58,190 bases of DNA, from positions 1 to 58,190 of IMG/VR virus record IMGVR_UViG_3300027861_000036. One strand, written 5' to 3'. This document shows positions 1 to 58,190 of the stretch, piece by piece (position 1 is the first letter of the stretch; each line of letters starts with the position of its first letter). The DNA is from a virus. The position numbers were made by a program, and so were the translations under genes. The notes under the pieces are model-generated. The model made no database searches and was not told the origin of the DNA. It saw only the letters and a list, made by a program, of their open reading frames with translations.

Positions 1-103
1 TTGGAGAATACTCCTCATTTTTTAATGCTGCTCTCCGGATGAAGAACAACTGGTGCTGTTTGTTGAAACACATACACTGTTGTTTTTTGTGTTATAGAAT
101 CCC

Positions 104-319
104 CTATACCGACATGGCATAAGGGTTTTTTGGTTTGACAAATAACCCTTCTTTGATGAAGGAGTTCTCTTGGTCATCAGACCATTTGTCTGTTGCCACT
201 TCCGGCAAACTATGGAGAACTTTTTCTGCTTCCTCTTTTGTAGAGAAAACAAGAAGAGGATGCATAACAGGTTGGGCTTTGCATCCTCTAACAAGGATGT
301 AAACGGTTGTATTCTCCAT
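104..319 (-). CDS. Small hypothetical protein (71 aa)
   Basis: A 71-residue protein with no domain I recognise. The sequence looks like a genuine folded small phage protein: it starts with a beta-strand-like stretch (MENTTVYILVRG), followed by a helix with the pattern KEEAEKVLHSLPE and an acidic turn. The start at 319 is preceded on the minus strand by an A-rich, SD-less leader, as elsewhere in this genome. A longer open frame overlaps it on the same strand but has low-complexity, basic, non-protein-like content and is taken as a shadow. It lies in the minus-strand arm, so it is probably an early or middle gene rather than a virion gene. Function unknown. Confidence 0.55.
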   Translation of the reverse strand: MENTTVYILVRGCKAQPVMHPLLVFSTKEEAEKVLHSLPEVATDKWSDDQENSFIKEGLFVKPKNPYAMSV

Positions 320-385
320 GTTATATAGTTTTTAGACACGGTTAATAAAAATGTAAGGGATGTTTGTTACCTTACTTCAATAGCC

Positions 386-413
386 ACTTAGCTTTCTTTA
401 TAGAATGCTAAGT
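386..413 (-). terminator. Hairpin over the stop of the 408-599 frame
   Basis: A perfect 7-bp inverted repeat, ACTTAGC (386-392) and GCTAAGT (407-413), straddles the stop codon of the minus-strand open frame at 408-599. There is no T-run after it on the minus strand, so it may be an RNA stability or processing hairpin rather than a strong intrinsic terminator. Confidence 0.3.
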
Positions 414-599
414 CCTACCATTATCTGATGCTTCTAAAGCTGGGTCAGAATCCTCCTGTAAAATGGAACTGCACAGTAAGCATTTATACCTGTTGCTACT
501 TGGCTTAGCATAGCAGGTAAAGCTACAGTTCCTATAAGCTTTTGGGTAGAGAGAATAAACTGACAAGCCAAGGTTGTATAAAGAAAAGTTGGTTGTCAT
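408..599 (-). CDS. Doubtful small ORF (63 aa, two CxxC-like pairs)
   Basis: A 63-residue open frame. It contains a C-x(3)-C pair followed by YKCLLCSSIL (CxxC), which could be a small zinc-binding site, and an acidic C-terminus. No family is recognised. Composition is not clearly coding and the leader is not strongly A-rich. The stop codon sits inside a perfect hairpin (386-413), the same arrangement seen at the end of the 1180-1719 gene, which mildly supports it. It could equally be a chance frame in non-coding DNA. Confidence 0.25.
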   Translation of the reverse strand: MTTNFSLYNLGLSVYSLYPKAYRNCSFTCYAKPSSNRYKCLLCSSILQEDSDPALEASDNGRT

Positions 600-906
600 G
601 ATGGTGGCACTTAAAGGGTATCCTTATTAAGCATAATACTATACTATAGCTTACTGTAGTCTTTTATTTTTCTGCAAACATCCGGTTAACAACCTTCTGC
701 TCACAAAACTCTCTACCCAAAGACTAGCCTATAGTAATAGTATATGCTCATAATAGACACCCAATGCCTATTTTTAGCCATATCCATAATAGATATGACC
801 GTGAAAAAAACTAAAATACATGCTTATATGAATGTATGGTGAGTATGATCACCCACTTATTCACACAAACATGCATTTTATTTTGTTTTGCGTGTAAAAA
901 AATACC
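600..906. other. Non-coding stretch, nothing recognised
   Basis: I see no convincing gene, tRNA or long repeat in these roughly 300 bases. The sequence is AT-rich with short scattered A/T runs. It leads on the minus-strand side from the hairpin-rich stretch at 907-1209 toward the small minus-strand frames. Confidence 0.4.
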
Positions 907-1209
907 CTAAACCAAACATAATATGGAACAGTGGTCATACTAATTGGTATAACCCCCGGTAATCTTAGCACTTATTGCAAAATCACCCAAATATAATTTG
1001 GTTTAGAGTATTAGCTTGAATAATTACAAGCGTCTAGGTATGTGCGCATTACACATACCTATTTCTCAACTTTGTCAATGGTGTGAGTAACCATGTTCAG
1101 TAATTGTCACCATGCAGGTAGCAATGCTACGGCAGACATAGTGAACTTGGGGTTGCTAACCCCTTCCTCAGGCAAAGGACTACGCTAGTAGACCTTTAGA
1201 CCTGAGGAA
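907..1209 (-). ncRNA. Candidate structured RNA / multi-hairpin intergenic region
   Basis: Six inverted repeats sit in about 300 bases. They are: CTAAACCAAA (907-916) with TTTGGTTTAG (997-1006), a possible closing stem; GCTTG (1014-1018) with CAAGC (1027-1031); a perfect 10-bp stem TAGGTATGTG (1035-1044) with CACATACCTA (1052-1061); GTAGC (1118-1122) with GCTAC (1126-1130); GGGGTT (1149-1154) with AACCCC (1158-1163); and a nested hairpin at 1164-1209. The strand is unknown; minus is given because the region lies directly downstream of the minus-strand gene ending at 1180. It could be a processed 3' UTR, a small RNA or part of a replication origin. No known RNA family is recognised. Confidence 0.3.
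1164..1209 (-). terminator. Nested hairpin spanning the stop codon of the 1180-1719 gene
   Basis: TTCCTCAGG (1164-1172) pairs perfectly with CCTGAGGAA (1201-1209). Inside it AAAGG (1174-1178) pairs with CCTTT (1193-1197) and CTAC (1180-1183) with GTAG (1188-1191) around a GCTA loop. The minus-strand stop codon (1180-1182) is inside the structure. A second hairpin (1149-1163) abuts it. There is no T-run, so it may protect the 3' end of the mRNA rather than terminate by itself. Confidence 0.4.
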
Positions 1210-1719
1210 CGCCACCACGTCTTCCTTCAGCTTGACACTGGCTGGAATCACAACACCGTTAGCTGAGGCGTGAGCCCGAAGCTGAGGGAGTGTGCTTTCA
1301 GCAGTGACAGCTGGAAGCTGTGGTGCAGTGTTGACACAACACCAGTAGCCACCAGTGGCAACGCCACTTTTGGTGATTGGTGCTGTGTCATCCAACAACC
1401 AGTTGGAAACCAGCTGAGAGTCACCGTTGAAAACGGTCTCCATCTGGTTTGTAAACTTGTTGTAGGCAAGACCTTCTGTACACCTGTTCAGAAGTTCTTG
1501 CACTGCAATGTCTGTGATAGGAAGGGCATTGCCCTCACTGTCACAGGGATTGATGAATCCCCACTTCCGTGGGGTTGAATCCTGCACGCGACTGTACCTC
1601 ATGGTACCGTCTGCTTGCAGAGCTCCGCAAGTTTGGTTTCCCGCACTTGTGGAGACGTAGAAGAAGAAGCCACCTGCCTTGGTAGGTCGCGCCTGCTTCA
1701 AGTATACTTTGTGTTTCAT
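1180..1719 (-). CDS. Hypothetical protein with C-terminal SAP/HeH-like motif (179 aa)
   Basis: A protein of 179 residues from the ATG at 1719; an upstream ATG at 1782 would add 21 hydrophobic residues through a GC-rich leader and is less likely. The N-terminal part (MKHKVYLKQARPTK, then FFFYVSTSAG) looks beta-rich. The last 40 residues, with L-x2-L-x-A-x3-G near the start and KEDVVAFLRSKG at the end, resemble a small helix-extended-helix (SAP, HeH or LEM-like) nucleic-acid-binding motif. That is a pattern-level inference. The gene is visibly richer in G+C than the rest of the window, a sign of recent transfer or different codon constraint. The start lies just after a short GGCAA/TTGCC palindrome. 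A DNA-binding or replication role would fit the arm, but I cannot name a family. Confidence 0.6.
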   Translation of the reverse strand: MKHKVYLKQARPTKAGGFFFYVSTSAGNQTCGALQADGTMRYSRVQDSTPRKWGFINPCDSEGNALPITDIAVQELLNRCTEGLAYNKFTNQMETVFNGDSQLVSNWLLDDTAPITKSGVATGGYWCCVNTAPQLPAVTAESTLPQLRAHASANGVVIPASVKLKEDVVAFLRSKGLLA

Positions 1720-1782
1720 TACAATGAAATTTAAAGTGTACAATGGCAAAATTGCCACACAGCGGGGGTATCCCAACTGCAA

Positions 1783-2004
1783 ATCTTAGCCGGGGAGCGG
1801 GACTCTAGGACCCACACCCAACCCCAAACACATAACATTGTTATCACCTATTTCTGTATTACCGGGGTTATTTGCTGGTGTCCTTTTTTTTGTTGTTATT
1901 AGAGATATTTGTTTATAAAGAGTTAATGTTGTATTATGGAGGGGGGGTTGTTTAGGGTTTATGTAAGGGGTATTGCATTTTGTTAATTATAAAAGTTTAT
2001 TATT
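1783..2004. promoter_or_regulatory. Divergent intergenic region with G-run cluster
   Basis: This region separates the minus-strand arm from the plus-strand late block, so promoters for both directions are expected here. I found no clean TAnnTTTG box with a matching upstream TTTG. The plus strand carries G-runs at 1941-1947 (seven G), 1955-1957 and 1967-1970, which could form a G-quadruplex near the transcript start of the 2005 gene. A T-run lies at 1884-1891. Confidence 0.4.
1832..1844. promoter_or_regulatory. Operator-like palindrome
   Basis: ATAACA-T-TGTTAT is a perfect 6+1+6 palindrome between the divergent gene sets. Its size and place suit a repressor or activator half-site pair, but no matching regulator is identified in the window. 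Confidence 0.25.
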
Positions 2005-2286
2005 ATGGGGGATTATAAAAAGGTGGATTTTGGTGGGGACATTAGTGATGAGATGTTGGATTTGGCATTTGATAATAGTTACCGGATATTTATTGGGGAG
2101 GCTACATTTAAGGAGATTGTTAAAGATAATGATGATGGGGTTGTTGTGTTGGCTCATGACCCAGGGGAGGGTTTTACTGATGAGAACCTGGAGGATATAA
2201 TATTGTATTATGAGTATGTGGAATATTATGAGAGGTGTGGGGTGTTAAAAGATTTAATTAAGGAAAGGAGTAAAAAAAAAGGTTAA
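2005..2286 (+). CDS. Acidic hypothetical protein (93 aa)
   Basis: First gene of the plus-strand block. It is a 93-residue acidic protein with two helical stretches (around SDEMLDLAF and LEDIILYYEYVEYYERCGVL) and a very basic C-terminal tail (KERSKKKG). A turn motif HDPGEGFTDENL separates them. The ATG follows an A/T-rich leader. No family is recognised. Codon use is G- and T-heavy, shared with the next two genes but unlike everything after 3754. It may be a lysis-module or late-regulatory accessory gene by position only. Confidence 0.6.
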   Translation: MGDYKKVDFGGDISDEMLDLAFDNSYRIFIGEATFKEIVKDNDDGVVVLAHDPGEGFTDENLEDIILYYEYVEYYERCGVLKDLIKERSKKKG

Positions 2287-2312
2287 ACTTTTTTAATTTA
2301 CTTGAGAATTTT

Positions 2313-2320
2313 TATATTTG
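2313..2320 (+). promoter_or_regulatory. Bacteroidota-type -7 box (TATATTTG)
   Basis: TATATTTG matches the TAnnTTTG consensus and is followed by TATTATTG; the ATG at 2351 lies 30 bases downstream. No TTTG is seen at the usual -33 distance. The preceding 15 bases (2284-2298) are repeated exactly upstream of the 25835 gene. Confidence 0.45.
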
Positions 2321-2350
2321 TATTATTGTAAATATAAAAAGGTATATGTT

Positions 2351-2656
2351 ATGGAACAGGAAAAAGTAATTAAAGAAGAGCAGCCTGATGTGCAGATGTC
2401 TCAGGATGAGTTGAATGAGAGAAGGGCTAAGGTCACAGAGTTTTACAGGGATAACATTGAGCATCTTACTGTGCAGTTGGAGTATGAGAAGATACTGACA
2501 GAGATAGAGGAGCACCGTGCAAAGAGGTTGCAGGCTCAGATGTTTATAGCTGAGGCTATGGCAGCACAGCAGGAAGATCCTACACGTACTCAGGCACGTG
2601 AGGAATTTGATGAGGCTATGGATACAATGGCTAAGAGAACTTTAAAACGTACATGA
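2351..2656 (+). CDS. Charged helical hypothetical protein (101 aa)
   Basis: A 101-residue, highly charged, almost entirely helical protein. The segment from ELNERRAKVTEFYRDN through EYEKILTEIEEHRAKRLQAQ reads as a continuous amphipathic or coiled-coil helix. An in-frame ATG at 2318 overlaps the -7 box, so the start at 2351, with an A-rich leader just upstream, is preferred. The stop overlaps the start of the amidase gene, so the two are translationally coupled. Similar short helical proteins sit beside the amidase in crAss-like genomes as I recall them, but I cannot assign a role. Confidence 0.65.
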   Translation: MEQEKVIKEEQPDVQMSQDELNERRAKVTEFYRDNIEHLTVQLEYEKILTEIEEHRAKRLQAQMFIAEAMAAQQEDPTRTQAREEFDEAMDTMAKRTLKRT

Positions 2657-3567
2657 TGGAGACATTAAAGGTTGGGTCTAAGGGTATTAATGTTGTTAAT
2701 TTGCAGAGTATTTTGCAGATAACGCAAGATGGTTTGTTTGGCAGGAAGACAGAGGTTGCTGTCAAGAACTTTCAGATGTACAGGGAGTTGAAGGCAGATG
2801 GTATTGTTGGTATGGAGACATGGGCAAGTTTGTTGTCACATGTTGGTCCTATAGAGGCAATAGATCAGGATTCAGATCTTCAGTATTTTGAGACAAATTA
2901 TGATCAGCGTATAGAGAAGTATTATTTACCTAAGGGTGAGTATGTTGAGCATAAGTATAATAATAGGTATTGTTTTTTGCATCATACTGCAGGGAGGGAA
3001 AATCCTTATAGGGTTATAGATTCTTGGGGTAGGGATGACAGAGGAAGAGTGGGTACTGAGTTTGTGTTGGGGGGGATGAGTCATACTACGGGAAATGCAG
3101 ATAATGATGGGATTATGGTTCAGGCATTTCCTGAGGGTAATCATGCCTGGCATCTTGGAAAGACTGGTTCGGGGATGATGAACAAGGCTAGTGTAGGAAT
3201 AGAGATTTGTTCTATGGGTTATTTGGATAATGATTATAAGACTTATGTTAATAGTAAGTGTTTAGCATCTCAGGTGTGTAAGTTGGTAGAACCTTTTAAG
3301 AATAGGGTTTACTGGCATAAGTATTCTGACCGTCAGTTGGAGGAGATAGAGAAATGGATAAAGTATATAGGGGAGAGGGATCAGATAGATATGCGTTTGG
3401 GTTTAAAGCAATGGATTAAGAAGTATGGTCCTTCAAAGGCTTTTGATTTTCAGGAGGATGCTTATTATGGTAAGGTTGAAGGGTTGCTGACACACACAAA
3501 TGTCAGGAAAGATAAATATGATTGTTTCCCGGACCCTGGTCTGGTGGATGTTATCATGAGTTTATAG
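2653..3567 (+). CDS. N-acetylmuramoyl-L-alanine amidase (endolysin) with peptidoglycan-binding domain
   Basis: Cell-wall hydrolase of 304 residues, probably the endolysin that cuts the amide bond between N-acetylmuramic acid and the stem peptide. Residues 1-62 form a PG_binding_1-type domain (LKVGSKGINVVNLQ; DGLFGRKTEVAVKNFQ; DGIVGMETW). The rest is an amidase_2-like domain with the zinc-ligand region FLHHTAG (H110, H111) and HAWHLG (H164, H167), plus the IEIC strand typical of the family. There is no signal peptide, so a holin or other export is needed; no obvious holin lies next to it. Coupled to the upstream gene by a start-stop overlap and followed at once by a hairpin terminator. Codons are G/T-rich compared with the rest of the late block. 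Confidence 0.9.
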   Translation: MMETLKVGSKGINVVNLQSILQITQDGLFGRKTEVAVKNFQMYRELKADGIVGMETWASLLSHVGPIEAIDQDSDLQYFETNYDQRIEKYYLPKGEYVEHKYNNRYCFLHHTAGRENPYRVIDSWGRDDRGRVGTEFVLGGMSHTTGNADNDGIMVQAFPEGNHAWHLGKTGSGMMNKASVGIEICSMGYLDNDYKTYVNSKCLASQVCKLVEPFKNRVYWHKYSDRQLEEIEKWIKYIGERDQIDMRLGLKQWIKKYGPSKAFDFQEDAYYGKVEGLLTHTNVRKDKYDCFPDPGLVDVIMSL

Positions 3568-3637
3568 GGCAGGCTTGGTATTAATTTATTATTAATCATA
3601 TCGGGGTTTGATGGTTCTTTAATGTCAGCCTGTCTTT
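3568..3637 (+). terminator. Terminator-like structure after the amidase
   Basis: GGCAGGCT begins right after the amidase stop and pairs (one G-U) with AGCCTGTC at 3627-3634, which is followed by TTT. The 51-base loop contains a smaller ATTAAT/ATTAAT hairpin. Confidence 0.4.
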
Positions 3638-3753
3638 AAGATATAGGGAAGGGGAGAAACTATTTTTATTTAATTTTATTATTTAATTATGGGTTAAGAT
3701 GTTTCGTTTATGACTAGATTAAACTGCCCCCTTCTCTTTTTAAAATTTAAAAT
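3638..3753 (+). promoter_or_regulatory. Leader of the packaging operon
   Basis: Non-coding. GGGAAGGGG (3646-3654) can pair with CCCCTTCTC (3728-3736) across an AT-rich loop, and the right arm is followed by TTTT. No clear promoter box is seen. The ATG at 3754 is preceded by an A-rich SD-less leader. Base composition changes from G/T-rich to A-rich here. Confidence 0.3.
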
Positions 3754-4125
3754 ATGGCAATTGTAAAAAAGGTGGGTAAGAAGGTAAAGGTCAGCATAGA
3801 AGAGACTATTAAGTATCAGATAATAACATATTGCTTCTTTAAAAAGATTCACATCAGTAAGTCAGACCTTGCATTCTTAGCTGAGTTATCAAAGAATGAT
3901 GGTATTGAACTTACAATGTTCTGCAATCTTGTTGCAGAGAAACAAATCTTTAAGAGTACACAGTCTGCAAGAAACGCTGTTACAAAAGCAGAGAAGAAAA
4001 ACCTGGTTGTTAAAAATGGAGGTAATAGAAAGACTATAAGTATATCCAAAGATATTAATGTGCAAACAAAAGGATTAGTTCTTTTAGATTTTAAAATCCT
4101 GGGTAATGAAACCAAAGAAGCATAA
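3754..4125 (+). CDS. Putative winged-helix DNA-binding protein (123 aa)
   Basis: A basic 123-residue protein starting with a lysine-rich tail (MAIVKKVGKKVKV). The middle has the look of a winged helix-turn-helix: helix at SKSDLAFLAELSKNDG, helix at MFCNLVAEKQIF, a recognition-like helix STQSARNAVTKAEKKN, then a beta wing LVVKNGGNRKTISIS. It heads the packaging operon and overlaps the IHF-like gene by 20 bases. Proteins of this kind occur next to IHF-like genes in crAss-like phages, but the exact target is unknown. A transcription or genome-architecture role is inferred. Confidence 0.55.
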   Translation: MAIVKKVGKKVKVSIEETIKYQIITYCFFKKIHISKSDLAFLAELSKNDGIELTMFCNLVAEKQIFKSTQSARNAVTKAEKKNLVVKNGGNRKTISISKDINVQTKGLVLLDFKILGNETKEA

Positions 4126-4474
4126 AGAGTTTAAAAAAGGTATAGCACAGGAGATTGGTGTTCATCAAAATGTTGTTGATGATTTTATTAAGTTCTATTA
4201 TGATAAGGTGAGAGATGGTCTGTCTACACTGGGCTATCCAAGGGTTTATGTGGATTGTCTGGGGACCTTTGTGGTTCGTAAAGGAAGACTTGACAAATCA
4301 ATCAAGAGGAATAAAGATATCCTTGGTAATATTAGTAAGCAGACATACAAGGGTTATGAGAAAAGTGTCATTGTAGCTGAGAAGCTTAAGAATATGGAAA
4401 GGGTGCAGGCAGATTATGAGCAAATTTTTAAAGAGAAAGCAGCTTTCAAACAAAAGAAAAATGGATCTAAGTAA
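4106..4474 (+). CDS. IHF/HU-like DNA-binding protein (122 aa)
   Basis: A 122-residue protein resembling the integration-host-factor-like subunits found in crAss-like phages. Residues about 10-60 show the HU/IHF layout: a helical dimerisation part (IGVHQNVVDDFIKFYYDKVRDGL) followed by beta strands with VYVDCLGTFVVRKGRL, where the LGTF turn is a family hallmark. The C-terminal 60 residues are charged and helical, an extension beyond the usual 90-residue HU length. It would bend or coat DNA during packaging or transcription. It overlaps the upstream and downstream genes, so it is in one translationally coupled operon. Confidence 0.75.
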   Translation: MKPKKHKEFKKGIAQEIGVHQNVVDDFIKFYYDKVRDGLSTLGYPRVYVDCLGTFVVRKGRLDKSIKRNKDILGNISKQTYKGYEKSVIVAEKLKNMERVQADYEQIFKEKAAFKQKKNGSK

Positions 4475-4784
4475 ATACATGAACGCATTTAAGAATACCG
4501 GTCAAATTCTTGAGGGTATAAAGAATAATGTTTTTAAGTCAGAACATATTGAAGCAGAGGCCGCTAAGAGATGGGCCACCTGTTTGAATTGTCCATTCCT
4601 GGATATAATAGGTAAGGATTGTTTGATAAAAGGAGCTGCCCCCTGTTGTTCTAAATGTGGTTGTTCATTAAAATATAAAACAAGAGCTCTATCTAGTGAT
4701 TGCCCTGTGGGTAACTGGAATGCTCTCATGGATGAAGAAACTGAAGATACACTAAAAGAAAAAATAAACTATAAAGAACCATGA
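4461..4784 (+). CDS. Zinc-ribbon protein (107 aa)
   Basis: The ATG at 4461 (MDLSKYMNAF) is preferred over one at 4416, which lies deep inside the IHF-like gene. The 107-residue protein has a cysteine cluster: CLNC, then DC, then CCSKCGC and DCP, which together look like one or two zinc ribbons. The N-terminal helix (FKNTGQILEGIKNN) and acidic C-terminus flank it. Zinc-ribbon proteins of this size are common next to phage nucleases and terminases, where they may bind DNA or another packaging protein. No specific function is assigned. The last four bases overlap the nuclease gene. Confidence 0.65.
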   Translation: MDLSKYMNAFKNTGQILEGIKNNVFKSEHIEAEAAKRWATCLNCPFLDIIGKDCLIKGAAPCCSKCGCSLKYKTRALSSDCPVGNWNALMDEETEDTLKEKINYKEP

Positions 4785-5593
4785 GTGTTATATTCAAAGA
4801 AGAAGGTCACACATATGAAAGTAATGATGGAGAAAATATAAAATGGATTAGTGTCACAACACTGATAAGTAAATTTAAACCCAGGTTTGATGCTAAAGCT
4901 ATGGCTATTAAGTCTTCTAAGAATAGAAGGTCTAAATGGTGGGGTATGCATCATGAGGATATAATGGCTATCTGGAAAAAGGAAACAGATAGGTCTTGTA
5001 AACTTGGAACATGGTATCATAATCAAAGAGAAAATGATATTCTTGATTTTAAAACCATTGAGCGTAATGGTACTGAGGTTCCTATTATAAAACCTGTGTT
5101 TAAGAATGGTGTAAAGGTTGCTTCCCCACAAAAACTTACAGAAGGTGTCTATCCTGAACATCTTGTTTATCTTAAATCTGCACATATCTGTGGACAGGCT
5201 GATGTTGTTGAAGTTGTAAACGGTAAAATAAATATTACAGATTACAAAACCAACAAAGAGATCAAAGAGAAGGGTTATACCAACTGGGAAGGGGTAACAT
5301 CTAAGTTGTTTCCTCCAATTAATAGCCTGGATGACTGCCATCTAAGTCATTATAATATCCAATTAAGTATTTATGCGTATATAATACAGAAGCATAACCC
5401 CAAATTAAAAATAGGGGATCTGATTATTCAACATGTTAAGTTTAAACAGTTGGGTGTGGATGAGAATGGTTACCCTATAAATGAATTGGTGAAAGGAGAA
5501 CCTGTTATTGAAGAAACTAAAATTTATAAACTCCCTTATCTTAAAGATGAGGTGAGAAGTATTATAATGTGGCTAAAAGATAATAAATTATGA
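4781..5593 (+). CDS. PD-(D/E)XK superfamily nuclease (270 aa)
   Basis: A RecB/Cas4-like nuclease of 270 residues. The catalytic set is readable: a glutamate in PEHLVY, the aspartate in GQADVVE, then the D-x-K of ITDYKTNKE, and the downstream QLSIYAY, which matches the Q-x3-Y motif of the PDDEXK_1 family. No iron-sulphur cysteine cluster is seen. It sits between the IHF-like gene and terminase genes with four-base overlaps at both ends, so it is probably made with the packaging machinery. It may process DNA before or during packaging or recombination. Predicted chemistry is metal-dependent DNA cleavage. Confidence 0.8.
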   Translation: MSVIFKEEGHTYESNDGENIKWISVTTLISKFKPRFDAKAMAIKSSKNRRSKWWGMHHEDIMAIWKKETDRSCKLGTWYHNQRENDILDFKTIERNGTEVPIIKPVFKNGVKVASPQKLTEGVYPEHLVYLKSAHICGQADVVEVVNGKINITDYKTNKEIKEKGYTNWEGVTSKLFPPINSLDDCHLSHYNIQLSIYAYIIQKHNPKLKIGDLIIQHVKFKQLGVDENGYPINELVKGEPVIEETKIYKLPYLKDEVRSIIMWLKDNKL

Positions 5594-6108
5594 TAGTAAG
5601 ATTATTTGATATCCAAAATGGGAAAGTAGTGCCCTCAGAACATTGCTATACAATGAAGTTCCTAAAAAGAATTATGGAAAATTATCCTGATACATATAAT
5701 AAGGTATACCAATACTTGTTTTATATGACTTGCCCGGATCCAGATCTTAATCCATTCTTTAATCTACCGGAACATGAAAAAGAAGATATTATCATAGATG
5801 AGATAGAATTAGAAGAGTCTGTAGAAGATGCTAATATAAGGTATGGGGTGGAAATGTGTGAAAAATTATATCAGACACCAACCTTTAGAGCTTATATTGG
5901 TATTAAGTCTATGTTAGATAGATTAGCAAGATACATGGAGGTAACACCAATAGAACATGGTAGAGATGGTAACATAAACTCTATGGTAAATGCTGCAGCT
6001 AAGTTTGAACAAATTAGAAACTCCTATAAAGGAGCTTTCCATGATATAAAGAAAGAACAAGAAAGTAGAGTACGTGGAGGACAGGGTTTAGCTTATGATC
6101 AAATGTAA
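5590..6108 (+). CDS. Conserved phage protein; possible small terminase subunit (172 aa)
   Basis: A mostly helical 172-residue acidic protein. The N-terminus (MIVRLFDIQNGKVVPSEHCY) is a short beta stretch, followed by helices around FLKRIMENYPDTYNKVYQYLF and a later region with FRAYIGIKSMLDRLARYME. I recall similar proteins upstream of terL in crAss-like phages, but no domain is recognised. Its size, helicity and place two genes before the large terminase make it a candidate small terminase (DNA-recognition subunit); this is inference from context. The start overlaps the nuclease stop by four bases. Confidence 0.6.
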   Translation: MIVRLFDIQNGKVVPSEHCYTMKFLKRIMENYPDTYNKVYQYLFYMTCPDPDLNPFFNLPEHEKEDIIIDEIELEESVEDANIRYGVEMCEKLYQTPTFRAYIGIKSMLDRLARYMEVTPIEHGRDGNINSMVNAAAKFEQIRNSYKGAFHDIKKEQESRVRGGQGLAYDQM

Positions 6109-6111
6109 AAT

Positions 6112-6492
6112 ATGGAGTACTTAAAAGATATATTATTTCAAAATCTTACAAAAGAAGAAGAAATAAAAATAGAAGGGGATACAAAGTATTTAATAAATAA
6201 TTCATTTAAAACCAATAAAATGAAAATAATACCAATTGGTAAGAAGGTGTTGATTAAAGAACAAGAAGCACCAAAGTATTTTAAAGGTTCAACCATTTTA
6301 ATTCCTGCAACTGCTCAGGAAAAACAATATAAAGCTTATATTGTAGCTGTAGGTAAGGAAGTAGATGAAGTAATTGTAGGAGATTTAATCCAATATTCTA
6401 CTTACGCTAACCCTACAGAAATGTTTCATAATGATGAAAAACATTATCTTATTAATGTACAGGATATATTTGCAATAATTATAGATGCATAA
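6112..6492 (+). CDS. GroES-like co-chaperonin (126 aa)
   Basis: Residues 37-126 read like GroES: MKIIPIGKKVLIKEQEAPK aligns with the family start (I-x-P-L-x-D-R-V), followed by a GSTILIP loop in the place of the GGIVL mobile loop, then IVAVGKEV, VGDLIQYSTY and a C-terminus YLINVQDIFAII matching the family's DILA(I/V) end. GroES caps the GroEL chamber; phage versions such as T4 gp31 retune it for capsid protein. No GroEL is in the window, so it would work with host GroEL. The 36 residues before M37 are an unusual extension; an ATG at 6220 with an A-rich leader is an alternative start. It overlaps terL by 8 bases. Confidence 0.75.
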   Translation: MEYLKDILFQNLTKEEEIKIEGDTKYLINNSFKTNKMKIIPIGKKVLIKEQEAPKYFKGSTILIPATAQEKQYKAYIVAVGKEVDEVIVGDLIQYSTYANPTEMFHNDEKHYLINVQDIFAIIIDA

Positions 6493-8671
6493 AAAAATAC
6501 CTACATATAAGAATGGTAAGTGGGATATAACAGAATTTAATGATGATAAAGAATTTAGAGAGTTTCTTTTGAAGCTGTTTAAAGAACCCGGTCATTATAA
6601 TTTTGATGAAACCGCTCATATGTTTAATGAGCAGGCAAGATTTTTTGATAAACATAAGTTTTATTGTAATAAACCTTTCAGATCAAAAGATTTTATCACT
6701 TACTGGAACGATCAAAAGTATAAGTGTAGAAATGGTGCCATCTTTCATAGTAAGAATGGCACTTGGTATTTAACCAGGGATTATTACATGTGGTTAAACT
6801 TTCTACCTATATATGATAAGGAAGAAAAAAAGTATGGATTTGCAAAAGTCAGAGATGCCCAATATCATATGGCATTATATGAGATTCTTGCAGAATTGCA
6901 TAATGAGCATGCTGCTATATTAAAGAAAAGGCAGATAGCATCTTCTTATTTCCACATGGGAAAGATAATAAATCAATATTGGTTTGAAGAAGGTAGTATT
7001 TGTAAGATAGGTGCTTCACTTAAAGACTATATTAATGATAAAGGCTCTTGGAAATTCTTAGATGAATATAAAGATTTCTTAAATGAGCATACTGCTTGGT
7101 ATAGGCCAAGTAATCCGGAGAAGATTTTAATCTGGCAGCAACAGATTGAAGTACGTATAGATAATAAGAAGATAAAAAGGGGGTTAAAGTCTAAAATACA
7201 AGGAGCATCTTTTGAAAAGAACCCTACTACAGGTGTTGGTGGTCCATGTACTATATTCTTCCATGAAGAAGCAGGTATAGCTCCTAAGATGATGCAGACA
7301 TATGAGTATTTACGTCCTGCAATGGCATCCGGTATGATGACAACAGGTATGTTTATAGCTGCAGGTTCCGTTGGTGATCTTGATCATTGTAAACCATTGA
7401 AAGAGATGATATTAAATCCCAGAGTTCATGGGATTTTTGCTGTTAAAACAAACCTTATGGATGCTGATGGAGCTATTGATATGGCAGGTTTGTTTATCCC
7501 GGAGCAATGGTCAATGCCCCCTTTTATAGATAAGTTTGGCAACTCTTTAATTGAAAAAGCATTAGAAGCTATAGTTAAAGAAAGAAAAACCTGGAAGGCT
7601 GAGTTAAATGCTGAGTTATATCAACTTAGAATATCCCAAAAACCAACAAACATTGCTGAAGCTTTTGCGTATAGAAAAGAATCTATCTTTCCTCAAGGTA
7701 TAATAGCACAACAACTAAAGAAAATAGAAGATAAAGAATATAGTTATGAGCATATTGAGCTTGAGAGAGATCAAACAGGGATAATAGCTAAACGGTCAAG
7801 AAAGCAACCAATATCTACTTTTCCCGTAAATAAAAAGCAAGTGGATAAGACTGGGTGCCTTGTTGTTTGGGAAAGACCGGTGAAAAATCCTGAGTTTGGA
7901 ATGTATTATGCTAGTATTGACCCTGTTTCTGAAGGAAAAACTACAACATCTGACTCTTTATGTAGTATCTTTGTATATAAGAATCCTGTAGAGATAATAA
8001 GAGAAACACCAGAAGGTTTTGAACATATTATAGAAAAAGATAAAATTGTTGCTGCCTGGTGTGGAAGATATGATGATATAAATAAAACACATAATCAATT
8101 AGAATTGATTATACAATGGTATAACGCATGGACTATTGTTGAGAATAATATATCATTGTTTATTCAGCATATGATAGCTAAAAAGAAACAAAAGTATCTT
8201 GTACCAAAACAACAGATACTCTTTTTAAAGGAATTAGGTTCTAATAGAAATGTATTTGCAGAATATGGCTGGAAGAATACGGGTAGTTTGTTTAAAAACC
8301 ATTTAATATCTTATGCTATAGAATTTCTTAGAGAAGAGATAAATGAAGAGCTTGATGATAATGGTGAAGTTATGTCTGTTACATTAGGTATAGATAGAAT
8401 ACCGGATCATATGTTGTTAAAAGAGATGGCAAGTTATTATCCTGGATTGAACGTAGATAGGTTAGTAGCTTTCTCAGCGTTAATAGCTTTTGCTAAAATA
8501 CAGCAATCAAATAGAGGCTATCATAAAAGAAGAGAAACAGATGGATCAAATAACTTGGAGAAATCAAAAAATTTGTATAAATTAAAATACAACCCTTTTA
8601 AGAATATAGGGAAGAAAAAAAGAATTGAAGGTGGTGGTCATAAACGCTCCCCTTTTAAAAACTTTAAATAA
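6485..8671 (+). CDS. terL: Terminase large subunit
   Basis: ATP-driven DNA packaging motor and headful nuclease, 728 residues, a normal length for crAss-like TerL. The ATPase domain has a divergent P-loop-like segment LKKRQIASS (residues 146-154) and a Walker B strand ending in FFHEEAG (H260, E261, E262). The RNase-H-like nuclease domain starts with YASIDPVSEG (D479), followed by the acidic strand VEN (E553) and GIDRIPDH (D637, D641), the expected acidic triad or tetrad. The C-terminus is basic (HKRRETDG; KKKRIEGGGHKR), suited to DNA or portal contact. Its stop overlaps the portal start by one base. Confidence 0.9.
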   Translation: MHKKIPTYKNGKWDITEFNDDKEFREFLLKLFKEPGHYNFDETAHMFNEQARFFDKHKFYCNKPFRSKDFITYWNDQKYKCRNGAIFHSKNGTWYLTRDYYMWLNFLPIYDKEEKKYGFAKVRDAQYHMALYEILAELHNEHAAILKKRQIASSYFHMGKIINQYWFEEGSICKIGASLKDYINDKGSWKFLDEYKDFLNEHTAWYRPSNPEKILIWQQQIEVRIDNKKIKRGLKSKIQGASFEKNPTTGVGGPCTIFFHEEAGIAPKMMQTYEYLRPAMASGMMTTGMFIAAGSVGDLDHCKPLKEMILNPRVHGIFAVKTNLMDADGAIDMAGLFIPEQWSMPPFIDKFGNSLIEKALEAIVKERKTWKAELNAELYQLRISQKPTNIAEAFAYRKESIFPQGIIAQQLKKIEDKEYSYEHIELERDQTGIIAKRSRKQPISTFPVNKKQVDKTGCLVVWERPVKNPEFGMYYASIDPVSEGKTTTSDSLCSIFVYKNPVEIIRETPEGFEHIIEKDKIVAAWCGRYDDINKTHNQLELIIQWYNAWTIVENNISLFIQHMIAKKKQKYLVPKQQILFLKELGSNRNVFAEYGWKNTGSLFKNHLISYAIEFLREEINEELDDNGEVMSVTLGIDRIPDHMLLKEMASYYPGLNVDRLVAFSALIAFAKIQQSNRGYHKRRETDGSNNLEKSKNLYKLKYNPFKNIGKKKRIEGGGHKRSPFKNFK

Positions 8672-11427
8672 TGAAAGTATTTAACGCATTACAATTAAAG
8701 AAAGGAGCTAAAGGTGAAGGACACTCTCCATCTTCAAGCCTTACACAACCAATTCAATTCCTATCAGCAAAGAAAAAAAATGATGATTGGGCTGCATGGA
8801 ATATAGATTGGCTTGAACTACAGGGAATTGAGTTTTTAAGATTAAACTCAAGAAGACTTCTAAAAAATTATAAACTTGCCAAAGGAATTATAGATAAGAC
8901 AGATTATATTATAGAGGAAGATAATGACTATAAAGATCTTGTTGATGTATTAACTAAAGAAGATGAATCTGCATTAGAGTTAAAGTTTTACCCTATTATA
9001 CCAAATGTAATTAACGTTCTCTCAGGAGAATTCTCTAAAAGATTCTCTAAAGTACAATTCAGAGCTGTTGATGACCTTTCATATAATGAGATGCTTGAGC
9101 AGAAAAGAGGGATGATAGAAGAAAATCTTCTGGCGGATGCTGAATCTAAACTTTTAGCTAAGATGTTAGAGATGGGTGCAGACCCTCAAAGTGAAGAGTT
9201 TCAACAACAGTTATCTCCTGAAAATTTAAAGACATTACCTGAGATAGAAGATTTCTTTAGTAAGGATTACCGTAGTTTAGTGGAAGAGTGGGCATCACAT
9301 CAGTTAAACGTTGATGATGAAAGATTTAAAATGCAGGAGCTTGAGGAAAGAGCATTCCGTGATATGCTTATTACAGACAGGGAGTTCTGGCATTTTAAAA
9401 TGATGGAGGATGATTATGATTTAGAACTTTGGAATCCAATACTAACATTTTATCAGAAATCTCCAGATACAAGATATATATCAGAATCTAATTATGTAGG
9501 TAAACTTGATTTAATAACTGTATCAGATGTTATAGATAAGTATGGTTATCTCATGAGTGAGAAACAATTAAGTTCTTTACAAGATATATATCCTGCAAGA
9601 TCAGCTCTTTATCAAGTGAATGGTTATCAAAATGATGGAACATATTATGACCCAAGCAGATCCCATAAGTGGAATACAGAAATGCCGGGGTTAGCTTATA
9701 GACAATATGTAAGTAATTGGTCTAATGATCCAGGTAAAGGAGGAGATGTTGTAAGTGCTATTTTAAATGAGAGTGAGGATTTAACAGCGTGGGGAGAAGG
9801 TGAGCTATTAAGAGTGAGCACTGTATATTGGAAAACCCAAAGAAAAATAGGTCATCTTATTAGTATAAGTGAAGATGGTGAAATTGTGCAGGATTTAATT
9901 GATGAAACATATAAAATTACTGTAAAACCTCTTTATGATAGTAGTATAATTAAACAGAAATCTAAAGAAACTCTTGTCTATGGAGAACATATAGATTGGA
10001 TTTGGATTAATGAAGTGTGGGGTGGTGTAAAAATAGGACCTAATCTACCTGCATTTTGGAGATCTAATATAGGAGATAATCTAAACCCTATATATTTAGG
10101 TATTAATAGAAAAAAACCTGGACGTATCCCATTTCAATTTAAGGGTTCTAAAACCCTTTATGGCTGCAAGCTCCCTGTAGAAGGCAGAGTATTCTCTGAT
10201 AGAAATACAAGATCTGTAGCTCTTGTTGATTTAATGAAAGCATATCAGGTAGGGTATAATATGGTGAATAACCAAATTGCAGATATCCTTATTGATGAGT
10301 TGGGTACTGTTATAATGTTTGACCAAAATGCTTTACCAAGACACTCAATGGGTGAAGATTGGGGTAAAGGGAATTATGCTAAAGCATATGTGGCAATGAA
10401 AGATTTTCAAATGCTACCATTAGATACCTCTATTACTAATACAGAAAACGCTACAAATTTCAATCATTACCAAACTCTGAATATGGAGCAAACTAATAGG
10501 TTGATGTCAAGAATTCAATTAGCTAATTATTTTAAACAGCAATGTTTTGAAGCTATTGGAGTAAACCAACAACGTTTAGGAGCTCCTATTGGACAACAAA
10601 CAGCTACCGGTGTAACACAAGCTCTTAATCAATCATATGCTCAAACAGAAGTTTATTTTACACAGCACTCAGATCAATTGATGCCCAGAGTACATCAGAT
10701 GAGAACTGATTTAGCACAGTTTTATTGTAGTACAAACCCCAGTGTAAGATTAAGCTATACAAACTCTGAAGCAGAAAAGATTAACTTTATCATCAATGGT
10801 ACAGATCTTTTACTAAGAGATTTTAATGTATTTGCAACTACTAAAACAAATCATAGAGCTATTCTTGACCAATTGAAACAATTAGCAATTCAGAATAATA
10901 CATCAGGAGCATCTATATATGATCTTGGTAATATTATTAAAGCTGATTCTATTGCTGAAGTTTCAGACATATTAAAAGATGCTGAAGCTAAACAGCAGGG
11001 TATGAAAGAACAAGAGATGCAACAACAACAACAAATGCAACAAGAGCAGATACAAGCTCAACAACAACAGGAGCAGATGAAGTTGCAGTTTGAATCTCAG
11101 GAGAATGATAAAGAAAGACAAAAAGATATTACTGTAGCAGAAATCAGAGCTGCAGGTTATGGTGGTGGGCAAGATGTTAATCAAAATTTAGAATCTGATT
11201 ATGTAGATGCAATGAAAGACATCCGGGAAACTACTAAGTATAGAGAACAGATGAATATGAAAAGAGAGGAGATGGTAAATACTAATAGTCTTAGCAAAGA
11301 GAAAATGAATGTTGAGAGAGAACGTTTAAAAACTCAAAGAGATATTGCAGCTAATAACTTGGAGATAGCCAGAGAAAATAAAAACAAGTATGATGTAGAA
11401 TCAAAAAAGAAAAAGAAAGATAAATGA
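8671..11427 (+). CDS. Portal protein (918 aa)
   Basis: Dodecameric channel at the packaging vertex. The identification rests on position right after terL, size and content like crAss-like portals: an N-terminal helical wing (PIIPNVINVLSGEFSKRF), a long mixed core with several aromatic beta stretches, and a helical region with VNQQRLGAPIGQQTATGVTQALNQSY, resembling the crown/stem helices of podovirus portals. The last 200 residues are low-complexity and helical: glutamine/methionine-rich at about 775-810, then charged coiled coil to a basic end (KSKKKKKDK). The Q-rich tail likely forms the barrel inside the capsid. Overlaps both neighbours. Confidence 0.85.
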   Translation: MKVFNALQLKKGAKGEGHSPSSSLTQPIQFLSAKKKNDDWAAWNIDWLELQGIEFLRLNSRRLLKNYKLAKGIIDKTDYIIEEDNDYKDLVDVLTKEDESALELKFYPIIPNVINVLSGEFSKRFSKVQFRAVDDLSYNEMLEQKRGMIEENLLADAESKLLAKMLEMGADPQSEEFQQQLSPENLKTLPEIEDFFSKDYRSLVEEWASHQLNVDDERFKMQELEERAFRDMLITDREFWHFKMMEDDYDLELWNPILTFYQKSPDTRYISESNYVGKLDLITVSDVIDKYGYLMSEKQLSSLQDIYPARSALYQVNGYQNDGTYYDPSRSHKWNTEMPGLAYRQYVSNWSNDPGKGGDVVSAILNESEDLTAWGEGELLRVSTVYWKTQRKIGHLISISEDGEIVQDLIDETYKITVKPLYDSSIIKQKSKETLVYGEHIDWIWINEVWGGVKIGPNLPAFWRSNIGDNLNPIYLGINRKKPGRIPFQFKGSKTLYGCKLPVEGRVFSDRNTRSVALVDLMKAYQVGYNMVNNQIADILIDELGTVIMFDQNALPRHSMGEDWGKGNYAKAYVAMKDFQMLPLDTSITNTENATNFNHYQTLNMEQTNRLMSRIQLANYFKQQCFEAIGVNQQRLGAPIGQQTATGVTQALNQSYAQTEVYFTQHSDQLMPRVHQMRTDLAQFYCSTNPSVRLSYTNSEAEKINFIINGTDLLLRDFNVFATTKTNHRAILDQLKQLAIQNNTSGASIYDLGNIIKADSIAEVSDILKDAEAKQQGMKEQEMQQQQQMQQEQIQAQQQQEQMKLQFESQENDKERQKDITVAEIRAAGYGGGQDVNQNLESDYVDAMKDIRETTKYREQMNMKREEMVNTNSLSKEKMNVERERLKTQRDIAANNLEIARENKNKYDVESKKKKKDK

Positions 11428-11777
11428 AACTGACATCTACACATATTATATTCATTGTGCAATCAGTTTTTATACTGATATTATTCTTAGTGATAGTGTT
11501 TAGAAAACCGCCATCACCAACAGTAGTAGATTACAATAGAATAAAATCTCAAATAGAAGAATCTATAAATACACTTAAGTCTGAATTTGATTCCCTGAGT
11601 GGAGAAAATACACTTCTTTATAAAAAGATGGACTCCTTGAAATACCAGATGCCGGATAATAAGAAAAGCTTAGATAAGATTAACAGAGAAATAAAAAGAT
11701 TAAATGAAACATATATTATTAGTAATTATAGGGATAGCTCTGATGCTGCCCTCATCCGCAGACTGTCAGGAGGATAA
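11424..11777 (+). CDS. Membrane-anchored coiled-coil protein; i-spanin/Rz-like candidate (117 aa)
   Basis: A 117-residue protein with one N-terminal membrane helix (about residues 8-27, IIFIVQSVFILILFLVIVF) followed by about 90 residues that are mostly coiled coil (SQIEESINTLKSEFDSLSG; KKMDSLKY; LDKINREIKRLNE). That is the layout of an inner-membrane spanin (Rz type). The next gene starts inside its last 74 bases in the +1 frame, similar in spirit to Rz/Rz1 overlaps. The start overlaps the portal stop (ATGA). Finding a lysis gene between portal and scaffold would be unusual; a structural membrane protein is the alternative. Confidence 0.6.
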   Translation: MKLTSTHIIFIVQSVFILILFLVIVFRKPPSPTVVDYNRIKSQIEESINTLKSEFDSLSGENTLLYKKMDSLKYQMPDNKKSLDKINREIKRLNETYIISNYRDSSDAALIRRLSGG

Positions 11778-12138
11778 AGTTCTGATTGAAAGAGATGTGC
11801 TTATAAGAATAGCATCTCAACTGGATAGTTTTGAGGTTCTAAAAAAATTAGAGATTGAATATCTTTCTTTTAAAGACTCTTGTGTTATATTAACAAATAC
11901 TCAAATGGAGTATATAGGAACACAGGATATGTTGATATTTAATAAGAGTAAGCAAATAGAAAATTTACAAGCCTCAGAAACTGAGTATAAAGGATTAGTT
12001 GATATTAATGAAAATCTTGTAAAAGTATATCAGAAAAAAGCTAAAATTGGAAGACGTAATACTGTTATTAGTCTTGTAGGCGGAGGAGTTTTAACACTAG
12101 GATTAACAACAGCTTTGATAATAAGCATAGTTCAATAG
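11704..12138 (+). CDS. Exported coiled-coil protein with C-terminal TM; u-spanin-like candidate (144 aa)
   Basis: The N-terminus is a signal peptide (MKHILLVIIGIALMLPSSADC); C22 is followed by QED, acidic residues reminiscent of Bacteroidota lipoprotein surface-export signals, though aspartate just before the cysteine is a poor lipobox. Residues 25-115 are helical (VLIRIASQLDSFEVLKKLEIEYL; KQIENLQASETEYKGLV). A basic stretch KKAKIGRRN precedes a C-terminal membrane helix (VISLVGGGVLTLGLTTALIISIV). N-terminal lipid plus C-terminal membrane helix is the unimolecular spanin layout (T1 gp11 type). Starts within the preceding gene, +1 frame. Ends TAG. Confidence 0.6.
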   Translation: MKHILLVIIGIALMLPSSADCQEDKVLIERDVLIRIASQLDSFEVLKKLEIEYLSFKDSCVILTNTQMEYIGTQDMLIFNKSKQIENLQASETEYKGLVDINENLVKVYQKKAKIGRRNTVISLVGGGVLTLGLTTALIISIVQ

Positions 12139-12200
12139 TGCTTATTTAAGAAATTAAGTAAAATATTAAATAAGGATAGTTCTTAATAAAGATAAGTATT

Positions 12201-12247
12201 GGGGGAGTTTAAATCTATTCTTGGTAGGACATTTATTTTACTTCCCC
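12201..12247 (+). terminator. Long-loop hairpin after the membrane gene pair
   Basis: GGGGGAGT (12201-12208) pairs, with one G-U, with ACTTCCCC (12240-12247), followed by TTTATTTG. The 31-base loop makes it a weak terminator candidate; its G-rich left arm and C-rich right arm before T's resemble the 3646-3740 structure. Confidence 0.35.
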
Positions 12248-12281
12248 TTTATTTGTTTGATTTGTGTTTTTAATTTGTGCG

Positions 12282-12316
12282 CTAGGGAGTTAGGTTTCAA
12301 GTGCTTAGCTCTCTAG
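12282..12316 (+). terminator. 13-bp hairpin with T-run just before the 12329 gene
   Basis: CTAGGGAGTTAGG (12282-12294) pairs with CTTAGCTCTCTAG (12304-12316) using three G-U pairs and a 9-base loop, followed by TTTTATTTTATT. It has intrinsic-terminator form but ends 12 bases before an ATG, so it may instead act as a 5' UTR control or attenuator. Confidence 0.45.
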
Positions 12317-12328
12317 TTTTATTTTATT

Positions 12329-12517
12329 ATGAAAAAAAAAGAAAATTTACTTGCTGTAATTAGTAGTCCTGAATACAATGCTACAGTTACAGCTTTTGTT
12401 GTTAACAGCACAGTTAGCATTAAGGGTTTAGTGTACAATGTGGAAAACAAGAAGAATACTAATTATGAAGTAAATCTTGTATTATTCCCTGATGGTACAG
12501 CTAGAGTCATAGAATAA
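12329..12517 (+). CDS. Small beta-rich hypothetical protein (62 aa)
   Basis: A 62-residue protein with a short lysine-rich start (MKKKEN) and alternating beta-like stretches (VTAFVVNSTVSIKGLVYNV; YEVNLVLFPDGTARVIE). No domain is recognised. It stands alone between two non-coding gaps with a hairpin just upstream and a promoter-like box downstream, before the scaffold gene. Position suggests a minor virion or assembly protein. Short length lowers confidence, but the protein-like composition and SD-less T/A-rich leader support it. Confidence 0.5.
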   Translation: MKKKENLLAVISSPEYNATVTAFVVNSTVSIKGLVYNVENKKNTNYEVNLVLFPDGTARVIE

Positions 12518-12591
12518 AAGCCTTATATTTTTTTTAGCTATATACTATTTAAATTATTTTTTATACAAAAATATTTTAAGTTTAAAAGATA

Positions 12592-12599
12592 TAACTTTG
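12592..12599 (+). promoter_or_regulatory. Bacteroidota-type -7 box (TAACTTTG) before the scaffold/capsid genes
   Basis: TAACTTTG fits TAnnTTTG exactly and is followed by CGTATATTA; the scaffold start is 42 bases further on. No TTTG at -33. This is the best-placed promoter candidate in the window, since capsid genes need high expression. Confidence 0.5.
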
Positions 12600-12640
12600 C
12601 GTATATTATCTTATAATTAATTTTTAAAACCAACTATATT

Positions 12641-13897
12641 ATGACAAACGAAACAAAAAACATGGAGACATCTGTGGAAACAGTAGACATTAACCTTGAT
12701 GAAATTTTTGATGGTGCTCCATCTGCAGAAGGTGTTACATTACCTGAAGAAACTAAAGGTAATATTTTTAAAAACTTAAGTAGTGATGTTGATTTAACAT
12801 TTGCAGAAACCGCTGATGTAGAAGAAACTGAAGAAACTGAAACAGAAGAAACTGGAGCAGAATTCAAAGCTGAAACTTTTAAAAAAGCTGAAGAAGTATT
12901 TGATGAATTAGATGATTTAGATGATGAAGTAGAACAAAAAGTAGAAAAAAGAGGAAGAAAAAGAATAAGTGGTATTTCTGATGTATTTTCAAAGCTTATT
13001 AAAGATGATAAGATTGTTCCGTTTGATGATGATAAAAATTTAGAAGATTATTCTGCTAAAGACTGGGAAGAACTTATTGAAGCTAACCTTGAAGAAAGGG
13101 CTAATCAAGTAAGAAGAGAAACCCCTAAGCAGTTTTTTGAAAGTTTACCTGAAGAATTACAAATTGCAGCAAGATATGTAGCTGATGGAGGTCAGGATTT
13201 AAAAGGTTTGTTTTCTACATTAGCTTATGTTGAAGAATCCAGACAACTTGATGTATCTGATGAAGGAGATCAAGAATCAATTATTAGAGAATATCTTTCT
13301 GTTACAGGATATGGTGATAGAGAAGAGATAGAAGAAGAAATTGAAATTTGGAAAGATTTAGGAAAGCTTGAAAAACAAGCTTCTAAATTTAAACCAAAGT
13401 TAGACAAGATGAAAGAACAGGTTGTTGCTAGAAAGCTGCAAGAGCAGGAAATGAAAAGAGCACAGCAAGAACAAGCATCAAAGCAATATATGTCTAACGT
13501 ATATCATACGTTAAAAGATGGTACATTAGGTGATGTTAGAGTTGATAAAAAAACACAAGCCATGCTTTATAATGGCTTAGTGCAACCTAACTATCCTTCA
13601 GTAAGTGGTAGAAATACAAATCTATTAGGGCATCTTTTAGAAAAATACCAATTTGTTGAACCTAATTACACATTAATTGCAGAAGCTTTATGGTTATTGT
13701 CAGATCCTGTACAGTATAAAGCAAAGATAATGAGTAAAGGAGCACAGAAAAACATAGAGAAAACTGTTAGAAAGCTTAAAACAGAACAAGCTAATAATAC
13801 TACTACTTCTCACGGCATTCAAAAAACTGAACAAGCCGCAAGTAGAAAATCAAAAAAGAAATTACAAAGATCAAATAACATATTTAGAAGAATTTAA
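12641..13897 (+). CDS. Scaffolding protein (418 aa)
   Basis: Likely internal scaffold for procapsid assembly. It lies immediately before the major capsid gene. Its first 110 residues are very acidic and low-complexity (many D/E, with EETEETETEETGAEF), the middle is helical and charged (EEEIEIWKDLGKLEKQASKFKPKL), and the C-terminus is strongly basic (SRKSKKKLQRSNNIFRRI), the usual coat-binding end of scaffolds. No protease domain is seen. A portal-proximal virion role is the alternative. A TAACTTTG box upstream probably drives it together with the capsid gene 32 bases downstream. Confidence 0.75.
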   Translation: MTNETKNMETSVETVDINLDEIFDGAPSAEGVTLPEETKGNIFKNLSSDVDLTFAETADVEETEETETEETGAEFKAETFKKAEEVFDELDDLDDEVEQKVEKRGRKRISGISDVFSKLIKDDKIVPFDDDKNLEDYSAKDWEELIEANLEERANQVRRETPKQFFESLPEELQIAARYVADGGQDLKGLFSTLAYVEESRQLDVSDEGDQESIIREYLSVTGYGDREEIEEEIEIWKDLGKLEKQASKFKPKLDKMKEQVVARKLQEQEMKRAQQEQASKQYMSNVYHTLKDGTLGDVRVDKKTQAMLYNGLVQPNYPSVSGRNTNLLGHLLEKYQFVEPNYTLIAEALWLLSDPVQYKAKIMSKGAQKNIEKTVRKLKTEQANNTTTSHGIQKTEQAASRKSKKKLQRSNNIFRRI

Positions 13898-13929
13898 TTA
13901 ATTATAAACATTTTAATAAATTATCAATT

Positions 13930-15546
13930 ATGGCAACTCCGGTTTTAAATAATGGAATTTTCCTTAGGGATACTAACTATAAAGCTAGTTCACATATTGA
14001 TTCATATCACCTGACTCAAATGCTTGGGTCTGCAGAACCTATGGATATGGGACCTGTAGATTTATGGGCTATGACACAAAAGGTAGAAATGCCTTTGTAT
14101 CAAATGGCTTCTTTTGGTGGTAAGAATACAATTCTTGTGGATAATGCACGTGGTGAGTATAAATGGCAAACTCCTGTTGCACAAGATTTACCTTATATTG
14201 TTGGGGATATAGATCCAGGATTCGCAACTAAAGGTATTGACGGGCATACATTTAGGGTTAAATTATCAAAAAGATCATTTGGGCATGGTGATATTATCAC
14301 TTATGACAAATATAATGGTCTTGAACTTTACATTACAGCAGATGATATTCTACCTGCAGGTGATGGTTTTATTTACACAGTTCAACTTGTAAATAATAAT
14401 AACAATGCTTTTCTTGACAATGCTTATTTAGCTTCTGGTACTAAGTACTTCCGTAAAGGTTCTGCCAGAGGTGAGTATGGTGAAAGATTTTCTGACATCC
14501 AAACAGGATCTGGTTTCCGTGAATTCTACAACTTTGTAGGTGGTGCTGAAGCTCATGTTCATTATTCTATTTCATCTAAGGCAGACCTTATGATTAAAGG
14601 TGGTCTTAATGCTGATGGAACAGTACCTGTAACGGAAATTTGGAGAAATTTTGATACTGGAGCAAACAAATCTGTTGCAAGTATTGAAGAACTTGTTGCA
14701 GGCATGGGTAAAGCAGGTGCTAAAAAAGCATTTGACAACGGTTCTTTATCAAGAACGTTTATTACAAATCTTGAAGCGGCTCATTTATCTAAAATTGCAA
14801 ATGACATTGAGTGTTATTTAATGTGGGGTAAAGGTGGTAGAATCAAGCAAGATGGTCCTGATGATATCAGACTTTCTGTAGGTCTTTGGACACAGCTTGA
14901 TAACTCATTTAAAAGAGTGTATAACAAAGCTTCATTTAATCTTGACATGTTTAAGTCTGAACTTTATAACTTTTATCAAGGTAAAGTTGAGTTTAAAGGT
15001 CCGGATCCAAAAAGACAACTCATTGTTCAAACAGGTATTGGCGGTATGCAGTTGATTAATAAAGCTATTGCTGATGAAGTTTATGGTTCAGGTCTTGTAC
15101 AGAATGCCACTGAAATTGGGGCTGTATCTGGAAAAGGTATGGATCTTGACTTTGGATTTGCATATACAAGCTTTACAATTCCATTCCTTGCTAACGTTAA
15201 GTTTGTTCTTAATCCTGCATTTGACAACCTCCATACAAATGATATTGAGAATCCTCTTATTGATGGAAGACCTCTAAGCTCATTTAGCTTTATCATTTTT
15301 GATGTAACTGAAGAAGGTAATGATAACATTCACTTATTGAAACTATCCTGGGATAATCAACTGAAGTGGTTCTATCAAAATGGAACTATGGATTATATGG
15401 GAAGAACTCAAGGGTTTGCATCTACCGGAAACTTCAATGGCTATAGAGTTTATATGACTCAGACTATGCCAGCGATTTGGGTGAAAGATCCAACTAAAGT
15501 TTTAAAAATTGTTATGAGGAATCCTGTAACAGGAGGCTCATTCTAA
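13930..15546 (+). CDS. Major capsid protein (538 aa)
   Basis: Forms the icosahedral shell (HK97 fold expected). Called from position after the scaffold, length similar to crAss-like capsid proteins, and content: an N-terminal arm with HIDSYHLTQMLGSAEPMDMG, a long mixed alpha/beta body, and a beta-rich C-terminal half with FGFAYTSFTIPFLANVKFVLNP and a terminal MPAIWVKDPTKVLKIVMRNP strand. No N-terminal delta domain or protease site is obvious. An A-rich SD-less leader precedes the ATG. A strong intrinsic terminator follows within 14 bases of the stop, which would limit read-through after this highly expressed gene. Confidence 0.85.
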   Translation: MATPVLNNGIFLRDTNYKASSHIDSYHLTQMLGSAEPMDMGPVDLWAMTQKVEMPLYQMASFGGKNTILVDNARGEYKWQTPVAQDLPYIVGDIDPGFATKGIDGHTFRVKLSKRSFGHGDIITYDKYNGLELYITADDILPAGDGFIYTVQLVNNNNNAFLDNAYLASGTKYFRKGSARGEYGERFSDIQTGSGFREFYNFVGGAEAHVHYSISSKADLMIKGGLNADGTVPVTEIWRNFDTGANKSVASIEELVAGMGKAGAKKAFDNGSLSRTFITNLEAAHLSKIANDIECYLMWGKGGRIKQDGPDDIRLSVGLWTQLDNSFKRVYNKASFNLDMFKSELYNFYQGKVEFKGPDPKRQLIVQTGIGGMQLINKAIADEVYGSGLVQNATEIGAVSGKGMDLDFGFAYTSFTIPFLANVKFVLNPAFDNLHTNDIENPLIDGRPLSSFSFIIFDVTEEGNDNIHLLKLSWDNQLKWFYQNGTMDYMGRTQGFASTGNFNGYRVYMTQTMPAIWVKDPTKVLKIVMRNPVTGGSF

Positions 15547-15559
15547 TAGTATACTTTAA

Positions 15560-15588
15560 GGGAGGGGCTAACACCTCTCCCATTTTTT
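15560..15588 (+). terminator. Intrinsic terminator after the major capsid gene
   Basis: GGGAGGGG (15560-15567), 6-base loop, CCTCTCCC (15574-15581) with one G-U pair, then ATTTTTT. A canonical stem and T-run. Confidence 0.8.
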
Positions 15589-15607
15589 GATTTTAAAATA
15601 AAAAGAT

Positions 15608-15817
15608 ATGTCTATTTATAAAAAAGCTCCGTTTACAAAGGTGACAGAACTAACAAATTCACCGGTATCTAAACTTGTAGCATCTAAAGGAGCAGGTAAA
15701 GAATTAAGAATATTTGCCAATAATGCTGCTGCCAAAGCTGCAGGATTAGCTAATGGAGATTTATATATTGAACAAGTTTTAAATCAGCAGTTATTGTGCG
15801 TTGTTCACACAGTTTAA
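15608..15817 (+). CDS. Small capsid-accessory-like protein (69 aa)
   Basis: A 69-residue protein following the capsid terminator. The C-terminal half (AAAKAAGLANGDLYIEQ, then LLCVVH) matches a short module I recall from many Bacteroidota phage proteins, of the form AAxAAGLxxGDLY...L.VV. The N-terminus (MSIYKKAPFTKVTELTN) is basic. Size and place suggest a head decoration or cement protein. Its leader is A-rich; expression probably comes from partial read-through of the terminator or an unseen promoter. Confidence 0.6.
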   Translation: MSIYKKAPFTKVTELTNSPVSKLVASKGAGKELRIFANNAAAKAAGLANGDLYIEQVLNQQLLCVVHTV

Positions 15818-15844
15818 CATTTTAAAATAAAAACCAACAAAATT

Positions 15845-16861
15845 ATGAGTGATTACACAATTATAGAAAAATATCAACAAAGTAAAAGCAAGTCTATTGC
15901 TATTAGACCTTATTTTAATCCTAATAAAGAAAATATGGGTTTACAGCAATATGGGATGGCTTTACATGATGGTGTTTGGCATCAGGAATCTTTAGCTTGT
16001 TTAGAAATGAATGGGATTAAAAGATATGTTACAGGACTAAATGAATTTGCACCAGAGGTTAAACTCTTGCCCCCTGGTGAAAAAGAAATTAAAATAAAAG
16101 AAATAAGAAAGGTTATTGCACAGTTAGAACAAGATTTAGCGGCTAATGTTATTGATCCGGAAGATAAAGAATTTTGGAATAAGGTGACATTATTAAAACC
16201 CGGTAATGATAAGTTTTGGTCTAAGATTCAAATAAGATGTGGCAATGAACCTGTTTATTTAGATCCTGTAAAAGACCCTTATGATTTAATAAAACTATAT
16301 GCTATTAATGCGGGTGGTTTTTCTATAGTTGCTAAATCATTAAAGGCTGTAAAATCCTCTGTTAAAGAACAAAAATTTTATTTAGATCAATTAGAGGAAA
16401 CAGTTAGTACAAGAACTGAGTATAAGAAGTTAAGGAATAAAGCACTTGCACAACTACAAAACTTATTTGATAAGAACTCAACTAAATTATTGTATGTTGC
16501 TAAATGTGTGGATATTGATAGTACTCAGTATGTTAAATCTACACCAAATGATATTGTTTATGAAAACATGGATAACCATATAAATGGTGATGGTGGAGAA
16601 TCAAACAAAAAAAGAGCTGCGCAATCATTTATAGATGCAGCAAAAGATACAATGAAAAACCTAAAGTTAAAAGCTTTAGTCAAAGATGCTTTATTTTATA
16701 GGTTTATTACACCTAAAGCTAATGGCTGGATTGAAACTTTAGATGGCAACGTTAAGTTGGGTAAAAAAACCACAGAAGTTGTTGCTCATTTAAAAAATCC
16801 TGAAAATGAGGAAACTTTAAATGCGCTTATGGATAAGGTTCAAGCTTATTGGAATACATAA
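15845..16861 (+). CDS. Conserved virion-module protein (338 aa)
   Basis: A 338-residue protein of unknown function between the capsid-accessory gene and the first ring-type gene. It opens with SIAIRPYFNPNKENMGLQQYGMALHDGVWHQE, then long charged helices (EIKIKEIRKVIAQLEQDLAANV; KEQKFYLDQLEETVSTRTEYKKL) and a helical C-terminal half ending NEETLNALMDKVQAYW. No enzymatic motif is visible. I recall similar proteins in crAss-like late modules, where they are simply labelled structural. Probably a head-associated or assembly protein. 12 bases separate it from the next gene. Confidence 0.6.
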   Translation: MSDYTIIEKYQQSKSKSIAIRPYFNPNKENMGLQQYGMALHDGVWHQESLACLEMNGIKRYVTGLNEFAPEVKLLPPGEKEIKIKEIRKVIAQLEQDLAANVIDPEDKEFWNKVTLLKPGNDKFWSKIQIRCGNEPVYLDPVKDPYDLIKLYAINAGGFSIVAKSLKAVKSSVKEQKFYLDQLEETVSTRTEYKKLRNKALAQLQNLFDKNSTKLLYVAKCVDIDSTQYVKSTPNDIVYENMDNHINGDGGESNKKRAAQSFIDAAKDTMKNLKLKALVKDALFYRFITPKANGWIETLDGNVKLGKKTTEVVAHLKNPENEETLNALMDKVQAYWNT

Positions 16862-16873
16862 AAATATTCAGAT

Positions 16874-17581
16874 ATGAATAATGATACCCTTAAAATAAAG
16901 CTTAAACAGAGGCTTAATAAATTAGCAAGTAATGATTATGACAATATAGAAAATTGGCAGATCATTGAAGCTTTTAATAAAGCTCAGATTGAGTGGGTAA
17001 GAAGACAGTTACATGGAAATAATCTTTATAAAGAAGGTGATGAGCTTTCAAAAAGAAGAATTGATGATTTACAAATTCTCTTGGTTGAATTACCATTAAC
17101 AGGTAGTGAAGATGACAGGTATTTTGAATCTGATAATTTCCCTGTAAATACATACTTGGAATATAAAAGGATCAGTGCTAAAGCAACCAATAATTGCTGC
17201 ACTGAACCTTTTTTAATGACCGTCTATTTAGCTGAAGAAGCTAATGTTGAGCTTATTTTTAGAGATCCTTTAAAAAATCCAAACTTTGAATGGGGTGAAA
17301 CATTCTGTACAATGTTGGGTAATAAAATAAGGATTTATAGAATGCCTGACTTTAGCATTGTATCACCGGTATTAACTTATTATAGAAAGCCAACATACAT
17401 ACAATTTCTAGGTGTTTTAAATCCATATACATCAACAGTATCTGTAGTTGATGTACCTTGTGAGTTTAAAGATGATATTGTTGAGTTAATGTTAGATGAT
17501 ACAGCAGCTATAATAGCTGGAGATATTGCAGATTTCAATCAAATGCAAAGAGAACAACAAGCTGCAGAAAGAAATAATTAA
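16874..17581 (+). CDS. Ring/adaptor (head-tail connector) protein (235 aa)
   Basis: A 235-residue protein with the shape of podovirus head-completion adaptors: an N-terminal helical segment (IKLKQRLNKLASNDYDNIENWQIIEAFNKAQIEWVRRQLHG), a middle beta barrel-like part, and a C-terminal helix (DDIVELMLDDTAAIIAGDIADFNQMQREQQAAERNN). This pattern is typical of crAss-like ring proteins that sit under the portal. Position after the head genes agrees. Exact ring (R1-R4) cannot be told from sequence alone. A TATCTTTG box follows the stop. Confidence 0.6.
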   Translation: MNNDTLKIKLKQRLNKLASNDYDNIENWQIIEAFNKAQIEWVRRQLHGNNLYKEGDELSKRRIDDLQILLVELPLTGSEDDRYFESDNFPVNTYLEYKRISAKATNNCCTEPFLMTVYLAEEANVELIFRDPLKNPNFEWGETFCTMLGNKIRIYRMPDFSIVSPVLTYYRKPTYIQFLGVLNPYTSTVSVVDVPCEFKDDIVELMLDDTAAIIAGDIADFNQMQREQQAAERNN

Positions 17582-17593
17582 AAACTGTAGTGT

Positions 17594-17601
17594 TATCTTT
17601 G
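17594..17601 (+). promoter_or_regulatory. Possible -7 box (TATCTTTG)
   Basis: TATCTTTG matches TAnnTTTG in the 84-base gap before the 17666 gene. No -33 TTTG is seen; the gap is otherwise A/T-rich. Confidence 0.35.
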
Positions 17602-17665
17602 GATTGATTTTAAATTTTATTATATTATATATTATTTTCGTTTAGTAAATTAAAACTTTTTAAAA

Positions 17666-19159
17666 ATGGCTTATTTTAATCATGCATTTTGCAAATCATT
17701 CCTAGCAACTTCAATAGTTGCTGATGGAGTAAATACATCCGCATTTACAGCAGGTGAGTTTGGTGCTGTAGAAGGACCTTATGATTGGTTGTCAGTTATG
17801 CCTCCAACAGGTCTTACAACAAATAACTTACTGTTTTTAGTGCAGGGTAGTTTTCACACACAGGATCAAATTGGTAATAACCCAGGTCATGGCGGTTATT
17901 CAGAATCAATTAAATCCAAAGGTATAAACCCACGGTATGTAACAAGGCTTTATTCTTCTAGTTGTCAAACAGCTACTGCTGCAACAACTCAGATTTGTGT
18001 TGCTTCTGATTGCGCACCTTGTGGAGAGAATTTATTTGTACGCTTAGATGTTAAGGGTTCCCCTGCATTACGCTTTCTAAACCACAATGCTTATGCAATT
18101 GGTGATAGCTCAGGTGATGCTGCTGCAAATGGAGGTCCACTTCCAGGACTTTGTTGTGCAGATACTCAGGAATTCCTTGATCCGGCTATGGCTTTAGCAG
18201 GTGCTATGCAAATGGTATTAGCTGATCCAATTATAGCACCGTTTGTTGCTGAAAGTGGTGCAGGAATGGCAGTAACTAAAGATGCTGCTTCACCTCAAAC
18301 TGATTTTGATGGTATTACCACGTTTAGTGCAATTGTTCCTGGTACAACTTATGTTACTGCTACAAATGTACCTGTAACAGGTGGTACTGGAACAGGAGGT
18401 ACTGTAGATATTACAGCAGTTGCTGGAGCAGTTACTGCTGCGGTAGTCAACAATCCCGGAAACGGTTATACACTTGGTGATGTAGTAACCATAACAGGTG
18501 GTGATGGAGCTGCAACATTAACATTAGCTACTCCATCTGCAGATGCAGGCAGCTTTACATTTTCTCAAATACTTAATGGACCTTATGATCCTTCTGTTGA
18601 TCCAGTAGCTGATGTGGTTACTGCTTGTGCATCAGTAGTTGGTGCATATGTTGACTCACAGTTTGGTATTTGTTCATTTGATACCAGAGATCATTATGAA
18701 ATGGAACCTGTGCAAATTATAGGATCTGTTCTTGATGAAACAGGTAATCCTTGTAATGATTGCGGTGTTATTACAAACACAGAAGGTGTTATGGAGCAAA
18801 TGTCAGGTGAAACTGTACTAAGACAATTACTACTTACAGAAGCTTATCTTCAAAACCCTTATAATCAAGGTAATAAAGATAGTGCAAGAATCAGACAGAT
18901 TGAATTATCTGATGATATAACAGGTGCTGTAACTAGAGCAGATCTTTATAAAACATATTATCTACAACACAGTATTCCAAGAATGAACAATCCTTCTGGA
19001 GTATTTGATAATGATCAATATGTTTATCAAATATTTGTCAAATGCGATGATGCAACAACAATTGCTGCTATGGAAACATTGTGGGGTGGTATTGCAACTC
19101 TTTGTGGTACTTATGGTAATCCAATTGCATATGATCCTGATGCTGATATTATAGTATAA
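17666..19159 (+). CDS. Virion structural protein with inserted Gly/Thr-rich beta domain (497 aa)
   Basis: A 497-residue protein. The outer parts (MAYFNHAFCKSFLATSIVAD; YDWLSVMPPTGLTTNNLLFLVQG; and the end from GETVLRQLLLTEAYLQNPY) form one globular protein. Between roughly residues 215 and 295 is an inserted beta repeat module with GGTVDITAVAG, NNPGNGYTLGDVVTI and ATLTLATPSADAG. The NPGxGYxxGD pattern recurs in many phage structural proteins, where it decorates the particle surface. Several Cys pairs (CAPCGEN, CCAD, CNDCG) may bind metal or form disulfides. It is bounded by a promoter-like box and a terminator, so it is probably an abundant, separately expressed protein. Head fibre, auxiliary capsid or tail protein are all possible. 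Confidence 0.6.
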   Translation: MAYFNHAFCKSFLATSIVADGVNTSAFTAGEFGAVEGPYDWLSVMPPTGLTTNNLLFLVQGSFHTQDQIGNNPGHGGYSESIKSKGINPRYVTRLYSSSCQTATAATTQICVASDCAPCGENLFVRLDVKGSPALRFLNHNAYAIGDSSGDAAANGGPLPGLCCADTQEFLDPAMALAGAMQMVLADPIIAPFVAESGAGMAVTKDAASPQTDFDGITTFSAIVPGTTYVTATNVPVTGGTGTGGTVDITAVAGAVTAAVVNNPGNGYTLGDVVTITGGDGAATLTLATPSADAGSFTFSQILNGPYDPSVDPVADVVTACASVVGAYVDSQFGICSFDTRDHYEMEPVQIIGSVLDETGNPCNDCGVITNTEGVMEQMSGETVLRQLLLTEAYLQNPYNQGNKDSARIRQIELSDDITGAVTRADLYKTYYLQHSIPRMNNPSGVFDNDQYVYQIFVKCDDATTIAAMETLWGGIATLCGTYGNPIAYDPDADIIV

Positions 19160-19171
19160 TGTTTATTACAT

Positions 19172-19202
19172 AAGAAGGTAGTGTTAACAGCACTGCCTTC
19201 TT
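19172..19202 (+). terminator. 14-bp terminator hairpin
   Basis: AAGAAGGTAGTGTT (19172-19185), loop AAC, AGCACTGCCTTCTT (19189-19202) with two G-U pairs; then ACTTTATTT. Strong stem, modest T-run. Confidence 0.7.
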
Positions 19203-19224
19203 ACTTTATTTAAAAATAAGAATA

Positions 19225-19803
19225 ATGGCTGATAAACATATTTTAAGCTTAGAGGTCCCTTTAGTAACAAATTGTGAGATATTGACTATAAGAGATACAA
19301 GTCAATATACACCATTATTACCTGTAGATTGTCCTGAGTTATTAATAACAACACCGGGGTTTAACACTGCTTCACTAATTAAGTTGGATCAGTTTTTTCC
19401 TATTCAAACCTCATCTTTTGATATTAATATTTCAGCTTGCCATTTAAACTTACAAACAATAAATTGCGGGACAGAAAGATCTCCTTTACCAGATGGTGTA
19501 TACATAATTAAATATAGTGTAGCACCAAATGATAAAGTCTATGTTGAGTATAATCACTTGAGGATTACCAGTTTAATAAATATGTATTACGAAGTTTTAT
19601 GTGATATTGATTTAGATACATGTGAACCTTTTAGTGCAAGAAAAGACCTTATTGATGAACTTCAGTACATTAAAACATTAATTGATGGTGCTGTATCAAA
19701 AGTTGAATTTTGCAATAGCCCTCATTTAGGGATGGATATGTACAATTATGCATTAAAAAGATTAAACAAAATAACCTGTATGACAACAGGTTGTTGTGAG
19801 TAA
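19225..19803 (+). CDS. Hypothetical appendage-module protein (192 aa)
   Basis: A 192-residue protein, first of the appendage cluster. The N-terminal 130 residues are beta-rich (HILSLEVPLVTNCEILTIRDTS; SSFDINISACHLNLQTINCG; DGVYIIKYSVAPNDKVYVEYNHLRI), the rest is helical (LIDELQYIKTLIDGAVSK; MYNYALKRLNKITC). It has about nine cysteines, including CMTTGCC at the end. The beta-then-helix layout is seen in small proteins encoded next to fibres in Bacteroidota phages, suggesting a fibre base or chaperone. Function not established. Confidence 0.55.
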   Translation: MADKHILSLEVPLVTNCEILTIRDTSQYTPLLPVDCPELLITTPGFNTASLIKLDQFFPIQTSSFDINISACHLNLQTINCGTERSPLPDGVYIIKYSVAPNDKVYVEYNHLRITSLINMYYEVLCDIDLDTCEPFSARKDLIDELQYIKTLIDGAVSKVEFCNSPHLGMDMYNYALKRLNKITCMTTGCCE

Positions 19804-19813
19804 AACCAACGTT

Positions 19814-20002
19814 ATGAAATGCAAACATTGCAATAAAGGCTTTAGTTGTGGATGTCAAAAAACTAAAGCTGCTGATGGTAATATAGTGCACAAAGGTTGT
19901 GTGCGGCAATATAATGCTTCTAAAGGAATCAGGCATGTTACTAATGATACGCTGACAAATTCCATAAATAAAGCAAATTTAAATTTATCAAACAGAAGAT
20001 AA
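19814..20002 (+). CDS. Cys-rich mini-protein, likely zinc finger (62 aa)
   Basis: The start at 19814 (MKCKHCNKGF) is preferred over an in-frame GTG at 19796 inside the preceding gene. The 62 residues begin with CKHC, CGC and a later C in VHKGCVRQ, a pattern suited to one zinc site. The rest is basic and polar (NKANLNLSNRR). The motif resembles the start of the 188-residue protein at 25138 (CNCNKCN...CGC), so these two may share a metal-binding tag. It directly abuts the lectin-like gene (no gap), implying coupled translation. Confidence 0.5.
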   Translation: MKCKHCNKGFSCGCQKTKAADGNIVHKGCVRQYNASKGIRHVTNDTLTNSINKANLNLSNRR

Positions 20003-21076
20003 ATGAGCAGTATAGTTAAGAAAATAGAGGTAGAACAAAAATTTGCACAGGCTGTCTACAAAGATTTTAAAGCTAAAAGATTTGGCTTAACTCCATGCTG
20101 TTATTATGATCTTGAAAAGATTAAAATTAAAAAATACCTTTGTGATTACCAAGAACAAAAAGTTCTTGATGATGCTCTTTTACCTACAGAAGATTTAGAT
20201 ATAATTAATGTAGATTGTGATGATTTACCTGTGCAGCCAATCCCAACACCTCCTGATGATACACCAATAGTAGAACCAACTGAAGCTTGTAGAAGTATTC
20301 AAATAAATGGTTTTGACCAGCGTGTATTCCTTGACGGAACTACCAATGCTTATTCATTATTTAATTACCAGCAAACTCAAAGTCATTCAACCTGGGTAAA
20401 GTTTCCTCCTCTTGCACCTGTTGGAGAAAGACAAGATGAAATATTTATTCTTTTTAGTAGGTATTATTTATCAGGTACGGGTGAACCAGGAGATTATGGA
20501 TTAGGAATAGCTTATTTTAGAGATTATGATGTGTTAGGTAATGTTACAGGATACTTTTTGTTTATACTTAGCAACCAAGTAAATGCAAACCAATTTCTTT
20601 ATAAAGAAATTTTTTATGATATAACAACAACAGATTGGTTTAATATAACTCTTACGACAGATGCTGATGACCCAAATAATACAAAATTTTATGTTAATGG
20701 TGTTGAAATAACATCTGTTGTAACAAGTTTCTCTAGCTTAGTGTCAAGTATAGGATATAATAATGAAGATTATGAAATAGGTTCTATAACAAATACAGGA
20801 CCTGAAAGACCTGATATATATACAGAGTTTACAGTTCATTCACATAGAGTTTGGAATACTATTTTATCTCCTGCTGAAATTGTCAGTGAATATAATTTAG
20901 GATTTAAAAGACTGGTTCCTGTCTTAGATGGGAATTGTGTTATAGATATACAATGTTCTGCTTCAGTTTGGAATGGTTCAGAATATGTTGTTCCAGAAAA
21001 TAAATTACCAACATCATGGTTTACAGAAAATGCTTTGCAAACAGATTTAGTTAACGATTGTCCACAAGGAATATGA
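20003..21076 (+). CDS. LamG/concanavalin-like lectin domain appendage protein (357 aa)
   Basis: Probable glycan-binding appendage component. Residues about 105-307 look like a LamG/concanavalin A-like jelly roll: [12 protein letters not shown], then [46 protein letters not shown], and the hallmark end [21 protein letters not shown]. The first 75 residues are helical and basic with CC and CDYQEQK, a likely attachment region, linked by a proline-rich spacer ([19 protein letters not shown]). The C-terminal 50 residues are Cys-containing. Binding host surface sugars is inferred from the fold. It ends by a four-base overlap with the next gene. Confidence 0.65.
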
Positions 21077-21315
21077 CAAATAGAATATTTATAGTAGATT
21101 CATCAGATCCAAATCTTGCCATAATTATAACTTATTGTGTACAAGACTTGGGTACATGCAGAGAAAGAAAAGACGGTTTAAAAAAATTAGTTTATCTTTA
21201 TCCTTATGATGAGATAAACCATCCTGAGTTATCCGGATATGTAGAATATACTAAAGAACAAATGAAGTTGTTTTTAAATGATGAGGATTGGACTGGTAGT
21301 TTTCAACTCACTTAA
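21073..21315 (+). CDS. Small hypothetical protein (80 aa)
   Basis: The ATG at 21073 overlaps the stop of the lectin-like gene (ATGA) and is preferred to a TTG at 21058. The 80-residue protein has beta-like stretches ([34 protein letters not shown]) and an acidic helix ([14 protein letters not shown]). No family is recognised. Tight coupling between a lectin-like protein and a large fibre suggests an assembly helper or fibre tip adaptor. Confidence 0.5.
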
Positions 21316-21339
21316 ATTATAACACATAAATAAATAAAC

Positions 21340-24300
21340 ATGTTACCTATAAATAACAATAACCAATCTCCTTGTGTACCCGTATCTTCTAACTGTGTTA
21401 TATGGCAAGGTCCAGATATAGAATGTATTAATTTATGTAATGGTGACACAATAAGTGATGTAGTAGGTAAATTAGCTACAGAGCTTTGTGCCCTTATAGA
21501 TGCAACATGTGAATGTAATCCTGATTTAAGCGGGTTAACTTTAAATTGTTTACCCCCAGGTACTACTTTAGATTTAGACAATGTATTACAAGCAATTATA
21601 GATTATATATGTGCTTTATCTCCAACATCGGGTGATATTCCAATGATAAACTTACCTGTTTGTTTACACTATACAACACCTGCAGGAACTGTAACTCAAT
21701 TACCTCTGTATCCTGAATTTACAGATCTGATAGGTAATACAATATGTAGTATTCTTAGTGATATTGATCTCATTAATAGTCAAATAATATCTATTCAAAC
21801 TAGATTGGGTGTATTAGAAGCCTGTGTACTCCCATGTGCTGTGCTTCAATCAACGCCTGAAGTTATTTCAAAATATTTTTTTCCTGGCATGTTAACTCCT
21901 GTCACTACTTTATTATTAGCTGTAGAATCTTCTTTAGGTTCACTGATAAATGCTGTAGGTAACGTTAATAAAATCAATACAGCAATATCTGCACAAACAG
22001 TAACTTCTGGTACACAATCTTTAACATCCACAGCTACATATGGTAATAAAGCAAGTTGGGTTAAAAATCCATCTAGTCTATCAGAATCTCATCAAGATCA
22101 ATGGGTTGTTATTGGAGATCTTTATGCTGCAGTAAAAGATATTAAGGAGAACTTTGCTAATACAGGTTGTGATTCTATAGATTTTGGGTTTATATATAAT
22201 ATTATTAGAGATGGTTCTAATATACCGGTTAGTTTAAATCTAAATTTTACAAGTAGTTCAATCCCTTCTTCTTATTCAGATTGTGGTGCGGGTACAGAAG
22301 TTATCATAACAGATTCAAATGGATCTTCTTTATCTTCAAGTGTGAATGTAGCTGCATTGCAGAATAACCCTGCGGGTGCAAATATATCACTAACAGGATT
22401 AAATGTATTTAGTTCAATAACTGTTCAGGTTAATTTCTGTGCTTCAGATGATGTAAACACATGTCAGGAAAAAAGTACACAAATAATAGCATTACAGACA
22501 CCTTGCCCCACAAACGTTACTGTTATAAATGTTACAGAGAGTACAGCAACAGTTAACTTTGCAAATAATTTAGGTACAGGTGTTAATTATGAAATAACTA
22601 TAACGGATGTAAATACATTAGTTGTAGCAGGCAGTGCTTCAGTATCACAACCACCTGCTCAAATAACTCAAGTATTTGCAGGATTAGCTGATGGGACAAT
22701 ATATGAGGTTGATATAACTATCACAAATAACGGTGTACCTACAAATTGCTCACCTGTTTTATTTACAACAGCTGGTATAAATTGTGATACGTTTTCTACA
22801 ACAAATACAGGGCTTTCTGGTGTAAATGATATTTATTTAGGATATACAGATGCTGGTGGTATTCAAACACCATATTATTATAATCCTGATTTACAAAATA
22901 TTTTTATTGGTGCACCTGCTGTCCCATTATGTTATTCACCTACAGTAACACCTAACTCTAATATAATTGTTCCAGCAACAGGTGTTGTAACAATGACATT
23001 AAATTATGGATTAGTACCAGGAGTATCAATTGTTATTGAATCAAGTATAGATGGTGTTAACTACACTAATCCTGATGTAGGAGCTGATGGAGTAAGGGTT
23101 TACACATCAGGTGTAACCTCAGGCTCCTTATATTTAAGAATTTACGTTGATTGTACAACCAGTATAAGTGACTATACAATTTTTAGATATGATTTTACAA
23201 CTACACAATGGCTTATACTACAAAGCCCAAGTGATTGCAGGAATGATATTTATGAATCAATAGCAGATGCGTGTCCTGCAGGTGTAAAGGTTGGTAGACA
23301 AACACTAACGTGTGATGGTACTATATACAATATATTTGGTGGAGGTGTTGATTCATATTGGTACTTTATAAGAAAATATGTACGTTCAGGTGTAACATTT
23401 TATGTATATGCCGGATGGACACAAGCAACAGGTGTAACAAGCATATTAGAATGTTGTGCTTGTCCTGCATTTATATTAACTGACCGTGTAAAACTATATG
23501 TTCAAGAAGGACAAACATTAGCGTTTAGTGCACCTTATGTTTTAGGAGATGGTGATCCTATAGTAACAGTAGTGCAAACAACTACAAATGGAACATTAAC
23601 ACAATTAGCTCCAGGATCTAATGCGTTTAGTTATACCAATAATCCTGCGTTTTCTAAATATGCTGATACACTTCAGGTTCAAATAGCACCTCAAACCATA
23701 GGTGATTGTGAAAGTTCAATAGTAACTATACAAATTCAAATAATCCCATGTGATATAAGCATGGAGTATTTGGATCAACCACTTTTTGCATTTATTGATA
23801 CAAATACATATACTGATGTAGAGGGTGCAAATATCAGAACTGCTTTAATAAATCTGATTGCTGATTGGAATGCAATTTGGGGTTATGTTGGTAGTTTATA
23901 TTTCATTCCTACAACAAGCAGTAGATGGCTTGGATATCAAAAAGCTATTGTAGATGATGGAGTTAGTGCTAATTTAAGTGTGGTTCCTGCATGGGCAGCA
24001 TTAGAATTATTACCAACATCATGGTCAGGAGGAGCACCTATTTATAAAAATGGTGTTTTCATGGTTGTATTCAGCAATGAAGCAGCAACTGATTATCATG
24101 ATACAACATTAGCTGCTGGATTTGCAGGTGCTGTTATACAACCGACAGTGGCATATTTAGAAGATGCTAATGCATATGCAGATTCTTTAAATGGAACAAC
24201 AAATACAGCATGGGCTACAGGACTTGGTTTATTTAATAATCAATTCCCTGATGGTTTTAATAGTATATACTTTCCTTTTACAACTAAGTTTTCTACAGGA

Positions 24301-25125
24301 GCAGAAGCAGCTAATATACTAATGAGTCTTGCTGCATATACTGGAGAAATGATACCTCCGAATGAATATGGGGTACATACAATAGTTGATGTATCAGGAT
24401 ATTTAATGCAAGGGTTAGTTCCTTCTACAACAAACCCATATCAAGGAGCTGTACCACCAGCACCGGGACCTCCAATTGAACCTTTATATACACAGGGTTG
24501 GTTAATGTTTTTAGATAATGAATATAGAACTGATACATATGCTAATATTGCAGGAGGTTTAGGAACAGATTTTAGAGATTGGTCAACAAAAATGGGATAT
24601 ACAGCTATACAATGTACAGGCGGTTATACAGTAGCATCTGTAGGAACATTATTATATTTATTTGAAAGATGTGATACGGGGTTAGTAGATCTTGTAGAAA
24701 TTATAACACCAGCTTTATATCCTACGTATGGTTTATCTTACCGTTCAGCTTTAGCAAATAACTCATTAGGTATAGATGTTTGTTTTAAATTTATAGGATA
24801 TGGTGTGGGATCACCTGCCTGGGAGTTATCAGCGTATACAGTTGAACCTGGTTGTGAAACATGCTTTACAGTATTCTTAGTAGAGGATTGTGTAAGTGGA
24901 TTCCAATATAAAGTAGATATGACAGGAGAAGTAGGAGTTACTGTTGGAGATATTTATAAAATCACAAATAATGGGGCAGACTTTATACCAGGTGATGGTA
25001 GAGATGATTGGCTTACAACTGATGCTAAGTGTGTAAGTATTATATCTGGAGAAACAGTTGCTGAACTTTCAACAGTTACTATTCTTGGATTTGCAGATTG
25101 TCCTTTATGTATATTAACATTATAA
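21340..25125 (+). CDS. Large fibre/appendage protein with FN3 and VWA-like domains (1,261 aa)
   Basis: A long adhesin-like virion protein. The N-terminus (SSNCVIWQGPDIECINLCNG, then DTISDVVGKLATELCAL) is a Cys-containing start I recall from fibres of crAss-like and other Bacteroidota phages and is probably the virion anchor. Helical coiled region follows to about 260. Then an Ig-like stretch (285-385), a fibronectin type III domain (388-480: NVTVINVTESTATVNFAN ... YEVDITITN), further beta domains, and a cadherin/Ig-like segment (700-800). Residues about 805-1010 read as a VWA-like fold (LFAFIDTNTYTDVEGANIR; GVFMVVFSNEAA). The C-terminal 150 residues are Cys-rich. It probably contacts the host surface. 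Confidence 0.7.
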   Translation: MLPINNNNQSPCVPVSSNCVIWQGPDIECINLCNGDTISDVVGKLATELCALIDATCECNPDLSGLTLNCLPPGTTLDLDNVLQAIIDYICALSPTSGDIPMINLPVCLHYTTPAGTVTQLPLYPEFTDLIGNTICSILSDIDLINSQIISIQTRLGVLEACVLPCAVLQSTPEVISKYFFPGMLTPVTTLLLAVESSLGSLINAVGNVNKINTAISAQTVTSGTQSLTSTATYGNKASWVKNPSSLSESHQDQWVVIGDLYAAVKDIKENFANTGCDSIDFGFIYNIIRDGSNIPVSLNLNFTSSSIPSSYSDCGAGTEVIITDSNGSSLSSSVNVAALQNNPAGANISLTGLNVFSSITVQVNFCASDDVNTCQEKSTQIIALQTPCPTNVTVINVTESTATVNFANNLGTGVNYEITITDVNTLVVAGSASVSQPPAQITQVFAGLADGTIYEVDITITNNGVPTNCSPVLFTTAGINCDTFSTTNTGLSGVNDIYLGYTDAGGIQTPYYYNPDLQNIFIGAPAVPLCYSPTVTPNSNIIVPATGVVTMTLNYGLVPGVSIVIESSIDGVNYTNPDVGADGVRVYTSGVTSGSLYLRIYVDCTTSISDYTIFRYDFTTTQWLILQSPSDCRNDIYESIADACPAGVKVGRQTLTCDGTIYNIFGGGVDSYWYFIRKYVRSGVTFYVYAGWTQATGVTSILECCACPAFILTDRVKLYVQEGQTLAFSAPYVLGDGDPIVTVVQTTTNGTLTQLAPGSNAFSYTNNPAFSKYADTLQVQIAPQTIGDCESSIVTIQIQIIPCDISMEYLDQPLFAFIDTNTYTDVEGANIRTALINLIADWNAIWGYVGSLYFIPTTSSRWLGYQKAIVDDGVSANLSVVPAWAALELLPTSWSGGAPIYKNGVFMVVFSNEAATDYHDTTLAAGFAGAVIQPTVAYLEDANAYADSLNGTTNTAWATGLGLFNNQFPDGFNSIYFPFTTKFSTGAEAANILMSLAAYTGEMIPPNEYGVHTIVDVSGYLMQGLVPSTTNPYQGAVPPAPGPPIEPLYTQGWLMFLDNEYRTDTYANIAGGLGTDFRDWSTKMGYTAIQCTGGYTVASVGTLLYLFERCDTGLVDLVEIITPALYPTYGLSYRSALANNSLGIDVCFKFIGYGVGSPAWELSAYTVEPGCETCFTVFLVEDCVSGFQYKVDMTGEVGVTVGDIYKITNNGADFIPGDGRDDWLTTDAKCVSIISGETVAELSTVTILGFADCPLCILTL

Positions 25126-25137
25126 AATAAAAATAAA

Positions 25138-25704
25138 ATGGCATGTAATTGTAATAAATGTAATACCAGTAAAAACTGCGGATGCAATGATACTGCACTA
25201 TCAACACCATGCACATACTCTGATTGTAGTGTAGGGTCAGAAAGATGTGCAGATATACAATGTGCTGAATGTGTTAGTTATTGCGGGACTACATTTGAAG
25301 TTGGAACTCTTGGTAGTATATTAAAAATAGAGTCTGGAGAAAGACTAGATTCTATTATACAAAAATTTGCTTTAATCCTTAGTCAAGGATTAGGGGCTTG
25401 CACATCAGATGATGTGCATCATGCACCGTATAATGTATTTGCTACAAATATTACAAATAACTCAGCAACAATACAATGGAATAATGTTTCTACAGATACT
25501 CAAACTTTAACTGTAGAATATTATCAACCAATAATAGGTTGGCAAATTGCTACAAGTGGTTTGGTAAATACAACATTAAGTTATGAATTAATAACGCTTC
25601 TTCCGGCTACAACTTATAAAGTTAGAATAGTATCTTCAGATGCAAGTGTACCTACACCTCTCACATGTTCAAGTGTAGTTATAGTATTTGATACATTACT
25701 TTAG
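25138..25704 (+). CDS. Cys-rich plus FN3 appendage protein (188 aa)
   Basis: The first 50 residues hold eleven cysteines (MACNCNKCNTSKNCGCND onward), an extreme density suggesting metal clusters or a disulfide-knotted head. Residues 50-90 are helical (ERLDSIIQKFALILSQGLGA), and residues 97-187 form a fibronectin type III domain (NVFATNITNNSATIQWNNV; TTYKVRIVSS). I recall this Cys-start/FN3 layout from crAss-like fibre loci. It lies 12 bases after the large fibre gene, whose N-terminal GD-type segment it resembles, so it is probably a fibre subunit or accessory. Ends TAG, followed by a strong terminator. Confidence 0.65.
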   Translation: MACNCNKCNTSKNCGCNDTALSTPCTYSDCSVGSERCADIQCAECVSYCGTTFEVGTLGSILKIESGERLDSIIQKFALILSQGLGACTSDDVHHAPYNVFATNITNNSATIQWNNVSTDTQTLTVEYYQPIIGWQIATSGLVNTTLSYELITLLPATTYKVRIVSSDASVPTPLTCSSVVIVFDTLL

Positions 25705-25747
25705 AAAAACAACAAGGTGGTAGTTGGTTGGTTTTCTATTACTGGTT

Positions 25748-25775
25748 GGAGGAGTCTTGGCATCAAGGCTCCTTT
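25748..25775 (+). terminator. 12-bp terminator hairpin after the fibre cluster
   Basis: GGAGGAGTCTTG (25748-25759), GCAT loop, CAAGGCTCCTTT (25764-25775) with three G-U pairs, followed by GTTGTTTAT. AAACAACAA near 25708 can also pair with TTGTTGTTT at 25774-25782, giving an outer stem around the same hairpin. Confidence 0.65.
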
Positions 25776-25793
25776 GTTGTTTATATAAAGGAG

Positions 25794-25834
25794 TAAACTT
25801 TTTTAATTATTAATTTTTTTGTAAATTATACCCC
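25794..25834 (+). promoter_or_regulatory. Promoter-like region sharing a 15-base element with 2284-2298
   Basis: TAAACTTTTTTAATT (25794-25808) is identical to 2284-2298, and both are followed within about 30 bases by TTGTAAAT plus an A/T-rich stretch and then a gene start. No exact TAnnTTTG here; TTAATTTTTTTG is the closest. Position after a terminator supports a promoter. Confidence 0.4.
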
Positions 25835-26398
25835 ATGATAAATAATTATAAAGAACCGGATGTAAAAGGGCCTAGATTTAGGAATAAAAGATTAGGGTTT
25901 TTAAATACAAAAACATTTAATGAATTTAGAAAAGAATTTCCTGCATATAAGAACATTGATAATTCTAAACTAAAGAAAATCATTAAATTATACAACAAAA
26001 ACTTATGGGAAGGAGTAATAGAACATAGGGATGGTGTTGAATTACCTAATTCTTTAGGATATTTATTTATTGGTACATGTCCTCCACCAAAGAATGTAAA
26101 CACAAATTATGCATTGTCAAAACAATATGGCAAAGTACTCAGCAATAAGAATTGGGAAACAGATGGGAATATAGCAAAGATAGTTTATACAAATTGGGCT
26201 GCTAAATATAAGTTTAAACACAGAGAACTTTGGAGGTTTGAAGCATATAGAGACTTTAAAAGAACGGTTGCTAAAACATATCCTGATAACTGGACAAAGT
26301 ACATCTACATGCCAAAAAAGCATAAAATAGCTAATATGTACTATGATAAGACTGCAGAGCAAGAAGCTTTAAAAACTTATAATGAATTTGAAATCTAA
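25835..26398 (+). CDS. Conserved crAss-like late protein, function unknown (187 aa)
   Basis: A basic 187-residue protein beginning the tail-ring/muzzle operon. The central segment KLKKIIKLYNKNLWEGVIEHRDGVELPNSLGYLFIGTC is a conserved-looking block I recall from crAss-like genomes at this spot. The C-terminal half is basic and aromatic (FKHRELWRFEAYRDFKRTV; WTKYIYMPKKHKIANMYYD). No catalytic motif is certain. It could bind DNA in the tail channel or help assemble the ring proteins encoded next. It probably has its own promoter after the 25748 terminator. Confidence 0.6.
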   Translation: MINNYKEPDVKGPRFRNKRLGFLNTKTFNEFRKEFPAYKNIDNSKLKKIIKLYNKNLWEGVIEHRDGVELPNSLGYLFIGTCPPPKNVNTNYALSKQYGKVLSNKNWETDGNIAKIVYTNWAAKYKFKHRELWRFEAYRDFKRTVAKTYPDNWTKYIYMPKKHKIANMYYDKTAEQEALKTYNEFEI

Positions 26399-26403
26399 AT
26401 AAA

Positions 26404-27075
26404 ATGGCAACAATAGGAGAAGTAATATCACGTATAAGGGGTCAGGTAAAAGCAGAGGTACAAGATGCTTTTGTTACAGATAGATATATCTATAGCTTAA
26501 TAACAAAATTTGCTCAAGTATTAATGAGGAGGCAGGATTTTGCTAATAAACTTATGAAGTTTAATGCTGTATGGAAGAAGTTGCCTTATGTAGAATTAAT
26601 AGAAGTGGATAAGGTTGAAGCTGATTGTGTAGGTGTTAAATCTGGTTGTACAATAAAAAGAACTAAGGATAAATTACCAGACATGATAGAAGGATATTGG
26701 GGACCGTTAATTAGAACAGTAAGTTCTATTGATGGCTCAATAGAGATTTATCCTACACAACCTGGCACATATACTTCTATAACAAAAACCACATCCTTTA
26801 GATATAACAAGAATAAATATTTTTGGTATCTAAATGGTTATTTGTATTTTCCTAATCTTGATTGGGATGCGGTAAGGGTGGAAGCTGTTTTTGATGATAG
26901 CATAGGTGATTGGTTATGTGATGAAACAGAAGCTTGCATACCAAGATATGAACAAGAAATGAATATACCTGAAGCTTTGTTTGCTGAAATAGAAAGTCAA
27001 ATTTTACCTGTTATGATGAATACATTAAAAATACCACCAGAAGATTCTGATAACAAAATAAATCCACATAGATAA
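26404..27075 (+). CDS. Ring/tail-hub structural protein (223 aa)
   Basis: A 223-residue protein with an N-terminal helical segment (TIGEVISRIRGQVKAEVQDAFVTDRYIYSLITKFAQVLMRRQ), then a beta-rich body with paired Cys (DCVGVKSGC) and a C-terminal helix (NIPEALFAEIESQILPVMMNTL). This layout and its place before the muzzle gene match crAss-like ring proteins. The stop overlaps the next start by one base, and the two proteins probably form stacked rings below the portal. Confidence 0.65.
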   Translation: MATIGEVISRIRGQVKAEVQDAFVTDRYIYSLITKFAQVLMRRQDFANKLMKFNAVWKKLPYVELIEVDKVEADCVGVKSGCTIKRTKDKLPDMIEGYWGPLIRTVSSIDGSIEIYPTQPGTYTSITKTTSFRYNKNKYFWYLNGYLYFPNLDWDAVRVEAVFDDSIGDWLCDETEACIPRYEQEMNIPEALFAEIESQILPVMMNTLKIPPEDSDNKINPHR

Positions 27076-27959
27076 TGAGTGTATCACATAAATATAGAAC
27101 CTTTGATCAGTTGTTTGAAGATGTATCAATAGATTTTGCTACATATACATTAGAAGGAATGGTGCAACCTCAACAACTTATAAAGGTAGCTACAAGAGTT
27201 AATTATGATTTAGGTCTTAGGATTCACAGAACTAAGCAAGTAATATTAGACATAGAACATGGTAAAGCAAGATTACCTTATGATTTTGCATATTTAAACT
27301 ATGCTTTTAGATGCGGAGAATATACTATAGCTGATAGATTACCATCTGGAACACATGTGGAAACATTTAATGATGTTCCTTATGTTCCCGCACCTGGTGA
27401 GTCAGGTCCTTGTGAAGATCCTGAGTGTAGAGATGTATGTGTTATAAAGACATGCGCTGATACACATGAATATCAATTGGTTCAAAGAATAGGCCCTGTC
27501 AAGTACAGAACGTTTACAGCATTTAGACCTTTAAGGATTAAAACTGTAAATAAATATGTTTGTGATTGCCCTAATATAAATGAACAAGCATATGATATAG
27601 CTGAAATAAAAGATGGTTTTATGTTAACAACTTTTGAAACGGGTAAAGTATATATAAGCTATCAAGGTGCTATGGAAGATAATGAGGGTAATCTATTAGT
27701 GTTAGATCATCCTTATTGTAATGAATATTATGAGTATGCTTTAAAGCAAAGAATATTAGAGAACATGGTATTTGCAGGAGAGAATGTATCTAATCAATTA
27801 GGTTTGGTTGAAAATAGATTAAGAGCTGCAAGGAACAATGCTTTATCTTTTGTTAATACACCAGACTTTAAAGAGCTACAGGAAGTTTGGAGAATAAACA
27901 GAAAAGCACAGTATCATAATTACTATAATATGTTTAAAAGTTACCCAACTTTGGGATAA
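27075..27959 (+). CDS. Ring/tail-hub structural protein (294 aa)
   Basis: A 294-residue protein beginning MSVSHKYRTFDQLFEDVSIDF, with VNYDLGLRIHRTKQVILDIEHGKARLPYDFAYLNYAFRCG, a pattern typical of phage adaptor proteins in which a helical N-terminus is followed by a beta sandwich. Cys-rich middle (CEDPECRDVCVIKTCAD). C-terminal helices (NEYYEYALKQRILENMVFAGENVSN; LRAARNNALSFV) complete the fold. Coupled to the preceding ring gene and 6 bases before the muzzle gene. It probably connects ring and muzzle. Confidence 0.65.
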   Translation: MSVSHKYRTFDQLFEDVSIDFATYTLEGMVQPQQLIKVATRVNYDLGLRIHRTKQVILDIEHGKARLPYDFAYLNYAFRCGEYTIADRLPSGTHVETFNDVPYVPAPGESGPCEDPECRDVCVIKTCADTHEYQLVQRIGPVKYRTFTAFRPLRIKTVNKYVCDCPNINEQAYDIAEIKDGFMLTTFETGKVYISYQGAMEDNEGNLLVLDHPYCNEYYEYALKQRILENMVFAGENVSNQLGLVENRLRAARNNALSFVNTPDFKELQEVWRINRKAQYHNYYNMFKSYPTLG

Positions 27960-27965
27960 TACATT

Positions 27966-30900
27966 ATGGCTAAGAAATCTAAGAAGACAACAAATCCAAA
28001 TAATACATCTTCAACAGAGGTTAATCTCTTTACTAAAGGGATGAGTAAAGATGTCAATGCTTCTTTTCAGGGAAAGGAAACATGGTATCATGCAATAAAT
28101 GCATATAATAACTCTGTTGATGGTGATGTTGGTGTAATAGGTAATGAACCAGCTAACTTAGAATGTGCAAAAATACCTTATACAATTATAGGGGCTATTC
28201 ATAAACAAGGTGATGAATGGTATATATTTTCCACAGATGATGTTAATTCAGAGATAGGTCTTTTTAATGATAGTGAGTGTGCGTACACTACTATTGTTAA
28301 TGCTCCGTGTTTAAGTTTTAACAGGAAGTACTTAATAACGGGTGCATCCAAAGAGAATTTTGATTGTACTTGGCAAGTGTATTGGGATGATAATCTAAAT
28401 CCATCAAGAACACTAAATGTAGATGATATACCCTGGATACAAAATGATATTAGCACACCGGGTTCCCCATGTAAAGAGTATCAGGATACAATAATTCTTG
28501 ATTGTGAAAAGATTAGATTAGCTCCTTTAGTTAAAACACCTTGTGTTAAATTAACTAAAGCTCAAGATGGTGGTCAAATAGTAAATGGTTCATATCAGGC
28601 TTTTATTGCATATGCTTTAAATGGTCAGAAGGTAACAGATTATATTGGTGTTTCTAATATCCAAAGTTTGTTTGACCATTCAGAGTTTGCGGGTTCTTTA
28701 AATATAACAATAGAAAATCTTGACCAAAGGTTTGAAGAGTTTGAACTTGTTATATTAAGCAATACTAAAAACCAACATGTTGCTAAAAGAATTGGGTTGT
28801 ATAGTACAGCACAAACAGCAGATCCATCACAAACATCTTTATTGCCAAAAGTAATATCATTAGATTTTATAGATCCCGCTTTAATAAGTACACCATTTCC
28901 AATCCTTTTTAAAAAGAGCCCTGCATATGAAAAATCAGAGGCAATGTATGTTGTTAATGATTGGTTATTAAGACAAGGACCTACAGAACAGTTTGATTTT
29001 AATTATCAACCAATAGCTAATTTAATTAAAACAGAATGGGTTGTAGCTCAATATCCAGCAAGTTATTACTTTAAAGGTGGTAATAAGACAAGTTTTATGA
29101 GAGATGAGCAATATGCTTTCTTTATAAGATGGATATATAATACAGGAGAAAGATCTGCTTCATACCATATTCCAGGAAGACCGCCTAGAACAACCACTAG
29201 TTTTCCAACACCAGGTACAAATCAATTTGGGGAAGTTATAAATGAAACTGATGATGCAATATGTCCAGGGAATTGTTTTCCTACAGAAATGAATTTTCAG
29301 GCGTATAATACAGCCACACTTATAACTGTAAATGCTAGTATACCTGTAGGAGATGGCGGAACTATAATATCAACAGGTGATATGGGTTATTGGGAATCTA
29401 CAGAAAGATACCCTGCAACAAAACCTGAGATATGGGATTCTACTTATATAAACCCTAATACAGGTGTTAATTTAGCTAATACAACAGATACAAGATATGA
29501 TTTATGCGGGCAGCCTATAAGGCATCACAAAATGCCAACAGAAGAGTTACATTCTTCTTTGCATTTATCAACAGAAGATGGTCAAAACATAAGAATATTA
29601 GGTGTACAATTCAAGAATATAATAAGACCTAAGTATAATGATGGTAGTTATATAGAGAATATTGTAGGATATGAGGTTCTAAGAGGTTCAAGAGAAGGTG
29701 CTAAATCTATTTTAGCAAAAGGTATATTCCGTAATATGAGAGAATATACAATACCTGACGCAGAAGATTTAATTGGTGACCCTGTACAAGGAATATATCC
29801 TAATTATCCATATAATGATTTAGATGATGACCAATATTTTCAAGATGATAGGATTAAAACAATAGGGTGTCATGGTTATACTGCTTCTATAGATGTATAT
29901 AAACCATTAGAAGGTTATAGGCAAGATGTATTTACTTTTCATTCTCCAGAGTTAATGTTTAAAAGACCTTTCTTATCTGCACATGAAACAAGGATATATG
30001 GAACATTGCATGGGCAAGCAGAAGGTCAATTTGTACCATCTGAAAAACATCCTAAAAATAAACTTCTTAGGAATGGTGCTATTATTATAGCATCTATAAT
30101 AGGTGTAGGATATGCAATGCAAAAGATAAGAGGTAAAGTAACAAAGAAATCATTACCTCTACAAATGAATAATCAAGGGTTAACATGGCCTCATAGTGGG
30201 CTTGGTACACGTTCAGGTCTTATTTATGAAACTATACTTGGATCAGGTGAAATGAGTGATAAAGGAGGTGGCAATATACTATGGGGAGTAGCGGGAGATG
30301 GATATAGTCCTCATATGCCTGGTGAACAACTTCCAACAAGTATTGCTGGACTTGATAATATAGCTGCTATGGGTGCCGCAGAAGGAGCAATACAAGCGGT
30401 AATAACAGCGTTTCTTACAGGGGAAGAAGGAGGTAAATTTGCAGCAATAGGGGATGGTGGAGAAACAACAACAAGTTTATATGAATCAATGAATACTTCA
30501 CGGTTAGCAGCTGGTGTATTACCCGGTACATTTGGTGCAGGTATGCAGATAGATATAGAAGAAAGTGAGCAAATGGGTGGTCCTGTTGGTTTTAGAAACT
30601 TAACAGGATTCACTGCTTTTCTCACTCACTTTATGGTAGGTACTGATGAGATTATTGAATTGTTTTATAATCTTATTTCATTAAATAATTTTGCATATAA
30701 GCACAACTCACATGGGCAATATACAACGTTTCAAAGAACCCTATTTTCTGATGATAACTATAGAAGAAAGAATATAGATGCAAATTATATAGGAAGTTCT
30801 TTTCAAACTTTTGGAGAAACATCATCATCTTCAGGATTATTTAAAATAAATAATTTATTCAGACCTGATACTGTAGCTATTAATACAGACGGTATTTTAA

Positions 30901-33900
30901 CAAATCCAAGAGTAATAGATAATTCCCGTTATACACTTGGAGAATTAGGTGATCCTTATTTAGAAGATCCTACTCTTAAAGTAAAAAGACCTATATCTTG
31001 TTTATATGGGGCTTTAAAATTTGATTTTGAAAATCAATATGGTCAGCTTGAAGGTGTTAAGCAAGTTCAAATGAGAGGTTGTGTAGAATATGTAGACTCT
31101 TCAAACCCTGATGGTTTTTCATATTTTACAGAACCTCTGTTTTCAGGAGATGTATATATCAATAGATATACAGAAAAAACAATCATGCCTATATTTACAG
31201 ATTTTATGTATGGGCAACCGGATGAAACAATATATGATTATATTAAAAGAATAAATATACCTTATCCAAGGTATTGGATGAATACAGAAAAATATCAAAT
31301 AGGTAAATTAATTGATGGTTTTCTTAATGGAACATTATTTGCTACTTTTTCAGGTGGTAATACTCCAGACCTTATACCAGAAGATTTATTTTATTTAGAT
31401 AGACATGCAAGTTCATGTGGGGCGTTTCTTGTTCAACAAACTTTAGGTACAGGAACCCCTACAGCTAATAATGTAGACCCTAATCCAATATTTGCAATGA
31501 GATTTGCATATATGTATACGCATGTAAATGGTATACAGGATTTCTTTGTAGAATCTGAATTAAACATAGCACAAAGAGACTGGGAAGATATAGCAGCTAA
31601 AAGACATTATGATCCATATTTATATACAAGTATAAGAGATTTATTTCATGCTGATATAATCAAGGATGATAACTTTTATAAATATGATTCTCCATTAAGT
31701 GCTTCTAGGTTTATTACAAATTTACAATCTTATGGTAATGTACAACTAAGAGATTATGATCCACAGGTAGCAGAAACATGTTTTTCATTCTATCCTAAAA
31801 GGTTAATCTATTCTCTTCAGGCAAGAAAAGAAACCAGAAAAGATTTTTGGAGAGTCTTCCTTCCCAATAATTTTAAAGACTTTAAGGATAAGGTTAATGT
31901 TATTAAACCTATAAATAAAAGCGGTGCTATAATATTCTTCCCTTATAGATCACCTCAGATGTTCCAGGGTTTAGATACATTAAGAACTGATTTAGGTACA
32001 AAGCTTACAATAGGTGATGGTGGATTATTTAGCCAACCATTTCAAAATCTTGTAAATGCAGACTTAGCAAATGAATATGGTTCTTGTGAAAGTGCAAGAA
32101 GTGTTGTTAATACACCACTTGGTATATTCTATTTATCTCAAGCACAGGGTAAGGTATTCCAATATGGACGTTCCCTTAAGAATATTGCAAATAACGGAAT
32201 GAAATGGTGGTTCAATAAATACTTACCATCCATCTTAATAAGAGAGTTTCCTGAATTAGCAGAAACAGAGTTGGGAGATAACCCTGTTGTTGGTGTTGGT
32301 TGTCAATCTGTATATGATACAAACAATGACATAGTCTACTTTATGAAGAAGGACTATAGTGTTATAGATGAATACAAAACTAACATTCAATTTGACATAG
32401 GTAACTGTCAGTTTTATTTTTACCCTGATGGGTGTGATACATCTACCTGTAGATTCCCTATAACATTAGGAGATATTACTTATTTTAATGATGCATCATG
32501 GACTGTATCTTATGATCCAAAAGCTAATGCTTGGATATCTTTTCATGACTGGCACCCTGAATTAGTGATGCCAAGTATAAATCATTTCTTGACAACCAAA
32601 ACAGAACCTGCAGATCCAACACAACATTATTGCCCACCGGGGTATATTTATAATCCACAAACAGGTGATTGTGAAAGTTTAGTAACAGAGACAGTACCAG
32701 GATTTGCAATATTAGAGGATAATATACAAACTATAACTATAAGCGACTGTCCTCCAGGATACACATTAAATCAGCTTACAAATATATGTGTAGGATTAAC
32801 AACTAACGCAACCGTATCACCAACTACATATTTAGTAGCACCCATTGTAAGCAATCCTGTGTTTGGTATAGTAGGAACTAGATTTTACAATGGAGCTTTT
32901 GGAACAGGACCTTTTATTTCAACTACTGCATCAACAGATTTATTTGATTCTAATAATAACCCTGTAGCTTTTAATTTAAGACCAAAAGGTTCTATATCAA
33001 ATGACCCTTGGTGGAGGAGGTTAAGAGATGGTGGTGTATGGACTACATTAGTGTGTCCATCATTAGGCGGCTGCCCATCTACTTGTGGTAGTCTTAATTG
33101 TACAAATCTGCCATGTTGTGAATGGATTGGATTTATTACTTGTGTAAATATAACGGAATCAAAAGAATATTGTTTTTTAATAGCTGCTGATAATGCGGTA
33201 AGAGTATTTGTTGATGGTAATTTATTTGCAGATTTAAACTTTAGTGCTAATGTGACATTTCAAAGAATGCATGTTATACCTATATTTTTAACTGCTGGAA
33301 CGCACTCTATTACAATGGAAGGGTTTAATAATGACCAATCAGGGGGATTTGTAGGTGAAATTTATAATTTAACATTACAAGAAGCTCAAGATACTAATAT
33401 TATAGGTTCAGAGTTTAACTTAATAAACTATAGACTATGGTCATCACGTCAAGAACAACAGTTTAATACTGGTCAGTTTTCAGGTAATACATGTCCTCCC
33501 GGTTATAGTTTAGTTTTTAGTGCAGATTGTGGAGAATTAATATGTGTTCAAATTGCAAATCCAGAAGTAACATGCGGTTGTGAACCTGGGTATACAATTG
33601 TATATCCTGAATTACAACTTGATAATGTTACTGTTTATAATGTGTTAGATACAGGACCTTGTAGTATAGATGTTGAAATTTCACCTGCTGTACCCGGTAC
33701 AGATCCTGGACCAGACCCTTTACCATTACCAATAGCACCTTCATGCCCTGTAGATATAGTATTTGTAATGCAAGCAGATGATAGTACTACTGATGATTTT
33801 TATGGTGGTCTTAGACAAAGAGAGGTAATGATAGATTTTGTTCAACGGTTTTTAGTAAATCCAACTATACAAGCAGCCTTAAATGCAGGAACATTGCAAT

Positions 33901-35681
33901 TTGGTGCAACATTAGCTGCGCAAAATAATGGTGAACCTTCTTGTCAATTATTTAATTCATTTGCTATAAACCCACTTGGGTTTGAAAATGAGAGATATAA
34001 CTTTCAATTTGGCAGCGGTGGTAATGAGTTTATGTCAAGTACAGAACCAAGTACAGGTTTAAACCCTGTTACACTTGCTCAAGCTATTGTAAATTGGATG
34101 TACAATGAATGGATTAGTACTAATAAACCACCTGATACTAAAAGAAGAGCTGATTATGGGCAAAGATATGCTGTTACTGATGTAATAAATTTAAGAGGGG
34201 CTAACTCACAAAAAGGAGATAGGAGTTTAGATCCTAACTATAAAGCTTATGTAATTCATGTTACATCAGTAGTAAATGATTGGTTTGCTCCACCAGGTTG
34301 TTCTCCGCAATGCCATGATAAGAGTCAAGTATGTTTAGCACCTTGGAGTTCTGGTGTACAGGGTTTAATTTTAATGCTTGGTTCTGTACCAACAGTTAAC
34401 GCTCTAGCAGCTGGTAATTGCGATCCTTTTACAGCGCAATTTCCAGAACCCTGGCTTGCACCATTAAATAATGGTAATCCAAATACTATTTGGGGAGTAC
34501 CTAATTGGCATCCGTCAGGCCCTGTGCATGACGCTGATATGGATGCAGCTGTTCAAGGAATGGTAAATTATATATCTATTGAATGCCCGTTTATACCAAT
34601 AGACCCAAGTCTTTGTGCATGTTATGAATTTATATTGACATCTACAGGTGATTCTGATACAACATTTGCCTTAGTAACCTGTGAAACAGGAGTCTTAGCA
34701 ACCCCTGTAGTTGTTCTAAACGGTGAATCTGTAACTATGAGTTGTGCTAGAAATGCTTATGCAACAGCAGGTACAGGTACAGTTACATATGTTAGTACAA
34801 CACCATGTGGAAGTTATAATTGTGAAGGAACTACAGGAACAGAAGCTGTTATTAACACATATGAAGCTATATGTAGAAAAATAGATTGTGGTTGTTTACC
34901 GGGGCCTACACCACAAACTGTAGTTGAACAAGTAGGTACTTGTGATATACCTAATTTAATATATGATATAGGATATCCATCTGTTTCATTACCTACAATA
35001 ACTTGTAATTATGATATCATATACGCAACACCACCAAGTAATGCAACAGGTGGTATATGGAGGCATAATTACAGATGTGATTTGTATGCTAACTATTATG
35101 GTGTTGATTACCCTTGGGAAATAGAGTTTGTAGAAACTACGGGGCAAATGGTAAATACTGTAAGAAGTTTAGAATACCAGTTAGAAGCTTTTGTATATAA
35201 AGGTAATTTAATAAATGGTTGTGGAGATGACAGATGGCATGATTTAGATTTCAACTTTGATGAATCTATAATTTATAATACTGAGCAGGTATCCGGGTTA
35301 CTAAGATTAGAACTAAACCCTAAAGAGGATCCTTTAGCTATGATACAATATCCCATTATAAGTAATACTGATATTAGAATCCTTTATTCTAAAGAAGAAC
35401 AAAAATACAGGTTCAATCAGTTTTGGGATGTTACTAAAGATAGAGGAGAGTTTTTTAATCAAACACTTGGTGTTTTTGTAGAAGAGCCAATATTCATAAC
35501 TCAGCTAAACGGATACATTAAAGATTTAAACTCAGTAAATCTTAATTATATAAAAGACAGTGACCAACGTAAAAAGTTTAGACACTACTATAACAAATTC
35601 CTTTTAAGAAGAAGGATATCTGGTAATAGGAAGATGCTATTAAAAATAAATAATGCTAAATTAAACTTATCCTTTAGATGA
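27966..35681 (+). CDS. Giant tail muzzle/stabilisation-type protein with PA14-like and VWA-like insertions (2,571 aa)
   Basis: Resembles crAss-like muzzle proteins (P22 gp10-like), which form the tail nozzle; the N-terminus (LFTKGMSKDVNASFQGKETW, then YNNSVDGDVG) is family-typical. A hydrophobic stretch near residues 702-722 (GAIIIASIIGVGYAM) may be a buried or membrane-interacting helix. Three CPPGY-type Cys motifs occur at C1556, C1595 and C1843. Between them is a PA14/GLEYA-like domain (about 1634-1810; FLIAADNAVRVFVDGNLFADL). A VWA-like domain follows (about 1926-2175) with DDSTT at 1938-1942, near the MIDAS DxSxS. The C-terminal 400 residues return to muzzle-like sequence, so the adhesive domains appear inserted. 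At 2,571 residues it is unusually long. Confidence 0.7.
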   Translation: MAKKSKKTTNPNNTSSTEVNLFTKGMSKDVNASFQGKETWYHAINAYNNSVDGDVGVIGNEPANLECAKIPYTIIGAIHKQGDEWYIFSTDDVNSEIGLFNDSECAYTTIVNAPCLSFNRKYLITGASKENFDCTWQVYWDDNLNPSRTLNVDDIPWIQNDISTPGSPCKEYQDTIILDCEKIRLAPLVKTPCVKLTKAQDGGQIVNGSYQAFIAYALNGQKVTDYIGVSNIQSLFDHSEFAGSLNITIENLDQRFEEFELVILSNTKNQHVAKRIGLYSTAQTADPSQTSLLPKVISLDFIDPALISTPFPILFKKSPAYEKSEAMYVVNDWLLRQGPTEQFDFNYQPIANLIKTEWVVAQYPASYYFKGGNKTSFMRDEQYAFFIRWIYNTGERSASYHIPGRPPRTTTSFPTPGTNQFGEVINETDDAICPGNCFPTEMNFQAYNTATLITVNASIPVGDGGTIISTGDMGYWESTERYPATKPEIWDSTYINPNTGVNLANTTDTRYDLCGQPIRHHKMPTEELHSSLHLSTEDGQNIRILGVQFKNIIRPKYNDGSYIENIVGYEVLRGSREGAKSILAKGIFRNMREYTIPDAEDLIGDPVQGIYPNYPYNDLDDDQYFQDDRIKTIGCHGYTASIDVYKPLEGYRQDVFTFHSPELMFKRPFLSAHETRIYGTLHGQAEGQFVPSEKHPKNKLLRNGAIIIASIIGVGYAMQKIRGKVTKKSLPLQMNNQGLTWPHSGLGTRSGLIYETILGSGEMSDKGGGNILWGVAGDGYSPHMPGEQLPTSIAGLDNIAAMGAAEGAIQAVITAFLTGEEGGKFAAIGDGGETTTSLYESMNTSRLAAGVLPGTFGAGMQIDIEESEQMGGPVGFRNLTGFTAFLTHFMVGTDEIIELFYNLISLNNFAYKHNSHGQYTTFQRTLFSDDNYRRKNIDANYIGSSFQTFGETSSSSGLFKINNLFRPDTVAINTDGILTNPRVIDNSRYTLGELGDPYLEDPTLKVKRPISCLYGALKFDFENQYGQLEGVKQVQMRGCVEYVDSSNPDGFSYFTEPLFSGDVYINRYTEKTIMPIFTDFMYGQPDETIYDYIKRINIPYPRYWMNTEKYQIGKLIDGFLNGTLFATFSGGNTPDLIPEDLFYLDRHASSCGAFLVQQTLGTGTPTANNVDPNPIFAMRFAYMYTHVNGIQDFFVESELNIAQRDWEDIAAKRHYDPYLYTSIRDLFHADIIKDDNFYKYDSPLSASRFITNLQSYGNVQLRDYDPQVAETCFSFYPKRLIYSLQARKETRKDFWRVFLPNNFKDFKDKVNVIKPINKSGAIIFFPYRSPQMFQGLDTLRTDLGTKLTIGDGGLFSQPFQNLVNADLANEYGSCESARSVVNTPLGIFYLSQAQGKVFQYGRSLKNIANNGMKWWFNKYLPSILIREFPELAETELGDNPVVGVGCQSVYDTNNDIVYFMKKDYSVIDEYKTNIQFDIGNCQFYFYPDGCDTSTCRFPITLGDITYFNDASWTVSYDPKANAWISFHDWHPELVMPSINHFLTTKTEPADPTQHYCPPGYIYNPQTGDCESLVTETVPGFAILEDNIQTITISDCPPGYTLNQLTNICVGLTTNATVSPTTYLVAPIVSNPVFGIVGTRFYNGAFGTGPFISTTASTDLFDSNNNPVAFNLRPKGSISNDPWWRRLRDGGVWTTLVCPSLGGCPSTCGSLNCTNLPCCEWIGFITCVNITESKEYCFLIAADNAVRVFVDGNLFADLNFSANVTFQRMHVIPIFLTAGTHSITMEGFNNDQSGGFVGEIYNLTLQEAQDTNIIGSEFNLINYRLWSSRQEQQFNTGQFSGNTCPPGYSLVFSADCGELICVQIANPEVTCGCEPGYTIVYPELQLDNVTVYNVLDTGPCSIDVEISPAVPGTDPGPDPLPLPIAPSCPVDIVFVMQADDSTTDDFYGGLRQREVMIDFVQRFLVNPTIQAALNAGTLQFGATLAAQNNGEPSCQLFNSFAINPLGFENERYNFQFGSGGNEFMSSTEPSTGLNPVTLAQAIVNWMYNEWISTNKPPDTKRRADYGQRYAVTDVINLRGANSQKGDRSLDPNYKAYVIHVTSVVNDWFAPPGCSPQCHDKSQVCLAPWSSGVQGLILMLGSVPTVNALAAGNCDPFTAQFPEPWLAPLNNGNPNTIWGVPNWHPSGPVHDADMDAAVQGMVNYISIECPFIPIDPSLCACYEFILTSTGDSDTTFALVTCETGVLATPVVVLNGESVTMSCARNAYATAGTGTVTYVSTTPCGSYNCEGTTGTEAVINTYEAICRKIDCGCLPGPTPQTVVEQVGTCDIPNLIYDIGYPSVSLPTITCNYDIIYATPPSNATGGIWRHNYRCDLYANYYGVDYPWEIEFVETTGQMVNTVRSLEYQLEAFVYKGNLINGCGDDRWHDLDFNFDESIIYNTEQVSGLLRLELNPKEDPLAMIQYPIISNTDIRILYSKEEQKYRFNQFWDVTKDRGEFFNQTLGVFVEEPIFITQLNGYIKDLNSVNLNYIKDSDQRKKFRHYYNKFLLRRRISGNRKMLLKINNAKLNLSFR

Positions 35682-38600
35682 TGAAAAGAACTAACAGAAA
35701 AAAAGAGAGCAGAGGTTTACCAGGTGGACCACATGAACAGTTTACATATGTAACAGGTGTATTCTCACAGGATATGTATCATGTTCCTAAAGCTCAAAGT
35801 GGAATAGAGCAGCCTATTCTGTATGTAGATTCAGAAGATGATGAGAGGTATAAAAGTTATATAGACAGTTTGATACCTTTTAATGCTATGGTAAAACAAT
35901 ATAATATTGAAGGTAATGCAAGAGGTAAATCAGATTGGGAAAAAAAGACAGAACTTTATTCATCTATTAAAAACTTAGATGATTGGATGAATGCTGCTTT
36001 TGGTGGAAATCTAATGGCTAGAGATTATGATATGGGTGCTGATGATCCTACAGGTTATATTGAAGATGAATACAAAAAATTAAAAAGAAAATATCCAAAT
36101 GAACCTTTAAGATATGACTCTGAAATAGAAAGATGGACAACAAAAGATTTAAATTACAATAAAAACTATGATGAAGTTGGTGAAAATATAACACCAGAAT
36201 CTGAATTTTATAATGTCCCTTTAAATTTAAAAGATGCAATAAAAAAAGGTGAAGTAGATAAAGGTGATATAGAATTATTAAAATACTATGAGTCTTTAGG
36301 TATTCCAAACGAAAGAATAGGATATTATAATTCTCCTGACGTTTATTCTGATAAAGTAAAAGCAATAGGTAATTGGATGGGCAAAGCATGGAATCCTGTT
36401 TATCCAGAACCAAAAGTTCAGGTCAATGTTAAAGGTAAACAACCTTTAGAAAAACTTAAATTTAAAGAAATACCACAACCTGATTATAGAATACATGACT
36501 ATATGAAGATGGAAGGAATGGATCCTTCTCCAGAAAATAGAGACATGTGGGCTAAGATGCTTGGTATAAAAGATTATATAAGAACAGCAGAACAAAATGA
36601 AGAACTGATAAAGAGATTAAAAGAATACAAAAAGAATCCTATAAGAGCTCAATACGGAGGTAATATTTCTACAGAAGGTTATAAAAGAAATAGTAAAGAT
36701 GTAAATAACCCTTTTAATGTAATTATGGGTGACCCAAGTGGTACACCTATAACTATGGGAGGGGTAGACTTTGCTGTAAAGGGTGTAGACAACTTAGGTA
36801 ATGAAAAAATAATGTATCCAGGAGCAGAGTATCATTTCCCTGGTAGCATGGTTTATGAAACACCTTTTAGGAGAGCTCAAGAAGGTAATGGTGAAAAAGA
36901 AGTACAACAAATATATGATTTCAATGGTAGTAAATGGAAAATAAAAGATGGTGTTTATGAACAAGTATCTGATGACGCACCAGTAACAAATGCTCATACT
37001 ATTGATAGAAGCTCTGCTTATGCTAAAAATAAATCTGAAAGGCTTTTTAGAAATATAACACCTCAAGGCTATGGTGATCTTAAAACAAATTTAGAAAGAT
37101 ATAAAAGATATAAAGGTGATCTAGGCAGAGATAAAGAAGATGTTTTATGGCAGAGTGCAAAAGATTCTCCTACAGGAAAACCTATTTACTATAATCTTCC
37201 TAAGAGAGATGATATGTTTAGACTATATCTAGGTTTAAATCAAGAACATAATAGTTTTACTCCTCAATTAGATTATAAACCATCAAAAGCAAAAAATCCA
37301 GATGCTTTATATTGGAAGCCTAACTATTGGGATGATGAAATGAAACAGTATCTTCTTGATTATTCTCTTAATCCGATAGGGTTAAGAGATAATAAACTTG
37401 TATATGATAATAAAATTTTTAATGAAAGAAGTGATGTGTTTCTTCCTAAGTTAGAAAGTTTAGAAGCAGAAGGTATGGATTGGTCAGACCCTCAAACAGC
37501 TGAATGGGTTGCAGATAATCCATTGGGAGATTTTACTGTAACTAAAGGTGAAGATGATCATGGAAAATACATATCTATTTATGATAAAATAGATTTTAAC
37601 CCTTTTCAAACAGGAGATGGCTCATCTACTAATGCAGCAGGCAAAGCATTACAACTTTATATGAAATCTCAAGGTTATGACGTTGACGAGAATACTGAAG
37701 CCGCATCTTTATTAGGGGCTGGTAAACCCTATGAAATTTATGATAGAATCTATTATGATGATAAGACTGGTAAAATTATTAAATCACCGTTAATTAATAA
37801 ACAAAAAGGTGGCAGTAATATTCAAACACCTTTGAGGGGTGCCCAACAAGGAATAGAAGTACCAACCAAAAATCAAATAGCTAATGATCCTGAATTAATG
37901 AATTGGGATAACTATAATACACCGCTTACTAAGAAGGAACAAAAAGAATTTAAAAAATGGATGAAAGAAGCAAATATTCATCCCTGGGACAGAGGAGCTT
38001 ATGATATACAAGGGTATTGGAAAGAACAAGTTAAAGGTAAAGGTTTTGATAGTGTAGATGATGATGGGCATAGACCAGATACATATAAAAAACCAAATCA
38101 TCCTACATTTTCTATGCAATCTAAATATGCAGATCATCCAGGTGTTGAAGCAGGTTTTTGGGATGGCCCTGATTATTATGCACCATCCACACATAGAAAC
38201 TTATATGGATTAGATTATTATGACTGGATGAATTCAAGAGAGCCTGATAGACCTGAAAAGCTTGCGGGTTATATGGAGAAGCCTATTATTGTTACACCAA
38301 AACAACAAGGTGGTAGTAATATTCAAACACCTTTAAGGAGAGCTCAACTAGGAATAGAAGGTGCTAGTACTTATAACATTGGTTACAGACCTAAGTATCC
38401 TTTAAATGCTTCAGAAAGTACAAGGGTAGAACCAATTGCAATACCTACAACTGCAAATCTAAATTCATATGCGGATTTTATGAGTAGTAAAAGATTTCAT
38501 AAAGATTGGATGAGCTCTCCCATGCATATGCAAATGCTTAAAAAAAGTGCACCAGATAATTATTTAGATATTTTAAAAACAAGACTTCAAAATATTAATA

Positions 38601-41600
38601 ATGCAACTATACGTGATAGATTTATAGAAGGTGATCAATATATACCAGGTTCACTTTTTTCTGGCAGCCCTGCTGGCGGTTATGCTCAAGGGTTAAATTA
38701 TGTTAATCAATCCCCTTTATATAAATCCATAGAGCGAAGAAATATGCCCCACATGAGACAATATAATGAATTTTTTTTGGATTTACCCACGCATGAATTA
38801 TCTCATATACAAGATTATAAAAATTCTTATTTAGGTAAATTTAAGACATTATTTGGGGGTGATCAATATGATTATCAATTTACAAATCTTCCAAAATCAG
38901 ATGTTTCTTTTATAAGAAATTTAAAAATAAAAGATAATAAATTAACTAAAGAATCAGAAGAATATTATTCTGATCCAACCGAAGTAAGGGCTAGGTTAAA
39001 TGAAATTAGACACTCTGCAATAAGAAATAAACAATGGGATCCGTTTAATGAAAAAATGACACTTAAAAAGTTAAAATGGTTAAATCTTGATATTATGAAG
39101 CCTGGTGGTTTAGATGATTTACAACAAATTTATAGCGATGAACAGATAATAGATTTATTAAATACTGTTTCACAAACAGATGATGATCAAATTTACAATA
39201 ATGAAAATAGAACTAGCTATGCACAATCTGGTGGTGAATTTCAAAAGTTAGTTAACAAATACACAACACAAGGTTGGTCTTCTCTCAATCCTCAAGAACA
39301 GCAGTTCTACAGAGAGACTTATCAGAGAGGTGGTTCAATACCTCAATATCAAAGGGGAGTGGAGACTGAAGATGAACGAATAACAAGAGAAGGAAATGCT
39401 GACTGGATGAGGGGTTGGATGGAAGCACAACCTATAGAAAGGAGAGATTCAGCATGGGCTCAAGAAGGATGGAGAGAATGGGAAAGCCACATGAATCTCA
39501 GGGAAATAGAAGAGAGGGAGGCGGAAATAGAGAGAGAAAAGAATAATTCTTGGGGTAGTAAATATCCTTATAATAAAATCAAAGAAGGATATGATTGGTT
39601 AAAAGATAAGTTCCCAATGCCTTTTCAAGAAGGTGGTGATTTACCAAGCTATCAAATACAGGGAGAAACAGATGTTGAACGTGCTGACCGTATAAATTTA
39701 CTTCAATACAACTTTGATGAACGAGAGTTTGATTATATAAGGAATGAACTAGAAAGTGGTAGATGGAATGAACTTTCACCTAAAGAACAAGAGTTTTATA
39801 GAAAGAACCAGCCTGTTATGCGTCCTGTACAGAATAAATTTGGCATGGAAGGGATGAAAATAGTGCAGGGTAGTGGTGATGATTTAGAATGGATACCTAA
39901 TATATATAAAGGTGTAATACCAACTATTAATGTTACAGCTTCACGCCCAGATGATGTAAATCCTGTTATAAATGCTATGCGTACAGGAAGAGATAATTTA
40001 CAAAATGAAATAGGGAAAGCAGTAGAAGAAGGAACTCCTTGGGGTGCAATGAAAAGAATGTATAAACACGGTCCTAAACATTATTATGATGCAACAAATG
40101 TAGCTTTAAGAGATGCAGTTACTTTAAATAAAGTACCACATTTTGGTGAATGGGCTAAACTGTTAGATGTTGCAGAAGTAGCTCCGGTAGGAGGGCTTGT
40201 TACTCAAGGGTTAAAAGCCCCTATTAAATCAGGCACTAAAGCAATAGCCAAACAAGTAAAACAAATTCCTTCTACTATAAAAGGACTACCCAAAGAACTA
40301 AAAAATTTAGATACTAAAGCTGGGGATTATTATTTTGGAAAATATGCTCGTATGAGGGATATAGAAACAAATGCAAATAAATATTTAAAGGAAGGTTTAG
40401 GTATAAAAAAAGGAAGTATAAAAGATAATGACTTAGCTATAAAATATAATCATAAAAACCGTGATTTTCAGATTACAGTTAAAGGGGTAGGAACAGAAAA
40501 GGATAGAATCACCGGTTATATAAAACTTGGGGATAAAGAATGGAAAAAACCACCTTCTTTTTTTGGAAGCATATTTGGTAAAAAACCAACTTTTAGTTCA
40601 CAAATATCAAAAGAACTGGATTTCCCATATTCTAAAGCATCAGAGTTAGAGGGTACAGGTTTAGGAGCTGAGGTAGTAGCCGCTATGAATAAAGCAATTA
40701 AAGATAAAGCAGGTACTTTATATAGTTCTAAGTCACATTTTGATGACGGAATAACCAGATATTTACAAGAGTATTTAAAGGAAAGGGTATTGCCTGGTGA
40801 AAACTTTACTAAATCTACTCAGTTTTTTTTAGATGATTTAAAAAAAGCAGTGGGAAATGATTATTCTAAAAATGCAATAAGAAAGTTTCAGGAGTTGCCA
40901 GAAAATCAATGGATTATTAAATCATATATAGACAAGTTAAGATGGCAATATAAAATGGCAGGGGGTGAGTTAGGAATAGAAACGTTAACTTCTGATAAAG
41001 AACAAGAGTATCAATCTGGTGGTTCTACAAGTTCTTTATGGGAAACAAAAACTGGTTTACCTTGGAGTGAAGCTAAAGCAAGAGGTTTATCTGACGGTAC
41101 ATATAGTTCTAATGTAGCGTTAAGAAAAAAACTTTTAAATGATGAAATAAATTTCCCTAGTACACCTGTGGTAAATGATATACAGCCTATAATAACTCCA
41201 CAAGCAACTCCACAAGTAACTCCGGAAGTACAAGAAGATGTAAACTTTGATCATCTTACATTTGATGAAGCATTTGGAAAAGCCAGAGAGATGTATGGGC
41301 CTAATAAAATATTTAAATATAAAGGACATTTAAAAAATACTAATAGATCTGGTGAACCATTTGAACCTTCAGAAGAAGAGCTTACTAAGTGGGGGATGGG
41401 TACTAAAAAAACAAAGGAGAAGATAAAGAAAGTTAATGAAGATATAGTTAGTCCATATACAGTTGATGATAGATTAGAAATAGAAGATGTTTTTGAACCT
41501 AGTAGAGAATGGGAAAAAGAAGCAATGAAAAGATTGCAAAAAGAAGTAGAAAGTGGTGAACCCGGTATGCATGAGAAAAAAACATGGGAGTATCAAAAGA

Positions 41601-43444
41601 AAAAAGTAAAAGGTGAGAATACTAAATCACAAGCAGATCTTATAATTGATTATCAAAGTAAAAATAGTAAAGGGACTTATGCAATAGTAGATAAAACTAA
41701 AGGGTTATTGCATATTTATAAACCTGGAAATAAAACGCCTTATACAGCAGCTATTGATTTAGGTGAAAATAAAGGGGATGCGCAAACAGTGACTAAACCT
41801 AAAGATTTAAATAATGATGGTACAATTACTGATGCAGATAAACGTAATAATAAATTTATACCTAATTGGAGTGCTGGTAATTTAACTACAGGAGCTGGAA
41901 AATATTATATATCTAATATTTTACCTAATGGGGTAGATGGGTTGCCATTATTTAATATGATGAATGAAAGGCAGTATGAAAATTATAAAAAAACAGGAGA
42001 TGTTCAAAATGTTTCTACAAGCTTTCATACAGGGTATATAAAAGATAATCCCACAAGAGTATCACATGGATGTATAAGATGTAATAAAGCTAGTTTAGAT
42101 CAATTAATGAAAAGTATGCCTGTTTTATCTGAAGTATTTATATTACCTGAAGATAAAGATAATAAGTTTATGATTCAAGATGGTAAGTTAATATTTAAGG
42201 CCGGTAATAAATCAAAGTTTTATGAACATGGTAATATTATGTATAAAAAAGAAAAAGATAAAAAAGGAAATGAGCATTGGTATGCAAGTGATAAAAATTG
42301 GAAAACTAAGGGAAATCTAACAAAACAAAAAGTTGAAAATAAATTTAATATTGATGAAACTGGTAGTTTATCAGGTGGATTACCTGAAATATCTGTAACT
42401 CCTGGTCAAAAATATCTTGATAAAGGTATTGGGGGAAAGTTTAAAAAAATTAAAAATGTAGGTGGAATCTATGATGAATTAAATAAAAATGCTATTAATT
42501 TAGGATATAATATTTATGAAGATGAAAAAGGTATTATACGAAAAGGACAAGGTGTTAATAGGTCTGTTAATACATTGAATTATAAACCTATAGATATTAA
42601 TTTAGATAAAGCAAGATTTAATGAAAATATATATGATCCAGATCCAACAGGATATTCTGTAGTAACATTAAGAAATAAAACTCAACAAAAAGTAGTAAAT
42701 AGTTTTGTAGAATCTCTTAAAGATAATAAGAGAAAAGTAATGAAAGAAATGCAAATAAGTGGGGATGTATATAATGATCTAGTACCTATAGCTTTTGGTA
42801 TATTTGGTAATGAAACTACTTTTGGTCAAGAAAATACTGCTGGTGGAAATATGGCAAGAGCTTTAAATAAAGGTGGTAGAAAAGCAATAAATTGGCTGTT
42901 TGATGCAGATTTAAATCCTTCAAGTAAACCTGATTATAAATCAGCATATGAAACATATGGATTAACGGATGATGAAAATAGTGTTGGATTAACACAATTA
43001 AGATGGTCAGAAGTAAAAGGAGAACCTGCTCTTCTTAAGAAATTAAATAAGTTAGGAATTAAAAGTAATAAAGATTTAATGGATCCTGAAAAAGCAGCGT
43101 TAGCAACTATAGCAAGATTAGCTTTTTTAATAAATAATAGAGTGGGTGTAGATAAAAATGATTTGATGAACACATTACCTGGTCATTGGGGTGGTAGTTC
43201 AAAAGATGGTAAACAAACATATATAAATAACGTTAAGAAAAATAGCAGATATATAAGTGTGTTACAAAAACAGAAGGGTGGAGAGATAACAGCCTTATAT
43301 AAAGAATATGCGGATGGTAAAAATATTTCTTCTTCTGCAAGGAAAGCATATGATAAACTAAATAGAATGTATTATACAGAAGCTAAACAGCAAGACATGT
43401 CTCCTACTAATTATATAATGACTCATGTTATAGGAAGTAAATAA
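35678..43444 (+). CDS. Giant cargo/ejection protein with metalloprotease, L,D-transpeptidase and lysozyme-like domains (2,588 aa)
   Basis: Probably packed in the virion and delivered with DNA. Readable parts: THELSHIQD with H1039, E1040, H1043 (HExxH zinc site) and a later DPTEVRAR (E1102), a zincin-type pair; a GNAT-like segment with ELEGTGLGAEVV (about 1570-1765, weak); a YkuD L,D-transpeptidase domain (about 2000-2155) with FHTGY (H2117) and SHGCIRC (H2130, C2132); and a lysozyme/transglycosylase-like domain (about 2365-2530) with GNETTFG (E2379) and SVGLTQLRW. AQxGG/AQxG[IV]E motifs recur from residue 39 to 2532. A dockerin/EF-hand-like loop (DLNNDGTITDAD) lies inside the YkuD domain. Starts in the stop of the muzzle gene. 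Confidence 0.8.
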   Translation: MMKRTNRKKESRGLPGGPHEQFTYVTGVFSQDMYHVPKAQSGIEQPILYVDSEDDERYKSYIDSLIPFNAMVKQYNIEGNARGKSDWEKKTELYSSIKNLDDWMNAAFGGNLMARDYDMGADDPTGYIEDEYKKLKRKYPNEPLRYDSEIERWTTKDLNYNKNYDEVGENITPESEFYNVPLNLKDAIKKGEVDKGDIELLKYYESLGIPNERIGYYNSPDVYSDKVKAIGNWMGKAWNPVYPEPKVQVNVKGKQPLEKLKFKEIPQPDYRIHDYMKMEGMDPSPENRDMWAKMLGIKDYIRTAEQNEELIKRLKEYKKNPIRAQYGGNISTEGYKRNSKDVNNPFNVIMGDPSGTPITMGGVDFAVKGVDNLGNEKIMYPGAEYHFPGSMVYETPFRRAQEGNGEKEVQQIYDFNGSKWKIKDGVYEQVSDDAPVTNAHTIDRSSAYAKNKSERLFRNITPQGYGDLKTNLERYKRYKGDLGRDKEDVLWQSAKDSPTGKPIYYNLPKRDDMFRLYLGLNQEHNSFTPQLDYKPSKAKNPDALYWKPNYWDDEMKQYLLDYSLNPIGLRDNKLVYDNKIFNERSDVFLPKLESLEAEGMDWSDPQTAEWVADNPLGDFTVTKGEDDHGKYISIYDKIDFNPFQTGDGSSTNAAGKALQLYMKSQGYDVDENTEAASLLGAGKPYEIYDRIYYDDKTGKIIKSPLINKQKGGSNIQTPLRGAQQGIEVPTKNQIANDPELMNWDNYNTPLTKKEQKEFKKWMKEANIHPWDRGAYDIQGYWKEQVKGKGFDSVDDDGHRPDTYKKPNHPTFSMQSKYADHPGVEAGFWDGPDYYAPSTHRNLYGLDYYDWMNSREPDRPEKLAGYMEKPIIVTPKQQGGSNIQTPLRRAQLGIEGASTYNIGYRPKYPLNASESTRVEPIAIPTTANLNSYADFMSSKRFHKDWMSSPMHMQMLKKSAPDNYLDILKTRLQNINNATIRDRFIEGDQYIPGSLFSGSPAGGYAQGLNYVNQSPLYKSIERRNMPHMRQYNEFFLDLPTHELSHIQDYKNSYLGKFKTLFGGDQYDYQFTNLPKSDVSFIRNLKIKDNKLTKESEEYYSDPTEVRARLNEIRHSAIRNKQWDPFNEKMTLKKLKWLNLDIMKPGGLDDLQQIYSDEQIIDLLNTVSQTDDDQIYNNENRTSYAQSGGEFQKLVNKYTTQGWSSLNPQEQQFYRETYQRGGSIPQYQRGVETEDERITREGNADWMRGWMEAQPIERRDSAWAQEGWREWESHMNLREIEEREAEIEREKNNSWGSKYPYNKIKEGYDWLKDKFPMPFQEGGDLPSYQIQGETDVERADRINLLQYNFDEREFDYIRNELESGRWNELSPKEQEFYRKNQPVMRPVQNKFGMEGMKIVQGSGDDLEWIPNIYKGVIPTINVTASRPDDVNPVINAMRTGRDNLQNEIGKAVEEGTPWGAMKRMYKHGPKHYYDATNVALRDAVTLNKVPHFGEWAKLLDVAEVAPVGGLVTQGLKAPIKSGTKAIAKQVKQIPSTIKGLPKELKNLDTKAGDYYFGKYARMRDIETNANKYLKEGLGIKKGSIKDNDLAIKYNHKNRDFQITVKGVGTEKDRITGYIKLGDKEWKKPPSFFGSIFGKKPTFSSQISKELDFPYSKASELEGTGLGAEVVAAMNKAIKDKAGTLYSSKSHFDDGITRYLQEYLKERVLPGENFTKSTQFFLDDLKKAVGNDYSKNAIRKFQELPENQWIIKSYIDKLRWQYKMAGGELGIETLTSDKEQEYQSGGSTSSLWETKTGLPWSEAKARGLSDGTYSSNVALRKKLLNDEINFPSTPVVNDIQPIITPQATPQVTPEVQEDVNFDHLTFDEAFGKAREMYGPNKIFKYKGHLKNTNRSGEPFEPSEEELTKWGMGTKKTKEKIKKVNEDIVSPYTVDDRLEIEDVFEPSREWEKEAMKRLQKEVESGEPGMHEKKTWEYQKKKVKGENTKSQADLIIDYQSKNSKGTYAIVDKTKGLLHIYKPGNKTPYTAAIDLGENKGDAQTVTKPKDLNNDGTITDADKRNNKFIPNWSAGNLTTGAGKYYISNILPNGVDGLPLFNMMNERQYENYKKTGDVQNVSTSFHTGYIKDNPTRVSHGCIRCNKASLDQLMKSMPVLSEVFILPEDKDNKFMIQDGKLIFKAGNKSKFYEHGNIMYKKEKDKKGNEHWYASDKNWKTKGNLTKQKVENKFNIDETGSLSGGLPEISVTPGQKYLDKGIGGKFKKIKNVGGIYDELNKNAINLGYNIYEDEKGIIRKGQGVNRSVNTLNYKPIDINLDKARFNENIYDPDPTGYSVVTLRNKTQQKVVNSFVESLKDNKRKVMKEMQISGDVYNDLVPIAFGIFGNETTFGQENTAGGNMARALNKGGRKAINWLFDADLNPSSKPDYKSAYETYGLTDDENSVGLTQLRWSEVKGEPALLKKLNKLGIKSNKDLMDPEKAALATIARLAFLINNRVGVDKNDLMNTLPGHWGGSSKDGKQTYINNVKKNSRYISVLQKQKGGEITALYKEYADGKNISSSARKAYDKLNRMYYTEAKQQDMSPTNYIMTHVIGSK
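37808..37859 (+). repeat. Direct repeat copy 1 (GGSNIQTPLR ... GIE coding)
   Basis: About 52 bases, nearly identical to 38309-38360, 501 bases apart and in frame. Encodes GGSNIQTPLR followed by GAQQGIE. Several silent differences suggest selection on the protein rather than a very recent duplication. Confidence 0.75.
38309..38360 (+). repeat. Direct repeat copy 2 (GGSNIQTPLR ... GIE coding)
   Basis: Partner of 37808-37859; encodes GGSNIQTPLR followed by RAQLGIE. Preceded by PIIVTP, one of three VT[AP] motifs in this protein. Confidence 0.75.
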
Positions 43445-43463
43445 AAATTATTACTTTCCCTTT

Positions 43464-43471
43464 TAATTTTG
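43464..43471 (+). promoter_or_regulatory. Bacteroidota-type -7 box (TAATTTTG)
   Basis: TAATTTTG followed by TATATTAAG in the 58-base gap between two giant genes, 32 bases before the ATG at 43503. Same layout as the 2313 and 12592 boxes. No -33 TTTG. Confidence 0.45.
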
Positions 43472-43502
43472 TATATTAAGTATATAACCATACATAAAAA
43501 AT

Positions 43503-46500
43503 ATGAAAAAGATAAATAAAAAAAGTTTAAAGCAACAAGGTGGGCAGTCTGTTAATCCTCAACAACAACAGATGATGCAACAACAGCAACAGCAACAGCA
43601 ACAGCAGGGGCAACAACAGCAACAAGATCCTACAGCAGAACTTGCTGCATCTTTTTCTGAGATGGTTGATAGTGGATATGAACCAAAACAGGTGATAATG
43701 CAATTCATTGAATATGAGGTGCCTGAAGAACTTATTTATCAAACTCTTTTAAGAGTTGGATATTCTGAAGATGATGTACAAGCATTATTTACGCAGGTTA
43801 GTGAGGAAGTACAACAAACATCTAATGAACAGAGGTCAATGATGCAACCTCAACAGCAGATGTCACAAGCACAAAGAGGGGTGGAAAGTGAACCACATCC
43901 TTTAGATGATAGAGGGCAAAGTTATGATCAGGGAAATAATGAAGGTTATTGGCCTACACCTAAAAAAGAACCTCGCTGGTCTATTCCAATTAACAAAGCA
44001 CCCTTTAATAGTGATAAAGATAGAAAAACTTGGATACAGGCACAAAAGAACTTGCGAAGGATGGAAGCCATAGAAAAAGAAATATTGGCAGAGGAAAACA
44101 TACGCAGAGCACAATATGGTAAAGAACATCAATATAATATAAAACAAGATGAAGGTATTGTTAATAACTATGGAGCAAGAGTTAGGAATTGGATGAGTCA
44201 AATTGACCCTAGTGCTGGTTATAATAGAGGTGATACATTAAGTAAAGGGTTAAAACTTGCTCAAACATTAGGGGATACATTCAAACCTAAGTATAGCTTT
44301 AGCCGGGGTATGAACCCTTTTAGTAAGAAGGATAAAGATGGCGATGGCTTTGCAGATGGCTGGTTTATGGATTCAAAGAAAAAGAACTTATTAAAAAAGA
44401 ATTTAAGACAAAGAGATAAAAAAATAAGAAAGTTACAAGGTAGAAGCATAAAGATCCATGAAAATGATCCTAATAAATATAGGTTTAATAGCATGGGGGA
44501 TTTTATTACAACACAACAATATGATGATGATGTAAAGAAATATAGTACAGCACAGTTTGTATCACCAACAAATAGTTATAAAGGTTATGCTTATGATTCA
44601 GACCCAACACCTTATATGACACCACAACAAAAAAAGGATTATTGGCAACATAAACAAGAGTTTGGTACAGTGGGTGATTTCTGGAAAGATCCTGTTACAG
44701 GTAAAAGTAAAAAACCAAAAAAACAAAAAAAGTCTAAATGGCATTATATGGACTTTATGAAAGGTTATAAATATGGTGGTGATTTAGACAGGTATCAAGT
44801 TCTAGGTGAAACACCATTACCACTTGACTTAAAAAATGATTTAGCAGGAACTTTTTTGCCACCACTTGATGATAATTTTGAAGCATGGAATTTGGATGAG
44901 TGGCAAAAAAGAAAAAATTCTTATAAGAATAAAGCCTTATCTATTGCTTTACCCATAAAACCTGAAGCAGGAATGAGAGGGTTTTTTGAAGGATTTGATA
45001 TTAAAGGTTCAGGTAATATTGGAGATAGATTAAACTTAAGAGGGGGATTTGGAAGTAATTTTAATGCACAAGATCCAAAAATTAAATATAATGCAGGAAT
45101 TACATATCAAGCTAATCCCAGCATATCTTTAAGTGCAGATATGGGGGGTAATCAAAAAGGTATTTCTAATTATAAGTTTGGTCTTAAATGGAAACATCCA
45201 AAAAAATCAACAAAAAACCATGTTTACAAATATCAAGCTGGAACTGAAACACCCCTATCTCCTTTAGAACCTATTACATTTAAAGATTGGTACCGAAAAA
45301 ATTTATATAGAAATTCAGGTATACCACCATCTGAGCTAAATGCATTGTATGAAAAAGAAACAGGATATGATGCTAATTCTCCAGCTGTAGATGTAGATGG
45401 TACAAAACCTTGGACATCACCTGAGTTTATGCCACCAAAAATTACAGATCCTAATAAGTCTAAAAGAACATGGAATCAAATAGGAAATGTAGTGGGTAAA
45501 GTAGGGGAGATAGGTTATCAAGCTGCTGATTTTGTAAATGAAGCAGCTAAAGCATGGCAAGATTTAGCAAAGCCAGTTCACACTGCAGATGATCTTTATG
45601 ATATTACACAAAATCCTGCAGGTGGACAAGGATATTGGGATGTAAACTCAGGATATTTACAGCAGCCTGAAAAAACACTTGAAGGTTATGGATGGGCACA
45701 AAGAGGTGGTAGTTTACCAAGATTTCAAGCTCTAGGTAGTGTTAATCAAAATACACTTAACCCTGATATATACGGTCAAAGAATTCTTGGTAATACACCA
45801 ATTGATTATAGAGATCCTAAATTAGCAGCAATGTTAAGTGCTATGCAAGCACAAAAGAAAGGTGTTAGTAGAGGTGTAACAGGTATATCAAATACACCTA
45901 AGAAATTACCAAGGTCTTTTGTTCCTGCTTCTGAGTCTACAAGTACTCAAGGGCCTATAATACTTACAGACCAAGAATTAAAAAATAAAAATTGGAGAGA
46001 AAATGTTTTACCAACTTTAAGTGCTGAAAGACAACAGCAATTTAATGATTATGAAGCTCAAAAAAAGAAAGATAATTCTACTTTTGCAAGTAGATTAATG
46101 GAAGCACCTGGAGTATTTCTTGATAATACTTTTGGCACATCCGCTGATCCAAATGTAGTAGCACCAACTGTTTTACCAACAGATCCAAGATTCTATGACC
46201 AGGTATTTCAAGGCATGAATATGGCCACTACAATTCCGGCTTATATAAATTCATATGCTGATTATATAAGTGGGAAAAGAGAAGACCCGCAGGATTGGAG
46301 AGGGATATTTCCAAGTGGCATACAAGAAAAGCTTGGTAAAAAAGATGGTGAACAGAACAACATTATAAACTCTTTACGTAATGACCCAGATTTTTGTAAA
46401 AAATATCCTTTAAGATGCGCTGCTGAAGAAATGGGACTTGGATTTTGGGGGCTTCCTGGTAGGCTTGGTAAAAAAGTTACTGGAAAACTTGCTAAGGGTT

Positions 46501-48788
46501 CTAAGGGTGCTGCTAAAGATATCAGTAAGGAATTTACTGAAGAATTTGTAAATGCTGATGAAATAGCAGAGATGAAAGCAATGCTTAAAAGTATGAACGA
46601 TGATCCAGCTTTTAAAGAATTGTCTGAAGCAACTGATCTGGAAGGCATGTCAAAAGCGGTTAAAAATATGAGCCAAAGAGATGTTGATGCCCTTGAAAAA
46701 TCAATGGATGATTGGGTAAAAAAAACAGATGCTGATGAAATAATACCTCAAGAACTGGAGAACCAACAATATTGGATAGAAAAAGCAGGGAAATCCTTCC
46801 CAAATGCAAGGAGAAGTGAAGATTATGAAAATTTGGGTATGTTTGACCATTTTGAAGATTGGCTAAGAAAAAAAGGACAGGTTCATCAAGCAAAAAAATC
46901 AGGTAAAAAAAGAATAAAACAAGAAAGGAAACTTTTAGAAGATGAGGGTTATCCTAAAGGAATGACAGATGATCAAGTATGGCATGCAATAGAGAGAAAA
47001 AGGCTGGATTATTTGCAATTGGGTAGGATAAGAGATGATGTTCGTGGAAACATAGGAAAAGGGGGGAGACAGAAATGGGAAATAGATCCAGATCACAAAC
47101 AATGGTGGGAGAAAAGTGTAGTAGAACAAGAACAAGATGTTTGGGATGAAGCACACAAGAGATGGCGGTCACCCTATGATCCTCAAACGGGAAAAATGAA
47201 AGTTGATTGGCAGGTTAATAGTTTAGATAGAGATTTGTTGAAGGGTTCTACTGAAGATTTTGAGGAATTAATGGATTATATGAAAAACTTTAAAAAAACC
47301 GGTGGTATGATACGTAAAACACAAAATAGAAATTTAGATAAATATCAAGGTATTACAAGAAGTGAAGTGGGTAAAAAAAAGAAAGATCCACGTTTGTATA
47401 ACTGGTCAAATCTGGAAGATAAACAAGCACATTACGAACATTGGCCAAATGTATTTGCACAGGAAGAGGAGAGAAGGCAAAGCAGATTATTAAATGATCC
47501 AGAGTTTAGATTTACTGAAGGTCAGGATTTAGGTATAGACTATAGACTTGATAACCCTAATGAAAGATATGGTGATAGAGCAAATGCAAATTTTATGGCA
47601 TTCTATAACCAACAAGGTAACCGTATGTTTAGAGAAAAAGCTATACCTAATGCAGAGATGTTAAGGGAGTTTGTGCAAAAAGCTGGCAGTGATGCTGGTA
47701 CACCTGAAAGTATGGCAAGACAACGTGCATGGTTAAATCAAAATTATCCAAATTTAGATGCTAGAAATACTAGATTCTTAAGACAACAAAGGGGTGGTGG
47801 TCTACCAAGTTATCAGATAGAAGGAGAAATACCAAATCAAAAAACTATGGATTATCTAGCTGGTAAATATAATCAAACTGCTACAGATGGTATATATAGA
47901 GATTTTGATAAAATTGAGAAACCTAATATAAAGGAGTTATTTCGCAGGTATAATGAAATGTATGTAGAAAAAGAAGGAATGCCATTTACTACTATAGGAA
48001 CGGCACCGATTACAGCTAAAGATGCTGCATTGACGGGTAACTATGCACAGTATATGAGAGAAAATCCAAACATACCTGTTCAAACAATACATACTCAAAA
48101 TAGTACTATACCGCCAGCTTTGCAAAGACAAAGGGGTGGTGGTGATAAATATAGAACAAGAAATATACCACCTATATCTCTTATATATGAGCATATGTAT
48201 AAAAATGATCCTAAACCTAGCAGTAATTGGCTACAACATATAAAAGATAGTTACCCTAAAGGAGGGTATAGAGGTTCGCAAGATTTCCCACCTTATCTTA
48301 CAGAATTTTATGCAGATGCGGAAGCCTTTAAACCAAAAAGAGGAGGTTTTGTAGATGAGTGGGGAGAACCTTTACCAGATAATTGGGAAAGAAGATGGCC
48401 GGGTAGAAGGCGTGAAGATGCATTTTGGAATGTTCATTCTAAAAATGATTCTATGGGTGATGCTCCTTTTGACCCTTTAAAACCAAGGAAAGGACAAGAA
48501 GATAAATGGGAACAACTTAAAGAAAAAGTAAGATTTAATCATAGAAATGATGAGACATGGATGGACTATAGTGATCCAAGTATTACTCGTCCAAAAGGTT
48601 ACAAAAAAGGTGGTAACATAGATTATGGAAACTACATGCCTGTAGATATGTATGGTCATCAAAATGCTTTTAGTACATTTAGAAGACCTGTATATCAATA
48701 TGGTGGACAACCAACAAACATAGTAGAAGTTGATGATAGAATGATTCAAAAATTAATTGCAGCTGGTGCTGACATAGAATACTTATAA
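43503..48788 (+). CDS. Giant cargo/ejection protein with repeated QxGG motifs (1,761 aa)
   Basis: A 1,761-residue protein with a lysine/glutamine-rich start (KKINKKSLKQQGGQS) and a poly-Q tract to about residue 45. A calcium-loop-like DKDGDGFADGW is near residue 280. Residues about 490-572 alternate like outer-membrane beta strands (GNIGDRLNLRGGFGSNF; ITYQANPSISLSADMGG). QxGG/AQxG motifs occur at Q12, Q124, Q204, G425, Q578, Q733, Q1429, Q1543, G1703 and Q1732; three are followed by a LPxYQxxGE-like tail shared with the preceding protein. The middle and C-terminal thirds are charged helices. No enzyme motif is seen. Family membership rests on motif sharing and context with crAss-like cargo proteins. 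Confidence 0.65.
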   Translation: MKKINKKSLKQQGGQSVNPQQQQMMQQQQQQQQQQGQQQQQDPTAELAASFSEMVDSGYEPKQVIMQFIEYEVPEELIYQTLLRVGYSEDDVQALFTQVSEEVQQTSNEQRSMMQPQQQMSQAQRGVESEPHPLDDRGQSYDQGNNEGYWPTPKKEPRWSIPINKAPFNSDKDRKTWIQAQKNLRRMEAIEKEILAEENIRRAQYGKEHQYNIKQDEGIVNNYGARVRNWMSQIDPSAGYNRGDTLSKGLKLAQTLGDTFKPKYSFSRGMNPFSKKDKDGDGFADGWFMDSKKKNLLKKNLRQRDKKIRKLQGRSIKIHENDPNKYRFNSMGDFITTQQYDDDVKKYSTAQFVSPTNSYKGYAYDSDPTPYMTPQQKKDYWQHKQEFGTVGDFWKDPVTGKSKKPKKQKKSKWHYMDFMKGYKYGGDLDRYQVLGETPLPLDLKNDLAGTFLPPLDDNFEAWNLDEWQKRKNSYKNKALSIALPIKPEAGMRGFFEGFDIKGSGNIGDRLNLRGGFGSNFNAQDPKIKYNAGITYQANPSISLSADMGGNQKGISNYKFGLKWKHPKKSTKNHVYKYQAGTETPLSPLEPITFKDWYRKNLYRNSGIPPSELNALYEKETGYDANSPAVDVDGTKPWTSPEFMPPKITDPNKSKRTWNQIGNVVGKVGEIGYQAADFVNEAAKAWQDLAKPVHTADDLYDITQNPAGGQGYWDVNSGYLQQPEKTLEGYGWAQRGGSLPRFQALGSVNQNTLNPDIYGQRILGNTPIDYRDPKLAAMLSAMQAQKKGVSRGVTGISNTPKKLPRSFVPASESTSTQGPIILTDQELKNKNWRENVLPTLSAERQQQFNDYEAQKKKDNSTFASRLMEAPGVFLDNTFGTSADPNVVAPTVLPTDPRFYDQVFQGMNMATTIPAYINSYADYISGKREDPQDWRGIFPSGIQEKLGKKDGEQNNIINSLRNDPDFCKKYPLRCAAEEMGLGFWGLPGRLGKKVTGKLAKGSKGAAKDISKEFTEEFVNADEIAEMKAMLKSMNDDPAFKELSEATDLEGMSKAVKNMSQRDVDALEKSMDDWVKKTDADEIIPQELENQQYWIEKAGKSFPNARRSEDYENLGMFDHFEDWLRKKGQVHQAKKSGKKRIKQERKLLEDEGYPKGMTDDQVWHAIERKRLDYLQLGRIRDDVRGNIGKGGRQKWEIDPDHKQWWEKSVVEQEQDVWDEAHKRWRSPYDPQTGKMKVDWQVNSLDRDLLKGSTEDFEELMDYMKNFKKTGGMIRKTQNRNLDKYQGITRSEVGKKKKDPRLYNWSNLEDKQAHYEHWPNVFAQEEERRQSRLLNDPEFRFTEGQDLGIDYRLDNPNERYGDRANANFMAFYNQQGNRMFREKAIPNAEMLREFVQKAGSDAGTPESMARQRAWLNQNYPNLDARNTRFLRQQRGGGLPSYQIEGEIPNQKTMDYLAGKYNQTATDGIYRDFDKIEKPNIKELFRRYNEMYVEKEGMPFTTIGTAPITAKDAALTGNYAQYMRENPNIPVQTIHTQNSTIPPALQRQRGGGDKYRTRNIPPISLIYEHMYKNDPKPSSNWLQHIKDSYPKGGYRGSQDFPPYLTEFYADAEAFKPKRGGFVDEWGEPLPDNWERRWPGRRREDAFWNVHSKNDSMGDAPFDPLKPRKGQEDKWEQLKEKVRFNHRNDETWMDYSDPSITRPKGYKKGGNIDYGNYMPVDMYGHQNAFSTFRRPVYQYGGQPTNIVEVDDRMIQKLIAAGADIEYL
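43559..43627 (+). repeat. CAA/CAG repeat encoding poly-Q
   Basis: A near-continuous run of CAA and CAG codons encoding about 20 glutamines with occasional M and G. Similar but shorter CAA/CAG-rich tracts occur in the portal (11011-11080) and the next gene (49440-49640). Mixed codons argue against simple slippage alone. Confidence 0.8.
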
Positions 48789-48790
48789 TT

Positions 48791-51634
48791 ATGAAAAAGA
48801 TAAAAGTAAATTCATTACCTGAAGGTTTTAAAGTCATAAACGGCAGAATTGTTGAAGCTAAAAAACACGGTGGTAATACTACTGGTGACCAATCTCAATT
48901 TGGTTTAGTAACAACTGGTACTAATTCTTCAGAAAATATAGATGAAACATCTGTTAGGTATAGTCTAATGCGTGTACCTAAAGATGAAGCAAACATAGAA
49001 GCTGAAGGAGGAGAAACTGTTCTTACAGATCTTAATGGTGATGGCAAGTTTGGTCTTTATGATATTAGAGGTCCAAGGCACAATAAAGGTGGTGTCCCTT
49101 TAAACTTACCCCCACAATCTTTTGTCTTTTCAGATTTTAATAAACTTCTCTTTAATAAGAAGGAAATGGCAGAGTTTGGTCTTGAGACTAAAAAAAGATT
49201 AACCCCTGCTAAAATATCTAAGAAGTACGGGCTTAATGAATATCATGGTAAAATCAATGATGATTATGCAGATGATATTCAAGTGACAAGTGCTGAATTA
49301 ATGTTAGCTAAAAACGGAGGACAATTATCTAAATTAGCTTTTATGCAAGAAGCTAAGAAGAATTTTTCTGATGGTGTCCCTGTATCATCACATCCTTATT
49401 TAATTTCTATAGGTGAAGACCCTATAGAGTTTACAGCAAAGATTGAAGAGATTTCAAGACAGCAGGCTCAACAACAAATTATAGAAGGTCTTCCACCAGA
49501 ACAACAAATGCAGATAGCTCAGTTACAGCAGTATATGCAACAAGTAGATCAGCAGCAGCAAGGACAGCAACAAGGACCTCAAGACCAAGGTATGCAGATG
49601 CCTCCTGAGATGCAACAGATGCAAGGTATGCAACAAGGAATGCCTCCTCAAGGTCAGGGTATGATGCCTCCACCTCCTGATATGAATCCTCAACAGATGG
49701 CACAAATGGGTTATGAGATGCAAGATATGGGAGAGTATAATCCATATGATATGCCTATGGCTCAACAAGGAGGAGGTGGGTTCTGGGATATATTAAAAGA
49801 GGCAGGTACAGGTGTTTATGACGAAATGCAAAAACAAGAAGAAGAAAGAAGAAAGAATGCAAAAATAAAAGACCAAGAAGAGAGGATAAAGAGATTAATT
49901 CAAAGATTGGACAATGAAGGTATTTTACCAGATGCGGTAAGAAATAATCCTGAATTATTATTAAATAGAGATATAAGAGAGGCGTTACGAGCTGCATCTG
50001 AAAGTTTAAATGACCTTGATCAGTATGATCCACCACTAACAGTGGAAGAAGTTGCATCTAATGTTAATGATCTAGTAAATCAACAAGCACAAGAATTACC
50101 TAATTATACAACACAAAGTACAACGCAAACTACAACACCAGGCCCAGATCCTGATGATCCAAAAAAGAAAAAGAAAAAGAAAAGGAATGGTAAAAAAACA
50201 GAAAGAGCATATGATCCAGATATAGATGATGAAGGTTTTCATAGAGCTGAAGATGTAAAGGTAGGTGAGGAATACTATCAGCCAGTTCAACGTCAAGGTC
50301 CTGAAGGATATGGTGGTGCCAGTAAAAATGTAACAGGTTATGAAGAAGGATGGGAGAAAAAATATGATAAGTATGAAGAATTAATGGAAGCTATTGAAAA
50401 AGTAGATGGACAAGGGGAAATAAAAGAAGTACGTGACTTTCAATTATGGCATAATAATGAGTATATTCCTAATACAGTTAAGGAGTATGGAGAGCAAATG
50501 AAAGCTGCAGGTAAATCTTGGACAACAGCAGATGAAACTTATTGGGTAAATAAACTTCTTAAAGAGCATGGTTTTGATTCTACCAAAGATGGTAGACATT
50601 TAGATGGTAAATGGGGTACATTTACATCTTCAAGAAGACCTTTTCAATTTGACCCTATTACAAACGAACCTGTTAAACAACCTGAAACACCAGTTGAACC
50701 AGTTGAACCAAAAGTTAAAAAACCATTAGAAGTACCGGATTATGCATCTACTTATAGACCTCCTGTATGGGCTCCTTGGATGCAAGACTTAATATTAGAG
50801 GATGCTATTGCAGATACAAGAATTAATAAATATGGACCTTGGCAACCACCTGTTCAGAAACCTGAATTAGATTATGTGTTAGAAGATCCTACAAGAGGTA
50901 TAGCAGCTCAAAATGAACAATTTAATATAATGGCTCAAGGAATGGGTGCTATTATGGGATCTCAACAATATGCTGCAAACATGGCAGAACAACAAGGAAA
51001 AAATGCTGCAAATTTAGCTAACTGGATTGGTTCTGTAAATAACAGGAATGTTAGCACTATAAATAAAACCTTTGGTCAACAAGCTAAATATGATTGGATG
51101 GCTAACCAAGAACAAGACAGAAGGAGCGTTGCAGTTCATGATGGATGGAATAAAACAAATGAGCTTTATGACCAACAGATAAATGCCAGAAATAAAGCTG
51201 CTGCAGAACAAAGGGTTAATACAATAACAAATGCTGCAAACACCTTTAATTTAAATACTATAAATCCTTATTATGCCATAGACCCTAGAACAGGAGGTAT
51301 AATAAATCAGATTAATAGTAAAGCCTGGGATTATGCTGAACAACCAACAACTCAAAGTCTTGCAGTAAGAACGGGTCAATTTGTTAGGGATTATGAAGCA
51401 GAGAATCCTGGAAAAACACCTTCAGATAAAATGATAGAAACATGGATGAAGAATCAGTATCCTCAACAACAAACAACTCAAGAAACAAACATGCAAAGGT
51501 GGTATAATAATCAACCTTCAGGAGGTTTTGATAGTAGAAGAGGATATTCACAAGCAGGTGGTCAATATATGCAAGAAGGGGGAGAAGTAAAACCTATAAT
51601 TGTTCCATTTTTTATAGGTGCTACAGGAATATAA
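48791..51634 (+). CDS. crAss-like cargo/virion protein with Ca-loop motif and Q/M/P-rich centre (947 aa)
   Basis: A 947-residue protein two bases after the preceding stop. The first 230 residues include ETVLTDLNGDGKFGLYDI (D80, N82, D84: EF-hand-like loop), then GPRHNKGGVPLNLPPQSF and VFSDFNKLLFNKKE, a block I recall from large virion proteins of crAss-like phages. Residues about 220-330 are low-complexity Q, M and P. AQQGGGG and the C-terminal AQAGGQYMQEGGEVKP carry the GG motif shared with the two upstream proteins. A lysine-rich patch (KKKKKKKRNGKK) lies near residue 460. The C-terminal half is helical and aromatic-rich. Probable cargo protein; exact role unknown. Confidence 0.7.
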   Translation: MKKIKVNSLPEGFKVINGRIVEAKKHGGNTTGDQSQFGLVTTGTNSSENIDETSVRYSLMRVPKDEANIEAEGGETVLTDLNGDGKFGLYDIRGPRHNKGGVPLNLPPQSFVFSDFNKLLFNKKEMAEFGLETKKRLTPAKISKKYGLNEYHGKINDDYADDIQVTSAELMLAKNGGQLSKLAFMQEAKKNFSDGVPVSSHPYLISIGEDPIEFTAKIEEISRQQAQQQIIEGLPPEQQMQIAQLQQYMQQVDQQQQGQQQGPQDQGMQMPPEMQQMQGMQQGMPPQGQGMMPPPPDMNPQQMAQMGYEMQDMGEYNPYDMPMAQQGGGGFWDILKEAGTGVYDEMQKQEEERRKNAKIKDQEERIKRLIQRLDNEGILPDAVRNNPELLLNRDIREALRAASESLNDLDQYDPPLTVEEVASNVNDLVNQQAQELPNYTTQSTTQTTTPGPDPDDPKKKKKKKRNGKKTERAYDPDIDDEGFHRAEDVKVGEEYYQPVQRQGPEGYGGASKNVTGYEEGWEKKYDKYEELMEAIEKVDGQGEIKEVRDFQLWHNNEYIPNTVKEYGEQMKAAGKSWTTADETYWVNKLLKEHGFDSTKDGRHLDGKWGTFTSSRRPFQFDPITNEPVKQPETPVEPVEPKVKKPLEVPDYASTYRPPVWAPWMQDLILEDAIADTRINKYGPWQPPVQKPELDYVLEDPTRGIAAQNEQFNIMAQGMGAIMGSQQYAANMAEQQGKNAANLANWIGSVNNRNVSTINKTFGQQAKYDWMANQEQDRRSVAVHDGWNKTNELYDQQINARNKAAAEQRVNTITNAANTFNLNTINPYYAIDPRTGGIINQINSKAWDYAEQPTTQSLAVRTGQFVRDYEAENPGKTPSDKMIETWMKNQYPQQQTTQETNMQRWYNNQPSGGFDSRRGYSQAGGQYMQEGGEVKPIIVPFFIGATGI

Positions 51635-51636
51635 AC

Positions 51637-51665
51637 CTTTAAAGTGTATGCAATACATTTTAAAG
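51637..51665 (+). terminator. 13-bp hairpin after the 947-aa gene
   Basis: CTTTAAAGTGTAT (51637-51649), loop GCA, ATACATTTTAAAG (51653-51665) with one G-U. No T-run follows, so it could be an mRNA processing or stability site rather than an intrinsic terminator. Confidence 0.5.
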
Positions 51666-51692
51666 ATTCAATAAATTATATTAATTTAGATT

Positions 51693-54600
51693 ATGGCAAC
51701 ATATGTACCGGGTATTCCAAGCTATATGCCAACATGGAAAACCTTCACACCAGACTATAAGTTTCTAAGTGATGTTTTAGAAACAAAGACAAATAGATAT
51801 AACACTAACCATAAAGAAATTAACGATCTTTATAGTAAGGTTGTTTATGCTGATTTATCAAGAGAGGATACTCAAAATTTAAGAGATCAATATGCTAATG
51901 GATTAGGTGCTCAAATGCAAAAAATAGCAGGTATAGATTTATCTATAATGCAAAATGTAGATGCTGCTAAAGCATTGTTTAAACCTTTTTATGAAGAAGA
52001 TATAATAGTAAAAGATCTTGTACACACAAAAAATTTAGCTACACAGCAAAGACAGGCTGAAGCTATGAGAACATCTTTAGATGATGAAATAAGAAGACGT
52101 TATTGGTCTACAGGCATGGAGGTTTTACAATTTAAACATCAGGATTTTATTAATGCTACAGAAGAAGAAGCATTAGCTATGCCTTTGCAAAAATTTGTAC
52201 CAGATGCAGATCTTTATAATATGACAATGAAGTATTTAGAAGGTCAGGGATATAATGTAACATTACCATCTGAAAGCCCGGATGGTAAATGGATAGTAAA
52301 AACCACTAATGGTGCTGTAATAACTAAACAAGCATTAGCAGATGCAACAGCAGCATTAGCAGATGATCCTTTAGTACGAAAAGCTTATGAAGCAGATGCT
52401 TATGTAAGATCAAGAAAACATGCAGATAAAGCAATGGAAGAAGGGTCTGCTGCATCAGTAACAGAGGGGATGGCACAATGGGGCAGAACTGAAATAGAAA
52501 ACACAACAAAGCAAATAGGTACAAAAGTAATTGAACTGGAAAAACAAAAAGTTTACTTATCAAAGCAAAAAGGAAAGTGGGATAAGTATGATAAAAAATA
52601 TGGTATTATACCCGGTAGTCCTGATGATGTAAACAGACAAAAAATATTAAGTGCTTTAGATGCTACAAATGTAGATATAAACAGATATACCAAAGCAGCA
52701 GAAGAAGCTACACAATTGATGACTGATGGTGATGATAAGCAGATAATAAACAGAGCTTATAACATTTTTATGGCTAATAATATTAATGGTGATATAGCTG
52801 AAGCAGCATTAAATTATAGTAATAAAACTAAAAAAGTAGAGCTTGAGGTTAATCAATATAAAATGAATGAGATTAAATTTAATCAAGATATCTATTTAAA
52901 AAACTTAGGGCATCAGCATAGAATGTCTGAAATTAAATTTAAACAAGATTTAGAGGATGCAGCAAAAGAAGAAGAAAATAGATTAAACCAAGCTGTACGA
53001 GATATTTTAACAGGTGGCACTGGAAGCAGTATGGGAGATGCAACTATACCTTTAGGATCACGTGATCCGGATTATGTAGGTGATTATCAAAACGGAGTGG
53101 TAAAAGATAATACAGAATTAGTTAATGATGAAGCACAAGCTGTAGCTGAACTTTTAGCAGAAAATTCAACTGATGAGCAAAAACAAAGTAATGAATATGT
53201 TTTAGATGGGGAATGGGCAGGTGAAGGTGCAACTATAATAAATAATGATGATGGCACTGTAACAACAAAGGTGAGCGGGGTTAATTTACAAAGTGTATTA
53301 GCAAATGAACAAAACAGAGAAGCTTTTCAAAATCTATATCAAATAAAATCTTCAGAGGTTAGTAATATAGACAAGCAAGCATCTCCAGATGATAAAGGTG
53401 TAATTGCAAGCAACTTTAATAAATTTAGAAATTTAAGAGATAGAAGATTTAAGTTAGAAGATGCAGATACCAAGTATAATGAAATGCTTTATAAAAATTG
53501 GCAGGAATTAACTAAAAAAGTGACTAAAGCAAGTGTTGAATATGATGGAACAGTTTCTGAACCAACAACGTATGATGAGATATTAAAAAGTATTTTTGGT
53601 GTGAGAGCTGGTGATGATCCTTCAATATTAGATCCTGTTACAAGCTATTTGTTTGGCCCAGAAGTAGCTAAAAATCAAGCAGCTTCTAGGATAAGAAAAA
53701 GAACAAAAATAGAAGAAGAAGAAGAAAGAAAGCATATTGCTATTAATAAAGCGTTATTTAAAACAGATAATAATGGCAAAAATCCAAGATTAAGAACACA
53801 AGAAGAATATGCTAACTATCTTATAAAAGAAAATCCTGAATTAGGAGATTTAATGTCAGCAGAAAATGAAAACACAGTATGGAATGCAATAAAAGTTTCA
53901 AGCGGATGGTCAAAACCTTCTGTAAATTATCCACAAGCAGCAGAAGGTCGTTTAAAAGAGCATCTTGTAGAAAAATATAACCAGCATGTAGCAGTATTAA
54001 ATAAAGCTACATCAGGTAGATTTAATATACCTACTTCAGTTGATGATGTAGAAGGAGCAAGTCAACGATATAAAGGCGGGACATGGTCAGATGTGCATGA
54101 TTATGGCTCTAAACCAGGAAATGCTGGAGATATACTTCAACATGGGCCTATAACTCAAGTCATTACACCAGGAAGCTATGATTTAGATCAGGTTATTATG
54201 TTGGATAGTTATGTAGATCAGTTAAAAAATGGACAAGAAAATATCTATAGACTTGCAGATGGAGAAATAGCTGATACTGAAAAAGCAGAAAGAGTATTAG
54301 CTTATGCTAATGAGCATCTGTTAAGAGGTAGTGGCTCAGGAGAGCAAAAAGAAGCATTAACTATAGTATATAATAAAATGACTCCTGGTGGAGATCCTGA
54401 TAATCCTGACCCTACTAATCCTGTTGCTGCATATACAATAAAATTAAACCCTCAAGTTGTAAAAGATTTAACAACAGCAAGTTCAGGTTCAGCACAAACA
54501 AATATTCTTGACGCAGGTGATCTTGCTAATTATTCTACTATTAAAATAGAGTTTCCGTTAGAAAGTGATTTAAGCCCCTATAGTGTTGAAAATCAAAAGT

Positions 54601-54914
54601 TTTCAGCAGTAGATTATAAATTAAAAGCATCAAAAAATGGTTCATATTCAGAAACTATACCTAATGGGGGATCATACACAGTACGTCAAACAGCAGGTGG
54701 TGTATGGATAGATGTACAACCTATGAATTTTAAAAAAGGAGGTGATAATAATGCATGGGGGATGTATGCAGATGATTGGATACCAAAACAGCTAGGAAAT
54801 AAAAAGGACTGGGATAAAAATATAGATGCAGCTGTAGCTAAATTATTAGAATTTTCTAATATTAATACAATTAATAAAAGAGCTAAAGCTCTTGAGCTAA
54901 GAAATAAAAAATAA
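51693..54914 (+). CDS. Conserved crAss-like cargo/virion protein (1,073 aa)
   Basis: A 1,073-residue protein whose N-terminus is characteristic of a conserved crAss-like virion family: MATYVPGIPSYMPTW, then FTPDYKFLSDVLETKTNRY and NDLYSKVVYADLSREDT, GLDLS-type AGIDLSIMQNVDAAKALFKP and IIVKDLVHTKN. Residues 1-230 read as this helical domain; a long coiled coil spans about 260-440 (IGTKVIELEKQKVYLSKQKG; KFNQDIYLKNLGHQHRMSEI). A beta-containing C-terminal part ends with a basic tail (KALELRNKK). It lacks the AQxGG motif. Likely one of the proteins stored in the head or tail and ejected with DNA. An A-rich SD-less leader precedes the start. Confidence 0.75.
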   Translation: MATYVPGIPSYMPTWKTFTPDYKFLSDVLETKTNRYNTNHKEINDLYSKVVYADLSREDTQNLRDQYANGLGAQMQKIAGIDLSIMQNVDAAKALFKPFYEEDIIVKDLVHTKNLATQQRQAEAMRTSLDDEIRRRYWSTGMEVLQFKHQDFINATEEEALAMPLQKFVPDADLYNMTMKYLEGQGYNVTLPSESPDGKWIVKTTNGAVITKQALADATAALADDPLVRKAYEADAYVRSRKHADKAMEEGSAASVTEGMAQWGRTEIENTTKQIGTKVIELEKQKVYLSKQKGKWDKYDKKYGIIPGSPDDVNRQKILSALDATNVDINRYTKAAEEATQLMTDGDDKQIINRAYNIFMANNINGDIAEAALNYSNKTKKVELEVNQYKMNEIKFNQDIYLKNLGHQHRMSEIKFKQDLEDAAKEEENRLNQAVRDILTGGTGSSMGDATIPLGSRDPDYVGDYQNGVVKDNTELVNDEAQAVAELLAENSTDEQKQSNEYVLDGEWAGEGATIINNDDGTVTTKVSGVNLQSVLANEQNREAFQNLYQIKSSEVSNIDKQASPDDKGVIASNFNKFRNLRDRRFKLEDADTKYNEMLYKNWQELTKKVTKASVEYDGTVSEPTTYDEILKSIFGVRAGDDPSILDPVTSYLFGPEVAKNQAASRIRKRTKIEEEEERKHIAINKALFKTDNNGKNPRLRTQEEYANYLIKENPELGDLMSAENENTVWNAIKVSSGWSKPSVNYPQAAEGRLKEHLVEKYNQHVAVLNKATSGRFNIPTSVDDVEGASQRYKGGTWSDVHDYGSKPGNAGDILQHGPITQVITPGSYDLDQVIMLDSYVDQLKNGQENIYRLADGEIADTEKAERVLAYANEHLLRGSGSGEQKEALTIVYNKMTPGGDPDNPDPTNPVAAYTIKLNPQVVKDLTTASSGSAQTNILDAGDLANYSTIKIEFPLESDLSPYSVENQKFSAVDYKLKASKNGSYSETIPNGGSYTVRQTAGGVWIDVQPMNFKKGGDNNAWGMYADDWIPKQLGNKKDWDKNIDAAVAKLLEFSNINTINKRAKALELRNKK

Positions 54915-54920
54915 AAAATA

Positions 54921-57900
54921 ATGGGATATCCTGAGACACCGTTAATACCAACAAATAGCACTTTTACATATGAAAATGTAGATGATCTTATTACAACTCC
55001 TGATATGTCAGAGTTAGCACGGACTCTGGATCCTGAGTATATGGGTATGATTGATAGCTTAGTGCCTATTATAAATCCATATTCTATACCTTCTGTTGGT
55101 AATTTAAATCAACCTACACCAACAAGAGCTACTTTAACATATGACCCCTTAAAACAACAGACACCTCCTGATTATTCAACTGAAGAAGGAAAAAGAAGGG
55201 GTATACAAGATTTATTTAATAATATAGATAAAGCTAGTAAAGACACATCTGTATTTGATCAAAAAGATCCCGTTAGATCAAATATAGCAGCAACAAATTT
55301 TGAGCGTTACTATCATCACCCAAACTTTAAAAAATTAGGATGGCAGCCTTATAGAGATAATGAATCCTACTATAATGCTAATTCAACTTTCACTGATGAT
55401 TTAGGTAGAATGTGGGGTCAGTTACAAAATTTAACAACAACAGGTTTTGTTTCTGCTTATAGATCCTGGGGTGATATGTTTGATAATGATGCATATTTCA
55501 CAGGAAAAGATTTAGATTCTGCAAGAGAATTCTCAGATGCTATGAGAATTGGTAATTCAACAAGAGAGGGTATTGGTCATTTTGCAAATAATATATTATT
55601 ACAATCTGGTTATACAATAGGTATTATAGGTTCAATAGCTGCAGAAGAACTTGCATTAGCAGGTGCTACAGCTTTAACAGGTGGTGGTTTTGCTCCTATA
55701 GCGGGTGTAAAAACAGGAGCTAATGTAGAAAAAGTTGTTAGAGCTACTGGTAATCTTTTTGGTATTAAAAAAGCATGGAATGGTAGTAAAGCTATGCTAC
55801 AATCTTTTAATAATGTTGATAAATCAAGAGCTTTTTATCATACTTTAAAAGCTACACCGGGTGCTTTAGCTAAAGGGTTAAAGCATGTTGTAGCACCTGA
55901 AACAATGTATGCTTGGAAAAGATTAGGCACTACAAAAAATGTAACACAAAACTTATCTAATTTTTTAAAGTCATCATCTACGTATGGTGCTTTTTATAGA
56001 GATATCAGAGGTTTGAATTATGCATTGTCAGAATCTAAGATGGAGGGTGGTATGGTATATGACCAGGTTATGGCTAATGGTTATGCTATTAAATCTGCAG
56101 AAAACAATGGGGGAGCATTGACAGATGAACAAATGAAAGCTGTGGTTGAAGGTGCTAATAATGCTGGATATTATACTACATTAACAAACGCACCTGTTAT
56201 ATACATTACAAATCAATTAACACTTGGTAATGCATTTGGTGCTTATAGAAAATCATTATCAAGATTAATTGGAGATGGAATTAAAGGGTTACCTAAAGGG
56301 ATAGCTAAAGGGAAAACTTTTATTAAAGGTAAAGCTGCAAAAGATGTTTTTGTAAATGTAGGAGATGGTTTTAAAGGTTACCTAAAAAGAATTAAAACTG
56401 TAGGTTTTGGTAAAGCTGGTGTAAGTGCCTCTCTTAGATATTTTAGTGCTAATGTTGGAGAAGGAATTCAGGAATTAGCACAGGAAGCAATTGCTCATGG
56501 TACAGAACACTACTGGCAAGCAATTATTAAAGATCCGGCAGCACAAAATTATGATGTATGGAAAACCAGCATAAGTTCTGCTATGGGTAGTCAATTTAGT
56601 GCTCAGGGTTTTGAAACGTTTATGTCAGGTTTTTTAATGGGTGGTATTGTACAAGGACCACAAAAGATTTTATTTCAAGGTATACCAGGTTTAAAAAACC
56701 ATATTTTTAATAGGGAACAGACAGCGACTTATAAAAAGGGAAGAAAAGCTACTATAGATGGGCTTGTTGATACATTTAATAAGCAGTGGAACAGAGGTGT
56801 TGTAAATGACTTGAATCTTCTTATAGATCCAAGTAAGGTTAATCTTGTAGCACAAAAGAATGCTTCAGATAATAAAAAACAAGATGCGCTTAATCAAAGT
56901 CAATATGACTTTATGGATGCAGAGTTAGACTCAAGGTTTCAAAATGCTGTTACTATTATAGATAATGGTAGCATGCACTTGTTTGAAGAACAAATGCAGG
57001 ATTATCTAAAACTTACCAATGAAGAATTAGCTGAAGCATTCCCTTCATTTAAAGATGATATTGAAAATGGTAAGTTAAAATCAAAAATCCAAAAACAACT
57101 TACATTCCTCAAGCAGCTTAAAAAAAGTGATACCAGCCTTAAAGATCTATATCCAAGTCCTGTTGATTTAAGCCAGTTTAAAGAAGGTACTAAAGAGCAT
57201 TTAGATGCTGTATTAGAGGATATGGCTTGGAAACACGCTAGGAATTTAGCATTGTTTACAAGAACAGATTTTAAGAATACATTGGAAAGAATGAATTCTA
57301 TATTTGAAACTCTACAAAATGATCCTGTATTTGAAGGTATGGCAGCAAATGATATTACGGTTGTACTATCAAAAAAAGGTTTAGCTAAAGAACTTTTATT
57401 TCTTAAACAAGAAATAGACTTGTTGGATGATTCTGCTGAAAACAAAGAGCAAAAAAAGAATAAAACAATTAAGTATACAGAGTTATCTAAAATAAGTGAT
57501 ATTTTATATGGTGAGAAAAATCAAAAAGATGGAGAGTTTGATTCTGCAAAAATAGATAAATTCTATAGTAGATTTAGACTGTATATTAAAAAGCTAGCAG
57601 GGATTAATCAATTTCAAAAAAAGGTTTTTGAAGATGAGAGTGCAATACAAGAGGTTTTAATAAAAGTAATTGACCATATAAAATTAGGAGAGAGAGCTGA
57701 TGCTTATGCACGTTCTATAGAATATTTAAATAATCCTGAAAGTTTTAAGGAAATAGCTGATAGACAAGCTGTGTATTTTAAAGAGTTGCATAAAAATTTA
57801 AAAACACACTTTGAAGATAATGTCAAGGATTCTATAAAAAATGATGAGATTAATCAGTTTTTAAACGCATTAGCACAACAAGGTGTCTATGTAGATCCGG

Positions 57901-58190
57901 AACAATTAGAAGTGTTTATTAAAACAGGTGATGTAAATGCAATTACTAAATATTATAGTGAAGATGGGAAAGTAACAGAAGGTAATTTTATTATAGAGGT
58001 GCTTAAACGTTCATATACAGAAGCAACAAAACCTGAAGCACTTAAAGTAGAAACTGAGGCTGGGGAAGATGAAGGTGATTTTGTTGAAACAACTAAAGAT
58101 ACATCTGATTTACTTGATGAATATAATTTAGAGCAAAGCCCTCCTATAAAAATATATAATACAACAAATATAGAATCACCATTTATAGCT
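54921..58190 (+). CDS. Giant cargo protein, 3' end beyond window (at least 1,090 aa)
   Basis: Open from the ATG at 54921 (MGYPETPLIPTNSTFTYEN) to the window edge without a stop, so partial. A hydrophobic stretch at about residues 217-263 (LLQSGYTIGIIGSIAAEELA, then LAGATALTGGGFAPIAGV) may insert in membrane or form a buried core, as does FMSGFLMGGIVQGP near 575. Before it come aromatic-rich sequence and GRMWGQLQNLTTTGFVSAYR; after about 600 the protein is charged and helical. I recall the hydrophobic block in giant crAss-like virion proteins that precede or carry virion RNA polymerase. No RNA polymerase active-site motif is visible in the part seen. 6 bases after the previous stop. Confidence 0.7.
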   Translation, partial: MGYPETPLIPTNSTFTYENVDDLITTPDMSELARTLDPEYMGMIDSLVPIINPYSIPSVGNLNQPTPTRATLTYDPLKQQTPPDYSTEEGKRRGIQDLFNNIDKASKDTSVFDQKDPVRSNIAATNFERYYHHPNFKKLGWQPYRDNESYYNANSTFTDDLGRMWGQLQNLTTTGFVSAYRSWGDMFDNDAYFTGKDLDSAREFSDAMRIGNSTREGIGHFANNILLQSGYTIGIIGSIAAEELALAGATALTGGGFAPIAGVKTGANVEKVVRATGNLFGIKKAWNGSKAMLQSFNNVDKSRAFYHTLKATPGALAKGLKHVVAPETMYAWKRLGTTKNVTQNLSNFLKSSSTYGAFYRDIRGLNYALSESKMEGGMVYDQVMANGYAIKSAENNGGALTDEQMKAVVEGANNAGYYTTLTNAPVIYITNQLTLGNAFGAYRKSLSRLIGDGIKGLPKGIAKGKTFIKGKAAKDVFVNVGDGFKGYLKRIKTVGFGKAGVSASLRYFSANVGEGIQELAQEAIAHGTEHYWQAIIKDPAAQNYDVWKTSISSAMGSQFSAQGFETFMSGFLMGGIVQGPQKILFQGIPGLKNHIFNREQTATYKKGRKATIDGLVDTFNKQWNRGVVNDLNLLIDPSKVNLVAQKNASDNKKQDALNQSQYDFMDAELDSRFQNAVTIIDNGSMHLFEEQMQDYLKLTNEELAEAFPSFKDDIENGKLKSKIQKQLTFLKQLKKSDTSLKDLYPSPVDLSQFKEGTKEHLDAVLEDMAWKHARNLALFTRTDFKNTLERMNSIFETLQNDPVFEGMAANDITVVLSKKGLAKELLFLKQEIDLLDDSAENKEQKKNKTIKYTELSKISDILYGEKNQKDGEFDSAKIDKFYSRFRLYIKKLAGINQFQKKVFEDESAIQEVLIKVIDHIKLGERADAYARSIEYLNNPESFKEIADRQAVYFKELHKNLKTHFEDNVKDSIKNDEINQFLNALAQQGVYVDPEQLEVFIKTGDVNAITKYYSEDGKVTEGNFIIEVLKRSYTEATKPEALKVETEAGEDEGDFVETTKDTSDLLDEYNLEQSPPIKIYNTTNIESPFIA

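Follow-up and report, generated by a model that had tools for sequence, protein, structure and literature searches.

Three consecutive giant proteins of an environmental crAss-like phage, here called A, B and C, share a short motif, with the consensus GG-x-LP-[KRM]-[AYF]-Q-x-G-x-E, whose copies mark the junctions of swappable modules and stand at nearly every seam. The motif is real, is wider than the first-pass annotation of this DNA had reported, and extends beyond one genome. Since a fixed pattern stands at nearly every seam, something must read it, probably a cutting enzyme or a docking partner. Crassviruses, among which are the most abundant viruses of the human gut, store and eject protein by the megadalton, a process on which the motif touches; as a candidate processing or docking signal placed at junctions, it also allows unannotated giant proteins to be parsed into modules.

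The window, that is, the whole 58 kb stretch analysed (58,190 nucleotides), is a fragment of a crAss-like phage genome as judged by the type of its TerL, portal and major capsid protein (MCP), which matched the PHROG families phrog_6681, phrog_6547 and phrog_11589; its TerL is 24–27% identical to those of crAss-like phages. The gene order is TerL, portal, capsid, tail genes, a muzzle-like gene, A (from 35678), B (from 43503), C (from 48791), D (from 51693) and the start of E, a giant protein that runs off the end of the window. The protein preceding A, B and C (2571 aa) matches muzzle-type structural proteins, and the muzzle-like P0004 matches phage structural proteins, one of them annotated as muzzle in csAssE-Sib; the tail-ring Pfam families CrAss_Ring_1 and Ring_2 are present in relative G006. 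At the left end, positions 1–2300 (~2.3 kb) have a GC content of 0.41 versus 0.33 and lack a long forward reading frame. Because peptide patterns revealed no close relatives of B and C among viral contigs, relatives were reached via TerL; C was located in each of the ten obtained, and their genomes were read.

All the features described below lie on the + strand. Protein A (35678..43444, 2588 aa, ~13 motif copies) and protein B (43503..48788, 1761 aa, ~10 copies) appear to be modular cargo, and protein C (48791..51634, 947 aa) occupies the gene slot of crAss001 gp45. All three combine conserved ends with variable middles, in C as conserved N and C parts around a variable middle, and some blocks are common to A and B, others to B and C. 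Cell-wall-acting and effector-like modules, including those of transglycosylase, L,D-transpeptidase, LysM, ADP-ribosyltransferase and zinc-peptidase type, are recognised in A from its domain matches: Pfam analysis of 35 A proteins identified SLT in 15, LysM in 11, YkuD in 7, peptidoglycan-binding in 4, ART-PolyVal in 3, and lysozyme and SET in one each, and 24 of 73 A proteins contain HExxH strings. The window's A has a YkuD domain (aa 2001–2155) and a peptidase-like HELSH site (aa 1039), and B proteins gave no Pfam match. Since the three genes adjoin the muzzle gene and crAss001 gp45 is known cargo, A, B and C are most likely packed in the virion and ejected into the host; from gene position and gp45 only, we infer that A and B would be delivered into the host cell. 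Elsewhere in A, the 55 residues that lead up to one motif copy (aa 269–325) match parts of phrog_5115 and phrog_2307, and may therefore be a mobile small domain. By eye only, the motif-bounded modules at ~aa 545–790 of protein C in G008 and at ~aa 490–575 of the window's B show an alternating pattern that resembles beta-hairpin or outer-membrane-barrel repeats.

The first-pass annotation had counted the motif about 25 times in the three proteins; including variants, we find about 27 copies in the window, and the residue positions it gave were recovered to within 1–2 residues, save for B 1703, which (by eye in the translation only) is a KKGGN variant. In A these are KAQSGIE (A 38–44, 35789..35809); RAQYGGN (A 323–329, 36644..36664); RAQEGNGE (A 399–406, 36872..36895), immediately following the conserved STEGYKR domain; the double motifs QKGGSNIQTPLRGAQQGIE (A 709–727, 37802..37858) and QQGGSNIQTPLRRAQLGIE (A 876–894, 38303..38359); YAQSGGE (A 1181–1187, 39218..39238), closing a peptidase-like module; a third double motif, YQRGGSIPQYQRGVE (A 1215–1229, 39320..39364); the long motif FQEGGDLPSYQIQGET (A 1316–1331, 39623..39670); YQSGG (A 1778–1782, 41009..41023), closing a predicted disordered stretch; and QKGGE (A 2532–2536, 43271..43285), which precedes the conserved C-terminal tail in a confidence dip between ordered parts. 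In B, QQGG (B 11–14, 43533..43544) follows a conserved N-terminal tag, and further copies are AQRGVE (B 123–128, 43869..43886), AQYGKE (B 203–208, 44109..44126), YQAGTE (B 577–582, 45231..45248), QRGGG (B 1543–1547, 48129..48143) and YQYGG (B 1731–1735, 48693..48707), the last one preceding a conserved C-terminal tail, together with the long motifs KYGGDLDRYQVLGET (B 423–437, 44769..44813), AQRGGSLPRFQALGS (B 732–746, 45696..45740) and QQRGGGLPSYQIEGEI (B 1428–1443, 47784..47831). The extended form GGxLPxYQxxGE, also claimed earlier, was located at A 1319, B 1431, B 735 and B 425. C carries KKHGG (C 24–28, 48860..48874) at the end of its conserved N-terminal arm, AQQGGGG (C 324–330, 49760..49780) with a helix directly after it, and QEGGE (C 928–932, 51572..51586) before its conserved last 15 residues, all three in predicted disorder. 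The claim that the motif reaches the third protein stands, with only 2–3 true copies; a weak match at residue 174 is probably spurious, as it falls in a helix predicted with confidence.

The literal pattern, [AYF]QxGG or AQxG[IV]E, occurs 12 times in the window's A, B and C versus 0.29 expected (8 + 3 + 1 versus 0.10 + 0.10 + 0.09, from 2000 shuffles). A broad pattern matches A 13, B 10 and C 4 times, and a combined pattern 14, 8 and 3 times versus ~0.26 expected in each. An unbiased search for four-residue patterns in the A, B and C proteins placed AQ.G.E at the top (29 versus 0.6 in shuffles), the other top patterns, Q-runs aside, being L..AQ.G, P.AQ.G, LPK.Q and G.LP..Q. A position matrix, GG-x-L-P-[KRM]-[AYF]-Q-x-G-[GKI]-E, gave 105 matches in 43,472 residues of A, B and C proteins; the remaining proteins, 311,931 residues in total, gave 11, most of them false. 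The core columns carry 2–3 bits and the conserved block spans ~12–14 residues, of which even the best-conserved positions vary among copies. In openly licensed papers we found neither a prior description of the motif nor anything relevant on crAss processing or domain shuffling.

Scanning the relatives with this profile, as the first-pass annotation had proposed, revealed that the motif is almost confined to the three adjacent genes, both in the ten relatives and in 80 further loci with C. In these loci, which are not fully independent since at least 5 of them are contigs that built the matrix and several are near-identical, its density per 1000 residues is 1.42 in A, 1.77 in B and 1.23 in C, versus 0.02 in D, 0.00 in E and 0.03 in the upstream genes (mostly muzzle); the contrast with the neighbouring genes is unaffected by the overlap with the matrix set. 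Small lysine-rich proteins (66–221 aa) with QxGG or YGKE, encoded at 90289–90537 in G001, 36643–37308 in G005 and 45158 in G009, may be further packaged proteins.

How the copies are placed links them to module boundaries. Homologous blocks start 2.3-fold and end 3.1-fold more often than expected at the masked motif, versus 1.2–1.5-fold for random masks. Among 283 clean insertions (at least 80 residues; not all independent sites, because related proteins were counted separately), the left junction lies near a motif, that is, within 20 residues, in 135 cases versus 22 expected, the right junction in 47, and both junctions in 30 versus 2.3 expected. The window itself provides an example: a ~293-aa module of A (aa 34–328, 35777..36661) with a copy at each end is absent from the relative L175_A, whose empty site lacks the motif. 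The earlier remark that copies avoid recognised domains also held, since the Pfam domains of nine A proteins contain not one of the 48 copies there (4.7 expected), several of which lie 6–7 residues upstream of a LysM or SLT domain. Separate copies are spaced by a median of 275 residues, and outside the terminal ones lie the conserved tails. In predicted structures, the credible copies are in or edging low-confidence segments in both models obtained: the three in the AlphaFold model of C are in segments with pLDDT <50, and in the model of the C-terminal third of A, which is weak evidence given its low mean confidence (54), the copies at 1779 and 2532 border on, or lie within, a drop in confidence flanked by better-ordered parts. 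The picture first drawn is borne out in so far as the motif is real and its copies are strewn among unrelated segments, at the boundaries of domains, in virion- or cargo-type proteins of a crAss-like phage.

Two readings would deny the motif a function in the protein. That it merely reflects chance or the low complexity of Q- and G-rich proteins is so improbable as to be negligible: Q-runs do occur in B and C, but 3–14 matches were observed versus 0.1–0.3 in composition-keeping shuffles, and the motif recurs in relatives, so this candidate was rejected. It also seems very improbable that the shared linker sequence acts as a DNA-level site at which modules are swapped by homologous recombination, with no protein role. 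Modules are indeed gained and lost at the motif, and within gene A a 61-nt direct repeat of 89% identity (37799–37859 and 38300–38360), holding the double motifs QKGGSNIQTPLRGAQQGIE and QQGGSNIQTPLRRAQLGIE, flanks a 501-nt unit, likely a recent duplication of a linker cassette. However, pairs of copies use the same codon for the same residue in 58.6% of cases versus the 53.4% that codon usage predicts; two copies from one genome resemble each other no more than copies from different genomes do, with no sign of homogenisation; and the A 34–328 module came with copies at both ends into a site that has none in L175_A. The codon choice and the lack of within-genome likeness therefore indicate selection on the protein, not on the DNA.

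Among the readings that do give the protein sequence a role, we tentatively favour a protease processing site, which would free the modules of the injected cargo from each other and remove the terminal packaging tails of A, B and C, before or after ejection. Of the three roles that the first-pass annotation had put forward (processing site, anchor, ejection signal), processing best fits copies that stand at nearly every module seam and between conserved terminal tails and variable modules. We prefer it because the copies part modules from each other and conserved tails from modules, and because the sites of action would differ among the modules recognised: SLT, LysM, YkuD, ART-PolyVal and HExxH modules of A would need separate targets. 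In crAss001 gp45, two parts resolved by cryo-EM are ~420 Å apart with 179 residues to bridge the distance (PMC10172136), so that an uncut gp45 would need a largely stretched chain (~2.3 Å per residue), a hint in the same direction. At ~12–14 residues the motif is long for a protease site; this length suits a binding motif, and a docking tag is a possible, if less probable, alternative, in which each copy would be a short linear motif for some part of the virion to bind, be it the portal, the tail ring, a scaffold or another cargo protein, the string being held along the path from capsid through portal to tail and ejected in order. The motif is conserved at the protein level and confined to three cargo genes, and one consensus holds for copies of a single genome and of different genomes alike, which a conserved partner would lead one to expect. 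In crAss001, A425-F-G-G is exactly where the portal-bound part of gp45 begins (PMC10172136); this copy may thus itself be ordered on the portal wing, and because the ordered part starts at an AxGG site docking is nearly as good a reading as processing. However, the conserved terminal tails already offer packaging signals, the model of C puts its copies in disorder and not on its own domains, and docking alone does not explain a copy at nearly every module seam. That the motif is a plain spacer, a low-friction flexible linker that needs no dedicated partner and allows modules to be unfolded and threaded singly through the portal, looks unlikely: the copies are G-rich and in predicted disorder between ordered parts, but A-Q-x-G-x-E and GGxLP, with 2–3 bits in the core columns, are far more specific than a spacer needs, and the giant RNA-polymerase-associated proteins, also cargo, do without the motif.

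If the motif is a processing site, a candidate enzyme would be E, the giant RNA-polymerase-associated neighbour, through its conserved zincin domain. A canonical prohead protease was not found: Peptidase_S78 was absent from four relatives, and no prohead protease was among the matches listed for relative G006 (25 of its 34 Pfam families). The YHEAFH zincin signature occurs in protein E of all ten relatives (at residue 2127 of G001:63818, and in nine others) and in crAss001 gp47; the window's E is cut off before it. As a universal processing enzyme the zincin was not adopted, because in ProJPt-Bp1, which has the motif, the sole HExxH-like strings are two, both in cargo proteins and lacking a zincin context, and the phi17:2 giant proteins tested lack HExxH (its gp42 has two HExxH strings). 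More speculatively, and in our view rather improbably, many crassviruses would store their effectors strung together in polyproteins that share one junction code; a packaged zincin or another protease would cut these into separate cell-wall and cytoplasmic modules, and genomes would exchange the modules as motif-bounded cassettes. If so, the gp45 parts seen 420 Å apart would be separate pieces of a cut protein. Should the motif be a processing site, the topology of gp45 in the published virion structure would have to be read differently.

Related motifs are found beyond this clade. In the cargo-region proteins of Azobacteroides phage ProJPt-Bp1 (Suoliviridae), a 13-residue AYGGxVPRYAxGG occurs in PJPA_033, 035, 036, 038 and 039 only (10 extended copies, ~0 expected), and its TerL, portal, MCP and downstream giant proteins have no such repeat. 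The layout, GGx[LV]P[KR][AY][QA]xGG, is alike, but with A for Q and V for L; the four of these cargo-region proteins that were scanned gave no Pfam domains. In PJPA_033 (NC_055706), several copies are followed within 20–60 residues by a hydrophobic, membrane-helix-like stretch, as seen by eye only. Copies of the QxGG and AQxGG type also occur in gp41 and gp42 of Cellulophaga phi17:2, which was isolated on Cellulophaga baltica, and in Leptolyngbya phage Lbo-JY46; some of them follow the same conserved domain that opens A.

One of the nearest known systems is crAss001 gp45 (PDB 7QOG, 7QOL and others), which lies, like C, between muzzle and RNA-polymerase-associated proteins and whose two cryo-EM-resolved segments (PMC10172136) are bordered by a short version of the motif: its 8 AxGG-type sites (1.6 expected, p 0.003), among them those with GG at 209, 263, 332, 427 and 562, bracket the tail-barrel segment 214–245 and the portal-bound segment 425–552, and no such site occurs in the eight further crAss001 proteins tested. 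In contrast to C, gp45 has no AQxGxE or LPKAQ form, and no counterpart of A and B is seen at its slot. The C profile matched the portal-bound stretch of gp45 only weakly (E 0.012 over 67 columns, probability only 3.7), a fold search of the C model against the PDB gave no match, a solved-structure search with the C profile gave nothing relevant, and D was not significantly similar to crAss001 gp46 by BLASTP. Enrichment is slight or absent in other gut crassviruses, and csAssE-Sib has none. Residues 222–343 of gp45, between AxGG sites, are the sole part matched by p-crAssphage, crAss002 and cr8_1 at the threshold used, a sign that gut crassviruses, too, exchange modules.

In their mosaic make-up, the A proteins resemble the polyvalent proteins of phages and conjugative elements, which are described as many-domain injected proteins mixing effector, peptidase and lysozyme domains (PMC5512222): several unrelated enzyme or effector domains are joined in one A polypeptide, in mosaic combinations, and ART-PolyVal is among them in 3 of the 35 A proteins. 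The recognised modules here differ in being mostly cell-wall enzymes, and linker and motif terms retrieved no shared junction motif from that paper. One polyvalent protein, P1 DdrB, is processed before packaging, a precedent for the processing reading, and another, the N4 virion RNA polymerase, is packaged uncut, which speaks against it (PMC5512222). The A-X-E sites that the prohead protease gp245 of the giant phage SPN3US recognises are likewise short and repeated; they lie in head proteins that are packaged, and their last conserved residue is E (here G-x-E). All cleavages identified in SPN3US, the protease itself aside, make N-terminal propeptides (PMC10052503), whereas the motif described here is longer and lies between modules.
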